A stretch of DNA of 57,717 bases from an uncultured Flavobacteriales bacterium. Lineage in GTDB: Bacteria > Bacteroidota > Bacteroidia > Flavobacteriales > BACL11. Made by a program: the position numbers and the translations under genes. The stretch is from assembly GCA_905612305.1 (NCBI GenBank), contig CAJQRK010000021.1, positions 1-57,717 on the forward strand. The letters run 5' to 3'. Shown piece by piece: positions 1 to 57,717 of this stretch. The notes under the pieces were generated by a model. The model searched no databases. It had not been told where the DNA came from and worked only from the letters and a program-made list of their open reading frames with translations. How positions within the stretch are numbered: the stretch's first letter is position 1; each line of letters begins with the position of its first letter.

Positions 1-768
1 ATGCCTGTAATGTTTTCTTGGTAAATCTTTTTTGGTTAATCCTCCTAAAAATACACGATCTAATTTAATGATATGGTAGTTTAGTTTTTCAAAGATTTGC
101 TTTACCAATTTGATTCCCCCATTGCTATTCTCAATTCCAATTTCATTTTTATCCTTTCCATTAATATAAGATATTAAATCTAGTTTGATGGTTCTTCCAT
201 TTACAAAGACACCTTCTCTAATATTTTCCAGATGAGTCTGGCTTAAATTTTTATCTAATGTTATTTGATAAATTTCTTTAATATTTTTTTTGGAACCTGC
301 TAGTTTCTTAGCTAAATCTGTATCATTTGTAAAAAGTAATAAGCCTGTTTCTGTTTTATTGAGTTTATCAACAGGGAAAATTCTTTCTTTGCAAGCTCGG
401 TTTATCAATTGCATTACTGATGTTGTACTTGTTGTATTATCAACTCTCCCCGAATAATTTTTGGGCTTATTAAGTAAAACATATCTTGGCGTTTCCGATT
501 TTAATCTTTGCCCATTGAATTTTACTTCATCAGTTGGGCTAACTCGATAGCCCATTTCGGTAATTCCAACACCATTAACGGTAACCACTCCTGCTTCAAT
601 AAATTTATCAGCCTCTCTTCTGCTACAAATCCCCCCATTAGCAATAAATTTATTCAATCTTATTTTACCATCATCAGTAGATTTCTTTTCATTCTGTCTT
701 GTACGAAATGATGATTTTGTTTTAGGAGTTTTACTGGAATTCCTTCTGGGTTTTACTTCTCTTTTCAT
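1..768 (-). CDS. RluB/RsuA-type pseudouridine synthase, partial, catalytic Asp replaced
   Basis: The reading frame is open from an ATG at 768 to the window edge (256 codons, 3' end missing). After a basic N-terminal tail there is an S4 RNA-binding domain at about residues 35-80 (KIRLNKFIANGGICSRREAD), then the pseudouridine synthase core starting RYVLLNKPKNY. Family members have the active-site motif GRLDxxTxGLLLxTNDG with the catalytic Asp. Here the same place reads VDKLNKTETGLLLFTNDT, so the Asp is Asn137 and the preceding Gly-Arg is Asp-Lys. The last visible residues, LTKKDLPRKHYRH, match the family's C-terminal part. Fold and family are clear. Whether it still isomerises uridine in rRNA is doubtful, and an RNA-binding role is possible. 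It has its own promoter inside the end of yraN. Confidence 0.85.
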   Translation of the reverse strand, partial: MKREVKPRRNSSKTPKTKSSFRTRQNEKKSTDDGKIRLNKFIANGGICSRREADKFIEAGVVTVNGVGITEMGYRVSPTDEVKFNGQRLKSETPRYVLLNKPKNYSGRVDNTTSTTSVMQLINRACKERIFPVDKLNKTETGLLLFTNDTDLAKKLAGSKKNIKEIYQITLDKNLSQTHLENIREGVFVNGRTIKLDLISYINGKDKNEIGIENSNGGIKLVKQIFEKLNYHIIKLDRVFLGGLTKKDLPRKHYRH

Positions 769-782
769 CTTGAAAATTTTTG

Positions 783-790
783 CAAAGATA
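783..790 (-). promoter_or_regulatory. Bacteroidota -7 box for the pseudouridine synthase gene
   Basis: On the minus strand this reads TATCTTTG followed by C, matching TAnnTTTG. It lies 14 bases before the ATG at 768 and immediately beyond the yraN stop codon, so the downstream gene can be transcribed on its own. Confidence 0.55.
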
Positions 791-791
791 C

Positions 792-1142
792 TTAAAAAGC
801 ATCTGGAAAATATTCTATTTGGGTTGCATCTTTTGCAATGACAATACTTACTACATCAAACCTGATTTCTGAATCAGATGGGTATTGTTCCAAATATCCT
901 TCAGTAGCATCTTTATAGAGAGTATTTTTCTTTTTATTAATAGCTTCTTCTGTTTTACCAAATTTTTTACTGCCTCTAGTTTTGACTTCAACAAATGTTA
1001 AAAGTTCATCTTTTTGAGCAATTATATCCACTTCAGCTTTTTGGTAGCGCCAATTGGTTTTAAGAATACGAAAGCCCTCTTTTTGTAAAAAAATAAAGGC
1101 AATTAGCTTGCCTTCTTTGCCTAGTTGATTGTGCTTTTCCAA
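792..1142 (-). CDS. yraN: YraN family protein (UPF0102), predicted endonuclease-like fold
   Basis: The 116-residue product has the usual UPF0102 length. It shows the PD-(D/E)xK-like motif series of the family: LGKEGK near the N-terminus, then KAEVDIIAQK, LLTFVEVKTR and EAINKKK, followed by the RFDVVSI strand. The E-VD...EVK arrangement is the nuclease-like site. The cellular role is not established for the family; a link to DNA processing or Holliday junctions has been suggested. The start lies one base from the stop of the upstream esterase gene on the same strand, so the two may be co-transcribed. Confidence 0.9.
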   Translation of the reverse strand: MEKHNQLGKEGKLIAFIFLQKEGFRILKTNWRYQKAEVDIIAQKDELLTFVEVKTRGSKKFGKTEEAINKKKNTLYKDATEGYLEQYPSDSEIRFDVVSIVIAKDATQIEYFPDAF

Positions 1143-1143
1143 A

Positions 1144-2250
1144 TTACTTCAGAATCATTCTCTTTTCTACACTTCCATCATCATATATATAAAATAATGT
1201 AGCATTGGTAGTGGTACTTGCATTTCTTCCAAGCATATCAGTAATGCGAATAAGTTGCTTATTTGTTGTATTTTTTTCTGAAATTGAAGTAGTAGTATTA
1301 CATGGCAGTAAAGGAAATAGAAAGTTAGTTGTAAAATTAACAGCATCAATAAATTTTGAGTTTGTATTGCCGAATGCAGCCCAATTATGATCAGTTCCAT
1401 TAAAGATTAATTTATCATTTAGCACTCCAACATTATCTGCCCTTGGATGCATTTCTCCTGAACCGCATAGAGTTAAAATTGCTGGGTTATTCATTCCTGG
1501 CCCGCAATTATAATTAACAGTAAGGTCTGATGTCCCTTGTATACTAACCAGCGGCTCGTCAGCTGCATCTATCCAATTAATATCATTTATTCCTCCAGCA
1601 AAACTAATAACTCCATTTATATCTGAAGAATAGCCGTAATTGCCAGCGTCTCCCTCTAAACCATGAACAGGAGATACGTTATTTATAATTGCCTGTACAT
1701 TTATAGGTGTGGTTGGAAGGTCACTAATATTATCAATATATGCTAAATGTACTGCTATTACTGCGCCTGCTGAATATCCCCCAGCAAAAATAGTGCTAGC
1801 GTCAATAGCGTAAGTATCGCCATTAGCAAAATCTTTTCGAAAATACCGAATAGCAGATTTAGCATCAGAAACAGCCTTTAAGACAGTTTCATATTGCGTT
1901 GAGTTACTTGTTATAAATGAAACTATATTTGCTAATCTGTAGTTTAAAGAAGCTGCAACATAGCCTCTTTTTGCCATACTTTCGCAGAAATCTACACAAT
2001 CAGTCGTTGTTTTATCCCCACCATAAAAAGATCCTCCATGCATATATAAAATTACAGGCCTATTTATTTCTGTATCTCCATCAGGGGTATATATATCCAT
2101 TTCATGCGCATTGTCAGGATAAACATCAGAATAGTTGACAGTAGTTTTGGTAACTGAGCTAAATATTTCAGTTTGATATCTACCATTGCACTGAGCGAAA
2201 GTTAGTGCACTAAATAATGTTAGGATAAGTAGTGTAGTAATTTTTTTCAT
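1144..2250 (-). CDS. Secreted alpha/beta-hydrolase (esterase/lipase) with T9SS C-terminal signal
   Basis: The 368-residue product begins with a signal peptide ending in LFSALTFAQC. Its catalytic domain has an oxyanion-hole motif YMHGGSFYGG (about residue 70) and the nucleophile elbow GGYSAGA (about 160), as in carboxylesterases of the BD-FAE/hormone-sensitive lipase type. A His in GTDHNWAAF near residue 290 is the likely catalytic base. The last 50 residues, including RITDMLGRN and LFYIYDDGSVEKRMILK, match the type A sorting domain of the type IX secretion system. The protein is therefore probably secreted or held on the cell surface. The substrate cannot be told from sequence; a short-chain ester or acetylated polysaccharide is plausible. 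Confidence 0.85.
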   Translation of the reverse strand: MKKITTLLILTLFSALTFAQCNGRYQTEIFSSVTKTTVNYSDVYPDNAHEMDIYTPDGDTEINRPVILYMHGGSFYGGDKTTTDCVDFCESMAKRGYVAASLNYRLANIVSFITSNSTQYETVLKAVSDAKSAIRYFRKDFANGDTYAIDASTIFAGGYSAGAVIAVHLAYIDNISDLPTTPINVQAIINNVSPVHGLEGDAGNYGYSSDINGVISFAGGINDINWIDAADEPLVSIQGTSDLTVNYNCGPGMNNPAILTLCGSGEMHPRADNVGVLNDKLIFNGTDHNWAAFGNTNSKFIDAVNFTTNFLFPLLPCNTTTSISEKNTTNKQLIRITDMLGRNASTTTNATLFYIYDDGSVEKRMILK

Positions 2251-2289
2251 TGTATTTTGCTTAAAATTAGATTGTAAATATACATTTTA

Positions 2290-3987
2290 TTATGCATGCT
2301 GTAATTTCTCCAGCTGTTTTTCAATTTTTTCATCTTCAATTTTATTGAATAAATGGGCGGCAGGGTTTATTTTATGATTATCACTTATAATTTTTTCTCC
2401 AGCATCATTCCAACTAATATTATTTATTGCTAATATCTCTTTTAGCTTATCAGATGAAAATGGCATAAATGGTTCTGAAAGTACGGCCAATGAAGCCGCA
2501 ATTTGCATAGCTATATTTAGGATTGTCTCTGTTCTTTTTTCATCTGTCTTTTTCAATTTCCAAGGCTCAGTATCGGCTAAGTATTTATTTCCTAATCGTG
2601 CTAAATTCATAAATTTTCCAAGCGCTTCACGAAAACGGTATTTTTCAATTGAAGCTCCAATCTTGTCAGGAAAAGCTTTAAGTTTTGCTAAAACTTCCTT
2701 ATCATAATCATCTAAAGTATTGCAAGAAGGAACTACGCCGTCCCAATATTTATGAGTAAGAACTACTACACGATTGATAAAATTTCCAAAGATGGCTACT
2801 AGCTCATTATTGTTTCTTGCTTGGAAATCTTTCCAAGTAAAATCGGTATCCTTGCTTTCTGGGGCAGTAGAACAAAGAGCATATCTTAAAGCATCTTCCT
2901 GTCCTTTGAAATCTTCCAAATACTCATGTAGCCAAATTGCCCAATTGCGTGAAGTAGATAATTTTTCCCCTTCCAAATTTAGAAATTCATTTGCAGGAAC
3001 ATTAGTCGGTAAAATATATCCTTCATGCGCTTTTAAAATGATAGGAAAAATAATACAATGAAAAACAATATTGTCTTTCCCAATAAAATGAACAAGCTCA
3101 GTATTTTCATCTTTCCAATAATCTTCCCAGTTTTCCCCGTTATCTGCAGCCCATTTTTTGGTTGCAGAAATATAACCGATAGGAGCATCTAGCCAAACAT
3201 AGAGCACTTTCCCTTCAGCATCTTTTCCCGGAACTTTAACTCCCCACTCCAAATCTCTAGTCATGGCTCTTTCTTGCAACCCGCCATCAATCCACGATTT
3301 ACATTGGCCAATTACTTGACTCCTCCATGCTTTTGCATTATGATGTTGTTTTCCTTCCAAGACACCTTCTTCTATCCAAGGTTTTAGCCAACTTTCATGA
3401 TTCTGCATTGGCAAATGCCAATGTGTTGTTTCTTTTTTTATTGGTGTATTTCCGCTTAATGTTGACTTTGGATTGATGAGTTCTTCAGGGCTTAATGCTG
3501 ATCCACATTTCTCACATTGATCACCATAAGCGCCATCTGCATTACATTTAGGACATTCCCCACTAATGTATCGGTCTGCTAAAAACTGATTATTTTCCTT
3601 ATCATAAAATTGCTCGGATATTTTTTTAGTAAATGTCTTTTTATCTTCCAAGGTATTGAAAAAATCTTGTGCAGTTTCATGGTGTAATTTATCGGATGTT
3701 CTGTGATAAATACTAAAATCAATACCAAAATCTGCAAATGCTTTTTTGTTTATGGTATGGTATTTTTCTACAATTTCCTGTGGTGTCACTCCATCTTTTT
3801 TTGCCTGCAAAGTAATAGCGGCACCATGTTCGTCTGAACCACAAATAAAAGCAACATCATGTCCTTTCCCTTTTAAATATCTGACGTAAATATCTGCGGG
3901 CAAATAGGCTCCGGAAATATGCCCAAGATGAATAGGCCCATTCGCATAAAGCAGAGCAGAAGTAACAGTGTATCTTTTTTTAGTCAT
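2290..3987 (-). CDS. metG: Methionyl-tRNA synthetase, lacking the C-terminal tRNA-binding domain
   Basis: This enzyme charges tRNA-Met with methionine. The 565-residue product shows the class I signature HLGH (in [17 protein letters not shown]), the KMSKS equivalent KLSTS ([14 protein letters not shown]), and a zinc knuckle with CPKC and CEKC at about residues 145-160. The anticodon-binding helical domain runs to the end, and the protein stops at QLEKLQHA. Many Bacteroidota MetRS proteins have about 100 further residues forming a Trbp111-like domain; that domain is absent here. The frame ends in a clean stop with no continuation in the 39-base gap before the esterase gene. A promoter lies 26 bases upstream of the ATG. 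Confidence 0.96.
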
Positions 3988-4005
3988 TTATTTTATAAAA
4001 AGATT

Positions 4006-4013
4006 TATTTTTG
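4006..4013 (+). promoter_or_regulatory. -7 box for the LD-carboxypeptidase gene
   Basis: TATTTTTG matches TAnnTTTG and lies 24 bases before the ATG at 4038. It directly abuts the opposing -7 box for metG, giving the symmetric string TATTTTTGCAAAGATA. Confidence 0.55.
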
Positions 4014-4021
4014 CAAAGATA
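4014..4021 (-). promoter_or_regulatory. -7 box for metG
   Basis: On the minus strand this reads TATCTTTG followed by C, 26 bases upstream of the metG ATG. It shares its border with the plus-strand box at 4006-4013. Confidence 0.55.
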
Positions 4022-4037
4022 AGTTTAATTAGTCATA

Positions 4038-4934
4038 ATGATAATTCCTAAAAAATTAAAAATAGGCGATAAGATTGGCATTGTTTCTACTGCTAGAAAA
4101 ATTACTTTGGAAGAATTAAGTCCAGCAATTAAATTGTTGGAAAATTGGGGATTTGAAGTGCTGTTTGGAGCTAATTTATTTGAAAAAGATAACCAGTTTT
4201 CAGGAACGGTTGAACAAAGAACTGCTGATTTGCAAAGCATGATAAATAATGACGAAATTAAAGTAATTTTGTGTGCACGTGGTGGTTACGGAACCGTTCA
4301 GATTATTGACAATATCAATTTTTATAGTTTGAAAAAAAATCCGAAATGGATTATTGGCTATAGTGATGTTACGGTTTTACATTCTCATTTAAATAATCTA
4401 GGGCTTGCAAGTTTGCATGCTACTATGCCTATTAATTTCGCAAATAATTCTAACAAGTCTCTTCAAAGTTTAAAAAATTCTCTTTTAGGAAAATCAAATA
4501 GAATAGAATGCACAAGCCATGCCCTTAATCTCTTAGGGGAAGTAGATGCTGAAATAGTGGGAGGTAACCTTTCTATTTTATATAGTTTATTGGGCTCAAA
4601 TTCAGATATTTATACAGAAGAAAAGATTCTTTTTATTGAAGATTTGGATGAATACCTCTATCATATTGACCGAATGATGATGAACCTTAAACGCAATGGA
4701 AAATTAGCTAAATTAAAGGGACTAATAGTTGGAAGAATGAACGATATGAATGATAATGAAATACCTTTTGGCAACTCAGTTGAAGAAATAATCTTGGAAC
4801 ATACTAAGAAATACGATTATCCTATTTGTTTTGGTTTCCCAGCGGGCCACATGAATGATAATAGATGTATAAAATTAGGAGTGAAGTCAGTGTTGAAAAT
4901 AACTGAGAATGGCGTAAGTTTATCCCAAGAATAA
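4038..4934 (+). CDS. LD-carboxypeptidase (peptidase family S66, LdcA/MccF-like)
   Basis: The product is predicted to remove the terminal D-Ala from murein tetrapeptides during peptidoglycan recycling. The 298 residues match the family length. Visible motifs are CARGGYG (about 79-85), the nucleophile elbow GYSD with Ser109, the Glu-containing segment LFIEDLDEYLYHIDRMM, and a late His in GFPAGHMNDN, consistent with the Ser-Glu-His triad of S66. There is no signal peptide, so it should act in the cytoplasm as LdcA does. The gene is transcribed away from metG from its own promoter. A MccF-like role in self-immunity cannot be excluded, but no microcin genes are nearby. Confidence 0.92.
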   Translation: MIIPKKLKIGDKIGIVSTARKITLEELSPAIKLLENWGFEVLFGANLFEKDNQFSGTVEQRTADLQSMINNDEIKVILCARGGYGTVQIIDNINFYSLKKNPKWIIGYSDVTVLHSHLNNLGLASLHATMPINFANNSNKSLQSLKNSLLGKSNRIECTSHALNLLGEVDAEIVGGNLSILYSLLGSNSDIYTEEKILFIEDLDEYLYHIDRMMMNLKRNGKLAKLKGLIVGRMNDMNDNEIPFGNSVEEIILEHTKKYDYPICFGFPAGHMNDNRCIKLGVKSVLKITENGVSLSQE

Positions 4935-5006
4935 AAAGAATATGAGCTTAAAAGGTTACTTTAAGTCTTTCAAAAAAATATAGTTGGTAGAGATTAAAGC
5001 TTGGAA

Positions 5007-5297
5007 CTATTTTTTTAAAACAGTTGGCACTTTAAAATAATCAGAATCTTTTTGTGGTGCATTTTTAAGTGCATCTTCTTGTGAAACTTCATGAGCAATT
5101 TCATCTGCTCTTAGAACATTCACTTCATCACTAAGGTATATAAGTGGCTCAACACCTTCAGTGTCTATCTCAGATAATTTATCTACAAAACCAATTATTT
5201 TATTTAGGTCTCCCTTCATCTTTTCGGCTGATTTTTCATCAAACTTTAGCTTTGCTAGGCGTGATAAATCCTCTATGAGCTTGTTATTTACTTCCAT
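5007..5297 (-). CDS. gatC: Glutamyl/aspartyl-tRNA amidotransferase subunit C
   Basis: The 96-residue product matches GatC, the small subunit that stabilises the GatAB amidotransferase converting Glu-tRNA(Gln) (or Asp-tRNA(Asn)) to the amidated form. Typical features are IEDLSRLAKLKFDE at the N-terminus, the helix with IIGFVDKLSEIDTEGVEPL, and the C-terminal VLRADE...KNAPQKDSDYFKVPTVLKK. The start overlaps the end of the acyltransferase gene by 14 bases, suggesting coupled translation. gatA and gatB are not in the window. Confidence 0.95.
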   Translation of the reverse strand: MEVNNKLIEDLSRLAKLKFDEKSAEKMKGDLNKIIGFVDKLSEIDTEGVEPLIYLSDEVNVLRADEIAHEVSQEDALKNAPQKDSDYFKVPTVLKK

Positions 5298-6024
5298 AAG
5301 TATTTAATTGTTCAAAAATAGTATTGTAAACTGAAGTATTCAAATTTTCAATACTTTTTTCTACTAAGCTATTTGGAGCTATAGGTTTATGTATCTTAAT
5401 ACGTACAATGCCTGGCCTTCCTTTAAAGTATTCCTGAGGAAAAATCCTTTTATTATCAGCAATAGTAATGGGTATAGTTTTAATATCTTGCTCAATAGCT
5501 AAACGAAAAGAGCCATTCTTAAATTTTTTTAAAAGTACATCTGCTTTTGGAATTCCTCCTTCTGGAAAGATACACATATTAATTCCTTTTTTAAGTTGTT
5601 CTCCCGCCTTTAAGAAAGCATCATAAGCATCACGTTTATTACCTCTATCTACCACCACAGTATTATTTTTATAGAAATAGCCAAACAAAGGGATTTTAGC
5701 AATTTCGGCCTTCCCCATGTATTGTATAGGCATAGGAAGTACAGCTAAAATAAGAGGTATATCTAAAGTAGAAACATGGTTAGGGCAAAAAATATAATGT
5801 CCTTTTTTATCTAATTTGTGTTCCCACTCAATGCTAGGATAGATAAATGAGAAAAATAAAGTAAGCTTTGACCAATAGCGAGTAAGGTGGCAGACAATTT
5901 TATTATTTTTATAAATAGCCGTATAGAAAAATAGTGCAGGAATAAATGCTATAAAGAGCAAGATAAAAACGATTAAAAACCATATCCGCCAAAGTGAACT
6001 TAAAAGATAGCCTATCCATTTCAT
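5284..6024 (-). CDS. plsC: 1-acyl-sn-glycerol-3-phosphate acyltransferase
   Basis: The product is predicted to acylate lysophosphatidic acid to phosphatidic acid in phospholipid synthesis at the inner membrane. One or two N-terminal membrane helices (about residues 10-35) are followed by the acyltransferase motif NHVSTLDIPL (NHx4D, about residue 77) and the substrate-binding motif FPEGGIPKA (about 154). The 246-residue length is normal for PlsC. A -7 box ends four bases before the ATG, so the message is probably leaderless. The gene overlaps gatC downstream. Confidence 0.9.
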   Translation of the reverse strand: MKWIGYLLSSLWRIWFLIVFILLFIAFIPALFFYTAIYKNNKIVCHLTRYWSKLTLFFSFIYPSIEWEHKLDKKGHYIFCPNHVSTLDIPLILAVLPMPIQYMGKAEIAKIPLFGYFYKNNTVVVDRGNKRDAYDAFLKAGEQLKKGINMCIFPEGGIPKADVLLKKFKNGSFRLAIEQDIKTIPITIADNKRIFPQEYFKGRPGIVRIKIHKPIAPNSLVEKSIENLNTSVYNTIFEQLNTYGSK

Positions 6025-6028
6025 GATG

Positions 6029-6036
6029 CAAAGATA
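6029..6036 (-). promoter_or_regulatory. -7 box for plsC-gatC, leaderless spacing
   Basis: On the minus strand this is TATCTTTG followed by C. Only four bases separate it from the plsC ATG at 6024, placing the expected transcription start at or next to the start codon. Confidence 0.55.
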
Positions 6037-6074
6037 AAAATCCTATTTTTACAACATCAAAATTAGAAAATAGA

Positions 6075-7043
6075 ATGGCAAGAATATTAACAGGGATACA
6101 AAGTACAGGAACGCCACATCTAGGAAACTTATTAGGAGCAATTATTCCAGCAATTGAACTTTCGAAAGATATAAAAAATGAAAGCTTATTTTTTATTGCT
6201 GATTTGCATTCTTTTTCCACAATTCGTAACGCCGTACAATTAAGGGAAAATACTTATGCAACTGCTGCTGCCTGGCTTGCTTTTGGTTTTGATACTGATA
6301 AAAATTTATTTTATAGACAATCAGACGTTACTGAAGTTTGTGAGCTGACTTGGTATTTGAATTGTTTTACGCCATTCCCAATGTTGGCCAACGCCCATTC
6401 ATTTAAGGATAAATCAAGCCGATTGTCAGAAGTAAATTCAGGACTTTTTACTTATCCTGTACTAATGGCAGCTGATATTTTATTGTATGATGCAAATATT
6501 GTTCCGGTAGGAAAAGACCAAGTACAACATCTAGAAATTACGCGTGATATTGCAGGGGCCTTTAATCATAAATACAATAATTCTTTTGTGATTCCTGAAA
6601 CTCAGGTAGATGAAAGGGTGATGATTGTTCCAGGTACAGATGGGCAAAAGATGAGTAAATCCTACAATAATGTCATTAATATATTTCTTTCTGATAAAAA
6701 ACTTAAAAAACAAATAATGGCAATTACAACAGATTCAACTCCTATGGAAGAAAAGAAGGATGCTGAAATCTGTAATGTTTATAAAATCTTCAAGCTGCTG
6801 TCTGCTTCAGAAAAAGAAAATGAATTAAAAGCAAAATATGCTGCTGGAAATTATGGTTATGGGCATGCTAAGCAGGAACTTTTTGAATTGATTTGTGATA
6901 AATATGCTAAAGAAAGAGAGCGGTTTAATCATTTGATGGAAAACAAAGTTATTATTGATACAGAACTTGAAAAAGGAGCTGTAAAAGCAAGGATAATTGC
7001 CAAAGATGTTTTACAAAGAGTAAGGCAAAATATTGGGTATTAA
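6075..7043 (+). CDS. trpS: Tryptophanyl-tRNA synthetase
   Basis: This enzyme charges tRNA-Trp with tryptophan. The 322 residues are the normal bacterial length. The class I signatures are PHLGNLLGAI (HIGH equivalent, about residue 15) and GQKMSKSYNN (KMSKS, about 194). The MAADILLYDA and VPVGKDQVQHLE segments form the tryptophan and adenylate pocket. The gene is divergent from plsC. A weak -7-like string, TATTTTTA, lies at 6044-6051. The stop codon TAA at 7041-7043 abuts the next ATG. Confidence 0.97.
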   Translation: MARILTGIQSTGTPHLGNLLGAIIPAIELSKDIKNESLFFIADLHSFSTIRNAVQLRENTYATAAAWLAFGFDTDKNLFYRQSDVTEVCELTWYLNCFTPFPMLANAHSFKDKSSRLSEVNSGLFTYPVLMAADILLYDANIVPVGKDQVQHLEITRDIAGAFNHKYNNSFVIPETQVDERVMIVPGTDGQKMSKSYNNVINIFLSDKKLKKQIMAITTDSTPMEEKKDAEICNVYKIFKLLSASEKENELKAKYAAGNYGYGHAKQELFELICDKYAKERERFNHLMENKVIIDTELEKGAVKARIIAKDVLQRVRQNIGY

Positions 7044-7199
7044 ATGAAGATAGGTCAGCAAATTATTGATTTCATGAATGAACATCATTTGCTGACTTTA
7101 GCTGCCAGTAAAGTAAATGCTCCTTATTACTGCAATGTCTTTTATGTATATGATGCAGCAAACAATCAATTGATTTTTCCCTCTAACACTAAAACTTAA
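7044..7199 (+). pseudogene. Truncated remnant of a PNPOx-like (YhbP/UPF0306-type) flavin-binding protein
   Basis: An ATG directly after the trpS stop opens a 51-codon frame: IGQQIIDFMNEHHLLTLA, then VNAPYYCNVFYVYDAANNQLIF and PSNTKT. This resembles the first half of pyridoxamine 5'-phosphate oxidase-like proteins of about 140 residues, with the L-T-L-A strand and the C-x-x-FYVYD strand. After the TAA at 7197-7199 the same frame continues HAKDLKINHL, which is what the family would be expected to have next. A nonsense change therefore seems to have cut the frame. The rest of the gene is missing, because the convergent amidohydrolase gene ends at 7223. The family assignment is from memory of the motif pattern, not from a search. 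Confidence 0.55.
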
Positions 7200-7222
7200 C
7201 ACGCCAAAGATTTAAAAATAAA

Positions 7223-8491
7223 TCATCTGCTTTTATACTTATTAAAAAGCTCCTTTTGGTGGTTATTTAAATCAATTGCAATTCCTTTTATATAGGCTTT
7301 TTCTACATTGTTAGTGCGCATGTCTAATGCATCTCCAGTACTAATAAAAAAGCTAGCATCTTTTCCTCTTTCAATAGAGCCACAGTACTTATCAATTCCT
7401 AAAATTTTGGCAGTATTTAAAGTAATTGCAGAAATAGCATCTTCATAATCTAGACCATAAGCGACAGCAGTACCTGCACTAAAAGGTAAATTTCTGGCAC
7501 CCATAGCTTCCATATCTCCTTCATAGCTTAGGCAAAATAAAATCCCCGCTTCTTGTAATTTTGCTGCTTGCATGAAAGGTTTATCTACTGGACTATCTCC
7601 ACTACTAGGTAGCCTATGCACTCTGTTAAGAATAAGAGAAATATTATTTTCTTTTAATACATCAACAATTTTAAGGGCATCTTCAGCACCTACAATAACA
7701 GTTTTTGTAATTCCAAAATTATTAGAAAAATCAATGGCGTCAAGCATATCACTTGTATTATCAGTATGTATGTAAAGAGTTTTGCTTCCGTTAAATACGC
7801 CCTTCATGCTTTCCATTTTCAAATCCATTAAGCCGGAAGAGTTAGCGTAGGAATTTGATTTTTTGAAAAATATTTTTAGTTGAGCAATACTTTTATTATA
7901 TTTTTCATTTTCATTAATAGTGCCTGGTTCAGCCCACCAACCACTTTTGTGGTAGGAGGATGGCCAGTTAAGGTGTATTCCGTCATCTGATCTAAGGGAA
8001 GCATCCTCCCAATTCCAGCCGTCCAAATGCATTATTGATGATTGACCAGAAATCATTCCTCCTCTTGGAGTTACTTGGGCGATTAGTACACCATTGCTTC
8101 TTACTGTTTTAGCTATTTTTGAATCTGTATTATAAGCAATCAAAGTACGTACATTAGGGTTTATAGCGCCCGTTTCTCTGTAATCATGTGAAGCACGAAC
8201 AGCATCAATTTCAGTAATTCCTAAGGTAGTATTAGGTACAATAAATGCTGGGTAGAGGTGTTTGCCATGCACACGATAAATAGTATCAAAAGCAGTAGGG
8301 TCAATGCGAATCATTGAAGCATCAGCAACCATTTCAATTTTCCCATTAAGCATACTAATGGCAGAATTGTCTATCTTGTTCCCATTTCCTAAATGCGCAG
8401 TTGCTCCCATAAATAAGGTAGGTCTCTGAGCATTCGCCCCCACCGTAATGAGTAATGCAATTAGAAGGTTTATGTGTTTTTTATTCATCAT
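7223..8491 (-). CDS. Secreted amidohydrolase-like protein with degenerate metal site
   Basis: The frame can be opened earlier (8566), but the ATG at 8491 (or 8488) gives a clean signal peptide, MMNKKHINLLIALLITVGANAQ, and overlaps the upstream gene by only about ten bases. The body resembles imidazolonepropionase-like amidohydrolases: a YRVHGKHLYPAFI strand, and a C-terminal DAISAITLNTAKILGIDKYCGSIERGKDASFFI segment. The usual PGFIDxHxH metal-binding motif is replaced by YPAFIVPNTT, and no other obvious metal ligands are visible. It is probably a non-hydrolytic partner of the upstream amidohydrolase, with which it is translationally coupled. It is exported to the periplasm or surface; the substrate is unknown. 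Confidence 0.75.
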   Translation of the reverse strand: MMNKKHINLLIALLITVGANAQRPTLFMGATAHLGNGNKIDNSAISMLNGKIEMVADASMIRIDPTAFDTIYRVHGKHLYPAFIVPNTTLGITEIDAVRASHDYRETGAINPNVRTLIAYNTDSKIAKTVRSNGVLIAQVTPRGGMISGQSSIMHLDGWNWEDASLRSDDGIHLNWPSSYHKSGWWAEPGTINENEKYNKSIAQLKIFFKKSNSYANSSGLMDLKMESMKGVFNGSKTLYIHTDNTSDMLDAIDFSNNFGITKTVIVGAEDALKIVDVLKENNISLILNRVHRLPSSGDSPVDKPFMQAAKLQEAGILFCLSYEGDMEAMGARNLPFSAGTAVAYGLDYEDAISAITLNTAKILGIDKYCGSIERGKDASFFISTGDALDMRTNNVEKAYIKGIAIDLNNHQKELFNKYKSR

Positions 8492-11468
8492 ATTCAGTAT
8501 CACAATGGTATAATTTATCGGTTGTTGGTTGAGGTTTTTGTTTTTTGCCTGCATTTTTATCCTCACTCATTTTTTGAATGATGCGCATACGCTCAAGCCG
8601 ATCTCTATTTCTTAGTTGTCTATCAATTTCAACATCAAACAGTAACTTCCCATCAACATAAGTTTGTATTACTTTGGCATAAACCGAAAGAGGATTGTCA
8701 GTCCATAATACAATATCAGCATCTTTTCCAATTTTGATGCTTCCCATGTTATCATCTATATGTAGTAGTTTAGCTGGGTTTAGAGTTACCATTTTCCATG
8801 CATCTTCTTCTGAAGTTCCTCCATACTTTACAGCTTTAGCAGCTTCTTGATTTAGTCTTCTTCCCATTTCAGCATCATCCGAATTAATTGCAGTAACTAC
8901 TCCTGCATTATTAAGGAGTGTTGCATTGTACGGAATTGCATCATTTACTTCAAATTTATAGGCCCACCAATCAGAAAAAGTAGAGCCGCCAGCACCATGA
9001 TTTTTCATTTTTTCAGCTACCTTATATCCCTCTAAAATATGGGTAAAAGTATTTATTGTAAAGCCCATGGAATCTCCAACATGCATTAGCATATTTATTT
9101 CTGATTGCATATAGGAATGGCAAGTAATAAAACGTTCTGAATTCAGAATTTCAACTAAAGCATTAAGTTCTAAATCCTCCCTTGGAGGAGTAGCATTTCT
9201 TTTGTCTTTTGTACTGAGATCGTTAAAATTTTGCCAAGCTTTTTGGTAAGCGTTTGCTCTGTAAAAAGCATCATAAAATACCTGCTCTACCCCCATACGG
9301 GTTTGCGGGAAGCGTGTGCGTTCAAAATTGCCCCAATTACTTTGCTTTACATTCTCTCCTAGCGCAAATTTTATAAAGCCATCAGCATTTGCTACTTTCA
9401 TTTGCTCAGCAGAGCTTCCCCATCTTAATTTTATCATTGCTGCTTGCCCCCCTATAGGATTTGCTGAACCGTGTAAAAGTTGTGACGCAACCGTACCTCC
9501 GGATAGCTGACGATAGATGTTATGATCATTTGGATTTATTACATCACCAATTCTTACCTCTGCGCTTACCGCTTGACTTCCCTCATTTACTCCTCTGCTA
9601 ATTGCAATATGAGAGTGTTCGTCAATTATTCCGCAAGTAAGATGTTTTCCGGTAGCATTAATTTGTGTGATTTTAACTGTTTCAGGCAAGACGTTTAATT
9701 CATCTAGGTTTTTCCCTATGGCAATAATTTTTCCTTCTTTAATTGCAATATCTGCATTTTTAAGAACTCCTGCTTGCTCATTTGTCCATATAGTTGCGTT
9801 TCTGAAAATGATATTTTCAGCTTGAGGTAAACTTATAAATCCGTGTGCTTTATTTGGGAACCAAACTGACGGAATGACACTGTCAATTTCTAAAATAAAT
9901 ACTTTTTTGTCTTCATTAAAAAGAGAGTCCCTTTGCATGCTAAAACTATGATAAAGACCAATACTATCCTGATATCTCCCGTTTATTCTCCCTTTATTAA
10001 ATTTAGCAGCAGCCCTGAATGTTCCATTAGCATTACTGATATTTACATTGTTGCCATCAATCTTAGTGAGTAGTACAAGTGAATCCAATCCAAAAATAGT
10101 TGTTTTTGGCTTATCTTTACTGCCTTTAATAGAAATCAATTTATTGCTAAATTCATCAGCATTAAGGGTATAGTATCCCCGTATATCTATGTTTTGTTTT
10201 TTATTGATAATATGCTGTTCTCCTGCAGTCCAGTTTTCATAAATTTCTCCATTTTCAAAAATATCTTTGGATGCAATAAAGAAGTTAGCTAATTTTCCAG
10301 TTTCTATGCTTCCTATTTTGTCATCCATTTCTATAAGAGCGGCAGGAGTAGTTGTTAATGCGGCAAGAGCCGCTTGTTTGGAAAGCCCTTTTTTAATAGC
10401 CAATCGTAAGTTGCTAATAAAATTACTTTTTTTATCTAAACCTGAAGATGTAATACAAAATTCAATTTCATGATTAGCCAATATAGCCGGATTGTAAGGG
10501 GCTGTTTCCCAATCTTTTAATTTGCTTAAACTAATCCATTGGGCTGTTTCAGGATTACTAACGTCATATGCATTCGGAAAGTTTAACGGAATAATTACGG
10601 GAAATTCAGCATCAGCAACTTCATCAATTCTACTATATTCTTTCCCATTTCCCTTGATAATAAAATCAATTTCAAACTCATCTGCTATCTTATAAATTCG
10701 GCTATAATCTAGCGCATCATTAGTTGTAAATATATGAGGTAATGCCTGTTGATTGTTAAACGCAGCATAGGAAAGATTGGTCTGATTATCTTGAGAAGCA
10801 TACCATTCAGCATCCAAAAATGTTTGCCGCATGAGTGCAATGCTCCCCATTAATGAAGAAGGGTTTTTTTGACTTGACACTCCTTTGCTAAATGAAAAAT
10901 AACTTGCAGCTTTTGCTTTTATAATATTTTCCTGCTCACTTTTTTTTGATAGTAGTACCAAACAACCGGTCCCTCTTAGTATTCCATCTTGCACATGACA
11001 AAGCACAGTCCCAAAGCCATTTTTAAGATAAGTAGAAGCTGTTTTTTCATCAGTATTAAATACTGTGCCCGCTTCTATTTCAGGATGTATTGCCTGGTTC
11101 CAATGGTAAGCACCTGCTTTATTGCTTTCGTATTGAGGGCGATAGTTATTCTTTCTTTTTTTAGCTTTTGGCAATCCATAATCAGTATATAAATCAATAA
11201 ATGAAGGGTATATAAAATCACCAGCTAAATCATGAATAATAGCTCCAGAAGGGATATTTATATTACTGTCAATTCCAATAATTCTATCTCCTTTAATCAA
11301 AAGTATACCCTTATTAATTTCAGCAGTAGGGCTTAAAATAATATGGGCATTAATAAGGGCATGGATAGGCTCAAAATTTTGAGCTACTCCATTAACATGA
11401 AAAGTTTCTTGTCCTAAAAGGGGCTGAAAACTAAGAAGAGCAAAAAGGATAGTAAAGCGTGATCTCAT
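8481..11468 (-). CDS. Secreted double-domain amidohydrolase
   Basis: The start chosen is the ATG at 11468, which begins a signal peptide (MRSRFTILFALLSFQPLLGQ); an upstream ATG at 11504 would add 12 residues with no export signal. The 995-residue protein has two amidohydrolase-like halves. The first (about 40-430) has the layout of the fold, including IGSIETGKLANFFI, but its metal motif reads YPSFIDLYTDYG with no HxH. The second (about 560-960) has an intact CGIIDEHSHIAI, then GSANPIGGQ, CHSYMQSEI, HILEGYK and NSDDAEM, as expected for a metal-dependent imidazolonepropionase-type hydrolase. It ends with a Lys/Pro/Gln-rich tail. The reaction is probably cleavage of a cyclic amide or peptide-like substrate outside the cytoplasm; the exact substrate is unknown. 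Confidence 0.85.
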   Translation of the reverse strand: MRSRFTILFALLSFQPLLGQETFHVNGVAQNFEPIHALINAHIILSPTAEINKGILLIKGDRIIGIDSNINIPSGAIIHDLAGDFIYPSFIDLYTDYGLPKAKKRKNNYRPQYESNKAGAYHWNQAIHPEIEAGTVFNTDEKTASTYLKNGFGTVLCHVQDGILRGTGCLVLLSKKSEQENIIKAKAASYFSFSKGVSSQKNPSSLMGSIALMRQTFLDAEWYASQDNQTNLSYAAFNNQQALPHIFTTNDALDYSRIYKIADEFEIDFIIKGNGKEYSRIDEVADAEFPVIIPLNFPNAYDVSNPETAQWISLSKLKDWETAPYNPAILANHEIEFCITSSGLDKKSNFISNLRLAIKKGLSKQAALAALTTTPAALIEMDDKIGSIETGKLANFFIASKDIFENGEIYENWTAGEQHIINKKQNIDIRGYYTLNADEFSNKLISIKGSKDKPKTTIFGLDSLVLLTKIDGNNVNISNANGTFRAAAKFNKGRINGRYQDSIGLYHSFSMQRDSLFNEDKKVFILEIDSVIPSVWFPNKAHGFISLPQAENIIFRNATIWTNEQAGVLKNADIAIKEGKIIAIGKNLDELNVLPETVKITQINATGKHLTCGIIDEHSHIAISRGVNEGSQAVSAEVRIGDVINPNDHNIYRQLSGGTVASQLLHGSANPIGGQAAMIKLRWGSSAEQMKVANADGFIKFALGENVKQSNWGNFERTRFPQTRMGVEQVFYDAFYRANAYQKAWQNFNDLSTKDKRNATPPREDLELNALVEILNSERFITCHSYMQSEINMLMHVGDSMGFTINTFTHILEGYKVAEKMKNHGAGGSTFSDWWAYKFEVNDAIPYNATLLNNAGVVTAINSDDAEMGRRLNQEAAKAVKYGGTSEEDAWKMVTLNPAKLLHIDDNMGSIKIGKDADIVLWTDNPLSVYAKVIQTYVDGKLLFDVEIDRQLRNRDRLERMRIIQKMSEDKNAGKKQKPQPTTDKLYHCDTEYDE

Positions 11469-11553
11469 TTGGTAGCGTGTAATAATAAGCCGTGAAAATA
11501 GCAAATTAAGTTGAAATTTATTTGTTTATTTGTGAATAAAAAATACTTAAAAT

Positions 11554-11922
11554 ATGACAGCAGAAAAAATGAATTTAATCAACGCATTAACGTTAGTAAT
11601 TTTAGGATTATGGGGTTTTATAGATGTTAATACTCCATCGCTAGAAACAGGCATTTCATGGACTGCATTAATACCTGTTTTCTTTGGAGTTATTTTACTA
11701 TTATGTAATAAGGGGATTAAAAATGGAAGTAAAGTTATTGCTCATATTGCCGTTGTATTAACACTATTAATTTTAATTGCCCTTGTAGGCAAAAGACTCC
11801 CAATATCAATTGAGAATGGTGGAATTGGATTATTTCGTGTTGCGGCCATGAGCGTAATATCGTTATTAGCATTTGTTTCATTTATTAGAAGTTTTATAAA
11901 AAATAGAAAGAAGGCCTCATAG
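11554..11922 (+). CDS. Small integral membrane protein, four predicted helices
   Basis: I do not recognise a named family. The 122-residue product has four hydrophobic stretches (about residues 8-24, 36-52, 61-80 and 90-110) separated by short polar loops, and a basic C-terminal end SFIKNRKKAS that should face the cytoplasm. It starts with MTAEKMNLINALTLVI; the second Met at residue 6 is an alternative start. It precedes hflX by 11 bases in the same direction, so the two are probably co-transcribed. The layout resembles small conserved membrane proteins of unknown function found in many bacteria. Confidence 0.7.
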   Translation: MTAEKMNLINALTLVILGLWGFIDVNTPSLETGISWTALIPVFFGVILLLCNKGIKNGSKVIAHIAVVLTLLILIALVGKRLPISIENGGIGLFRVAAMSVISLLAFVSFIRSFIKNRKKAS

Positions 11923-11933
11923 CTAATATAAAA

Positions 11934-13103
11934 ATGGAAAAAGCCGTATTAATTGGTTTAATTACTGCTGATGTTACGAAAGAACAAGCCCACGAATATT
12001 TGGATGAACTTGCTTTCTTGGCGAAAACGGCCGGAGCAAAACCTGTTCGAAATTTTACACAAAAATTACCTCACCCAGATAATAAAACATTTTTAGGAAA
12101 AGGGAAAATCGAGGAGGTGCGACTTTATGCAGAAGAAAATGAAATAAAGCTAATTATTTTTGATGATGATTTAAACCCTTCACAAATAAGAAATATTGAG
12201 AAAACTTTTGGAGAAGATACCAAAGTACTAGATAGAAGTAATCTAATATTAGATATTTTTGCAAGTAGAGCGCAAACCGCACAAGCCCGTACACAAGTTG
12301 AGTTGGCACAATACCAATATTTATTACCAAGACTTACAAGAATGTGGACTCACCTTGAACGGCAAAAAGGGGGGATTGGAATGAGAGGGCCTGGGGAAAC
12401 ACAAATTGAAACCGATAGAAGGATTATTAAAGATAAAATTGCGCTATTACAAAAGAAGTTAGATAAAATTGACAAGCAAAGTTTTACACGTAGAAAAGGA
12501 AGGCAGGGCATGATAAGAGTTGCCTTAGTAGGTTATACTAATGCTGGTAAATCGACACTAATGAACGCTTTAGCTAAGTCAGATATTTTTGCGGAAAATA
12601 AATTATTTGCTACTTTAGATACTACTGTGCGTAAAGTAGTAATTGGAAACTTACCTTTTTTGCTGACTGATACGGTTGGATTTATTCGCAAACTTCCACA
12701 TCAATTGGTAGAAAGCTTTAAATCTACTTTGGATGAGGTGCGTGAATCAGATTTATTAGTGCATGTAGTTGATATTGCTAATCCGAATTTTGAAGATCAG
12801 ATAGAGGTAGTAAATAAAACAATTATTGAGCTTGGCATTACCGACAAGCCCACCTTAATTGTGTTTAATAAAATTGACGCCTATACTTTTACGCCCAAGG
12901 AAGAAGATGATTTAACACAGATACTGCCTAAAAATATTTCATTTGAAGAATTGCAAAAAACTTGGATGGCAAAATCAGATGGAGAAAGTATATTTATTTC
13001 GGCTTTAAATAAAACTCATTTGGCTGATTTGAAAGATGTGCTTTACGATAAAATTAAGCAATTACATGAAGTAAGGTACCCTTATAATAACTTCTTGTAT
13101 TAA
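11934..13103 (+). CDS. hflX: GTPase HflX
   Basis: HflX is a ribosome-associated GTPase that can split stalled or hibernating 70S ribosomes under stress. The 389-residue product has the N-terminal HflX domain (PHPDNKTFLGKGK, and LDRSNLILDIFASRAQTAQA), the linker signature GPGETQIETDRR (about 149-160), then the G domain. The G domain has G1 GYTNAGKST (about 200), G3 DTVGF and G4 NKID. The C-terminal end RYPYNNFLY is short, as in Bacteroidota HflX. Its 3' end overlaps the convergent ABC transporter gene by four bases. Confidence 0.96.
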   Translation: MEKAVLIGLITADVTKEQAHEYLDELAFLAKTAGAKPVRNFTQKLPHPDNKTFLGKGKIEEVRLYAEENEIKLIIFDDDLNPSQIRNIEKTFGEDTKVLDRSNLILDIFASRAQTAQARTQVELAQYQYLLPRLTRMWTHLERQKGGIGMRGPGETQIETDRRIIKDKIALLQKKLDKIDKQSFTRRKGRQGMIRVALVGYTNAGKSTLMNALAKSDIFAENKLFATLDTTVRKVVIGNLPFLLTDTVGFIRKLPHQLVESFKSTLDEVRESDLLVHVVDIANPNFEDQIEVVNKTIIELGITDKPTLIVFNKIDAYTFTPKEEDDLTQILPKNISFEELQKTWMAKSDGESIFISALNKTHLADLKDVLYDKIKQLHEVRYPYNNFLY

Positions 13104-14920
13104 ATAAAAGATTGCAAATTGGAAAGCTTTTTATAATGTCCGTTTTGGGCAATTAATTGCTGATGCGTACCTCTTTCAATAATACGGCCCTTATCTAATA
13201 CTAGGATTTCATCCGCATTTTGTATGGTGGATAGCCTATGGGCAATTACTAGTGATGTACGAGAATACATCAATTTATCTAAAGCCTCTTGTACTAGGCG
13301 TTCGGATTCAGTGTCTAAGGCTGAGGTAGCTTCATCCAAAATTAGTATTTCTGGGTTTTTTAAGATAGCTCTGGCAATGCTTAATCTTTGTTTTTGTCCC
13401 CCTGAAAGTTTATCTCCTCTGTCGCCAATATTGGTACTGTATCCGTTTTCTGTTTCCAAAATAAAGCCATGAGCATTGGCAATTTTTGCAGCTTCAATTA
13501 CTTCTTGTTTGCTAGCAGTAATGTTCCCTAAGCGGATGTTGTTAAAAATAGTATCATTAAATAAAATAGACTCCTGACTTACAATCCCCATTAGTGCACG
13601 TAAATCCTGTAAAGCAATTTCTTTTATGTTGTTATTATCGATTAAAATTTCTCCTTGATTGGTATCGTAAAAGCGAGCTAATAAATCTACTAAAGTTGAT
13701 TTTCCGCTTCCTGATTGTCCAACTAAAGCAATCATTTTCCCTTTACTAATTGTAAAGTTAATATCCTTTAATACTTGTTGTTTTTCGTACGAGAAGGATA
13801 GGTTTTTAAAGTCAATTTGGTTATTAAGTAATTTTATTTGTTTAGCATTTTCTGTATCAGTAATTTCATTTTCTGCATCTAGGATTTCATACACTCTTTT
13901 GGCTGAAGCGCTTCCTTTTTGTATATAGTAATAGGAAGTAGTAAGAGTTTTTGCTGGCGGTATAATTTGAGAGAAGATAAGGATATAGCCGATAAACTCT
14001 TGAGCGGATAATATACTGTTTTCACCAAGTACTAGTTGCCCTCCAAACCACATGACCACTACCAATACTATAGTGCTCAAAAACTCACTCATAGGGGATG
14101 ATAAATCTTTTTTTCTAAGCAAGGAATTCATAATGCCTTTGTAGGAGTTGCTTTCTTTTTCAAAATTAGAGTTGATGTGAGTTTCTGCATTAAAGGCTTT
14201 TATGATTTTTAATCCTGAAATATTTTCGTCAATTATGGAAAGCAGACTTCCCATTTTTGCTTGTCCTTTATCGGATGATTTTTGGAGTGATTTCCCAATA
14301 AAACCAATAATTAATCCTGTAATTGGAAATAGGATAATTACAAAAATTGTAAGCTGTGGGCTCATAAAAATCAAGGTTGCTAGATAGATGATAATGCTTA
14401 AAGGGTCTTTAAATATCATTTCTAAGGAACTCATAATTGACCATTCTATCTCTACTAAATCAGAGGTAAGCCTTGCAGTTAAATCGCCTTTTCTTTTCTC
14501 AGTGAAAAAGGGGAGTGGTAAAGAAATTATTTTTCTATGCAGGTCCATTCGCAAATCATGCACAACTCCATTTCGAATTGGGGTTAAAAAATAAAGAGAC
14601 AGGTAGCGAAACAAATTTCTGAAAAAAAATGTAATTAAAACTAAAATGCAGATAAATAGTAGAGCTTCAACTTTTCCTTTTTCGTCAATTATTGAACTTA
14701 TTAGTGCATAAAAATTATCTTTTATGGCAGTTGCATTTACACTTAATGGTGGAGGATTATATACTTTTTCTTGGGTTTCAAAAAGTATGCCTAAGAATGG
14801 AACAACCATTGTTAAGGATACTAATGAAAATAAAACACTTAATATATTGAACAGAATATTAAGCAGTGCAAATGGTAAATAAGGCTTTCCGTATTTTAAA
14901 ATCCGCAAGAAATAGTGCAT
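13100..14920 (-). CDS. MsbA-type ABC exporter (fused permease and ATPase)
   Basis: This 606-residue half-transporter has six membrane helices in residues 1-330 and an ATP-binding domain after about 360. The ATPase domain shows Walker A GQSGSGKS, Q-loop VSQES, signature LSGGQKQR, Walker B ILILDEATSALD and the H-loop AHRLST. Length and layout fit lipid A/lipid flippases of the MsbA family or related multidrug exporters; which one cannot be decided here. It should work as a homodimer in the inner membrane. It is convergent with hflX (4-base overlap) and divergent from rbfA, whose promoter lies just outside the start of this gene. Confidence 0.9.
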   Translation of the reverse strand: MHYFLRILKYGKPYLPFALLNILFNILSVLFSLVSLTMVVPFLGILFETQEKVYNPPPLSVNATAIKDNFYALISSIIDEKGKVEALLFICILVLITFFFRNLFRYLSLYFLTPIRNGVVHDLRMDLHRKIISLPLPFFTEKRKGDLTARLTSDLVEIEWSIMSSLEMIFKDPLSIIIYLATLIFMSPQLTIFVIILFPITGLIIGFIGKSLQKSSDKGQAKMGSLLSIIDENISGLKIIKAFNAETHINSNFEKESNSYKGIMNSLLRKKDLSSPMSEFLSTIVLVVVMWFGGQLVLGENSILSAQEFIGYILIFSQIIPPAKTLTTSYYYIQKGSASAKRVYEILDAENEITDTENAKQIKLLNNQIDFKNLSFSYEKQQVLKDINFTISKGKMIALVGQSGSGKSTLVDLLARFYDTNQGEILIDNNNIKEIALQDLRALMGIVSQESILFNDTIFNNIRLGNITASKQEVIEAAKIANAHGFILETENGYSTNIGDRGDKLSGGQKQRLSIARAILKNPEILILDEATSALDTESERLVQEALDKLMYSRTSLVIAHRLSTIQNADEILVLDKGRIIERGTHQQLIAQNGHYKKLSNLQSFI

Positions 14921-14945
14921 TGGGCAAAGATAAGAAAGGATTCCC

Positions 14946-14953
14946 TATTTTTG
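14946..14953 (+). promoter_or_regulatory. -7 box for rbfA, leaderless spacing
   Basis: TATTTTTG followed by C lies five bases before the ATG at 14959. This supports the 14959 start, because the longer open frame (from 14866) would begin inside the neighbouring ABC transporter gene and run through this promoter. Confidence 0.55.
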
Positions 14954-14958
14954 CATTT

Positions 14959-15297
14959 ATGCAATCAACAAGACAAAAAAAGGTATCGCGCTTAGTTCAG
15001 AAAGAACTTTCTGTAATTTTCCAGCAGCTCACACAAGAGATGTTAGGAAGTATTATGGTAAGCGTAACGATAGTGCGTATTTCTCCTGATTTAGCAGACG
15101 CTAATATTTTTTTAAGTATTTTTCCTGTTGATGATCCTGCTGAAGCGCTTAAAGTAGTTAAGAGTAATGCTACTATGATTCGCAAAAAACTAGGTGAAAG
15201 CGTAAGAAATCAATTGAGAATAGTGCCAACAATACAATTTCATTTGGACGATTCGGCAGCTTATGCTGAAGAAATTGATAGATTATTGAAAAAATAA
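14959..15297 (+). CDS. rbfA: Ribosome-binding factor A
   Basis: RbfA binds the 30S subunit and helps 16S rRNA 5'-end maturation, mainly in the cold. The start at 14959 gives MQSTRQKKVSRLVQKELSVIF, the standard N-terminus. The open frame begins earlier, but that extension overlaps the divergent gene and lies upstream of the promoter. The KH-like domain is visible in MVSVTIVRISPDLADANIFLSIFP and in the C-terminal RIVPTIQFHLDDSAAYAEEIDRLL. The 112 residues are normal. The LolE-like permease gene follows after six bases. Confidence 0.95.
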   Translation: MQSTRQKKVSRLVQKELSVIFQQLTQEMLGSIMVSVTIVRISPDLADANIFLSIFPVDDPAEALKVVKSNATMIRKKLGESVRNQLRIVPTIQFHLDDSAAYAEEIDRLLKK

Positions 15298-15303
15298 GAA
15301 GCC

Positions 15304-16515
15304 GTGAATTTCCCATTTTTTATTGCAAAACGCTATTTTTCTACTAAGAAGAATAGCAATTTTGTGCATATAATTTCTTGGGTTTCTTTATTAGGAGTGT
15401 CAATAGGAACAGCCGCATTAATTTTAGTGCTGTCAGTGTTTAATGGTTTTGAAGATTTAGTATTGAAGATGTACAATTCCTTTGACCCACATTTACAAAT
15501 TACAGCAGCTGAGGGGAAAGTATTTAATCCTCAAAAAATTTCAGCTGATTTGGATAATCTTGAATTTGAATCCTCTGCGTATATATTAGAGGAAAAAGTA
15601 CTGCTAAAATATCAAGAAAAAGAATTTATTGCCACTGTGAAAGGCGTAAGTGAAACTTATCAAGAGCTCACCAACTTTGATAGGTTGTTAGTGGATGGAG
15701 AGTATATAAATTCCTATGAAAATAAAAATGTAGCGGTGGTAGGCAGTGGAGTTGCTTATCATTTATCCATAGGACTAGGTACTATGTTTGAGCAATTGCA
15801 AGTTTTTGTGCCAAACAGAAACTCAAAAACATTGCTCAATCCACAAACTTCCTTCAAGCAAGGAAGTCTTTTGCCCGTTGGAATTTTTAGCATTCAAGCT
15901 GAGCTTGATCAAGAATATATTATTACTCCTTTAGTCTTTATTCAGCAACTAGCAGATAGAGGTAATAGCATTTCGGCAGTTGAGATAAAACTTAAAGATG
16001 AAAATAGGATGCTTACAATTCAAGAGCAGTTAGCAACTGCTTTAGGTGATAATTTTATAGTGAAAAATCGCCTTGAACAACAAGAATTTTTGTACAAAAT
16101 ATTAAATACTGAAAAACTAGCAGTCTTTTTAATTTTGGCTTTTATTATGATTATCGCTACTTTTAATGTCATTGGGGCCTTAAGTATGCTGATGTTGGAT
16201 AAGCAGAAGGATATTACAACGCTTAGAAGTTTAGGGTGTACTGTTAAAGATATTCAATCCGTATTCTTCAGAAAGAGTATGCTTACTATAATATTAGGAA
16301 TAGGTATTGGCGTTTTTATTGGATTAGGGCTTTCCTTTTTGCAACAAACTTTTGGTTTGATAGGAATGGGGGGGGGTAGTTTTGTAATTAACACTTATCC
16401 TATTGCTATTGTTTTTGCTGATATAATACTTGTAAGCCTTACTGTATTTGTAATAGGCTTGTTAGCTTCATGGTATCCCGCGAAGGTACTAAGCGGCAAG
16501 TTGTTTAAAAACTAA
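15304..16515 (+). CDS. LolC/LolE-type ABC permease (FtsX superfamily), GTG start
   Basis: The 403-residue product has the layout of lipoprotein-releasing permeases. It has one N-terminal helix (SWVSLLGVSIGTAALILVLSV), a large periplasmic domain (about 50-265), and three C-terminal helices with the FtsX-type core (MLMLDKQKDITTLRSLGC). It should form the membrane part of a complex that moves lipoproteins from the inner membrane to the carrier LolA; the ATPase LolD is not here. The start is GTG, six bases after rbfA. A run of nine G at 16368-16376 lies in the coding sequence of the second C-terminal helix region (GLIGMGGGSF), a site prone to slippage. Confidence 0.88.
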   Translation: MNFPFFIAKRYFSTKKNSNFVHIISWVSLLGVSIGTAALILVLSVFNGFEDLVLKMYNSFDPHLQITAAEGKVFNPQKISADLDNLEFESSAYILEEKVLLKYQEKEFIATVKGVSETYQELTNFDRLLVDGEYINSYENKNVAVVGSGVAYHLSIGLGTMFEQLQVFVPNRNSKTLLNPQTSFKQGSLLPVGIFSIQAELDQEYIITPLVFIQQLADRGNSISAVEIKLKDENRMLTIQEQLATALGDNFIVKNRLEQQEFLYKILNTEKLAVFLILAFIMIIATFNVIGALSMLMLDKQKDITTLRSLGCTVKDIQSVFFRKSMLTIILGIGIGVFIGLGLSFLQQTFGLIGMGGGSFVINTYPIAIVFADIILVSLTVFVIGLLASWYPAKVLSGKLFKN

Positions 16516-17497
16516 ACTCAGCAAATTCTTTTGCTACTGTATCTAGAATTGAATGGACTTCTTCAGGATTATCAGAGGTTACCATTTTTATGCGATAATC
16601 TTTAAAATGAGGAATACCTTTAAAATAGTTAGTATAGTGGCGTTTCATCTCAGAAATTCCTAAAACTTCTCCCTTCCATTCAATGGAATGTTTTAAGTGT
16701 TGCTTGCAGGCAATTACTCTGTCTTCAATGCTTGGTGGGGCTAAATGGCTGCCTTTTTTTAGGTAATGTTTTATCTCATTAAAAATCCAAGGGTAACCAA
16801 TGGAAGCTCGCCCAATCATTATGCCATCTACTCCATATTTATCTTTTACTTCTGCTACTTTCTCAGGAGAATTAACATCTCCATTTCCAAAAATAGGGAT
16901 GTTCATTTTAGGATTGTTTTTTACCTCACCAATTAGCGTCCAATCGGCATCTCCTTTATACATTTGTTTACGGGTACGCCCATGAATAGAGAGTGCTTGT
17001 ATGCCTACATCTTGCAGGCGTTCAGCAACTTCAACTATATATTTAGTATTTTCATCCCACCCCAATCTAGTTTTTACTGTAACTGGTATGTCGGTAGCGT
17101 TTACAATTTCTTTGGTCATAGCCACCATTTTAGGAATGTCGAGCAGTATGCCTGCTCCCGCTCCTTTATTAGCTACTTTTTTTACTGGACATCCAAAATT
17201 GATATCAATAAATTCAGGTTTTGCAGCTGCACAAATCTCGGTAGCTTTACGCATGGATTCAATATCATAGCCAAAAATCTGTATTCCAATAGGGCGTTCA
17301 AAGTCATATATATCCAATTTCATGACACTCTTATCAGCATCTCGTATCAACCCTTCTGAGGAGATGAATTCAGTAAACATTACATCTGCACCATTTTGCT
17401 TACATAAAGCCCGAAACGGAGGATCGCTTACATCTTCCATTGGTGCTAAAAGTAAGGGGAATTCCCCTATATCAATATTACCTATCTTTACACCCAT
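16505..17497 (-). CDS. dusB: tRNA-dihydrouridine synthase
   Basis: This enzyme reduces uridines in the tRNA D-loop using FMN and NADPH. The start at 17497 gives MGVKIGNIDIGEFPLLLAPM; the longer frame from 17656 runs antisense to the CPBP gene and through the promoter. Visible motifs are LAPMEDVSDPPFR, the catalytic-Cys segment FGCPVKKVANKGAGAG, and the FMN-phosphate loops TVKTRLGW, SIHGRTRKQMYKG and GNGDV. The 330-residue length is normal for DusB-like proteins. Which uridine is modified cannot be told. Its 3' end overlaps the LolE-like gene by 11 bases. Confidence 0.93.
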   Translation of the reverse strand: MGVKIGNIDIGEFPLLLAPMEDVSDPPFRALCKQNGADVMFTEFISSEGLIRDADKSVMKLDIYDFERPIGIQIFGYDIESMRKATEICAAAKPEFIDINFGCPVKKVANKGAGAGILLDIPKMVAMTKEIVNATDIPVTVKTRLGWDENTKYIVEVAERLQDVGIQALSIHGRTRKQMYKGDADWTLIGEVKNNPKMNIPIFGNGDVNSPEKVAEVKDKYGVDGIMIGRASIGYPWIFNEIKHYLKKGSHLAPPSIEDRVIACKQHLKHSIEWKGEVLGISEMKRHYTNYFKGIPHFKDYRIKMVTSDNPEEVHSILDTVAKEFAEFSF

Positions 17498-17504
17498 ATA
17501 ATTG

Positions 17505-17512
17505 CAAAAGTA
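17505..17512 (-). promoter_or_regulatory. -7 box for the dus gene
   Basis: On the minus strand this reads TACTTTTG followed by C, seven bases from the ATG at 17497. The expected transcript would have almost no leader. The divergent CPBP gene starts at 17520, so the two promoters overlap. Confidence 0.5.
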
Positions 17513-17519
17513 CACAATA

Positions 17520-18401
17520 ATGGGATTTAAAGGGATATATGCGAATAAGTCATCTTCCGCTAAGATTGGCATTTTATTTTTTCTGATTTTTGCATCAGTA
17601 ATACTACACACTCTATTGGCTGTAGCATTGATTACCCTCTTTGCTGATACTGGCATGGCACTTATTCAAAATCAAGATTTGAGCAATCAAGTATCCGTAA
17701 ATTATTTAAAGCTGATGCAACTTTTTAGCGGAGTAGGGTTTTTTATTACACCTACATTATTACATGCATACTTAACTAATTTTGATTTTAAGTTTACTAA
17801 ACTTAGTAGACAAAACACCATTTTGGTTATTGCTATAATGATGCTAATTACTCCATTTATAGGATTGCTTTTAGAATGGAATATGATGATATCTTTTCCA
17901 GAATGGTTACTGCAGTTTGATATTAATTCAGAAGCTTTTGTAGCTGCATTTTTACAAATGGGAACTGTTTGGGATTTATTTTATACGATTCTAGTAATTG
18001 CTGTTGTTCCTGCAATAGGTGAAGAATTATTATTCAGAGGTTATTTACAGCAAAAACTAGGGAATTGGCTAAGGAATCCGCACACCGCAATTTTGATAAC
18101 AGCTTTTTTTTTTAGTGCTATTCACTTCCATTTTCAAGGAATGATTCCAAGATTTGTTTTAGGAGTTTTATTGGGCTATTTATTCTATTGGAGCAATTCA
18201 TTATGGCTACCAATTTTAGCGCATTTTGTAAATAATGCACAGGCAGTTATTTTTTCTTACCCTTTATTTAAAGTAGATAGTGGTGCGTATTCTCTATTAT
18301 CTGAAACTAAGATTGATCCTATGATGGCAATTTTTTCTTTAGTTTCTGTGACGCTACTTTTGTATGTATTACATAAAAATACAAGCATAAAAAAAGGCTG
18401 A
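17520..18401 (+). CDS. CPBP family intramembrane metalloprotease
   Basis: The 293-residue product is a polytopic membrane protein of the CPBP (CAAX protease and bacteriocin-processing, ABI) family. The three family motifs are present: EELLFRGYLQQ (EExxxR, about residue 167), FSAIHFHF (FxxxH) and HFVNNAQ (HxxxN). About eight hydrophobic segments are visible. The ATG at 17520 is preferred over a TTG at 17502, which lies in the divergent promoter. Bacterial members process membrane peptides or protect against bacteriocins; the substrate here is unknown. The stop codon lies within the stem of the terminator serving the convergent exb operon. Confidence 0.88.
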   Translation: MGFKGIYANKSSSAKIGILFFLIFASVILHTLLAVALITLFADTGMALIQNQDLSNQVSVNYLKLMQLFSGVGFFITPTLLHAYLTNFDFKFTKLSRQNTILVIAIMMLITPFIGLLLEWNMMISFPEWLLQFDINSEAFVAAFLQMGTVWDLFYTILVIAVVPAIGEELLFRGYLQQKLGNWLRNPHTAILITAFFFSAIHFHFQGMIPRFVLGVLLGYLFYWSNSLWLPILAHFVNNAQAVIFSYPLFKVDSGAYSLLSETKIDPMMAIFSLVSVTLLLYVLHKNTSIKKG

Positions 18402-18414
18402 AAAAATCAGCCTT
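18394..18414 (-). terminator. Rho-independent terminator of the exbB-exbD operon
   Basis: An 8-bp stem, AAGGCTGA / TCAGCCTT with a 5-base loop, is followed on the minus strand by a T tract (18387-18393). It lies about 20 bases after the last exbD stop. One arm includes the TGA stop of the convergent CPBP gene. Confidence 0.8.
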
Positions 18415-18434
18415 AGAATAGCTGTTTGTATACA

Positions 18435-18902
18435 TTAATAGTTTCCTTTTCGGGTAGAATAATTAATTTTAAGTGCATTTGCTTTTCTTAGCTCTTGTTT
18501 TACATCTGTGATAATTCCCATTTTTACGGTTTCATCTGCCTTAATAGAAGCAGTCATATAAGGGATTTCTTTTTCATCTTTTGATTCACGCTCTGTAGCG
18601 ATAAATTCTTGTATTTCCCCTACTTCAGCAAAAGCATCATTCAATTGAATACGAGCAGCGCTGCCATAAGACGCTTGCATTCTTTTAACTGGTGAACCAA
18701 TGTAAATATAACTCACTAAGGATTTCTTTTCCATCTTTTTTATTTCAGTAGCTTTTGGAGTTACAATATTTACAAATAATGTGGTTTCACGCATTACAGT
18801 AGTTACCATAAAAAAGAAAAGTAACATAAAAACAATATCCGGTAAGGATGCAGTTGATATAGCAGGCATTCCTTTTTTTTCTCCTTTTCTGAATTTACTC
18901 AT
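18435..18902 (-). CDS. exbD: ExbD/TolR-family biopolymer transport protein (second copy)
   Basis: The 155-residue product has a short cytoplasmic N-terminus (FRKGEKKGMPAISTASLPDIVF), one membrane helix (about 22-42, MLLFFFMVTTVMRETTLFV) carrying the conserved Asp just at its start (LPDIVFMLL), and a periplasmic domain. This is the ExbD/TolR layout, with the Asp as part of the proton path. The family works with ExbB to energise TonB-dependent receptors or Tol-Pal. Its ATG overlaps the stop of the first exbD copy (TAATG), so translation is probably coupled. Two different ExbD proteins in one operon are usual in Bacteroidota. Confidence 0.92.
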   Translation of the reverse strand: MSKFRKGEKKGMPAISTASLPDIVFMLLFFFMVTTVMRETTLFVNIVTPKATEIKKMEKKSLVSYIYIGSPVKRMQASYGSAARIQLNDAFAEVGEIQEFIATERESKDEKEIPYMTASIKADETVKMGIITDVKQELRKANALKINYSTRKGNY

Positions 18903-19450
18903 TATGAATCTTCTCCAATATTTTTTGGTTCCGCTTCAGATATTTTCTGAGGGTACATTTTCCTGATTTCCTTTTTTTGCGTTTTATTTAAATCGATATA
19001 ACGCTCTCCAAATTTATTTAAAGCCTCTTTATTTCTTAACTCATTATAAGCTGCTGCAAGTTCATTTTGTACACGAATATAAGTCATATACTCAGTCCCT
19101 CTATCATTTTGTAATGAGATAATTGCTTTTTCAGGATTTTCAGATGAACTAGGGTCTCTTCCATTATTGTTAATAAAAGCTTTTGCCCCTTCTTTAAGCT
19201 GTGAGATATCCATATATTCATTTTCAACAAATAATTTATTATTAGCATTAATTAATACTGTGTAAATATTTTTTGCATGAATTTCTGGTGGTATTTCTTG
19301 TTCTTCTTCTGAAATAGGAGGGAGTTTACGAGCAATACCCGTATCCACATCCATAGTAGTAGTTACCAAGAAAAAGATAAGTAGCAAGAAGGCAATATCT
19401 GCCATTGATCCTGCATTTATTTCAGGCAGGCCTCTTCTTTTACTTGCCAT
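18902..19450 (-). CDS. exbD: ExbD/TolR-family biopolymer transport protein (first copy)
   Basis: The 182-residue product begins MASKRRGLPEINAGSMADIAFLLLIFFLVTTTM, the typical ExbD N-terminus with the conserved Asp in SMADIAF and one membrane helix (about 17-34). A longer periplasmic part follows, ending in a charged segment (KKEIRKMYPQKISEAEPKN). It should pair with the second ExbD copy around the ExbB pentamer. Its start overlaps the stop of the 109-residue membrane protein gene as TAATG, the same junction used for the next gene. Confidence 0.93.
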   Translation of the reverse strand: MASKRRGLPEINAGSMADIAFLLLIFFLVTTTMDVDTGIARKLPPISEEEQEIPPEIHAKNIYTVLINANNKLFVENEYMDISQLKEGAKAFINNNGRDPSSSENPEKAIISLQNDRGTEYMTYIRVQNELAAAYNELRNKEALNKFGERYIDLNKTQKKEIRKMYPQKISEAEPKNIGEDS

Positions 19451-19779
19451 TATTTAGAAAATGCTTTTGATAATTCAGCATAGAGTACTGCGCTAATTGC
19501 ACCAAAGAGTAAAAAGTAAAAAGTAATTAAACCCATACCTACTTTCTTTGATGATGAAGCTGTAGTTTCATACTTTTCATATGAGTTTAATACCTCATCA
19601 GAAGCTAATAGATAAGCTATGAAAAACACAACAAATAGCCCTACTACAGTATACATAGTTTTCTTTGCATTATTAGTATTCTGCATCATCTTTTGGACGC
19701 CAAAACCAATAGTAGCAAGTGCCGCAAAACCAACCATTATATAGCTCAGGATAATTCCTACATTAACTAAACTCTCCAT
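19450..19779 (-). CDS. Small membrane protein encoded between ExbB and ExbD, function unknown
   Basis: The 109-residue product has three hydrophobic segments (about residues 6-27, 40-59 and 80-100). There is a short polar loop with NNAKK after the first and a Ser/Glu/Lys-rich loop (SDEVLNSYEKYETTASSSKK) between the second and third. I recognise it only by position: small membrane proteins of this kind are common between exbB and the exbD pair in Bacteroidota. It is tightly coupled at both ends, two bases from exbB and overlapping exbD by one base. This suggests it is a stoichiometric subunit or assembly factor of the energiser complex; that is inference. Confidence 0.82.
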   Translation of the reverse strand: MESLVNVGIILSYIMVGFAALATIGFGVQKMMQNTNNAKKTMYTVVGLFVVFFIAYLLASDEVLNSYEKYETTASSSKKVGMGLITFYFLLFGAISAVLYAELSKAFSK

Positions 19780-19781
19780 AA

Positions 19782-20570
19782 TTATTTGTTTTTAACTAAT
19801 AAATCAACTAATGAGATTGAAGCGTCTTCCATTGAGTTTACAATTGAATCTACTTTTGCAATCAAATAGTTGTAGAAAACCTGAAGTATCATTGCTACAA
19901 TTAATCCAAATACAGTAGTTAAAAGAGCTACTTTAATGCCTCCTGCAACAAGTGATGGAGATATATCTCCTGCAGCTTCAATTGCATCAAAGGCCCCAAT
20001 CATTCCAATTACCGTCCCCATAAATCCTAGCATAGGTGCAAGTGCGATAAATAATGAAATCCATGATAATCCTTTTTCCAACAATCCCATTTGAACTGAA
20101 CCATAAGAAACGATAGATTTTTCAACCATATCAACTCCTTCTCCAGAACGATCTAATCCTTGATAGAAGATAGAGGCAACAGGCCCTTTTGTATTTCTGC
20201 AGACCTCTTTTGCAGCATCAACACCTCCATTTTTTAAGGCAGATTCAACATCATTTAATAATTTATCAGTATCAGTACTTGCCATATTTAAATAGATAAT
20301 TCTTTCAATTGCTAAAGCTAACCCTAAGATTAAACATAATAATACAATCCCCATAAATCCAGGTCCTCCTTCAATAAATTTTTGTTTTATAATTTGGTGA
20401 AAAGATGCGGATTCTTCAACTGGAGCTTCTGCTACAGTTTCTTCAGCAATCACTTCTTCAGTGATAATTGTGTCGGATTCTTCTGCAAACTCTGTTGCTT
20501 GGGCATAAACATTGTAAGACCCTACATGGAATAATCCTAATAGAGCTAATAAGGCAAATTTGTTTTTCAT
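19782..20570 (-). CDS. exbB: ExbB/TolQ/MotA-family proton channel protein with signal peptide
   Basis: The 262-residue product starts with a signal-peptide-like helix (KNKFALLALLGLFHVGSYNVYAQ), followed by an acidic Glu/Thr/Val-rich linker (about 25-55). The MotA/TolQ core then begins with a helix GIVLLCLILGLALAIERI, and two further helices include LAPMLGFMGTVIGMIGAFDAI and a long segment ending MILQVFYNYLIAKVDSI. This is the Bacteroidota form of ExbB. With ExbD it converts proton flow into movement for TonB. A -7 box lies 38 bases upstream of the ATG. Confidence 0.93.
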   Translation of the reverse strand: MKNKFALLALLGLFHVGSYNVYAQATEFAEESDTIITEEVIAEETVAEAPVEESASFHQIIKQKFIEGGPGFMGIVLLCLILGLALAIERIIYLNMASTDTDKLLNDVESALKNGGVDAAKEVCRNTKGPVASIFYQGLDRSGEGVDMVEKSIVSYGSVQMGLLEKGLSWISLFIALAPMLGFMGTVIGMIGAFDAIEAAGDISPSLVAGGIKVALLTTVFGLIVAMILQVFYNYLIAKVDSIVNSMEDASISLVDLLVKNK

Positions 20571-20608
20571 TTTTATTTAAATTTTAGTGTAATTAAATTT
20601 TAGTGTGG

Positions 20609-20616
20609 CAAATTTA
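20609..20616 (-). promoter_or_regulatory. -7 box for the exbB operon
   Basis: On the minus strand this reads TAAATTTG followed by C, matching TAnnTTTG. It is 38 bases before the exbB ATG. Two direct copies of AATTTTAGTGT lie between the box and the gene (20580-20606 on the plus strand). Confidence 0.5.
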
Positions 20617-20624
20617 TAAAAATA

Positions 20625-21224
20625 TTATAAAGCCGCTTGATATCTTCTATTAACTTCCTCCCAGTTGATTACATTAAAGAAAGCATTAATGTAATCTGGT
20701 CTTCTGTTATGATAGTTTAAATAGTAAGCATGTTCCCAAACATCTAAGCATAATACAGGGGTGCAGCCACACTGGTCATCCATGAGCGGATTATCTTGAT
20801 TGGCAGTTGAAGAAACTTTTAACTTTCCGTCTTTAATTCCCAGCCAAGCCCATCCTGATCCAAATCTTGTTCCAGCAGCTTTTGAAAATTCTGCTTTAAA
20901 ATTATCAAAGCTTCCAAAAGCAGAATCGATAGCAGAAGATAAGTTTCCTGAAGGATTCCCTCCACCATTTGGGCTCATAATATTCCAGAATAAACAGTGA
21001 TTGAAATACCCTCCACCATTGTTTCTTCCCGCTCCGCTTAAGCCCGGAGTAGTACAAATCTCTTCAATACTTTTGCCTTCCATATCAGTTCCGGCTATGG
21101 CGTTATTTAAGTTGTTGGTGTAGCCCTGATGGTGTTTGCTATGGTGAATTTCCATAGTTTTCGAATCAATATGTGGTTCTAACGCATCATAGGCGTAAGG
21201 TAATTCTGGTAATTTGAATGGCAT
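20625..21224 (-). CDS. sodB: Superoxide dismutase (Fe/Mn family)
   Basis: This enzyme converts superoxide to oxygen and hydrogen peroxide in the cytoplasm. The 199-residue product has the expected metal ligands: His in [17 protein letters not shown] (about residue 27), His in [10 protein letters not shown], and Asp and His in [18 protein letters not shown]. There is no signal peptide. Metal choice (Fe, Mn or either) cannot be fixed by eye. An unusual cluster of three Cys precedes the DVWEHAYY motif ([13 protein letters not shown]). It stands alone, with the flavin reductase-like gene upstream on the same strand. Confidence 0.96.
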
Positions 21225-21247
21225 GATATTTTGTTTTTGTTAATTAT

Positions 21248-22084
21248 TTATAATAAAATTTGCCAAGCATCTTCCGATTTCCCTTGGCTTAATAATTCTT
21301 TGGCTAAGATATGTTTTTTTGTTATATTTTTTTCTTCTCTGAGTGGAAACTCTTTTTTTGCAGGAATATTTTCTGAAGAAGCTAAAATTGCTAATTCGTT
21401 TCCTGTAAGGATTTCAGAGTTTTTTATATTTTCCGGTAATTTATCAATTCCCATCCCAATTATTCCCATTGGTTTTTCAAGTTGAAATAAACTATCTTTT
21501 GTGGCTTTCCCATACCAATTTCCGCCAAGACGAGAAAGAGCATTTAGTTTTAAAGGATCAATATTTTTTTCTGAATCCAAAATATTCTCATTAATATGAA
21601 TTTTGAGTATTTCGCAGATTACTAAATTGCCAGCTCCACCTTCTTCGCCTAGTGAAATAACCTGATTGACTGTGCACTCAAAATTTACAGGAGATTCCTT
21701 CACACAAAAAGGCTTTACCTTTTCGGATTTTACCGCAGTAAATCCAGATTTTTCAAATTCATTTACCCCTTTTGGAAAATCAGAACTACTAAGGGAAACT
21801 TGATGTGCCATTTCAGCTGTTACTATGCTAATAACTACTTCTTTATTTTCCAATACATTTTCCAAAGTATGTTTTATGGTATTTCCCCTTACCCTTCTAG
21901 CAGGAGAAAAAATCAAGATTGGAGGATTTGCAGAAAAGGCATTGAAAAAACTAAATGGGCTTAAATTAAGACTGCCATCATTGTCAATAGTACTAGCAAA
22001 AGCAATTGGTCTTGGGGCAACAGCTCCTAAAATGTATTTGTGTATAGTTGATGTTTTTTCTATTTTTGGGTCGATAGTCAGCAT
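21248..22084 (-). CDS. Flavin reductase-like FMN-binding protein
   Basis: The 278-residue product has a flavin reductase-like split-barrel domain: ILGAVAPRPIAFASTIDNDG (about 17-36), SLNLSPFSFFNAFSANPPIL, then a C-terminal extension rich in charged residues. It should bind FMN as a dimer. It starts four bases after the stop of the fumarylacetoacetate hydrolase family gene, so it is part of the aromatic degradation group. Its reaction there is unknown; relatives include flavoredoxin-like and DIM6/NTAB family proteins. The C-terminal about 60 residues (NIPAKKEFPLREEKNITKKH) do not belong to the core domain I recognise. Confidence 0.82.
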   Translation of the reverse strand: MLTIDPKIEKTSTIHKYILGAVAPRPIAFASTIDNDGSLNLSPFSFFNAFSANPPILIFSPARRVRGNTIKHTLENVLENKEVVISIVTAEMAHQVSLSSSDFPKGVNEFEKSGFTAVKSEKVKPFCVKESPVNFECTVNQVISLGEEGGAGNLVICEILKIHINENILDSEKNIDPLKLNALSRLGGNWYGKATKDSLFQLEKPMGIIGMGIDKLPENIKNSEILTGNELAILASSENIPAKKEFPLREEKNITKKHILAKELLSQGKSEDAWQILL

Positions 22085-22088
22085 CTAT

Positions 22089-23087
22089 TTACATATTTTT
22101 CTTTAGCGCAAATAAGGAATGAGAATTATTTTCTAAAACTACTTTATTTTTAATTTTCCCTAATCCTTCAATTTCCATTTCAATAATATCCCCATCCTTT
22201 AGCCAGACAGGTTCGTAATCAGGATTCTTTAGTTTATGTGATCCATTTAATTCTAGCAAACAACCCGTTCCTACTGTTCCGGAACCAATAACATCACCAG
22301 GTAAAATGTCAGCACCATATGCGCATCTTTCCACAATTTCAGCAAAAGTCCAGTTCATATCTCTCATGTTTCCTTCTGATAATAATTCACCATTTACCCA
22401 ACATTTCATATTTAAACTATAAGTATCTCCTTCATGCCCATCTGCAGTGGCTACTTTTTTATCAGCTAATTCATCTTTTGTAACTAAGTAAGGGCCAATA
22501 ATTGTGCAGAAATCCTTTCCTTTTGCAGGACCTAAATTCAATTTCATTTCCTCCATCTGAAGAGCTCTGGCACTCATATCATTCATTATTAAATACCCTG
22601 CAATATAATCATCCGCATCTTTGGCTTTTATGTTTTTCCCTTTCTTCCCAATTACAATAGCAGCTTCCAGTTCAAAATCTAACTTTTGCATATGGTCGGG
22701 CATACACAAAATATCATCCGTTGGGCCTAGAATAGCATTGTGGTTGGTAAAATAAAAAATAGGGAATTGATCAAATTCCGGAATCATATCTACCCCTCTA
22801 TTTCTTCTGGCTGTTGCTACATGTTGCCTAAAAGCATAAGCATCTCTACAGGATGGAGGGGAAGGGACAGGAGCTAATAAGTTGCTATCAGAAAGTAAAA
22901 TCCCTACTGAATTTGTATGGTCATTTTTTATGTTCTCTTCCAATTCTTTTGCTTTTCGCATAGCCCTTTCTCCCATCTGCAAAAAATCATTCATTGTAGC
23001 TGCAATAGAGCTTAAGGAATGTATTTTTTCATTTACGATAAGTCCCAAATTGGATGTTTCGTTATGCTGATAAGTTACAATTCTCAT
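22089..23087 (-). CDS. Fumarylacetoacetate hydrolase family protein
   Basis: The start at 23087 gives MRIVTYQHNETSNLGLIVN; the longer frame from 23147 would begin upstream of the promoter. The 332 residues contain the FAH catalytic fold. The metal-binding acids are visible in KLDFELEAAIVIGKKGKNI and in YLIMNDMSARALQMEEM; later motifs are GKDFCTIIGPYLVT, GDVIGSGTVGTGC and DGDIIEMEIEGLG. In this context it most likely cleaves fumarylacetoacetate to fumarate and acetoacetate, the last step of tyrosine breakdown. It is divergent from hmgA. Confidence 0.9.
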   Translation of the reverse strand: MRIVTYQHNETSNLGLIVNEKIHSLSSIAATMNDFLQMGERAMRKAKELEENIKNDHTNSVGILLSDSNLLAPVPSPPSCRDAYAFRQHVATARRNRGVDMIPEFDQFPIFYFTNHNAILGPTDDILCMPDHMQKLDFELEAAIVIGKKGKNIKAKDADDYIAGYLIMNDMSARALQMEEMKLNLGPAKGKDFCTIIGPYLVTKDELADKKVATADGHEGDTYSLNMKCWVNGELLSEGNMRDMNWTFAEIVERCAYGADILPGDVIGSGTVGTGCLLELNGSHKLKNPDYEPVWLKDGDIIEMEIEGLGKIKNKVVLENNSHSLFALKKNM

Positions 23088-23104
23088 TCTAGTTTTTTTT
23101 TTTG

Positions 23105-23112
23105 CAAACTTA
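23105..23112 (-). promoter_or_regulatory. -7 box for the fumarylacetoacetate hydrolase family gene
   Basis: On the minus strand this reads TAAGTTTG followed by C, 17 bases before the ATG at 23087, with a tract of eleven A between them (T on the plus strand). It supports the shorter start. Confidence 0.5.
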
Positions 23113-23186
23113 TTAAAAAAAATGTGGTAGTATTTGTTTTTGAGCAATCAAAAAATATCCGTAATTTGCAAAAAAAATATATACAG

Positions 23187-24344
23187 ATGCCAAGATATCA
23201 CAAATTAGGTAAATTCCCACACAAAAGACATACTACCTTCAAAAAAGAAGACGGAAACATCCATTATGAAGAGTTATTCGGAACCATTGGTTTTGACGGA
23301 ATGGCGTCTTTATTGTATCATTTACATAGGCCAACAATGGTGAAAGATATTGCTAAAGCTTATTCTGTAGCTCCTGAAATTGCTGTGGATAAAAACTTAA
23401 AATCCTATTTACTAAAAGGGTTTGAAGCACCAAAGGTTGCTGATCATTTAAAAAGTAGAATTTCAATAATGATTAATAATGATTTGAATATTTCACTTTC
23501 AGCTCCAACTAATTTGGAGGAAGATTATTTTTATAAAAATACAGATGGTGATGAGGTGATTTTCGTTCATAAAGGAACCGGAACTTTAAGATCTTTTGTG
23601 GGTAATATTAAATTTAAGGAAGGAGATTATTTAGTGATTCCAAGAGGGATGATTTACACTATGAAGTTTGACTGTTCAGAAAATAGATTGTTTATTGTAG
23701 AATCCTACACCCCTGTTTACACCCCAAAAAGATACCGTAATCATTTTGGTCAATTATTAGAGAATTCTCCTTATTGCGAAAGAGATTTACGAGTTCCTGA
23801 GGATTTGGAAACGCATGATGAAAAAGGAGAATTTGTAATAAAAATAAAAAAAGAACAAATGATTCATGAGTATACTTATGCATCACACCCTTTTGATGTT
23901 GTAGGTTGGGATGGGTATAATTTTCCATACGCATTTTCAATTCATGATTTTGAACCCATTACAGGAAGAGTCCATCAGCCACCACCGGTACATCAAACTT
24001 TTGAAACAAGTAGATTTGTAATTTGTTCATTCTGCCCAAGAATGTATGACTATCATCCTGAGTCTATTCCGGCACCTTATAGTCATTCAAATATTGATTC
24101 TGATGAGGTATTGTATTATGTAGCTGGAGATTTTATGAGCAGAAATCATGTGGAAGAAGGTTATATTTCCTTGCATCCTGCAGGAATTCCTCACGGGCCA
24201 CACCCTGGAGCTGCAGAAAAAAGTATAGGACAAACAAAAACAGATGAATTGGCAGTAATGATAGATACTTTTGCTCCTTTAAAATTAACAAAAGCAGCCA
24301 TAGAACTTTCTGACGGAAAGTATCATAAATCATGGCTAGACTAA
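23187..24344 (+). CDS. hmgA: Homogentisate 1,2-dioxygenase
   Basis: This iron enzyme opens the homogentisate ring to maleylacetoacetate. The start at 23187 gives MPRYHKLGKFPHKRHTTF; the earlier open frame is antisense to the divergent gene. The 385-residue cupin protein shows RVHQPPPVHQTFE (active-site region), SDEVLYYVAGDFMSR, and the late His segment SLHPAGIPHGPHPGAAEKS with iron ligands. An N-terminal cupin is seen at GDEVIFVHKGTGTLRSFVG. It is followed after ten bases by hppD in the same direction, giving two successive steps of tyrosine degradation in one operon. Confidence 0.93.
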   Translation: MPRYHKLGKFPHKRHTTFKKEDGNIHYEELFGTIGFDGMASLLYHLHRPTMVKDIAKAYSVAPEIAVDKNLKSYLLKGFEAPKVADHLKSRISIMINNDLNISLSAPTNLEEDYFYKNTDGDEVIFVHKGTGTLRSFVGNIKFKEGDYLVIPRGMIYTMKFDCSENRLFIVESYTPVYTPKRYRNHFGQLLENSPYCERDLRVPEDLETHDEKGEFVIKIKKEQMIHEYTYASHPFDVVGWDGYNFPYAFSIHDFEPITGRVHQPPPVHQTFETSRFVICSFCPRMYDYHPESIPAPYSHSNIDSDEVLYYVAGDFMSRNHVEEGYISLHPAGIPHGPHPGAAEKSIGQTKTDELAVMIDTFAPLKLTKAAIELSDGKYHKSWLD

Positions 24345-24354
24345 AAAGAAAAAG

Positions 24355-25539
<1,185 letters not shown>

Positions 25540-25552
25540 ATCAAATAAAATC

Positions 25553-26005
25553 ATGACACATTTAAAAACAGGAGATAACGCACCAGTAATTAATTCTGTA
25601 GATCAGAATGGAGAGGTAATTACATTAGAAAAGTTTAAAGGGAAGAAAGTTGTCCTTTATTTTTATCCGAAGGATATGACTCCTGGCTGTACGGTTCAAT
25701 CTTGTAATTTAAGAGATAATTATAAAGCTCTTTTAGATAAAGGATATGTTGTGTTGGGCTGCTCGGTAGATAGCCCAGCAAGACACATTAAATTTATAGA
25801 AAAATACGATTTACCATTTTCACTTATTTCAGATGAAGACAAAAAAGTAGTTGAGGATTATGGCGTTTGGGGGCTTAAGAAATTTATGGGCAAAGAATAT
25901 ATGGGAATAAGTAGAACTACTTTAGTGATTGATGAAAAAGGAGTTATAGAGGATGTCATTACTAAGGTAGACACAAAAGATCATACCTCACAAATTCTAA
26001 AATAA
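25553..26005 (+). CDS. bcp: Thioredoxin-dependent peroxiredoxin (BCP/PrxQ type)
   Basis: The product reduces hydroperoxides using thioredoxin. The 150-residue protein has the peroxidatic Cys motif PKDMTPGCTVQSCNLRD, with the resolving Cys five residues later as in PrxQ/BCP (CxxxxC). It also has the LGCSVDSPARHIKFIEKYDLPFSLISD and GISRTTLVID segments. It is cytoplasmic. It is in line with hmgA-hppD and may be read from the same transcript; a short hairpin follows at 26052-26073. Confidence 0.95.
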   Translation: MTHLKTGDNAPVINSVDQNGEVITLEKFKGKKVVLYFYPKDMTPGCTVQSCNLRDNYKALLDKGYVVLGCSVDSPARHIKFIEKYDLPFSLISDEDKKVVEDYGVWGLKKFMGKEYMGISRTTLVIDEKGVIEDVITKVDTKDHTSQILK

Positions 26006-26051
26006 TGAAAAAATGACCTTAAAAGAATGTTACAATTAATGGAATAAAACA

Positions 26052-26073
26052 ATAGATTAGAATAATAATCTAT
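26052..26073 (+). other. Small hairpin downstream of bcp
   Basis: An 8-bp perfect stem (ATAGATTA / TAATCTAT) with a 6-base loop. There is no T tract on the plus strand, so terminator function is uncertain. Confidence 0.35.
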
Positions 26074-26110
26074 GTGTTAATAGCGTTTTATACGCTTAAC
26101 AAAAATCACG

Positions 26111-26118
26111 TAACTTTG
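26111..26118 (+). promoter_or_regulatory. -7 box for the surface protein gene
   Basis: TAACTTTG followed by C matches TAnnTTTG, six bases before the ATG at 26125. It rules against the longer frame that opens at a GTG at 26074. Confidence 0.55.
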
Positions 26119-26124
26119 CCAATT

Positions 26125-29100
26125 ATGACTAAGAGACTATTACATATATTTCTAGGGCTTTTAACATTAATTTTTTCTCAGCACAATTTATTTGCAACAC
26201 ATGGTGCTGGTCTAGATATTAGTTATGAATGTGTATCTCAAGGTACTAATGCGGACACTTATAAAATAACAGTTAAGTATTATAGAGATTGTAGTAGCAT
26301 TAGCACAGCTGCTAGTAATTTTACACTTGATTACTCTTCAAGTTGTGGAGCCGGAACAGTTACTCTTCCCCAAATTTCTGGCCCAACTTTTATAACATCA
26401 CTTTGTCCAGGCTCATTTACGCCCTGTAATAATGGGGGGCTTGTTGAATTAGAGGAGTACTTATACCAAGCAACCATCAGCCTTATTCATTGTAATAATT
26501 GGGTTATCACAGTTTGTGCTACTGGTAATAGAAATAATGCTATAACAACAATTCTAAATCCAGCGGGTCAAAATTTATGTGTTGAAGCTGAAATAAATAA
26601 TTTTTCTATATGTAATAATTCACCATCATTTACAGAGTATCCAGCCCCTTATATTTGCGCAGGACAATCTTATTGTTATAATAACGGAGCTATAGATATT
26701 GATGGAGATTCACTTGTGTATTCATTGCAAACTCCTTTAAATGGAAATGGAGGGGTTAATTATCTTGCAGGGTACTCCTCTTTAAATCCTATTTCCGGAA
26801 CAACAGTTTTTGACCAAATAACAGGAGATTTATGTATGAATGTCACACAAGCTCAAGTATCAGTAATAGCAATGAAAATCACAGAATATAGAAATGGAGT
26901 TAAGATTGGGAGTGTTTTAAGAGATATTCAAATTATTATACTAAGCTGTTCCACTACCCCTCCAGTTTTAAGTGGTTTTAATGGAGTCCCTCAAGATGTG
27001 ACAAATGCAAGCGCATTAGAAGATTCATTGCCTTTTTGTGCGAATGACTTAAATAATATAAATTTTACTATTAATTCTAGCTTAGGACTTTCTAATAATA
27101 AAATTATGTCTTGGTCAGGCATTAACGGAGCCCCATCCGCATCTTTCTCGATAACAAATAATAATTCTAATAATCCAATAGGTACATTTAATTGGATACC
27201 TCAATTGAGTGATGTTATTAATAGCCCATTTACTTTTACAATAAATGTTCAGGATGATGCTTGTCCAATTAATAATTTATTTTCCTACACCTATACTATT
27301 ACATTATCCTCAAATAGTAATTTTAATATAATATATAATCAAATTAATCATCCATCTTGTATCGGATTTAATGATGCCAGTATTGATTTAGGATTTTCAG
27401 GGATTATCGGTTTGCCTACCTTTAATTGGATAGGGCCTAATGGTTTTGCAAGTACAAATGAAGATATTAACTCGTTATTTTCAGGTACTTATAATATAAC
27501 TATTACTGCTGCTTCTGGATGTATAATTACTGATAACATAGATATAATTGATCCTATTGATTTGAATATAACAGCTATTATAGATAGCGTTAGTTGTGTT
27601 GGCGGGAACAATGGAGCTATTAACATAACGGTTACTCCAAATAATGGATTGCTTACATATAGTTGGACTGGTCCAAATGGATTTTCCAATAATAGTGAAG
27701 ATATTATTTCTTTGGTTTCCGGAACCTATGATTTAGAAATTACCGATCCATTAGGATGCGTCTTCAATGAAGTGATAATAGTTCCCACTCCAAATCCATT
27801 TAATACAAGTATAGTTGTAGATAGTATTAGTTGTATTGGATATAATGATGGAGCTATTAATTTAACGGTTACCGCTAATAGTAGCTTACTTACATTTAGC
27901 TGGACTGGACCTAATGGTTTTACAAGTACAAATGAAGACATTAACTCCTTATTTTCCGGTACTTATAATATAGTTATTACTGATGCCGCTGGTTGTATGT
28001 TTGCGGCTTCAATTTTTTTATATGAGCCTTCTAATATAACATCTTCAACACCTATTAATACTTGTGATAGTTACCTTTGGAACAGTAGTATTTATACAAC
28101 ATCTGGTATATATACATATACCTCAACAGCCTCTAATGGTTGTGATTCCACAGCAATATTGAATTTAACTATTAATAATTCTAATAATTCTACAGTGACA
28201 GTCACAGATTGTAATGAATATACATGGAATGGAAATACATATACGGCATCTGGAACTTATATATTTAACACACTAACTACGGCCGGTTGTGATTCCATAG
28301 CTAACTTAAATCTAACAATTAATAATTCTTCTACGTCTGCCACTTCAATAAAAGACTGTAATCCATATACATGGAATGGTATGACATATGAAATCTCAGG
28401 GGATTATGCTTATATCACTACAAATGCAGTTGGTTGCGATTCTATAGCCACATTAGAGTTGCAAATAACTTCATATAATATTAATGTTGCAAGCCCAATC
28501 TGCAAATATGACTCTACAGAAATTACGATTACTATTGTAGATCCTATCGTGAATGAATACACCATTACCATTAATGATTTAATGTCATCAGCTATTTATA
28601 TTGTAGATTCTTTAGGAGTATTAATCATGAATGGTAAGCCAATTATACTACATCTTGAACAATCGACCAATTTTATTCTTGAATCTGTAATTGATATAAA
28701 TAATTGTTTAAACTTACCTAACGATACAGCTATTGTAATTGTTCACCCATTACCAAATGTAGAAATTAGTTTAGAAAATATTTGTGCGAATGAACCATCA
28801 TTTATATTAGATCAGGGCATTCCTGAAGGAGGTATTTATTTCATTAATGGTAATACAATTAACTTATTTGAAGCTCTAAATATGGAGATTGGAGCACATT
28901 TATTACAATATACTTACATAGATACTATTACTAATTGTAGTAATATGGCAGAAGGAGAAATAATTATACTTCCGATACCTAGTGCTGATTTTTATTGTAA
29001 TTCATACATTGCTAAACAGGACACCCCCATCACTTTCTTCAACACCAGTATTGATTATATAAATCTGAATTGGGAATTAGGTGATGGTTCTTTTTTTCAA

Positions 29101-29475
29101 GACAGCATAAGTTTTTCATATGCCTATACAGATACAGGGAAATATGTTGTGAAATTAATTGTTCAGAATGAATATAACTGTTTAGATACGGCAATTCAAG
29201 ATCTCTCTATACTTCCTTCATATACAATTAGCATTCCTTCAGCATTTACTCCTAATGGAGATAAAAAAAATGATGAATTTAAGCCTTTTGGGGTTGGAAT
29301 AAAATCGTATACTATAAGAATGTTTAATAGGTGGGGAGAAGATATTTTTTACAAAACGGATGCTCCATGGCTAGGGATAGGATTGCAGGATGGTACGTAT
29401 ACATATATTATTGAGATAACTAATTTGAAAGATGTACATTATTATTATAAAGGAAGTGTTATACTAATAAAATAA
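26125..29475 (+). CDS. Large repeat-containing secreted surface protein with gliding-motility (T9SS type B) C-terminal domain
   Basis: The 1116-residue product starts with a signal peptide (MTKRLLHIFLGLLTLIF...LFA). An N-terminal region follows, then three SprB-like repeats (about residues 410, 488 and 565) built on SCIGxNDGAI...FxWTGPNGF...SGTYxxxITDxxGC. Next are three shorter repeats (about 645-790) with the pattern C-x-x-Y-x-WN...GCDS. A PKD-like domain at about 950-1030 includes LNWELGDGSFF. The end, IPSAFTPNGDKKNDEF...MFNRWGEDIFY...DGTYTYII, is the gliding-motility-associated C-terminal domain, a type B T9SS signal. It is probably an adhesin or other cell-surface protein; the ligand is unknown. 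The protein is rich in Asn, Thr and Ile. Confidence 0.88.
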   Translation: MTKRLLHIFLGLLTLIFSQHNLFATHGAGLDISYECVSQGTNADTYKITVKYYRDCSSISTAASNFTLDYSSSCGAGTVTLPQISGPTFITSLCPGSFTPCNNGGLVELEEYLYQATISLIHCNNWVITVCATGNRNNAITTILNPAGQNLCVEAEINNFSICNNSPSFTEYPAPYICAGQSYCYNNGAIDIDGDSLVYSLQTPLNGNGGVNYLAGYSSLNPISGTTVFDQITGDLCMNVTQAQVSVIAMKITEYRNGVKIGSVLRDIQIIILSCSTTPPVLSGFNGVPQDVTNASALEDSLPFCANDLNNINFTINSSLGLSNNKIMSWSGINGAPSASFSITNNNSNNPIGTFNWIPQLSDVINSPFTFTINVQDDACPINNLFSYTYTITLSSNSNFNIIYNQINHPSCIGFNDASIDLGFSGIIGLPTFNWIGPNGFASTNEDINSLFSGTYNITITAASGCIITDNIDIIDPIDLNITAIIDSVSCVGGNNGAINITVTPNNGLLTYSWTGPNGFSNNSEDIISLVSGTYDLEITDPLGCVFNEVIIVPTPNPFNTSIVVDSISCIGYNDGAINLTVTANSSLLTFSWTGPNGFTSTNEDINSLFSGTYNIVITDAAGCMFAASIFLYEPSNITSSTPINTCDSYLWNSSIYTTSGIYTYTSTASNGCDSTAILNLTINNSNNSTVTVTDCNEYTWNGNTYTASGTYIFNTLTTAGCDSIANLNLTINNSSTSATSIKDCNPYTWNGMTYEISGDYAYITTNAVGCDSIATLELQITSYNINVASPICKYDSTEITITIVDPIVNEYTITINDLMSSAIYIVDSLGVLIMNGKPIILHLEQSTNFILESVIDINNCLNLPNDTAIVIVHPLPNVEISLENICANEPSFILDQGIPEGGIYFINGNTINLFEALNMEIGAHLLQYTYIDTITNCSNMAEGEIIILPIPSADFYCNSYIAKQDTPITFFNTSIDYINLNWELGDGSFFQDSISFSYAYTDTGKYVVKLIVQNEYNCLDTAIQDLSILPSYTISIPSAFTPNGDKKNDEFKPFGVGIKSYTIRMFNRWGEDIFYKTDAPWLGIGLQDGTYTYIIEITNLKDVHYYYKGSVILIK

Positions 29476-29632
29476 ATGCTTAAAATAGTTGTTATGCAAA
29501 ATATATTTTATTGTTACTTCCTTATTCTTATCTAGTTATTATGTTTAGGAGTTAATAGTTACATGTGAAAAGAAATGCATCTTCAATACAAAAAAGTTTA
29601 CAAAATTTAAATATAAGTATTTCAGAGTAATT

Positions 29633-30991
29633 CTAAAATAACAACTTAAATACTTCTTCAATTTTTCCGCATTGCACAATCTTAATAGTAAAGCCTTTAG
29701 GGCTAAATTTATTGTACTTGGAAATAATGATTTGCTGATAGCCCAGTTTTTCAGCTTCTGTAATTCTGCTTTCAATTCGGTTTACAGCACGTATTTCTCC
29801 TGAAAGACCGATTTCGCCTGCAAAGCAAGTAAGGGTGTCAAGCGCTACATCTTGCTCAGATGATAAGATAGAACATACTACTGCCAAATCAATTGCTGTA
29901 TCGGCTATCTTAATTCCACCAGTTATATTAAGGAATACATCTTTTGCACCCAGCTTAAATCCGCATCTTTTTTCTAGAACTGCCAAGAGCATGTTCATTC
30001 TTTTGGTATCAAACCCCGTTGCAGATCTTTGTGGATTGCCATAAACAGCCGAGCTAACCAGAGATTGTATTTCAACCAATATTGGGCGAGCCCCTTCAAT
30101 AGTAGCCGCAATACCTACGCCACTTGTAGCTTCATCTCTTTCAGAAATCAATATTTCTGAAGGATTATTCACCTCTCTTAATCCTTCTTGATTCATCTCA
30201 TACACTCCTAATTCTGATGCAGAGCCGAATCGATTCTTGATGGTTCTTAATATTCGATATACATAATTTCTATCGCCCTCAAATTGCAGCACAGTATCTA
30301 CCATGTGTTCCAGTATTTTTGGGCCTGCAATGGCGCCATCTTTATTAATATGGCCAATGAGGAAAACAGTCGTTCCTGTTTCTTTGGCATATTTTATGAG
30401 TTCGGCCGTGCATTCTCTTATCTGTGAAACTGATCCTGGTGAGGAGTCAATATGAGCAGTATGTAATGTTTGTATGGAATCTATCACTAAAATATCAGGT
30501 TGCAATTGTTCGATTTGCTGAAAGACATTTTGGGTAGAAGTTTCAGTAAGGATATAGCAATGTTCAGAGTTTTTATTGATGCGCTCAGCACGCATTTTTA
30601 TTTGCCCTTCACTTTCTTCTCCTGAAACATAGAGGATTTTATTATTTTTTGAACTCAATGCAAATTGTAATAACAAAGTTGATTTGCCAATTCCCGGATC
30701 CCCGCCTAATAGGATAAGTGAGCCTGGAACAATTCCTCCTCCTAATACTCGGTTAAGTTCTTTGTCATTAGTAATTATACGATCTTCATTGCTATAATCA
30801 ATCTCACTTATTAGGGTAGGCTTGTTTATTTTACTTGTTTTAAATCCTCCTTTCACATCACTTTCTTTGGATATGATTTCTTCAATAAAAGTATTCCACT
30901 CATTACATTGTGGGCATTTCCCTAGCCATTTTGGCGATTGTGTCCCGCAACTTTGGCAAAAAAAAGCAGATTGAGTTTTCTTTTTTACCAT
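29633..30991 (-). CDS. radA: DNA repair protein RadA (Sms)
   Basis: RadA is a DnaB-like ATPase that promotes branch migration in homologous recombination. The 452-residue product has the N-terminal zinc finger (CQSC...CPQC, residues 12-29), Walker A GGDPGIGKSTLL (about 95), the RadA-specific KNRFGSASELGVYEM (about 250), and a C-terminal Lon-like domain with GGIKIADTAIDLAVVCSILSS and FAGEIGLSGEIRAV. Its ATG overlaps the stop of the upstream nucleotidyltransferase gene (TAATG), so they are translated together. An intergenic stretch of about 155 bases after it shows no recognisable element. Confidence 0.97.
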   Translation of the reverse strand: MVKKKTQSAFFCQSCGTQSPKWLGKCPQCNEWNTFIEEIISKESDVKGGFKTSKINKPTLISEIDYSNEDRIITNDKELNRVLGGGIVPGSLILLGGDPGIGKSTLLLQFALSSKNNKILYVSGEESEGQIKMRAERINKNSEHCYILTETSTQNVFQQIEQLQPDILVIDSIQTLHTAHIDSSPGSVSQIRECTAELIKYAKETGTTVFLIGHINKDGAIAGPKILEHMVDTVLQFEGDRNYVYRILRTIKNRFGSASELGVYEMNQEGLREVNNPSEILISERDEATSGVGIAATIEGARPILVEIQSLVSSAVYGNPQRSATGFDTKRMNMLLAVLEKRCGFKLGAKDVFLNITGGIKIADTAIDLAVVCSILSSEQDVALDTLTCFAGEIGLSGEIRAVNRIESRITEAEKLGYQQIIISKYNKFSPKGFTIKIVQCGKIEEVFKLLF

Positions 30992-31482
30992 TAAGATTTT
31001 CTGATTTTTTCAATAATAGTAGTACTTGAAAAACCATCAACAAAAGGAACAAGTATTACCTCTCCTCCATTTTTCTGAATAATTTCATATCCAACTATAT
31101 TTTCAATTTTATAATCACCACCTTTTGCTAATACATCAGGTAATAAAGTGCTGATTAAATTGATTGGTGTTTTCTCCGAAAACAAAACTACTGCATCAAC
31201 AAATGAAAAGCTTGCTAATAAAATTGCTCTCGATTGCTGCTGAATAATTGGGCGATTTTTACCTTTTAGCCTTTGTATGGAACTGTCGGAATTAAGTCCA
31301 ATAATCAATTTAGTTCCTAAATCAGCAGTACGTGCTAAAACTTCAATATGTCCTTGGTGCAATATATCAAAACACCCATTTGTAAATACTACTCTCCCAC
31401 CACTTGCTTTCCATTTAGCAACTTGTGTTTTTAAATTATCAAGCGAAAAAATTTTATTTTTTAATATATTAAATTGAGACAT
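30991..31482 (-). CDS. rfaE2: RfaE2-type nucleotidyltransferase (heptose 1-phosphate adenylyltransferase-like)
   Basis: The start at 31482 gives MSQFNILKNKIFSLDNL; the longer frame would overlap the upstream gene by over 50 bases. The 163-residue protein matches stand-alone C-terminal halves of HldE: VVFTNGCFDILHQGHIEVL (nucleotide-binding HxGH), IGLNSDSSIQRLKGKNRPI (about 70-90), DVLAKGGDYKIENIVG, and the end FSSTTIIEKIRKS. It should activate heptose 1-phosphate with ATP for lipopolysaccharide core synthesis, but the substrate could be another sugar or polyol phosphate. The other heptose genes are not in the window. Confidence 0.88.
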   Translation of the reverse strand: MSQFNILKNKIFSLDNLKTQVAKWKASGGRVVFTNGCFDILHQGHIEVLARTADLGTKLIIGLNSDSSIQRLKGKNRPIIQQQSRAILLASFSFVDAVVLFSEKTPINLISTLLPDVLAKGGDYKIENIVGYEIIQKNGGEVILVPFVDGFSSTTIIEKIRKS

Positions 31483-32494
31483 TTTTTTTCTTTTTAGATA
31501 AAAATAAGATAAGTAGTCCAATCAAACCCATAATGATGGCAACTAAAGTTTGTGCAACATGTACTACTGTAGGGAAGATGAGTGCTGGATTTGTTGGATC
31601 TCCCCCTTCTCCTAAATATACTGCTCCTACACCAAGTACGGATAATCCAATCATTACAATTGCGTGATAAGATCCAATCCCTCCAGGGGTTGGAATAACC
31701 ATACCTATACCCCCTAATACTAATAGGAAAAGTCCATCACTAGCTGTTAAATGAGAAGTTTCTTTCATACAAGAAAAACAAATATAGGTCATTAAAAAAT
31801 ACATAATCCAGATACTGAAAGTGTGAAACCAAAAACCTGATTTTCTTTTCATCTTTTTGATGCTTTTAAACCCTTCTTTTAATCCGTCAATAAAAGCTAA
31901 TACTTTTTCATAAAATTTAGATTTTTTCAGCCATTTTTTAAAAAGAAAAAAAGCAATTACCACAAAAGCTCCTATTCCTAATAGAATAAAAACTTTATTA
32001 CTTTCTTCGCTTTCGGTTTGATGAGCCTGTAAGGTAGTGTAGAAATTGAAAAGGGTATTAAATTTTAGTAGTATTGTTAGAATTATTAATGAAAATAAGA
32101 AAATAAAATCAATTACTCGTTCAATAAGTATGGTGCCAAATAATTTGTCAACTGGTATTTTTTCCACTTGGTTTAGTGCTGTACATCTTGAAATTTCACC
32201 AGCTCTTGGAATGAACATATTGGTAAAATAACCTATAGAAACTGCCGCAACACTATTTAGTTTTGAAGATTTGTAGCCTAAAGCATCAATTAACACTATC
32301 CATCTCAACCCTCTGCTTACATAAGCCCACGCTCCAAATATCATAGATAGAACAACCCACCCACCATCTACTTTTTTTATTTCTGCTAGCAGCTGGACAG
32401 GATCTTGGTTTTTAAAAAGAAAGAATAAAATACCAAATGCAAATCCTAAGGAAGCAATGTATTTTACTATTTTAAAAAGAGTTTTCTTATTCAC
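31469..32494 (-). CDS. Flippase-like integral membrane protein (LPG synthase TM domain family, UPF0104)
   Basis: The 341-residue product has about eight hydrophobic helices and the family motifs: WVVLSMIFGAWAYVSRGLRW (about 46-65), IGYFTNMFIPRAGEISRC (about 86-103), and the late GGIGMVIPTPGGIGSYHAIV (about 258). This is the family of the membrane part of MprF and related lipid or polyprenyl-linked flippases. The substrate is unknown. In related genomes it sits beside panC, as here. Its 3' end overlaps the start of rfaE2 by 14 bases. Confidence 0.87.
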   Translation of the reverse strand: MNKKTLFKIVKYIASLGFAFGILFFLFKNQDPVQLLAEIKKVDGGWVVLSMIFGAWAYVSRGLRWIVLIDALGYKSSKLNSVAAVSIGYFTNMFIPRAGEISRCTALNQVEKIPVDKLFGTILIERVIDFIFLFSLIILTILLKFNTLFNFYTTLQAHQTESEESNKVFILLGIGAFVVIAFFLFKKWLKKSKFYEKVLAFIDGLKEGFKSIKKMKRKSGFWFHTFSIWIMYFLMTYICFSCMKETSHLTASDGLFLLVLGGIGMVIPTPGGIGSYHAIVMIGLSVLGVGAVYLGEGGDPTNPALIFPTVVHVAQTLVAIIMGLIGLLILFLSKKKKNVSI

Positions 32495-32503
32495 TTTGTA
32501 AAA

Positions 32504-33340
32504 CTATAAAATTATATTATCAATTAGGCGAACTCCTGAATGATAGGCCGAAATGCAGATGGCATTTTCATTTTCTCTTTGCCAGCCCTCTATTGGCTGC
32601 ATAGTATTTAAGGCAACAATTTCAGCATATTCTAATTTCAGATTTTTATGCTGTTCAAACTGATGTGTAATGTAATGTTTTAATTCAACAATTCCTTTCT
32701 TCTTATTATTTTTGCAATAATTAAGGCAATTATAAATAAGAGTAGCTTCCGTTTTTGCATTTTTAGATAGGAGTTTATTTCTAGAACTTTTAGCCAAACC
32801 ATTTTCTTCTCTAATAGTTGACACTCCTTCTATTTTAATAGTTGATTTCATTTGCTTAACTAAAGCTTTTACAATTTGTAATTGTTGTAAATCTTTTTGT
32901 CCAAAAAAAGCTATTGTTGGCTGTATGATATTAAAGAGCTTTTCCACTATAGTTGCCATTCCGATAAAATGCCCTGGTCGGAATTCACCCTCCATACTAG
33001 TTGTTAAAGAACCAAAATCAAATTCTTTTGCTTTTTCTTCGTTTTCGTACAAATCCTCTATTGCTGGGGCGTAAACGATATCACAAGCTAATTGTTCAAG
33101 CTTTTCTAAATCAGTATTTATTGTGTTTGGGTAATTTGCTAAATCACTTGCAGTATTAAATTGAGTGGGGTTTACAAAAATACTACAGATAGTAATGTCA
33201 CATTTTTTATTGCTTTCTTCAATAAGACTTAAATGTCCCTTATGTAAAGCCCCCATTGTAGCGACAAATCCAATCGTTTTTTTCTTTGTTATTTTGCTTA
33301 AATAAGCAACAAGTTCAGTTTTAGTAGTAAAATATTGCAT
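32504..33340 (-). CDS. panC: Pantothenate synthetase
   Basis: The product joins pantoate and beta-alanine using ATP, giving pantothenate for coenzyme A. The 278-residue protein shows the HIGH-like motif TMGALHKGHLSLI (about residue 27), ICSIFVNPTQF (about 55), MEGEFRPGHFIGMATIV (about 115), and FGQKDLQQLQIVKAL; TIREENGLAKSSRN is the KMSKS-like loop. panD, often next to panC in this phylum, is not present here. It is divergent from the glycogen synthase-like gene. Confidence 0.96.
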   Translation of the reverse strand: MQYFTTKTELVAYLSKITKKKTIGFVATMGALHKGHLSLIEESNKKCDITICSIFVNPTQFNTASDLANYPNTINTDLEKLEQLACDIVYAPAIEDLYENEEKAKEFDFGSLTTSMEGEFRPGHFIGMATIVEKLFNIIQPTIAFFGQKDLQQLQIVKALVKQMKSTIKIEGVSTIREENGLAKSSRNKLLSKNAKTEATLIYNCLNYCKNNKKKGIVELKHYITHQFEQHKNLKLEYAEIVALNTMQPIEGWQRENENAICISAYHSGVRLIDNIIL

Positions 33341-33415
33341 TTATTAATAAAAAATTGTATATTGATATACTGAACAAAACTAAAGCAAATGCATGATATA
33401 TAGCTTTTTTTTATA

Positions 33416-33423
33416 TATTTTTG
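33416..33423 (+). promoter_or_regulatory. -7 box for the glycogen synthase-like / DUF4270 / glmS genes
   Basis: TATTTTTG followed by C lies 18 bases before the ATG at 33442. A TTG inside the box (33421) opens the frame formally but cannot be the start. Confidence 0.6.
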
Positions 33424-33441
33424 CAACTTAAAATTTTATTA

Positions 33442-34275
33442 ATGAGAAAGAAGAGAGTATTGTATGTTTCACAGGAGATAGTTCCTTATACTGGGGAAAC
33501 AACAATGGGTAAAGTAGCAAGTTTACTTCCTCAAAAAACACAAGAAAACGGGAAAGATATTAGAATGTTTTTGCCAAAATTTGGGGCCATAAATGAAAGA
33601 AGACATCAATTACATGAGGTAATTCGTCTTTCAGGAATGAATTTAATTATTGATGATTTTGATCATCAACTTATTATAAAAGTAGCTTCTATTCAAAAGT
33701 TGAGAATGCAAGTTTATTTTATTGATAATGATGAGTACTTCCCCGGAAAACAAATATTCCATGAAGAAGATGGTAGTTTTATGACAAACAATGATGAACG
33801 AATGATTTTCTATTGTAAAGGAGTAATAGAAACGGTGCGTAAATTAGGGTGGAAACCGGAGGTAATTCATTGTCAAGGATGGTTTACTTCATTAGTGCCT
33901 ATGTATATTAAAAAATTATATTCTGGCGATCCGCTTTTTGAAGATGTGAAAATTATTTATTCTGTTTTTGATAATTCATTTGATGGAGTATTGAGCAGTA
34001 CATTACCTGAAAAATTATTATTTGAGAATTTAGAAGAATCAGATGTTGCATCTTTGAAAGTGCCAAATATTACAAATCTGCATAAATTTGCAATAGACCA
34101 TTCAGATGCAGTAGTACAAGCAAGTGCTGATATGGATAAAGAGGTTTTAGAATATATTAAATCGTCAGAAAAGCCGTTCATGGAATATCCTGGAGCTGAA
34201 GATTATATTGATGCTTACCAAGATTTTTATGAGCAGTTTATTGAAGAAGAAGAGGTGGCGCTAATAGAAAATTAA
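33442..34275 (+). CDS. Glycogen/starch synthase catalytic-domain protein, short form
   Basis: The start at 33442 gives MRKKRVLYVSQEIVPYTGET. The 277-residue product corresponds only to the N-terminal (GT5) half of glycogen synthase: VASLLPQKTQENGKDIRMFLPKFG, VYFIDNDEYFPGK, WKPEVIHCQGWFTSLVPMY and IYSVFDNSFDG. The C-terminal nucleotide-sugar-binding half of full GlgA (about 200 residues) is absent, and the next gene starts four bases later. The short form beside panC and a DUF4270 gene is a known Bacteroidota arrangement. Whether it makes glucan is doubtful; a regulatory or adhesive role is possible. Confidence 0.8.
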   Translation: MRKKRVLYVSQEIVPYTGETTMGKVASLLPQKTQENGKDIRMFLPKFGAINERRHQLHEVIRLSGMNLIIDDFDHQLIIKVASIQKLRMQVYFIDNDEYFPGKQIFHEEDGSFMTNNDERMIFYCKGVIETVRKLGWKPEVIHCQGWFTSLVPMYIKKLYSGDPLFEDVKIIYSVFDNSFDGVLSSTLPEKLLFENLEESDVASLKVPNITNLHKFAIDHSDAVVQASADMDKEVLEYIKSSEKPFMEYPGAEDYIDAYQDFYEQFIEEEEVALIEN

Positions 34276-34278
34276 CAC

Positions 34279-35490
34279 ATGAATAAAATCATATCATTAA
34301 GCCTTATTATTGGCTTAATTGCAGTATCCTGTACTGACCCTAATACAATAGGATTAGAAATACAGCCAACATCAGACAATATAATAATTAGTGATACAAG
34401 TAGTTTTAGTTGGCAAACCTCTGAAGTAGAATCGGAAGATTCTTTGCGTACTGATGAAGCTCTTAATTTAATTCTTGGTAAAATAAAATTCGATTACGAC
34501 AGTGAATTTGGTTTAAATAGAGCTGCTTTCTATACTCAAATATTATTGGCCGAAAATAACACTGATTTAGGAATTGATCCTATTGTTGATTCAGTTATAT
34601 TGTCTTATACTTACTCGGCTTATTATGGTGACTTAGTAGACTTTACGAGTTTAGATGTTTCATTAATTAAAAAGGATATTTATAAAGACTCAATATATTA
34701 CAGTAATAAATTTAATATGTTAATAGGAAATGTGGATTATGTTGATGATTTTAATCTTTCAGATAATTTATCTGATCCATTTTTAAGAGTTAAATTAAGT
34801 AATAATTTTGGTCAAGAAATTTTGGGTCTTGAGAATGAAGGGTTAAAAGATAATGAGACTTTCTTAGAAAACTTTAAAGGTATAAGTCTTATTGCAAGTG
34901 CACAAAATACAATGCTATATTTAAATCCTGCTGGATCAAATTCTTTTCTGAAAATCTATTATCATAATGATGAAAGAGACACATTGTCATTAGATTTTGA
35001 ATTAGGAGGTGAAGCCGCTAGGTTTAGTTTATTTAATGAGAAACATGAAGAAAGTATTATTGTAGATGGTTCAAGAATTTACATTCAATCAATGGCGGGA
35101 TATAAAGCTAGAATTGTTGTAAACAATACCGATTCTATCAAGAAGATGTTAGACCGAAAAGCTATAAATAAAGTAACTATGAGTTTTGATGTTGAACAAG
35201 GTTCACAAAGCGAATATACAGCTCATGATAAATTATTCTTAGTGCGAGTTGATCAGGAGGATAAAAATGTATTTTTAACAGATTATACAATTGAAGGAGA
35301 AACACATTTTGGAGGCAGATTAGAAAATGATAAATATGAATTTAACATTACTAGATATTTTCATCAGCTGCTTAATAACGATTCATATACTAATGAATTA
35401 TATCTTTTGCCAGCAGGAGCAGCAGTAAATGCCAACCGAACAATCTTAGATAAAGATATTACTTTAACCATTCATTATTCTCAGCTATAA
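34279..35490 (+). CDS. DUF4270 family lipoprotein
   Basis: The 403-residue product begins with a lipoprotein signal (MNKIISLSLIIGLIAVSCTD; lipobox AVSC), so it should be anchored to the outer membrane. The mature part is mainly beta-type sequence: VDSVILSYTYSAYYGDL, LRVKLSNNFGQEIL, and MLDRKAINKVTMSFDVEQGS near residue 290. I recognise it as DUF4270 from the N-terminal pattern (CTDPNTIGLEIQPTSDNI) and its position between the glycogen synthase-like gene and glmS. The function is unknown. The three genes are separated by three bases each and are surely one operon. Confidence 0.85.
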   Translation: MNKIISLSLIIGLIAVSCTDPNTIGLEIQPTSDNIIISDTSSFSWQTSEVESEDSLRTDEALNLILGKIKFDYDSEFGLNRAAFYTQILLAENNTDLGIDPIVDSVILSYTYSAYYGDLVDFTSLDVSLIKKDIYKDSIYYSNKFNMLIGNVDYVDDFNLSDNLSDPFLRVKLSNNFGQEILGLENEGLKDNETFLENFKGISLIASAQNTMLYLNPAGSNSFLKIYYHNDERDTLSLDFELGGEAARFSLFNEKHEESIIVDGSRIYIQSMAGYKARIVVNNTDSIKKMLDRKAINKVTMSFDVEQGSQSEYTAHDKLFLVRVDQEDKNVFLTDYTIEGETHFGGRLENDKYEFNITRYFHQLLNNDSYTNELYLLPAGAAVNANRTILDKDITLTIHYSQL

Positions 35491-35493
35491 TTT

Positions 35494-37335
35494 ATGTGTG
35501 GAATTGTAGGATATGTTGGAGGCAAGGAAGCGTACCCTATTATTATCAAAGGATTAAAGCGCTTAGAATATAGAGGTTATGATTCTGCAGGAGTTTCTAT
35601 AGGTAATACAAAGGGCATTGCATTATTAAAACAGAAAGGAAAAGTTTCAGATTTAGAAGCTTATACTGAAGGTAGAGAGAAAAGCGGATCAATAGGAATA
35701 GGACATACAAGATGGGCAACACACGGAGTGCCTAATCAAGTAAATGCACACCCACATCTTTCAGGGGACGGAAAACTATCCTTAATCCACAATGGGATTA
35801 TTGAAAATTATGATTCTATTAAAAAAGCATTGCAATCAAAGGGTCATATTTTTAATTCAGATACTGATACTGAGGTATTAATACATTTAATTGAAAATAT
35901 TAAAAATCACGAGCAAGTAAATTTATTTGAGTCAGTCCGTATTGCTTTATCTGAGGTCATTGGCGCTTATGCAATTGTGGTGATGGAAGAAGGAGTGAAT
36001 AATGAATTTATTGCTGCTCGTAAAGGAAGTCCGCTAGTAATAGGAGTTGGTAGAGATGAATACTATATTGCATCAGATGCAAGCCCAATTATTGAATATA
36101 CTAATGAAGTTGTTTATTTAGAAGATGGAGAAATAGCTAGGGTAAATTGTGAGGAGGTGCTTGAGATTAAAACCATTACGAATAAGATAATAACTCCTTA
36201 TATACAGGAATTAAAATTAAGTTTAGATACTATTGAAAAAGGAGGGTTTTCTCATTTTATGCTCAAAGAAATTTACGAGCAACCAAAAAGTATTTTGGAC
36301 ACAATGAGAGGGAGGATTGACACTGAATCAAAAGAAATAAAGCTGGGTGGTATTTCAGATTATGAGCAAAAGATAATAAATGCGGATCGTATCATTATTG
36401 TAGCTTGTGGTACATCTTGGCACGCAGGACTTATTGGAGAATATTTATTGGAGGATTTAGCAAGAATTCCTGTAGAAGTGGAATACGCTTCTGAGTTCAG
36501 GTATCGTAACCCGATTATTCGTGAAACGGATGTGGTGTTAGCTATTTCACAATCAGGAGAAACTGCTGACACTTTAGCGGCACTAGCATTAGCAAAACAG
36601 AAAGGGGCTACTGTTTTAGGCATCTGTAATGTAGTCGGCTCTTCTATCCCAAGATTAACGGATGGAGGGATTTACACTCATGCTGGACCGGAAATTGGGG
36701 TAGCATCAACTAAGGCGTTTACCACTCAGGTGGTAGTGCTTACTTTAATGTCCTTACGTATTGCAAAACAAAAAGGGACTTTATCAAATACGAATTATCA
36801 CCAGCTGATTACTCAACTTGAATTGATACCCGAAAAGGTGGAGAGAGTATTACAGACAAATGATCAAATTGAGAAAATAGCTAAGCAGTTTAAGGATGTA
36901 AGTAATTTCCTTTACTTAGGTAGAGGGTATAATTTTCCGGTTGCTTTGGAGGGAGCTTTAAAGCTTAAGGAGATCTCTTACATACATGCTGAAGGATATC
37001 CTGCAGCAGAAATGAAACATGGACCTATTGCACTTATTGATGCAGATATGCCAATTGTAGTTATTGCAACTAAAAAAGGAAATTACGAAAAAATATTGAG
37101 TAATATACAAGAAGTAAAGTCAAGAGGAGGGAGGCTGATTGCCATAGTTACTGAGGGAGATAAAACGGTTAAGGAATTAGCTGATTACTGCATAGAAATT
37201 CCGAATTGTTTTGAAGAATTAACACCGTTATTATCTAATATTCCATTACAATTATTATCATACCATATTGCATTAATGAGAGGATGTAATGTGGATCAGC
37301 CAAGAAATTTAGCTAAGTCAGTCACTGTTGAGTAG
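35494..37335 (+). CDS. glmS: Glutamine-fructose-6-phosphate aminotransferase (isomerizing)
   Basis: This enzyme makes glucosamine 6-phosphate for peptidoglycan and lipopolysaccharide. The 613-residue product has the N-terminal glutaminase domain with catalytic Cys2 (MCGIVGYVGG), GHTRWATHG and HPH, followed by two SIS domains. The sugar-binding motifs are ACGTSWHAG, ISQSGETADTLAAL and GRGYNFPVALEGALKLKEI, and the end is QPRNLAKSVTVE. All family landmarks are intact. It closes the operon; the 380-base stretch after it has no gene. Confidence 0.97.
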   Translation: MCGIVGYVGGKEAYPIIIKGLKRLEYRGYDSAGVSIGNTKGIALLKQKGKVSDLEAYTEGREKSGSIGIGHTRWATHGVPNQVNAHPHLSGDGKLSLIHNGIIENYDSIKKALQSKGHIFNSDTDTEVLIHLIENIKNHEQVNLFESVRIALSEVIGAYAIVVMEEGVNNEFIAARKGSPLVIGVGRDEYYIASDASPIIEYTNEVVYLEDGEIARVNCEEVLEIKTITNKIITPYIQELKLSLDTIEKGGFSHFMLKEIYEQPKSILDTMRGRIDTESKEIKLGGISDYEQKIINADRIIIVACGTSWHAGLIGEYLLEDLARIPVEVEYASEFRYRNPIIRETDVVLAISQSGETADTLAALALAKQKGATVLGICNVVGSSIPRLTDGGIYTHAGPEIGVASTKAFTTQVVVLTLMSLRIAKQKGTLSNTNYHQLITQLELIPEKVERVLQTNDQIEKIAKQFKDVSNFLYLGRGYNFPVALEGALKLKEISYIHAEGYPAAEMKHGPIALIDADMPIVVIATKKGNYEKILSNIQEVKSRGGRLIAIVTEGDKTVKELADYCIEIPNCFEELTPLLSNIPLQLLSYHIALMRGCNVDQPRNLAKSVTVE

Positions 37336-37686
37336 GTTTGAATCCAACTTTTGTCCGATAAAACTTCCTTAGTCAAATTGTAAAATCCTGTTATTGATTT
37401 TTACTTTTTACCATTCACTTTCAATATTTCATTAAACAATATGAATTGGTTTAAATGTTGAATGTTAGAATACTAATATTTCAACAAGTACTATCTTTCT
37501 AATAGTACTACATTAATACATGTGATATTTCCTTGAGGATATTCGATTTAATATACTAAACCCAAACTTATGGGGGAGTTGTCGATTAGTAAATCAATAC
37601 GTTAAAGATTATTTCAAATTATAAGGAAGAAAATTATTTATTTGATAACAAATCTATAGATATTACTTTAAATCATAAAAAATAGA
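37336..37686. other. Gene-free stretch between glmS and sucA
   Basis: About 350 bases with stops in all frames and no hairpin with a T tract that I can see. The first bases (GGTTTGAATCC at 37337) look like a tRNA T-arm, but no tRNA precedes them. The only signal is the sucA -7 box at its right border. It could be the decayed remains of a gene or mobile element. Confidence 0.5.
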
Positions 37687-37694
37687 TAATTTTG
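37687..37694 (+). promoter_or_regulatory. -7 box for sucA-sucB
   Basis: TAATTTTG followed by C matches TAnnTTTG and lies 23 bases before the sucA ATG. Confidence 0.6.
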
Positions 37695-37717
37695 CATTCA
37701 AATTTTACCAATAAATA

Positions 37718-40417
37718 ATGGATAAATTTTCCTTTTTAGGAGCCACACATACAGCAATGATTGAACAGATGTATGATAAATACCTCCAAGACCCAAAAAG
37801 TATAGGTGAAGAGTGGAGTAATTTCTTCCAAGGTTTTGATTTCGCAAAAGAAGTATATTCGGAAGAAGATATTCCTCAAATTTTTCAAAAAGAATTTAAG
37901 GTAATTAATTTGATTGATGCTTACCGTAAAAGTGGACACTTATTTACTAAAACAAATCCTGTAAGAGAAAGAAGGCAATACACACCAACCTTAGATTATA
38001 AGAACTTTGGACTGGAAGAATCAGATTTAGAGCTAGAGTTTCAGGCAGGAGAACAGATCGGCATTGGATCTTCAAAATTATCAACTATTATTACTCATTT
38101 GGAGAAAGTATATTGTCAATCTATTGGAGTAGAGTATATGTATATTCGTGATCCGAAGGAAATTGAGTGGATTAAAAATAAATTACACAAAAACTCCAAT
38201 ACACCTAAATTTGACACTAAGCAAAAGAAACATATTTTGCATAAATTAAATCAGGCAGTTGCTTTTGAAAATTTCTTACATAAAAAATTTGTAGGGCAAA
38301 AACGATTTTCATTGGAAGGAGCAGAATCGTTAATCCCAGCTTTAGATGCCTTGGTGGAACATAGTGCTGAACTAGGTGTAGAGGAATTTGTAGTAGGTAT
38401 GTCGCATAGGGGAAGGTTAAATATATTGGTCAATATTTTTAACAAAACCTATAAAGAGATTTTTTCAGAGTTTGAAGGGAAATTATATGATGATAATTCT
38501 ATTTCTGGGGATGTAAAATATCACCTAGGCTTTACTTCAATTCAGAAATGTAATAATGGAAAGAATATTAAGTTAAGTTTATCACCTAATCCATCTCACT
38601 TAGAAGCGGTGAACCCAGTTGTAGAAGGAATTACAAGAGCAAAATTAGACAGCAAATATGGTGGTGATGTAAATAAAATTATACCTATTTTATTACATGG
38701 TGATGCGGCATTGTCTGGGCAAGGAGTGGTATATGAAGTAATCCAAATGGCACAATTGGATGGTTATCAGGCAGGAGGGACAATACATATTGCGGTAAAT
38801 AATCAAGTAGGGTTTACTACTAGCTATTTGGATGGCAGGTCAAGCACCTATTGCACGGATATTGCCAAAGTAACCTTATCCCCAGTACTACATGTAAATG
38901 GAGATGATGTTGAGGCGGTTGTACATGCTTTGCAATTAGCAGTTGAATATCGCCAGAAATATCACAAAGATGTATTTATTGATTTATTGTGCTATCGTAA
39001 ATACGGACACAATGAGGGAGATGAGCCAAGATTTACTCAGCCAAAATTATACAAACTTATTTCCAAACACCCAAACCCAAGAGAGATTTATAAACAAAAA
39101 TTACTAAATGAGGGGGTTGTTGAATCAGAGATTGTAAAAGAATTGGAACAAGATTTTAAGGATTTATTACAAGATAGGTTTGATGAGGCAAAAGAAATTA
39201 AAAAAGCAAAAATTACTCGCTTTTTAAAAGAAGAATGGGTAGAAGTGAAAAGAACTTTTGATTCTGATTTTTCAGCTTCTTCTTCTACCAATATAGGTCA
39301 GAAAAAGTTAAAGGAATTAGCTAAGTATTTATATGATATTCCAGAAGCAGAAAAATTGTTTAAGAAAACAAGAAAACTGCTTGAAAATAGAAAAAATATG
39401 GTGGAAGAAACTGATAAATTGGATTGGGCTATGGGAGAGTTGTTGGCTTACGCCTCCCTATTGGATGAAGGGCATGACATCAGGTTAAGTGGGCAGGATG
39501 TAGAAAGAGGAACTTTTTCTCATAGGCATGCAATCTTGAAAGTAGAGCATCCCGAAGGACAAGTTTGTCCTTTGAATGCAATTAGTGAAACTGCTAATTT
39601 TGAGGCCTATAATTCTTTGCTTTCAGAATATGGGGTGCTTGGTTTTGATTATGGTTATTCTATCACTCTACCAAATACCTTAACTATTTGGGAAGCCCAA
39701 TTTGGTGATTTCTCTAATGGGGCTCAAATTATGATAGATCAGTTTATTTCCTGCGCAGAAGATAAATGGAAGGTGATGAGTGGCTTGGTAATGCTATTAC
39801 CACACGGATATGAAGGACAAGGATCTGAACATTCTTCTGCTAGATTGGAAAGGTATTTGCAAATGTGTGCTAAGTATAATATGCAAATTGTGAATTGTAC
39901 TACCCCTGCTAATTTCTATCATGTATTAAGAAGGCAATTAAAAAGAGATTTCAGAAAACCTTTAGTTGTATTTACCCCTAAAAGTTTGTTGAGGCATCCA
40001 AGATGTGTTTCTTCAATTTTTGACTTGGCAGACGGAAAATTTGAAGGTATTATTGATGATGTAATTCCTGCAAATGGAATAGAGAAGCTAGTATTGTGTA
40101 GTGGAAAAATATACTATGAATTATTAGAAAGAAGAGAGCAAGAACAATCAAATAACATTGCCCTAGTAAGAATAGAACAATTATTTCCTTTGGATATTCA
40201 AGGGATAAATAAATTAGCGGATAAATACAAGGCAAAAGAAATAATTTGGGTACAGGAAGAGCCAGAAAATATGGGGGCTTGGACCTTCATGTTAACAGAG
40301 CTAAGAGGTTTAGATATATATGTTATTGCAAGATCCCCTTCAGCTGCAACAGCTAGTGGATCAAGTAAAAAATCAGCTGTTCAGCAAAAAGAAATTATTG
40401 ATAAAGTTTTTAAATAA
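37718..40417 (+). CDS. sucA: 2-Oxoglutarate dehydrogenase E1 component
   Basis: This thiamine diphosphate enzyme decarboxylates 2-oxoglutarate in the TCA cycle. The 899-residue product starts with the typical N-terminal binding segment (MDKFSFLGATHTAMIEQMYDKYLQDPKSI). It has GMSHRGRLNILVNI (about 228), the active-site His segment YHLGFTS and NPSHLEAVNPVVEG, the TPP motif LHGDAALSGQGVVYE...VNNQVGFTT, and the C-terminal transketolase-like domain with YSITLPNTLTIWEAQFGDFSNGAQ and LPHGYEGQGSEHSSAR. It is co-transcribed with sucB seven bases downstream. Confidence 0.97.
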   Translation: MDKFSFLGATHTAMIEQMYDKYLQDPKSIGEEWSNFFQGFDFAKEVYSEEDIPQIFQKEFKVINLIDAYRKSGHLFTKTNPVRERRQYTPTLDYKNFGLEESDLELEFQAGEQIGIGSSKLSTIITHLEKVYCQSIGVEYMYIRDPKEIEWIKNKLHKNSNTPKFDTKQKKHILHKLNQAVAFENFLHKKFVGQKRFSLEGAESLIPALDALVEHSAELGVEEFVVGMSHRGRLNILVNIFNKTYKEIFSEFEGKLYDDNSISGDVKYHLGFTSIQKCNNGKNIKLSLSPNPSHLEAVNPVVEGITRAKLDSKYGGDVNKIIPILLHGDAALSGQGVVYEVIQMAQLDGYQAGGTIHIAVNNQVGFTTSYLDGRSSTYCTDIAKVTLSPVLHVNGDDVEAVVHALQLAVEYRQKYHKDVFIDLLCYRKYGHNEGDEPRFTQPKLYKLISKHPNPREIYKQKLLNEGVVESEIVKELEQDFKDLLQDRFDEAKEIKKAKITRFLKEEWVEVKRTFDSDFSASSSTNIGQKKLKELAKYLYDIPEAEKLFKKTRKLLENRKNMVEETDKLDWAMGELLAYASLLDEGHDIRLSGQDVERGTFSHRHAILKVEHPEGQVCPLNAISETANFEAYNSLLSEYGVLGFDYGYSITLPNTLTIWEAQFGDFSNGAQIMIDQFISCAEDKWKVMSGLVMLLPHGYEGQGSEHSSARLERYLQMCAKYNMQIVNCTTPANFYHVLRRQLKRDFRKPLVVFTPKSLLRHPRCVSSIFDLADGKFEGIIDDVIPANGIEKLVLCSGKIYYELLERREQEQSNNIALVRIEQLFPLDIQGINKLADKYKAKEIIWVQEEPENMGAWTFMLTELRGLDIYVIARSPSAATASGSSKKSAVQQKEIIDKVFK

Positions 40418-40424
40418 ATAAGAC

Positions 40425-41612
40425 ATGTTATTAGAAATGAAAGTCCCGAGTCCGGGAGAGTCCATATTAGAAGTAGAAATTGCAGAATGGTTGGTAGAAG
40501 ATGGCGATTATGTAGAAAAAGATCAATCTATTGCCGAAATAGATTCTGATAAAGCTACTTTGGAATTACCCGCTGAAGAAAGTGGAACTATCAAGATAGT
40601 TGTAGGAAATGGAGAAACAGTAACGGTTGGTGATGTCGTATGTATTATTAATACTTCTGAAAAAGGAGTAGCTAAAATAAAAGAGATTAAGGAGGGAGCT
40701 GCTGAAATACCTAAAGTAACTGTAAAGCCATCATTAGCTTTAGGAGGCAAAAAATTGACTCCATTAGCATCTGCTATGATTGAGGAGCATAATATTTTAG
40801 CTAAGGAATTGAAAGGGACGGGAGAGGCTGGTAAAATTACTAAGAGTGATGTGTTGGGAGCGTTAAACGGAGATTCTAATGATGGGCCAAGAGGAACTTC
40901 TAGGAAAAAGATGTCCTCTTTAAGAAGAAAGATTGCAAGTAGATTGGTTGCGGTGAAAAATGAAACGGCTATGCTTACTACTTTTAATGAAGTAGATATG
41001 ACCGCAATTTTTAATATCAGAAAAGAATTTAAAGAATCTTTTAAGCAGAAATATGGAGTTAGTTTAGGCTTTATGTCGTTCTTTACTAAAGCGGTTACTA
41101 CGGCCCTGAATGAGTTTAAAGATGTTAATGCTATGATTGATGGGAATGAAATAATTCACCATAAGTATGCAGATATAGGTATTGCGGTAAGTGCACCAAA
41201 AGGATTGATGGTTCCTGTTGTTAGAAATGCAGAATTAATGAATTTCCAAGAGATAGAATCAGAGATTAAGCGTTTGGCAATAAAAGCAAGAGACGGAAAA
41301 ATTACGATTAATGAAATGTTAGGTGGCACTTTCACCATTACTAATGGAGGAGTATTTGGTTCTATGTTATCCACTCCTATTATTAACCCTCCGCAATCGG
41401 CTATTCTAGGAATGCATAATATTGTAGAGCGCCCAATGGCAGTTGATGGGCAGGTGAAGATTAGACCTATTATGTATGTTGCTCTTTCTTATGATCACAG
41501 GGTTATTGATGGTAAAGAATCAGTTGGCTTCTTAGTAAGGGTAAAAGAATGTTTGGAAAACCCAACTGAACAGCTTATGGGTGGTGATGTGAACAAAACT
41601 TTAGCATTATAA
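40425..41612 (+). CDS. sucB: Dihydrolipoyl succinyltransferase (2-oxoglutarate dehydrogenase E2)
   Basis: The product transfers the succinyl group from E1 to coenzyme A and forms the core of the complex. The 395 residues hold a lipoyl domain with the lipoylated Lys in [13 protein letters not shown] (about residue 43), a peripheral subunit-binding segment [14 protein letters not shown]...[15 protein letters not shown] (about 105-145), and the catalytic domain. The active site is [16 protein letters not shown] (about 360), preceded by [29 protein letters not shown]3 (lpd) is not in the window. A terminator follows directly. Confidence 0.97.
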
Positions 41613-41616
41613 AGCC

Positions 41617-41646
41617 AATAAACCCACTCATTTGAGTAGGTTTATT
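41617..41646 (+). terminator. Terminator hairpin of sucA-sucB
   Basis: A 13-bp stem with one G-T pair and a 4-base loop begins five bases after the sucB stop. A short T-rich stretch follows. Confidence 0.65.
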
Positions 41647-41753
41647 TTGGTGGGCCTTACCTCCCTAATTTCGAATTTTTTCAGAAAGATATTTAGTAAG
41701 TTGTAAATTTGTTCCCCCTGTATTTATAGCGTTCATATTCTTTATATTTACGC

Positions 41754-42332
41754 ATGAAAAAAACACTACTAATATTACTTTGTCTGCCTTTGCTTTTTAC
41801 AGCGTGTAAGAAAGATGATGAGATATCTAATATAAATATGAATAATACAAATCTATCTATTGGAGATATCTATCAAGGTGGAGTTATTTTCTACTTAGAT
41901 GTTACAGGTCAACACGGTTTTGTGTGTGACTTTAAAGACCTGGGAATTGCAGAATGGGGTTGTCATGACACAATAATTGCTGGTGCAGACGAAACAGAAA
42001 TTGGTAAGGGTTATCAAAACACCATTGATGTAGAGATTGGTTGCACTATGCCAAATACAGCAGCGGATTACTGTGCAAATAGTTCTGCGCAGGGCTATTC
42101 TGATTGGTTTTTGCCCAGCAAGGATGAATTGAATCAAATATACCTGAATAAAACCACTATTCAATTAACAGATGGGGTTACTGCTTTTTCTACTACCTAC
42201 TATTGGTCTTCTAGCGAGAGCAATAGCAAGCACGATTATGACCCCGCCTGGGGCCAGTACTTCAGTAATGGGTTTCAGTACGGCTATGATAAGAGTAGTT
42301 CTTACAGCGTGAGAGCTATTCGGGTTTTTTAG
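41754..42332 (+). CDS. Lipoprotein with Lcl C-terminal (DUF1566-type) domain
   Basis: The 192-residue product has a lipoprotein signal (MKKTLLILLCLPLLFTACKKDD; lipobox FTAC) and a short Asn-rich linker. It then has a compact domain: GDIYQGGVIFYLDVTGQHG, EWGCHD, GYQNTIDVEIGC, GYSDWFLPSKDELNQIYLN, YWSSSE and the end YSVRAIRVF. This is the Lcl/DUF1566 pattern, often found as multi-copy surface or carbohydrate-binding proteins in Bacteroidota. The function is unknown. A hairpin follows at 42338-42358. The gene and its spacer resemble the truncated ORF at 43403 in their first about 60 bases. Confidence 0.85.
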   Translation: MKKTLLILLCLPLLFTACKKDDEISNINMNNTNLSIGDIYQGGVIFYLDVTGQHGFVCDFKDLGIAEWGCHDTIIAGADETEIGKGYQNTIDVEIGCTMPNTAADYCANSSAQGYSDWFLPSKDELNQIYLNKTTIQLTDGVTAFSTTYYWSSSESNSKHDYDPAWGQYFSNGFQYGYDKSSSYSVRAIRVF

Positions 42333-42337
42333 TCATT

Positions 42338-42358
42338 AATAAATAAAAGTTATTTATT
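42338..42358 (+). terminator. Hairpin after the Lcl-domain lipoprotein gene
   Basis: A 9-bp stem of A and T only (AATAAATAA / TTATTTATT) with a 3-base loop, starting six bases after the stop codon. No good T tract follows, so it is a weak terminator candidate. Confidence 0.4.
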
Positions 42359-42397
42359 GGCAGGCCTTACAATCCTAAGTGCTTATTTTTTCTTTTT

Positions 42398-42445
42398 AAA
42401 TATAATATAAAAAGCTATGCGCGCATAGCTTTTTATATTATATTT
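42398..42445. repeat. Perfect 48-bp palindrome
   Basis: All 24 base pairs match, with the symmetry axis between 42421 and 42422 and no spacer. The arms read, from the centre outward, GCGC, ATAGC, then AT-rich sequence. The right arm contains all but the last base of the -7 box of the patatin gene. It lies between two same-direction genes and could also act as a terminator for the first. Confidence 0.95.
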
Positions 42446-42446
42446 G
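42439..42446 (+). promoter_or_regulatory. -7 box for the patatin gene, inside the palindrome
   Basis: TATATTTG matches TAnnTTTG, 17 bases before the ATG at 42464. Seven of its eight bases belong to the right arm of the 48-bp palindrome. Confidence 0.5.
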
Positions 42447-42463
42447 GAATCACTAAAATAGAG

Positions 42464-43318
42464 ATGGGGGAGAAAGAAAAAATAGCATTAGTAATTGAGG
42501 GTGGAGGATTTAAATCAGTTTTTTCAGCGGGGGTTTTAGATGCATTTCTAATGAATAAATTTAATCCTTTTGATATTTATATAGGTGTTTCAAGCGGAGC
42601 AATGTCTTTGTCTTATTATATAGCCGGTCAATACAAAACATATTTTTCACTTTCAAAAGAAGTATCTGTTAATGAGGAATTTTTAAGCTATAAACATGCC
42701 CTTTCAGAACAAGGATATATGGATCTAAAGTTTTTAGCAGAATATGCCAAAAAAAATAAGCCGTTAGAATTACAAAACATGAAAGTTTCTACTAAGAATA
42801 AAAAATTTTATATAGTAGGCACAAATTTAGATAATGGTGAGGCTGTTTATTTAGAGCCAACCCAACAGACTATTTATAGATGTCTACGAGCAACCTCTTC
42901 ATTGCCATTTTTTACTAAAGGTAAATGTAAGATAAATGGGGTAGATTTAATGGATGGAGCATGGTCTGATGCAATACCAGTAAAATCAGCAGCTGATTTT
43001 GGGGCAAATAAAATAATTGTTATTAGACCACATCCTTTAGGTTATAAAGTAAAAGGATTAAGTTATTTGTCCTTGCTTGCTGGATATTGGTGGAGGAATA
43101 CCCCAAAAGTAAGTGATAATTTCTTTAAAGAAGATAATTATTACAATGAAGCCGTAGATTTTTTAACGAAAAAACATAAAAACATAGAGATTATACAAAT
43201 ATGTCCTGACAATTTCTTGAAATCAGGTGTAGTTGGAACTAAAAAAAAAGATTTAACACAAGATTATCATTGTGGTTTGGAAAAGGGTATGGATTTCCTT
43301 AACACTAGCTTTCTATAA
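42464..43318 (+). CDS. Patatin-like phospholipase
   Basis: The 284-residue product has the patatin features: oxyanion loop IEGGGFKSVFSAGVLDAF (about residue 10), nucleophile elbow IGVSSGAMSLSYY (GxSxG, about 41), and the DGA motif MDGAWSDAIP (about 165) completing the Ser-Asp dyad. There is no signal peptide, so it should act in the cytoplasm or at the inner face of the membrane, hydrolysing acyl esters of phospholipids. The nearest well-known type is E. coli YjjU/RssA-like. It is followed by a terminator hairpin that begins in the stop codon. Confidence 0.9.
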   Translation: MGEKEKIALVIEGGGFKSVFSAGVLDAFLMNKFNPFDIYIGVSSGAMSLSYYIAGQYKTYFSLSKEVSVNEEFLSYKHALSEQGYMDLKFLAEYAKKNKPLELQNMKVSTKNKKFYIVGTNLDNGEAVYLEPTQQTIYRCLRATSSLPFFTKGKCKINGVDLMDGAWSDAIPVKSAADFGANKIIVIRPHPLGYKVKGLSYLSLLAGYWWRNTPKVSDNFFKEDNYYNEAVDFLTKKHKNIEIIQICPDNFLKSGVVGTKKKDLTQDYHCGLEKGMDFLNTSFL

Positions 43319-43337
43319 ACCCCACTGAGGGGTTTAT
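43315..43337 (+). terminator. Terminator hairpin after the patatin gene
   Basis: A 9-bp perfect stem, ATAAACCCC / GGGGTTTAT with a 5-base loop, starting in the stop codon. Only a short T-containing tail follows. Confidence 0.6.
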
Positions 43338-43390
43338 TCTAAGTGTCTCTCAAGGTCCTAAGTTCGAATTTTTTTAGAAAAGTTATTTAG

Positions 43391-43398
43391 TATTTTTG
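43391..43398 (+). promoter_or_regulatory. -7 box for the truncated secreted ORF
   Basis: TATTTTTG lies four bases before the ATG at 43403. This leaderless spacing suggests that the short ORF is, or was, a real gene. Confidence 0.45.
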
Positions 43399-43402
43399 TA
43401 AT

Positions 43403-43567
43403 ATGAAAAAGCTGCTACTGATATTATTTTTTCTTCCATTTTTTGTCCTTGGGCAATCTTGTGATTCATTATTATTACAATCTATTACTAATCCAGGATC
43501 ATTTCTAGTAAATAATTTTGATGAGAATTCAGGTATTCGTAATGGGTCTTATTGTCCTGATTTATAG
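43403..43567 (+). pseudogene. Short signal-peptide ORF, probably the 5' remnant of a secreted hydrolase gene
   Basis: The 54-residue product has a signal peptide, MKKLLLILFFLPFFVLGQ, then about 36 residues ending SGIRNGSYCPDL at a TAG five bases from the convergent korB gene. The pattern ITNPGSFLVNNFDENSGIRNG resembles the mature N-terminus of some secreted alpha/beta-hydrolases of this phylum, which would continue for over 200 residues. That resemblance is from memory. No continuation is visible in other frames because korB occupies the DNA. It could instead be a complete small secreted protein. Confidence 0.45.
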
Positions 43568-43572
43568 CTTTT

Positions 43573-44583
43573 TTAACCTCCAACCTCCCAAGTTTCTCCT
43601 GATTTCAGGAGTTCATCCACTGTTTTGAATTTAGCATTTTGCTTTTCGTATTCTAATTGAGCAAGCATTCCGCTATTAAAAGTAGGTCGGCTTACTTTTC
43701 GGATAATTCCTAATGCTGCAGGAAATTCTGGCGGTCGCATACGAGCAAGCATAGTGTGCAAAGTAGGATCTTCTTCTTTAGCATCATGTACTAAGATATC
43801 TTTTTCAGTAATCCCATTTTCTCCAATTTTTACTGCTTCCAGTTTAAATCCATTAAGAACAATTCCTTTATTGCTTTCTGCTCCAAAAATCATTGGCTTC
43901 CCATCTTCCAAAAAAAGTTGAGCGTCTTGCTTTACTTCTTTGGCAGTAATGGAGGCAAAAGTTTTATCGTTAAAGATCACACAGTTTTGCAATATCTCAA
44001 TTAAGGAAGTTCCTCTATGGTCCTCTGCTTCTATAAATAATTGTTGCATCAATTTTGGATTTGTATCTACTGCTCTTGCAAAAAAGGAGCCTTGGGCACC
44101 AATTGACAAATCAGAAACAGAAAATGGTTCGTCAGTAGTTCCGTGTGGGTTTGATTTTGTCTTTATACCTTTTTTGGAAGTAGGTGAAAACTGTCCTTTT
44201 GTAAGTCCATAAATTTCATTATTAAAGAGTAAAATATTAATATCAATATTTCTTCTTAGGGCATGTATAAAATGATTTCCACCAATAGCCAAAGCATCAC
44301 CATCTCCAGTAATTTGCCAAACACTTAAATTTGGGTTTGCTAATTTCACTCCTGTTGCAAAGGCAGGAGCCCTGCCATGTATCGTGTGAAACCCATAGGT
44401 ATTCATGTAATACGGAAAACGAGATGAACATCCAATCCCTGAGATAAATACAAAATCTTCTTTCTTTTTTTCTAGCTGAGGAAGGGCCTTTTGCATGGCT
44501 CTTAATATAGTGTAGTCTCCACAGCCAGGACACCACCTTACCTCCTGATCACTTGTAAAATCCTTATTAGTTAAATGTTCCAT
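43573..44583 (-). CDS. korB: 2-Oxoacid:ferredoxin oxidoreductase, beta subunit (KorB type)
   Basis: The product carries the thiamine diphosphate site of 2-oxoglutarate:ferredoxin oxidoreductase, which makes succinyl-CoA, CO2 and reduced ferredoxin. The 336-residue protein shows WCPGCGDYTILRAMQ (Fe-S ligand Cys and TPP), IGCSSRFPYYM, the TPP motif GDGDALAIGGNHFIHALRRN, and ILLFNNEIYGLTKGQFSPTS. It follows korA after one base on the same strand, the usual KorAB arrangement. Substrate preference (2-oxoglutarate rather than pyruvate) is inferred from the two-subunit KorAB form. Confidence 0.92.
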   Translation of the reverse strand: MEHLTNKDFTSDQEVRWCPGCGDYTILRAMQKALPQLEKKKEDFVFISGIGCSSRFPYYMNTYGFHTIHGRAPAFATGVKLANPNLSVWQITGDGDALAIGGNHFIHALRRNIDINILLFNNEIYGLTKGQFSPTSKKGIKTKSNPHGTTDEPFSVSDLSIGAQGSFFARAVDTNPKLMQQLFIEAEDHRGTSLIEILQNCVIFNDKTFASITAKEVKQDAQLFLEDGKPMIFGAESNKGIVLNGFKLEAVKIGENGITEKDILVHDAKEEDPTLHTMLARMRPPEFPAALGIIRKVSRPTFNSGMLAQLEYEKQNAKFKTVDELLKSGETWEVGG

Positions 44584-44584
44584 A

Positions 44585-46426
44585 TTATTTTTTTAATAAT
44601 GATTTGAAATGGGATTCTAATTCGGAAGTAGTGAAAGGAAATCCTTGTATTTTGTTATACTGATTAAAAATGGTTCCTTGAAAATTTATTCTTAGGTAAT
44701 TTACAAACTGACCTGAGTTTAACTCACACACAACAATCGTTTTGTAATTATTCAGAATATCTGCCGTATTTTTAGGCAATGGATTTATATAGTTGAATTG
44801 ACATAAAGAAATACTTTCGCCTTCTTTTTGTAAATTGTCTACTGCTGAATATAAGGATCCATGCGTTCCTCCCCATCCTACAACCAGTACATCTCCTTGT
44901 TTTTCCCCAAATACTTCTTGTTCAGGAATAAGTTCAGCAATTCGTCTTATTTTTTCAGCCCTTATATGGCTCATCTTTTCATGGTTTTCTGGGTCATAGG
45001 ATACATTTCCTGTAATGTCTTCTTTTTCCAGCCCACCTAATCTATGTTCTAATCCTTTTGTTCCTGGTAGAGCAAGTTTCCTAGCTAATGTTTTTTTCCC
45101 CCTAGCATAAGGCTGGTATTCTTCTCCTTCCATAGCAAGTAGAGGCTTTATAGAAGGCATGTCTTGTATGGATTTTATTCTCCATGGCTCAGCACCATTA
45201 CCAAGGTATCCATCTGACAGAAGAACTACAGGCGTGTTGTGCTCCAAAGTAATTTTGGAAGCCATATATGCCCAATCAAAGCAATTAGCTGGAGTTGAAC
45301 TAGCCAATACTATTATAGGGCTTTCTCCATTTCTTCCATAAAGAGCTTGCATTAAATCGGACTGTTCAGTTTTGGTAGGTAGCCCTGTTGAAGGACCTCC
45401 TCTTTGAACATCCACTACTACTATTGGTAATTCTGTCATTACAGCCAGGCCCAAGGCTTCTGCTTTTAAGGCAAATCCTGGTCCGGAAGTTGTAGTAATA
45501 GCTAATGATCCCGTAAAACTTGCTCCTATTGCAGCACAAATTCCAGCAATTTCATCTTCTGCCTGAAACGTTTTTACACCTAAATTTTTATGTTTTGCTA
45601 ATTCATGTAAGATGTCGGAGGCAGGGGTAATAGGATAAGATCCTAAAAATAATTCCTTATTTGCTCTTTCGGCAGCGGCCAAAAATCCCCATGCAATGGC
45701 CTGATTCCCCATCACATTTCTGTAGGTGCCTGCTTTTAAATTTGCAGAAAGTACAGTATAAGAAGAAGGCAATGCTTCAATAGTGTCGGCAAAATTATAA
45801 CCTGCATGCATCACTTTAATATTAGCCGCTACTAATTCTGGCTTTTTAGCAAATTTATTTTGTAAGAATTTTTCAGTTTGTTCCATTGGTCGGTTAAACA
45901 TCCAATAGACAATTCCTAAAGCAAACATATTTTTTGATCTTCCAATGCTTTTCCCATCTAAGCCAGAATCTTTTAAGGCTTCACGAGTTAATTTGGTGAT
46001 AGGTGCTTGTATAATATTAAACCCTTCAAAGGAATTGTCGTCTAATGGAGAGGTTTTATATCCTGCTTTTTCTAGATCTTTATTTGTAAAACTATCAATA
46101 TTCACAATAATAGTTCCTCCTTTTTTAATCCAGTTTTTATTAGCCTTTAAGGCGGCAGGATTCATAGCTACTAAGACATCAGCAATATCTCCTGGAGTAT
46201 TTATGTCAATTCTTCCAATATGAATTTGAAAACCTGAAACACCCGCCACAGTACCTTGAGGGGCTCTAATCTCAGCAGGAAAATCAGGAAAAGTAGCTAA
46301 GTCATTTCCTAAAAGAGCAGATGTATCAGTAAATTGAGTGCCTGTAAGCTGCATCCCATCTCCTGAATCACCAGCAAATTTTATAACAACTTTCTCTAAA
46401 TCAACAACCTTAGTAGTTTTCTCCAT
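44585..46426 (-). CDS. korA: 2-Oxoacid:ferredoxin oxidoreductase, fused gamma-alpha subunit (KorA type)
   Basis: The 613-residue product starts with the gamma domain (VVIKFAGDSGDGMQLTGTQF, about 10-30; FPDFPAEIRAPQGTVAGVSGFQ) and continues as the alpha pyrimidine-binding domain (GNQAIAWGFLAAAERANKEL, FLGSYPITPASDILHELAKH, ITTTSGPGFALKAEALGLAV, QRGGPSTGLPTKTEQSDL). A C-terminal domain II ends in FTTSELESHFKSLLKK. This is the standard gamma-alpha fusion of KorA. A -7 box lies 30 bases upstream. The ferredoxin gene is divergent and is a likely electron acceptor. Confidence 0.94.
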   Translation of the reverse strand: MEKTTKVVDLEKVVIKFAGDSGDGMQLTGTQFTDTSALLGNDLATFPDFPAEIRAPQGTVAGVSGFQIHIGRIDINTPGDIADVLVAMNPAALKANKNWIKKGGTIIVNIDSFTNKDLEKAGYKTSPLDDNSFEGFNIIQAPITKLTREALKDSGLDGKSIGRSKNMFALGIVYWMFNRPMEQTEKFLQNKFAKKPELVAANIKVMHAGYNFADTIEALPSSYTVLSANLKAGTYRNVMGNQAIAWGFLAAAERANKELFLGSYPITPASDILHELAKHKNLGVKTFQAEDEIAGICAAIGASFTGSLAITTTSGPGFALKAEALGLAVMTELPIVVVDVQRGGPSTGLPTKTEQSDLMQALYGRNGESPIIVLASSTPANCFDWAYMASKITLEHNTPVVLLSDGYLGNGAEPWRIKSIQDMPSIKPLLAMEGEEYQPYARGKKTLARKLALPGTKGLEHRLGGLEKEDITGNVSYDPENHEKMSHIRAEKIRRIAELIPEQEVFGEKQGDVLVVGWGGTHGSLYSAVDNLQKEGESISLCQFNYINPLPKNTADILNNYKTIVVCELNSGQFVNYLRINFQGTIFNQYNKIQGFPFTTSELESHFKSLLKK

Positions 46427-46456
46427 TATTAGTTTTTAGCAAAAAATTAACTTTAG

Positions 46457-46464
46457 CAAAAATA
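46457..46464 (-). promoter_or_regulatory. -7 box for korA-korB
   Basis: On the minus strand this reads TATTTTTG followed by C, 30 bases before the korA ATG. Confidence 0.6.
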
Positions 46465-46565
46465 CAAAGCTTACTTATAGTGGTGGTTTATTTCCTTCTT
46501 TTTTTCTTAGTATTTTAGAATAGGTATAAATCATCAGAGGATGTAATTCTTATTAAAAAAAACTA

Positions 46566-46573
46566 TATTTTTG
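46566..46573 (+). promoter_or_regulatory. -7 box for the ferredoxin gene
   Basis: TATTTTTG followed by C, 32 bases before the ATG at 46606. The korA promoter points the other way about 100 bases to the left. Confidence 0.6.
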
Positions 46574-46605
46574 CAATTAGATAATCTATTTAAAAAAAAA
46601 AAGAA

Positions 46606-46917
46606 ATGGCAATTAAAATTACAGACGATTGTATCAATTGTGAGGCTTGCGAGCCAGAATGTCCTAATAATGCAATTTATGCCCCTGAAGAAGGCTGGAA
46701 GATGTCAGATGGAACCACAGTAGTTGATGATGCTGAGCATGAGGCGGGATCAGATGATTTTTTTTATATAGCAACTGATAAATGTACAGAATGTATTGGC
46801 TTTCATGAGGAGCCACAATGTGCTGCAGTTTGCCCTGTTGACTGCTGTATTCCTGATGACGATAATGTTGAATCAGATGATGAATTAATGGCTAAAAAAG
46901 ACAAATTACACGCTTAA
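46606..46917 (+). CDS. 2[4Fe-4S] ferredoxin
   Basis: The 103-residue protein has two cluster motifs: [12 protein letters not shown] (about residues 12-23) and [18 protein letters not shown] (about 64-81). Between them is an acidic insert of about 40 residues ([17 protein letters not shown]), and the tail is also acidic. The longer spacing inside the second motif is the form seen in many proteobacterial and Bacteroidota ferredoxins. Its place opposite korAB suggests it takes electrons from, or gives them to, the oxidoreductase; that is inference. A strong terminator follows. Confidence 0.93.
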
Positions 46918-46937
46918 CTATAAGTGAGTAATAAGTT

Positions 46938-46963
46938 AAAAGGGAAGGATCTACTTCCCTTTT
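46938..46963 (+). terminator. Rho-independent terminator of the ferredoxin gene
   Basis: A 10-bp perfect stem, AAAAGGGAAG / CTTCCCTTTT with a 6-base loop, followed by further T. It ends one base before the convergent gene's stop codon. Confidence 0.85.
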
Positions 46964-46964
46964 T

Positions 46965-47672
46965 TTATTCTGCAAAAAAGTATCTAAAATCTAAAGTAAC
47001 AAAATTTCCAAGCAAATCTAACGAGAATTCTTTATTGTCATTAAAGATATTTTTTTTATCATCATATTCAGGAAAAACTTTCCCAATTGCTTTCCATGGC
47101 CTATGTAAAGATGTTCCAAAATAATAATATCCTTTTTCTTTAGCTCTGTATTCCATTCCTATATTAGCAAGTAGTGCTTGGTATCCTCCATTTTTTCTAT
47201 TAGTATTCTGAAAGTAATTTTTCGATTCTTTACCATAAGAGAAGATGTCAGACGCCAAAACATTATGGGAGATTCCAAAAGCAACATTAACATACCAATA
47301 TTCTGAAGTTTGCACATAAGCAAGTAGTTGAATGGGTAATTCATATGATCGCATTCCAAAATTAGTAAAATCATTTAAATTGAGATTACTGTTCTTTATA
47401 GCTAATTTAAAGTTTCTTTGGGTATAATTCAGTGCTGACTCAATTGAGAAAGTAGCATTGATTTTATGTCTAATAACCATCCCAAATGAATTGCTATATT
47501 TTGGACTTAAGTTAACCCTATAAGAACCAGAGCTTTGAATTACCTCAGTAGAATTAAAATAAGCAGCAGGGATGATTGGTTTGTATTGTATTCCAAAAGT
47601 AGTTTTAGTAACTTGAGGTTTGACGCCTAAAGCTAATAAAAAAAACAGCGCAAGAATGAGCTTACTCTTCAT
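46965..47672 (-). CDS. Outer-membrane beta-barrel protein, function unknown
   Basis: The 235-residue product has a signal peptide (MKSKLILALFFLLALGVKPQ). It then has an alternating, aromatic-rich sequence typical of small outer-membrane barrels, ending NFVTLDFRYFFAE. Strand-like segments include SNSFGMVIRHKINATFSIESAL, SYELPIQLLAYVQTSEYWYVNVAFGI and GYYYFGTSLHRPW. I do not recognise a named family beyond the outer-membrane-barrel type. The start overlaps the end of the nfu gene by 11 bases, so translation may be coupled. A role in adhesion or uptake cannot be assigned. Confidence 0.72.
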   Translation of the reverse strand: MKSKLILALFFLLALGVKPQVTKTTFGIQYKPIIPAAYFNSTEVIQSSGSYRVNLSPKYSNSFGMVIRHKINATFSIESALNYTQRNFKLAIKNSNLNLNDFTNFGMRSYELPIQLLAYVQTSEYWYVNVAFGISHNVLASDIFSYGKESKNYFQNTNRKNGGYQALLANIGMEYRAKEKGYYYFGTSLHRPWKAIGKVFPEYDDKKNIFNDNKEFSLDLLGNFVTLDFRYFFAE

Positions 47673-48255
47673 TTGCTCTTACTACAATATTAGGATCAAT
47701 TTTTTGATTTAATAAACTTTCTATTCCTCCCTTCAAAGTACTAGTTGATGACGGACATCCACTGCAAGCGCCTTTCAGATTAACCGTTACTACATCTCCT
47801 TTATAAGAATGGAAAGTAATGGCTCCACCATCTGCTTCAACAGCTGGTTTTATATATTCATTCAGTAGATCAATAATTGCTTTTTCTTTATCAGTAAAGT
47901 CAATTTTTTCTGTAGTCGCCTCTACTTTTACTTCTGTTGTAATTATTTCTTCTTCCGAAATATGTTCAGTATAATTTTTTAGCCCCTCCTCATTTAAGTG
48001 ATCAGCAATAAAGATGCGTAATTGCATAGCAATATTATCCCATTGTACATTTTCTGTCTTGGCTATGGATATAAAGTTTGAACTTAGGTATAGACTTTTA
48101 ACAAAAGGAAAATTAAATAAGGCTTTAGCAATAGAGATGTCCTGCGCTTGTTCGGCCTTAGTAATCTCAATACTTTTATCTACCAACATACGGTTGGCAA
48201 CAAATTTCATCACTTCCGGATTCGGAGTGCTTTCGGCATAGATACTATAATTCAT
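47662..48255 (-). CDS. nfu: NifU-like Fe-S scaffold/carrier protein (Nfu type)
   Basis: The start at 48255 gives MNYSIYAESTPNPEVMKFVANRM, the standard Nfu N-terminal domain. The upstream Met at 48282 would add nine poorly fitting residues. The 197-residue protein ends with the NifU C-terminal domain: INLLNEYIKPAVEADGGAITF-like sequence at about 115-135, and the cluster-binding CSGCPSSTSTLKGGIESLL (CxxC, about 162-165). It carries 4Fe-4S clusters to target proteins. The neighbouring korAB and ferredoxin genes encode Fe-S proteins, but they are on separate transcripts. Confidence 0.92.
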   Translation of the reverse strand: MNYSIYAESTPNPEVMKFVANRMLVDKSIEITKAEQAQDISIAKALFNFPFVKSLYLSSNFISIAKTENVQWDNIAMQLRIFIADHLNEEGLKNYTEHISEEEIITTEVKVEATTEKIDFTDKEKAIIDLLNEYIKPAVEADGGAITFHSYKGDVVTVNLKGACSGCPSSTSTLKGGIESLLNQKIDPNIVVRANEE

Positions 48256-48404
48256 AATGGTTACTTTTTTGCGAAAATACAAACAAACTATAGTATGGCA
48301 TTGATAAAAAGTGTAAAAGGCGAAAAATTAAATAAAGAATAAACCGCTATTTTTATTGAAGGAATTTCTGATAATTATGTACTGTATTCCTCTTGGTTTC
48401 AGCA

Positions 48405-49790
48405 TTAATTTACTTCAATTAAATAGACAAATTTCTTAATTCTTTCAACTTGTTGAGGGATTTTATAATTATCTAATCCTCTACTAGATGGAAAAGAAAT
48501 ATTCTTATCCTCCATTAGATTCATAAGATACCTTGCCTTAACAGAAAAGAAGATTCCTTCAGTAATTGCAACATCTTGATTGACACGCAAAGTATTAATA
48601 GCAATAAGATTACCAGTTGCACTAAATAAAGGACCTCCACTATTGCCTGGTTGAATTGGAGCAGAATGTTGATAATATGTGGGATCATTCTCAAAACCAG
48701 TAGTAGCACCAATTTTACCATCTGTGAATTTAATATCGATTCCAAGCAATGAAGTTAAGGGATACCCTAAAGCGTATACTTGGTTTGCAAGACCCAACGT
48801 AGATCTATTTATTGCATACGGAATCTCTCCTAACCATTTTTCTATTTTTAATATAGCAAGATCATTCCTTTGATCTTCAACTATTACCTTAGCATGATAA
48901 GTCGTTTCTAAATCACCATCAACTCCTTTTACAGTTATACTGCTAGCACCATCAATCACATGATAATTAGTTGCAATATAACCGTTAGAATTAATTGCAA
49001 AACCCGTTCCTGTTCCTGCTGATGAAGGGTTTTTATTTGGTCTTTCTAATTCAAGATCTCCAAAAGTCTGAGAGTAACATTCTTCAACTTTTGAAAATAT
49101 TCCAAGCCAATATTCTCCATTTGTAGCTAGTGAAGTTAATAGCCTTCCTTCATTTTCTTGGTCTTCTATAGCATCAATTGGAAACTCATTTCTCCCTCTC
49201 CAGGATTGAGAAGTGAAATTAGCTTCTTTTTGCATAAACACAAACCAAAAATCATCATCAGTATAAACTAATTCAATTACACGATAATCACTATCCCAAT
49301 ATTCATCTACTTTTGCTTCAAATTCTGCAACTGTATTTACTGTAAACCATGTTTGTGCTCCTACTCCATGTGGAGGAGTTTCTGAAATTACAACTGCATA
49401 AAGACCATCTCCATAAGAGATGTCCTGTATTCTATAACCTTCATCCCAATATTTCTGAATAGTACTCATAAGTTCACTATATCCACATGTAAACCATCTT
49501 TGCTTCCCAACATTTATATTTTTATCCATTACTAAAGACCAATAATCTCCTCCAAAACTTATATCAAGGATATCATAACCTTCATCCCAACCAAGTTTAA
49601 TTGCATCCTTAGGAAAACTATTTCTAGCCTTAATAATTTGTTCGGCAATATTATTGTCAGCACACACATTCCAAACTGAAATAAAATCACCATCTCCAGC
49701 ATAAATTCTATCTACAACTCTTGTCCTCTCCTGCGAAAAAGAAATAGATGCAACATTAAAAAAAATAAATAGTAATAATATTTTTTTCAT
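48405..49790 (-). CDS. Secreted trypsin-like serine protease with N-terminal DUF7477-like repeats
   Basis: The 461-residue product has a signal peptide (MKKILLLFIFFNVASISFSQ). A region of about 220 residues follows, with four related units built on W(D/E)EGYxIxDxSYGxxxW..., seen at about 60-85, 110-135, 155-180 and 205-230. A trypsin-fold protease domain comes next, with His in NYHVIDGA (about 277), Asp in RNDLAILKI (about 308) and Ser in QPGNSGGPLF (about 384). All three catalytic residues are present. It acts outside the cytoplasm; the repeats may bind a substrate or the cell wall. No T9SS signal or PDZ domain is visible. A -7 box lies four bases before the ATG. Confidence 0.85.
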   Translation of the reverse strand: MKKILLLFIFFNVASISFSQERTRVVDRIYAGDGDFISVWNVCADNNIAEQIIKARNSFPKDAIKLGWDEGYDILDISFGGDYWSLVMDKNINVGKQRWFTCGYSELMSTIQKYWDEGYRIQDISYGDGLYAVVISETPPHGVGAQTWFTVNTVAEFEAKVDEYWDSDYRVIELVYTDDDFWFVFMQKEANFTSQSWRGRNEFPIDAIEDQENEGRLLTSLATNGEYWLGIFSKVEECYSQTFGDLELERPNKNPSSAGTGTGFAINSNGYIATNYHVIDGASSITVKGVDGDLETTYHAKVIVEDQRNDLAILKIEKWLGEIPYAINRSTLGLANQVYALGYPLTSLLGIDIKFTDGKIGATTGFENDPTYYQHSAPIQPGNSGGPLFSATGNLIAINTLRVNQDVAITEGIFFSVKARYLMNLMEDKNISFPSSRGLDNYKIPQQVERIKKFVYLIEVN

Positions 49791-49794
49791 GATT

Positions 49795-49802
49795 CAAAGA
49801 TA
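49795..49802 (-). promoter_or_regulatory. -7 box for the protease gene, leaderless spacing
   Basis: On the minus strand this reads TATCTTTG, four bases before the ATG at 49790. It lies in the 17-base gap after murI. Confidence 0.5.
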
Positions 49803-49807
49803 ATAAT

Positions 49808-50608
49808 TTAAATAAAAAGATTTACCTCCTCCAACTTTAAGTCTTCTCTAAAAAAGAATTTAGCGCTTTCTCCAAAAGACTTTGTATAGTTTGAAACATA
49901 AAAATGATGTTCAGTTTTTGCACTATCATTTAACAAATTATCTTTTTTGAGTTCTTTGGTAATGTGTTCAGCCACAATATTTGCAGAATCAATTACGACT
50001 ACTTCCTCTTTATAATAATCTTTAATTTCTTTATGAATTAAAGGGTAATGTGTACAAGCCAATATCAAATGATCAATATTAGCTAATTTTTTATTGGATA
50101 AATAGTTAGCGATTACTGTACGGCTAATATCTTCATTGACAAATCCTTCCTCAATCATTGGGGCGAGTAGTGGAGTGGCTAATGAGAAGACTTGAGCTGT
50201 TGGACAAATGGCTTTTATCTCCCTTTCATAAATATTAGATTGTATCGTTGCTTTTGTCCCAATTACTCCAATATTAAACCCTGAATATTGCTGTGCCACT
50301 TTATTGGCTACTGGAGTAATTACATTAAATACAGGAATATTTTTTGCAATTTCTTTTACAGATTGCAAGGCGACTGAGGATGCGCTATTACAAGCAATAA
50401 CAATAGTCTTGCACTTTTTTTCTATTAGGAATTGTGTAATTTTCTTGCTAAAACTCTGAATAGCTATTTCAGATTTTTCCCCATAAGGAAGGTGTCCCGT
50501 ATCCCCAAAATAGATGATGTTTTCATTCGGTAATTTCTTTTTTAATGCATGAGCTATGGTAAGTCCGCCAATTCCAGAGTCAAATATGCCAATAGGATTA
50601 TTTTGCAT
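49808..50608 (-). CDS. murI: Glutamate racemase
   Basis: The product makes D-glutamate for peptidoglycan. The 266-residue protein shows IGIFDSGIGGLTIAHAL (Asp and Ser near the N-terminus), YFGDTGHLPYG, the first catalytic Cys in VIACNSASSVAL (about residue 72) and the second in LACTHYPLI (about 183). The usual two-Cys mechanism is therefore intact. It lies after the ompH/skp genes, as in other Bacteroidota, but a terminator separates it from them. Confidence 0.95.
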   Translation of the reverse strand: MQNNPIGIFDSGIGGLTIAHALKKKLPNENIIYFGDTGHLPYGEKSEIAIQSFSKKITQFLIEKKCKTIVIACNSASSVALQSVKEIAKNIPVFNVITPVANKVAQQYSGFNIGVIGTKATIQSNIYEREIKAICPTAQVFSLATPLLAPMIEEGFVNEDISRTVIANYLSNKKLANIDHLILACTHYPLIHKEIKDYYKEEVVVIDSANIVAEHITKELKKDNLLNDSAKTEHHFYVSNYTKSFGESAKFFFREDLKLEEVNLFI

Positions 50609-50622
50609 GAGATAAAGATATA

Positions 50623-50649
50623 AAAAAGCACCTTATAAAGATGCTTTTT
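50623..50649 (-). terminator. Rho-independent terminator after the bamA-skp operon
   Basis: On the minus strand, an 8-bp stem AAAAAGCA / TGCTTTTT, with a further short inner pairing in the 11-base loop, is followed by TTAT. It lies 24 bases after the last skp stop and 14 bases before murI. Confidence 0.7.
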
Positions 50650-50673
50650 AAAAGGATGGATTTAATCGAGTAA

Positions 50674-51165
50674 TTAAAGCCCTAATTTCTTTTTTACTAA
50701 AGCTGAAACATCATTCTTCTCATCTTTATAGTGCAATATCTCATCAGCAAAAATATAAGTGTAATTACCTTCTACCGCAACTTCGTTTATTGCATCTTTT
50801 AGTTTCTTATTAATTGGTACAAGTAACTCTTGTTGCATCTTTTGATAATCCTCTTGTCCAGTTCTCTCATATAATTGCACTCTCTCTGCAATATTTTGAT
50901 ATTCTTTCTGTGCATCTTGTTTTTCTAACTCATTTAAATTAGTTTCATTTTGTTGAAACCTAAGTTCAATTGCTTCTGCTTCTGCATACAATCTTTGTAA
51001 AGCAGTTTTTATATCGTTCTCTTTTTCTAATAATTTTTTTTCTGCTTCTTTTGTGTCAGGCATTAATAATAATATCTCTTGAGCATTAATATGTCCAAAT
51101 TTATTTTGAGCTATTGTATTTAAAGTAAGTGCACTTAAGAGCACTAAAAAGGTAATTTTTTTCAT
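50674..51165 (-). CDS. OmpH/Skp family periplasmic chaperone (second copy)
   Basis: The 163-residue product has a signal peptide (MKKITFLVLLSALTLNTIAQ), then the Skp layout: a small body (KFGHINAQEILLLMPDTKEAEKKL) and long helical, Lys/Glu/Gln-rich arms (about 45-125) ending VEGNYTYIFADEILHYKDEKNDVS. Skp holds unfolded outer-membrane proteins for delivery to BamA. Two adjacent copies next to bamA are characteristic of Bacteroidota. It should form a trimer. Confidence 0.9.
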   Translation of the reverse strand: MKKITFLVLLSALTLNTIAQNKFGHINAQEILLLMPDTKEAEKKLLEKENDIKTALQRLYAEAEAIELRFQQNETNLNELEKQDAQKEYQNIAERVQLYERTGQEDYQKMQQELLVPINKKLKDAINEVAVEGNYTYIFADEILHYKDEKNDVSALVKKKLGL

Positions 51166-51200
51166 TTTTTTGTTTTTTATTTTTGTTTAATTTGTATGTT

Positions 51201-51710
51201 TTAGTATCCTAGTAAATCCAATACCTTGTCTGATTTGTCAAGGTTATTGTTTTTGTAAAGCATGATTAAATCGCTGGAGCTATCAAAAACAATTGCGTAT
51301 TTACTGGTAGTTGCTAATTGCTGAATAGCATCATATATTTTGTCTTGGATAGGCTTTATAAGTTCTTGACGTTTTAAATAAAGATCTCCCTTAGGTCCAA
51401 AATACTTTTGTTGTAATTGTTTTGCCTGATTTTCTTTGTTAATAATAGCGGCCTCTCTTTTTGCTTTCATTCCATCAGTTAAAAGAACTTGTTCCTGCTG
51501 ATATGCTCGATACATTTGATCAACTTCAGTATAGTTATTTTCTATTTCTTTTTGCCAATCAGCTGATAAAGCGTCTAATTTATCTTGAGCTTGTTTAAAT
51601 TCAGGAATTTTATTTAAGATATAATCCGTATCTATATATGCAAATTTTTGTGCTTGTGTTACTGTAATAGTAAAAAAACTAAGAACTAATATTAAAAGTA
51701 ATTTTTTCAT
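51201..51710 (-). CDS. OmpH/Skp family periplasmic chaperone (first copy)
   Basis: The 169-residue product has a signal peptide (MKKLLLILVLSFFTITVTQAQ) followed by KFAYIDTDYILNKIPEFKQAQ, the standard start of mature Bacteroidota OmpH. Coiled-coil arms lie at about 40-130 (SADWQKEIENNYTEVDQMYR), and the C-terminal body reads SKYAIVFDSSSDLIMLYKN. It comes directly after bamA (30 bases), consistent with a shared role in outer-membrane protein assembly. Confidence 0.92.
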   Translation of the reverse strand: MKKLLLILVLSFFTITVTQAQKFAYIDTDYILNKIPEFKQAQDKLDALSADWQKEIENNYTEVDQMYRAYQQEQVLLTDGMKAKREAAIINKENQAKQLQQKYFGPKGDLYLKRQELIKPIQDKIYDAIQQLATTSKYAIVFDSSSDLIMLYKNNNLDKSDKVLDLLGY

Positions 51711-51740
51711 AAGGCTAGATATTTAAGTTTTCAAATGTAA

Positions 51741-54257
51741 TTAAAATTGTTGATTTATAGAGAAATGAAACTGACCTCCATTTGCATCAGGATTTTCAGC
51801 GATATCATCAAGCCCCCAACCATAATCAAGCCCCATCATTCCAATCATTGGCAACATAATTCTTACTCCAAATCCAGCTGATCGCTTTACCCCAAACGGA
51901 TTAAAGTTATCAATATTATCCCAAGCGTTTCCTGCTTCTAAAAATCCTAAAGCATAAACAGTTGAACTTGGATTTAAACTTAAGGCATATCTTAATTCAG
52001 CTGTGTATTTATTGTAGATTGTTGCTCCAGTCAGAGGAGATATAGAGTTATTACTATATCCTCTTAATGCAATTAATTCTCGCCCATCATAGACCGCTCC
52101 CATTCCGCTCATTGCATCTCCCCCAACATAAAACCTTTCAAAAGGAGAAATTCCAAGTTTGTTGTTATAGCCACCTAAGATTCCCATTTCTGCTCGAGTC
52201 GCTACAACTAGTTTTTCTGTAAAGTTAGAAAACCATGAGTACTTCATATTCCATTTGTAATATTCAATCCACTTGTATTTTTCTTGATCTGTTAGGGTGG
52301 TATAATCATCTACTCCATCAAACATTGAGTAGGGAGGAGTTAGCTTTAAACTCAATGATAAATTCGCCCCTCCTCTTGGATAAATTAATTGATCAACAGA
52401 GTTTCTGTCTAATTGTATATTATAACTCACATTGTTTGAAAATCCGTTTGAAAAACTGAAGAAGGATTGTGAATTAATGAGCTCATATTGTTGAAAGTTA
52501 ATTCCATTGTAGATCCTAAAATAATCATCAGGGAATTTTAATCGTTTACTTAATCCTATAGTTAAACCTGTCAGCTCAACAGCTTGCCTATCATCCCCAC
52601 TTTGTCCATTTGACGAAATTGATTTATATGCAGAAAAAGATAATGAGTTTGGTTTTTTGCCTCCAAGCCACGGCTCTACAAATGATATTCTGTACTGCTG
52701 ATAATATACTCCATTTGATTGAGCTGAAATTGTAAATCTCTGTCCATCACCTGAAGGTAAAGGTGTCCATTTATCTTTTTTTAAGATATTTCTTGTTGAA
52801 AAATTATTAAAAGTAAACCCAAGCGAACCAACAACTCTACCGGCCCCCCACCCTCCTTGTAATTGTATTTGATCTGAGGATTTTTCAGATAATACATAAG
52901 TGATATCCACTTCATTCCTTGAAGGATTAGGGTCTACTTTTACATCAAAAGCTTCAGGATCAAAATACTGCATTTGAGCTAATTCTCTTTGCGAACGCAT
53001 GATGTCTGAACGCTTAAATAAATCTCCAGGACGAGTGCGAATTTCACGCATGATGACATGGTCGTTGGTTTTAGTATTTCCTTTAATTAGAACTTTATTT
53101 ACCCGAGCTTGCTTGCCTTCATAGATTCTAATTTCTAAATCAATACTTCTGTTATTTGCAGCAATTTCAACAGGAGTGGCAGTAAAAAACAAATAACCAT
53201 CATCAAGATAAAGTGAGCTAATATCATTACCTTCAGGAGATCCAAATAGCCTAGAATCTAATATAGATTGATCAAAAATATCACCCTCGTTTATTCCTAT
53301 TTGCTGATTTAGTTTTTCATTGGCATGTACTTTATTTCCCACAAAAGTAATCTTACCGAATTTATAAGGCTCTCCTTCAATTATTGTCATTTCAATAGTA
53401 ATAGTATTATCATTATTTAGATATGTTGTATCACTAATAATTCTTGCATCTCTATATCCAACCTCATTATACTTAGCAATTAGATTTAGTTTATCATCTT
53501 CATAATTGTTGTCAATAAATTTAGAAACCTTAAAAATTCTCCAGAAATTTTTAACCTTAGTTTCTTTCATGCTTTTCTTTATTTTTTTATTGCTTATAGC
53601 AAACACAGTATCTTTTTGGTTAAAAAAAGTTGTATTAGTATTAACGATTTTATTTCTTCCGTGAATGATGATGTCTTTAATTTTCATCTTCTTGCCTTTT
53701 GTGATATTGAAAATTAAACTTTTGGAGTTTGCTGTTGTGGTGTCAACATCTGTTAAGCAACTAATATTTATATTATAAAATCCTTTGTTAATATAATAGG
53801 TTTTAATAGTATTAAGGCTATTGTTAATAAGATTCTGAGTTAGTACTTTTCCTCTCATTAATTTTAAATCTTCTTTTAAAGTTGTAATGTCTGATTTACT
53901 AATCTTACCTTTGAATTTAAATTTAGATAGTCGACTATTTTCTGTTAAAGCAATATTCAAAAAAACAAGATTGTTAATTATTTTCTCAATACTAATATCT
54001 GCGTCTGAAAACAAGCCTTGCTCCCATAGCTTGCTAATTGCTGAAGAAATATTCTCACCAGGAATTTTTATCTCCTCACCTACCATTAATCCTGAAATTG
54101 TGATAAGAGCACTACTATTAAGGTGCTTAGCTCCCCTTACTGTAATCCCTCCAATTTCATAAGTTTTTGGATTAGCGTAATTAAGCTCTTCAGTAATCTG
54201 AGCCGAAACCGATACAGTAAATAAACTGATTAATAATAATGCAATTTTTTTCACCAT
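51741..54257 (-). CDS. bamA: Outer-membrane protein assembly factor BamA
   Basis: BamA inserts beta-barrel proteins into the outer membrane. The start at 54257 gives a signal peptide (MVKKIALLLISLFTVSVSAQ) and lies one base after the uppS stop; the frame opening at 54290 would overlap uppS. The 838-residue product has five POTRA-like units (from about 25 to 450), the last with VLIKGNTKTNDHVIMREIRTRPGDLF. It then has a 16-strand barrel with the loop motif LRGYSNN (VRGF equivalent) and a C-terminal Phe (FHFSINQQF), the outer-membrane insertion signal. Confidence 0.96.
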   Translation of the reverse strand: MVKKIALLLISLFTVSVSAQITEELNYANPKTYEIGGITVRGAKHLNSSALITISGLMVGEEIKIPGENISSAISKLWEQGLFSDADISIEKIINNLVFLNIALTENSRLSKFKFKGKISKSDITTLKEDLKLMRGKVLTQNLINNSLNTIKTYYINKGFYNINISCLTDVDTTTANSKSLIFNITKGKKMKIKDIIIHGRNKIVNTNTTFFNQKDTVFAISNKKIKKSMKETKVKNFWRIFKVSKFIDNNYEDDKLNLIAKYNEVGYRDARIISDTTYLNNDNTITIEMTIIEGEPYKFGKITFVGNKVHANEKLNQQIGINEGDIFDQSILDSRLFGSPEGNDISSLYLDDGYLFFTATPVEIAANNRSIDLEIRIYEGKQARVNKVLIKGNTKTNDHVIMREIRTRPGDLFKRSDIMRSQRELAQMQYFDPEAFDVKVDPNPSRNEVDITYVLSEKSSDQIQLQGGWGAGRVVGSLGFTFNNFSTRNILKKDKWTPLPSGDGQRFTISAQSNGVYYQQYRISFVEPWLGGKKPNSLSFSAYKSISSNGQSGDDRQAVELTGLTIGLSKRLKFPDDYFRIYNGINFQQYELINSQSFFSFSNGFSNNVSYNIQLDRNSVDQLIYPRGGANLSLSLKLTPPYSMFDGVDDYTTLTDQEKYKWIEYYKWNMKYSWFSNFTEKLVVATRAEMGILGGYNNKLGISPFERFYVGGDAMSGMGAVYDGRELIALRGYSNNSISPLTGATIYNKYTAELRYALSLNPSSTVYALGFLEAGNAWDNIDNFNPFGVKRSAGFGVRIMLPMIGMMGLDYGWGLDDIAENPDANGGQFHFSINQQF

Positions 54258-54258
54258 T

Positions 54259-54981
54259 CTATTTTTGTCTTTGTTCTGTTGTTTTTCCAAATCTTCTCTC
54301 TCTACTTTGATAATCTAATATTGCTTTTTCTAAATCAGCTTTTCTAAAATCAGGCCAAAGAGTATCTGTAAAATATAATTCCGAATATGCTATTTGCCAT
54401 AAAAGGAAATTACTAATTCTTTGCTCTCCGCTTGTTCTTATTAATAATTCAGGGTCGGGAACGTTTTTTGTCGTAAGATATTGCCGAAAAGTATCCTCAT
54501 TTACTTGATTTGAAGTAAGACCGTCTTTAATAATATTTTCAACTGCATTTAAAATCTCCCATCTACTACTGTAACTTAAAGCAAGCACAAGCATCATTTT
54601 TGAATTATCTTTAGTTTTTTCAATAGCTTCCTCTAGTTTTTTTTGCGCATTTGATGGCAATGATTTTATGTTACCAATAGTGGTTAATTGGATATTATTA
54701 TTCATTAATGTTTTTGTTTCTTTATGTATTGATGAAACTAATAATGTCATTAATGCATTTATTTCATTTTCAGGTCGATCCCAATTCTCAGTTGAAAAAG
54801 CATAAAGGGTAAGATACTTGATGCCAATTTTTGCAGCAGCCTCAACAGTTTCTCGTACTGCTTTTACGCCCCCCTGATGTCCAAAAATTCTTACTTTACC
54901 TTTTGTTTTGGCCCATCTACCATTCCCGTCCATAGTAATGGCAATATGTTTTGGTAAATTAGTTTTGTCTATCCCTTCCAT
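54259..54981 (-). CDS. uppS: Undecaprenyl diphosphate synthase (isoprenyl transferase)
   Basis: The product makes the C55 lipid carrier for cell-wall synthesis. The 240-residue protein shows the catalytic Asp in ITMDGNGRWAKTKG (about residue 18), YLTLYAFSTENWDRP (about 68-82), ALSYSSRWEI, PDPELLIRTSGEQRISNFLLWQ (about 190) and the end SRERRFGKTTE. All family regions are intact. It sits between porG and bamA, the order known from Porphyromonas and many other Bacteroidota. Confidence 0.97.
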   Translation of the reverse strand: MEGIDKTNLPKHIAITMDGNGRWAKTKGKVRIFGHQGGVKAVRETVEAAAKIGIKYLTLYAFSTENWDRPENEINALMTLLVSSIHKETKTLMNNNIQLTTIGNIKSLPSNAQKKLEEAIEKTKDNSKMMLVLALSYSSRWEILNAVENIIKDGLTSNQVNEDTFRQYLTTKNVPDPELLIRTSGEQRISNFLLWQIAYSELYFTDTLWPDFRKADLEKAILDYQSRERRFGKTTEQRQK

Positions 54982-54997
54982 TAAAGTGGGTGCTTTT

Positions 54998-55846
54998 TTA
55001 GTAATCGCAACCTTTGGTGTCGTTATTTAGCTTAAATGAAAGCGTAATGCCCGCAAATGAATACCAATCTTTTTTGTTAGGATCACCTCTTTGTATATCT
55101 TGGGAATGTGTTGTTAGAGGGTCTGACATCTCAATAGCATTTTGATTCATCTCAATAGGATATGGATTTCCATTTCCTCCTACAAAAGTCGTACTCACAT
55201 CATCTAAATAATCTGTAAAAGTTTTTCTAACGGCATATTCTAAAATAATATTGAAAGATTTGTTTACAGCTATCTTTACACCTCCTCCAATTGGGATAGC
55301 AAATTGTATAAGTGAGTATTCCTTTCTGTCAGAGAATAATGTAGTCCCTTGACCCTCAGTGCCTAAAGGCTGTAAGTCTACCCACTCACCATTTCTGTTC
55401 TCAGCTTGAGGATTGTGACGAAAAAGAGAGATTCCTGTATAAATAAAAGGAGTCCAAGTATACAAAGGGTTCCCGCTTTCATAGGGTAAAAAGTTAAACT
55501 CTATTTGTCCTGAGATCTCAAGCACGGAAGATTTAAAATGCAGCCCTCTATTTTTTGCAATTGTATCTTTCGCATCTCTTTCATCAGATTGTAATGATAA
55601 ATATAGCGCTTCAGCTTTATAAGAGAATCTGTTGTCAATATTTTTTCTAATTACCAATCCCACTATAGGTGAAGTTTGGGAGAAATGAGCTGTATTTAAA
55701 TCGCCTAAGTAATATGAAACGCCACCAATTAATCCTATTTCTGTGTTTTCTTTGTACTGGGCAGCTGCATTAAATTCAAATATAATGCAAACTACTAAAA
55801 TAAGGAAGCTTTTATTTTTAAAGGATAAACATTTTCCTCTTTTCAT
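54998..55846 (-). CDS. porG: PorG-like outer-membrane protein of the type IX secretion system (DUF6089)
   Basis: The start at 55846 gives MKRGKCLSFKNKSFLILVV and a signal peptide ending in AAAQ. The earlier ATG (55873) lies in the promoter. The mature part is an 8-strand-type barrel: TEIGLIGGVSYYLGDLN, SYKAEALYLSL, IQFAIPIGGGVKIAVNKSFNIILEYAVRKTFTDYLDDVSTTFVGGN, and the end YSFAGITLSFKLN. The pattern and the place between nadK and uppS match PorG, which links the PorK/PorN ring to the outer membrane in the T9SS. The assignment rests on synteny plus layout. Two T9SS cargo proteins in the window support it. Confidence 0.82.
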   Translation of the reverse strand: MKRGKCLSFKNKSFLILVVCIIFEFNAAAQYKENTEIGLIGGVSYYLGDLNTAHFSQTSPIVGLVIRKNIDNRFSYKAEALYLSLQSDERDAKDTIAKNRGLHFKSSVLEISGQIEFNFLPYESGNPLYTWTPFIYTGISLFRHNPQAENRNGEWVDLQPLGTEGQGTTLFSDRKEYSLIQFAIPIGGGVKIAVNKSFNIILEYAVRKTFTDYLDDVSTTFVGGNGNPYPIEMNQNAIEMSDPLTTHSQDIQRGDPNKKDWYSFAGITLSFKLNNDTKGCDY

Positions 55847-55870
55847 AATATTGTAGTTATAAATAATTTG

Positions 55871-55878
55871 CAAATATA
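55871..55878 (-). promoter_or_regulatory. -7 box for porG-uppS-bamA-skp
   Basis: On the minus strand this reads TATATTTG followed by C, 24 bases before the ATG at 55846. It probably drives the five-gene outer-membrane block ending at the terminator near 50640. Confidence 0.6.
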
Positions 55879-55905
55879 CTTATTCTGTAGTTTTAAGAAG
55901 ATTTA

Positions 55906-56784
55906 TCAGCTTCTTTTATCCAGCCCCCACATTAATTTATGCCTTATGGTTGAAGTGAATGAATTGTCTTGAGGCTGCACTAATTTTATTTTAAATTTTG
56001 CTTTTTTTATTTTTAGTTCTGTTCCACTATCAAAAGCTCTTGACCTAGAATCTAAGGAAACTAAGGCGAGCTGATCTCTATCCTCGACTTTAAGTGTTAC
56101 TACACTATTATCATCAATAACAATAGGGCGAACATTTAAATTGTGTGGCGCGTTCGGAGTTATAATAATATTATTTGTACCTGGCATAATGATAGGCCCC
56201 CCACAACTTAAAGAATATCCAGTCGAACCAGTTGGTGTAGAAACTACTAAGCCGTCAGCCCAATAAGTATTTAAATATTCATCATCAACAAAGGCATCAA
56301 TTCTAATCATTGAAGATGTGTCTTTTTTTGATACAGCCACTTCATTTAAGGCAAAATTCTTATTTCTAAACAACTTATTATTTGTATTTAGCTCTAATAA
56401 AGTCCGCTCATTTATTTTGTAATTATCTTTAAGTAAGTCATTAATTGAATCATCAATTTGATCTGCCGATACACTAGAAATAAACCCTAGCCTTCCTGTG
56501 TTGATGCCTAAAATAGGAATGCTTGAATCCCGAACATAAGTAACCGCTTTTAGTAGAGTGCCATCTCCTCCAATACTGAATAAAAAGTCAGCCTTATTTT
56601 TTAAGGTTTCATAACTATTAAAGGTGCTTATGCTTTTATTAAAACGAATATTGTTTTCTAAAAAGACACTAAATTCTTCTTCAATAATAAGATTGATGTG
56701 TTCAGTTTCTAATTTTTTGATTAGATGCTGAATATACTTGCTAAAATGTTCAGGATACGGACTTCCAAAAATTGCAATTGTCAT
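55906..56784 (-). CDS. nadK: NAD kinase
   Basis: The product phosphorylates NAD to NADP. The 292-residue protein has the family motif FSIGGDGTLLKAV (GGDG, about residue 75), LGINTGRLGFIS, the NE/D loop FALNEVAVSK, DGLVVSTPTGSTGYSLSCGGPI (about 175-195), and the late ALVSLDSRSRAFDSGTELK. The order nadK-porG-uppS is conserved in the phylum. No clear promoter was seen in the 16-base gap before the next gene. Confidence 0.96.
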   Translation of the reverse strand: MTIAIFGSPYPEHFSKYIQHLIKKLETEHINLIIEEEFSVFLENNIRFNKSISTFNSYETLKNKADFLFSIGGDGTLLKAVTYVRDSSIPILGINTGRLGFISSVSADQIDDSINDLLKDNYKINERTLLELNTNNKLFRNKNFALNEVAVSKKDTSSMIRIDAFVDDEYLNTYWADGLVVSTPTGSTGYSLSCGGPIIMPGTNNIIITPNAPHNLNVRPIVIDDNSVVTLKVEDRDQLALVSLDSRSRAFDSGTELKIKKAKFKIKLVQPQDNSFTSTIRHKLMWGLDKRS

Positions 56785-56800
56785 AATAGTTAGTTTTTTA

Positions 56801-57484
56801 TCAAAATGGACTTGAAAAGTGCAAAAATACCGCTTTTTCTCCTAATCGGTTTATTGAATACTCAATTCTTAATAATTTATCGTAATAAGTTACATAATCA
56901 AGAGCAATTCCTTTCCCCCACAATAAAGAATTATTGAGTGTGTTTTCAGTTTGTTCCTTTAAAACATAGCCTAAGTCAGAAAAAATACCCAAGTAAAGCG
57001 AATAATGGGATTTCTTAAATTGCTTCATTTTTACATAAGGAATTTCAAAGTCTGTCTTTTCAATTAATGCATACTTAATGGCTGTTTTGGATAGCCAATA
57101 GCTTTGTCCGTCCACTACATAATATTCGTAACCCCTTACATAATCCTCATAGCCTAAAGCCTTTTGTATGAAGTAGGGCTGATTTTCTTTAGGGCTATAT
57201 TTTGTTTTAAAGCTACTTCCAATATAAAAGCGATTGAAAGGTTCAATATGTTTTTCTGATTTAGTTAGCAATTCAAAATGATGCACATCAGATAAAAAAT
57301 ATTTTTTAATTTCATAACTAAGGGCGTATCCATGTAAAGGATAAATGATGTAATCTCGTTTTTCATGTTCCAATTGGTAACTAATACTGAATAGGTCAGC
57401 AGTTGTGTTGCGGTCCCCTAAATAGTTTGGGTTAAGAATTGTTATGGAATCAGAAACTGTTGATGTAATTGAAAGGTGGTACAT
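56801..57484 (-). CDS. C-terminal half of a BamA/TamA-type (Omp85) outer-membrane protein, 5' part displaced
   Basis: The frame covers the C-terminal barrel of a Bacteroidota Omp85-family protein: SITILNPNYLGDRN at the start, YIIYPLHGYALSYEI, the signature DYVRGYEYYVVDGQ (VRGF/Y equivalent), LYLGIFSDLGYV, WGKGIALDYVTYYDKLLRIEYSINRLGEKAVFLHF and a final Phe. It has no signal peptide, and the same frame has stops just upstream (57504-57506 and beyond). The missing N-terminal half appears on the opposite strand immediately to the right (57471-57717). The Met at 57484 is therefore an accident of the junction, not a real start. Confidence 0.8.
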   Translation of the reverse strand: MYHLSITSTVSDSITILNPNYLGDRNTTADLFSISYQLEHEKRDYIIYPLHGYALSYEIKKYFLSDVHHFELLTKSEKHIEPFNRFYIGSSFKTKYSPKENQPYFIQKALGYEDYVRGYEYYVVDGQSYWLSKTAIKYALIEKTDFEIPYVKMKQFKKSHYSLYLGIFSDLGYVLKEQTENTLNNSLLWGKGIALDYVTYYDKLLRIEYSINRLGEKAVFLHFSSPF

Positions 57485-57717
57485 CTTGCCTTATCCTATA
57501 TTCGAAATTTCTGAACGTAACTTTAATACTTGGTGGAAAGAATTTGCAGCCAATGATTATTCCGATTTCTCTCGCTTAAATTATGGCGTATTTTTTAATT
57601 GGGAAAATTTTAGAGGTCGGAATGAACTTGTAAAGTTAAAAATACGAAAAGGATTTAAAGAGCATTACTTATTAGCGTATGAGGTTCCTTATTTCAACAA
57701 AAATAAAACAATCGGAA
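57444..57717 (+). CDS. N-terminal-half fragment of the same Omp85-type protein, on the opposite strand, partial
   Basis: From an ATG at 57444 the plus frame is open to the window edge. From about residue 10 it reads ERWYILPYPIFEISERNF, then NTWWKEFAAN, RLNYGVFFNWENFRGRNELV and HYLLAYEVPYFNKNKTIG. This is the region of the Omp85-type family that should precede the ILNPNYLGDRN segment found on the minus strand. The first nine residues (MESETVDVI) are only the antisense of the minus-strand gene. There is no signal peptide. The gene continues out of the window. Confidence 0.7.
   Translation, partial: MESETVDVIERWYILPYPIFEISERNFNTWWKEFAANDYSDFSRLNYGVFFNWENFRGRNELVKLKIRKGFKEHYLLAYEVPYFNKNKTIG
57471..57485. 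other. Inversion or fold-back junction inside an Omp85-type gene
   Basis: To the left, the minus strand encodes the C-terminal half (from Tyr-His-Leu at 57481-57473). To the right, the plus strand encodes the N-terminal half (from Arg-Trp-Tyr at 57474-57482). The crossover lies in GGTGGTACATC, which contains the short palindrome GTAC. Confidence 0.6.

Follow-up and report, generated by a model that had tools for sequence, protein, structure and literature searches.

A contig end bearing two opposed pieces of a single Omp85-type gene is probably a fold-back chimera

The window analyzed here is a 57,717-nucleotide stretch of DNA that makes up the entire contig C21 of a draft assembly, and its final ~0.9 kb consists of two opposed pieces of a single Omp85-type gene. 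We consider it very likely that this arrangement is an artefact of amplification or assembly and no gene switch, and we think it probable that the right end of the window is a fold-back chimera generated by whole-genome amplification. Such an end is without biological interest in itself. It serves as a caution, however, that contig ends in draft genomes may carry short inverted tails that resemble broken or invertible genes.

Results

The assembly totals 1.33 Mb in 77 contigs and is an estimated 75% complete. The right end of the window is a physical contig end, and the genes near it (49.8 to 57.5 kb) are murI, two OmpH/Skp-like genes, and those for BamA, UppS, a PorG-like protein, and NAD kinase, with the murI and OmpH/Skp labels assigned from translation only. 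The right end itself holds a 227-codon open reading frame (ORF) on the minus strand (positions 56801 to 57484) and an open frame on the plus strand that begins at 57444 and runs off the contig end.

Both frames align to the 460-codon frame of a relative (L003). The minus-strand piece (56801 to 57468) is the C-terminal half of an Omp85-type outer-membrane protein; from 57468 down to 56804 it is 89% identical to codons 237 to 460, and it adjoins the NAD kinase gene, where it is correctly placed. The plus-strand piece (57455 to 57717) is an inverted internal part of the same gene that is cut by the contig end, and positions 57456 to 57716 are 93% identical to codons 93 to 179 of the same frame. 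These matches, with E values of about 1e-143 and 5e-58 in a small local database, are far above chance. The initial annotation had described two opposed halves of one Omp85-type gene, and this description holds; it had placed the junction at 57474 to 57484, whereas the alignment with L003 puts it at 57455 to 57468. Two separate genes were ruled out, because the pieces cover separate, non-overlapping stretches of one homologue, and relatives have this homologue in single copy. The plus-strand piece is the sole copy found in the assembly, and no second intact copy of the Omp85-type gene was found elsewhere in the genome. The first residues of the 227-codon ORF, MYHLS, are the antisense of the plus-strand piece and lie outside the protein. 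The minus-strand piece matched the NCBIfam model TIGR03303 (BamA) weakly (E = 5.4e-6, under the curated cut-off), and a Pfam search with the two fragments alone returned nothing.

Most of the named relatives are marine Flavobacteriales/Cryomorphaceae with metagenome-assembled genomes. Of 59 relatives, 31 have one match each to the C-terminal piece. The intact gene, which the initial annotation had proposed to look for in related genomes, was found: wherever a fetched locus is not interrupted by a contig end (28 of 28), both fragments lie in one unbroken frame of 458 to 531 codons. The inverted form was found in no relative, neither among the 31 with a match nor in the 28 loci, which show one orientation only.

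The intact homologue in L035 (4302 to 5675) contains one detected POTRA domain (E = 1.9e-4, above the Pfam cut-off) and has a weak BamA-type match to TIGR03303 over residues 16 to 429 (E = 2.2e-17). A comparison of the intact homologue with solved structures, by sequence, gave no match. Judged from these profile matches, the name Omp85-type appears fair, since a POTRA domain is combined with a weak BamA-type match that spans most of the sequence, as in the Omp85/BamA superfamily. The homologue differs in having about 460 residues and just one detected POTRA, and in scoring far under the BamA equivalog cut-off. The window has a separate full-length BamA homologue (51741 to 54290) with three detected POTRA stretches. 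The genes of L035 run in the order hydrolase, PdxJ (these two on the other strand and named from translation only), CBS-domain protein, Omp85-type gene, NAD kinase, PorG-like protein, UppS, and BamA. The window keeps this order from the Omp85-type gene onwards, and the order from NAD kinase to BamA is common to the window, L034, L035, and L039.

Relative to L003, the plus-strand piece starts at 57455 and the minus-strand piece ends at 57468, and the 14 bases AACTGTTGATGTAA between these positions are common to both. They form a junction microhomology of 10 to 14 bp that is inverted between two sites of the intact gene; in L003, the two homologous sites are 420 bp apart and complementary at 13 of 14 bases. 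A palindromic GTAC, previously named as the junction microhomology, was ruled out, as it sits at 57479 to 57482, wholly inside the plus-strand piece. At the same aligned positions in nine other relatives, complementarity is just 3 to 9 of 14 bases. Because the match seen in L003 is not shared by these nine, the alignments argue that the AACTGTTGATGTAA stretch is 10 to 14 bases of chance microhomology and no conserved site. Exact inverted matches of at least 10 bases occur 0 to 10 times per gene inside the Omp85-type gene (seven relatives), which makes such a chance site unremarkable.

These comparisons bear on two readings in which the rearrangement exists in the cell. In the first, raised by the initial annotation, a reversible, phase-variable inversion would give surface variation in an outer-membrane protein. 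Inverted repeats do flank an internal segment of ~420 bp in a gene for a surface protein; however, a repeat of this quality is found in the nearest relative but in none of the nine others read, the 28 loci all have the same orientation, and a flip would abolish the protein without giving an alternative reading. With the gene intact in every relative that could be checked and the inverted repeat not conserved, we regard this reading as extremely improbable. In the second, template switching in vivo between the 10- to 14-bp inverted sites would have flipped or duplicated the internal part and destroyed the gene as a fixed or sporadic event, switching off the protein in some or all of the population. 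Microhomology-mediated inversion also occurs in cells, and the exact inverted matches in the intact genes of relatives indicate that short chance repeats are available as substrates. Nevertheless, the unbroken state of the gene in all 28 checkable relatives speaks against its being lost easily, the event falls where the contig physically ends and the assembly has a gap, and the reciprocal junction was sought in the assembly and not found. We therefore consider an inversion of this kind quite unlikely; if true, it would add a modest example of gene inactivation.

The contig continues for 249 bp past the junction. A search of the assembly found neither codons 1 to 92 and 180 to 236 of the Omp85-type gene nor the upstream neighbors, the CBS protein and PdxJ (pdxJ). 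As a control, the same PdxJ query matched in 5 of 5 relatives; thus, the PdxJ search is valid and the gap in the assembly starts about here. Nineteen contigs of 2.1 to 3.0 kb are N in the fetched stretches, may fall outside these searches, and might hold the missing pieces. The contig of the nearest relative (L034; DUAO01000115.1) also starts just before the gene, with positions 1 to 146 preceding a frame start at 147, and the PdxJ gene of the genome lies on a different contig (G012:C94). The region upstream of the Omp85-type gene may thus be hard to assemble in the genus.

To survey the assembly for other fold-backs, contig ends were matched against roughly 40% of the nearly complete genome of one relative (G013), and 46 of 117 ends were usable; at 29 of these 46, the match reaches within 150 bp of the end. 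Opposed pieces were found at none of the 46 except the right end of the window, which was recovered as the positive control. Fold-back tails of roughly <100 bp would escape this survey. Such ends are therefore not common in the assembly, and their rarity neither proves nor disproves amplification. A fold-back with both long arms was also sought, and the expected inverted repeat was absent from the fetched stretches, which cover part of the long contigs and hold the 19 small contigs as N.

Discussion

Of the chimeras formed by multiple displacement amplification (MDA), 85% join their segments in inverted orientation, and a deletion usually accompanies the join (Lasken and Stockwell 2007, PMC1855051). 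The sites of inverted joins are mostly <10 kb apart, with priming on 2 to 21 complementary nucleotides (nt), and complementarity is present in 93.5% of near inversions (PMC1855051). A reanalysis found that distances peak at 250 to 300 nt and extend beyond 5 kb and that overlaps peak at 6 nt (PMC4595205). The junction in the window resembles these chimeras in that minus-strand codons 237 to 460 and plus-strand codons 93 to 179 of one locus meet in an inverted join from which the intervening stretch is missing. Its sites, at their spacing in L003, fall well under the 10-kb limit, and its complementarity of 10 to 14 nt lies within the published span and is not conserved as a site. It differs in being seen as an assembled contig end and not as a single read, and its spacing is somewhat past the distance peak. 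The overlap also exceeds the usual 6 nt, which counts against an MDA origin. Taken together, a 420-bp spacing with 10 to 14 complementary bases appears to fit the published MDA signature.

As its other explanation, which it called quite likely, the initial annotation had offered that the contig end is misassembled or a fold-back chimera. That reading is supported here, because the end is a physical one, the geometry and microhomology match those of published MDA chimeras, and the assembly lacks the region upstream. The process would have started during copying of the antisense strand of an Omp85-type gene that was itself ordinary and intact, in what was probably a phi29 polymerase reaction to amplify the whole genome of a single cell. 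The 3′ end of the nascent strand, terminating in GTTGATGTAA, would have left its template and annealed to the complementary 10 to 14 bases near codon 93 on the other strand, 420 bp nearer the 5′ end of the gene. Extension of the annealed end back in the sense direction would then give a product in which the antisense of codons 460 to 237 is joined to sense codons 93 to 179 and onwards. The assembler would have followed this product for 249 bp and stopped, with the true region beyond presumably hardly covered, and the gene in the cell itself would be intact.

That amplification was responsible, and not some other step of library preparation or assembly, is what we infer. A chimeric library read or an assembler misjoin could have exploited this short inverted microhomology where coverage was low at a contig end of a metagenome-assembled genome. 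Assembler misjoins usually need shared words longer than 14 bases. The position at a contig end and the missing flank are equally expected for such an artefact, and nearly all of the named relatives are metagenome-assembled, so the genome of the window may be as well. On the other hand, the inverted join, the spacing, and the complementarity are those of the published MDA pattern (PMC1855051), and we give a library or assembler artefact a small share of the probability. Before the window is annotated, its last ~263 bases (from about 57455) should be masked or trimmed away.

Two other repeats were noticed in this genome. A perfect 48-bp palindrome (42398 to 42445; two arms of 24 bases without a spacer, AAATATAATATAAAAAGCTATGCG and its complement) lies between a gene for an Lcl_C-domain lipoprotein-like protein (41754 to 42332) and a patatin-like gene (42464 to 43318). 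This palindrome is probably a transcription terminator, although an unusually perfect one. On the 6.2-kb contig C41 (L100), an exact 35-bp sequence occurs three times (2580 to 2614, 4164 to 4198, and 5661 to 5695), and one of the copies is inverted relative to the other two.
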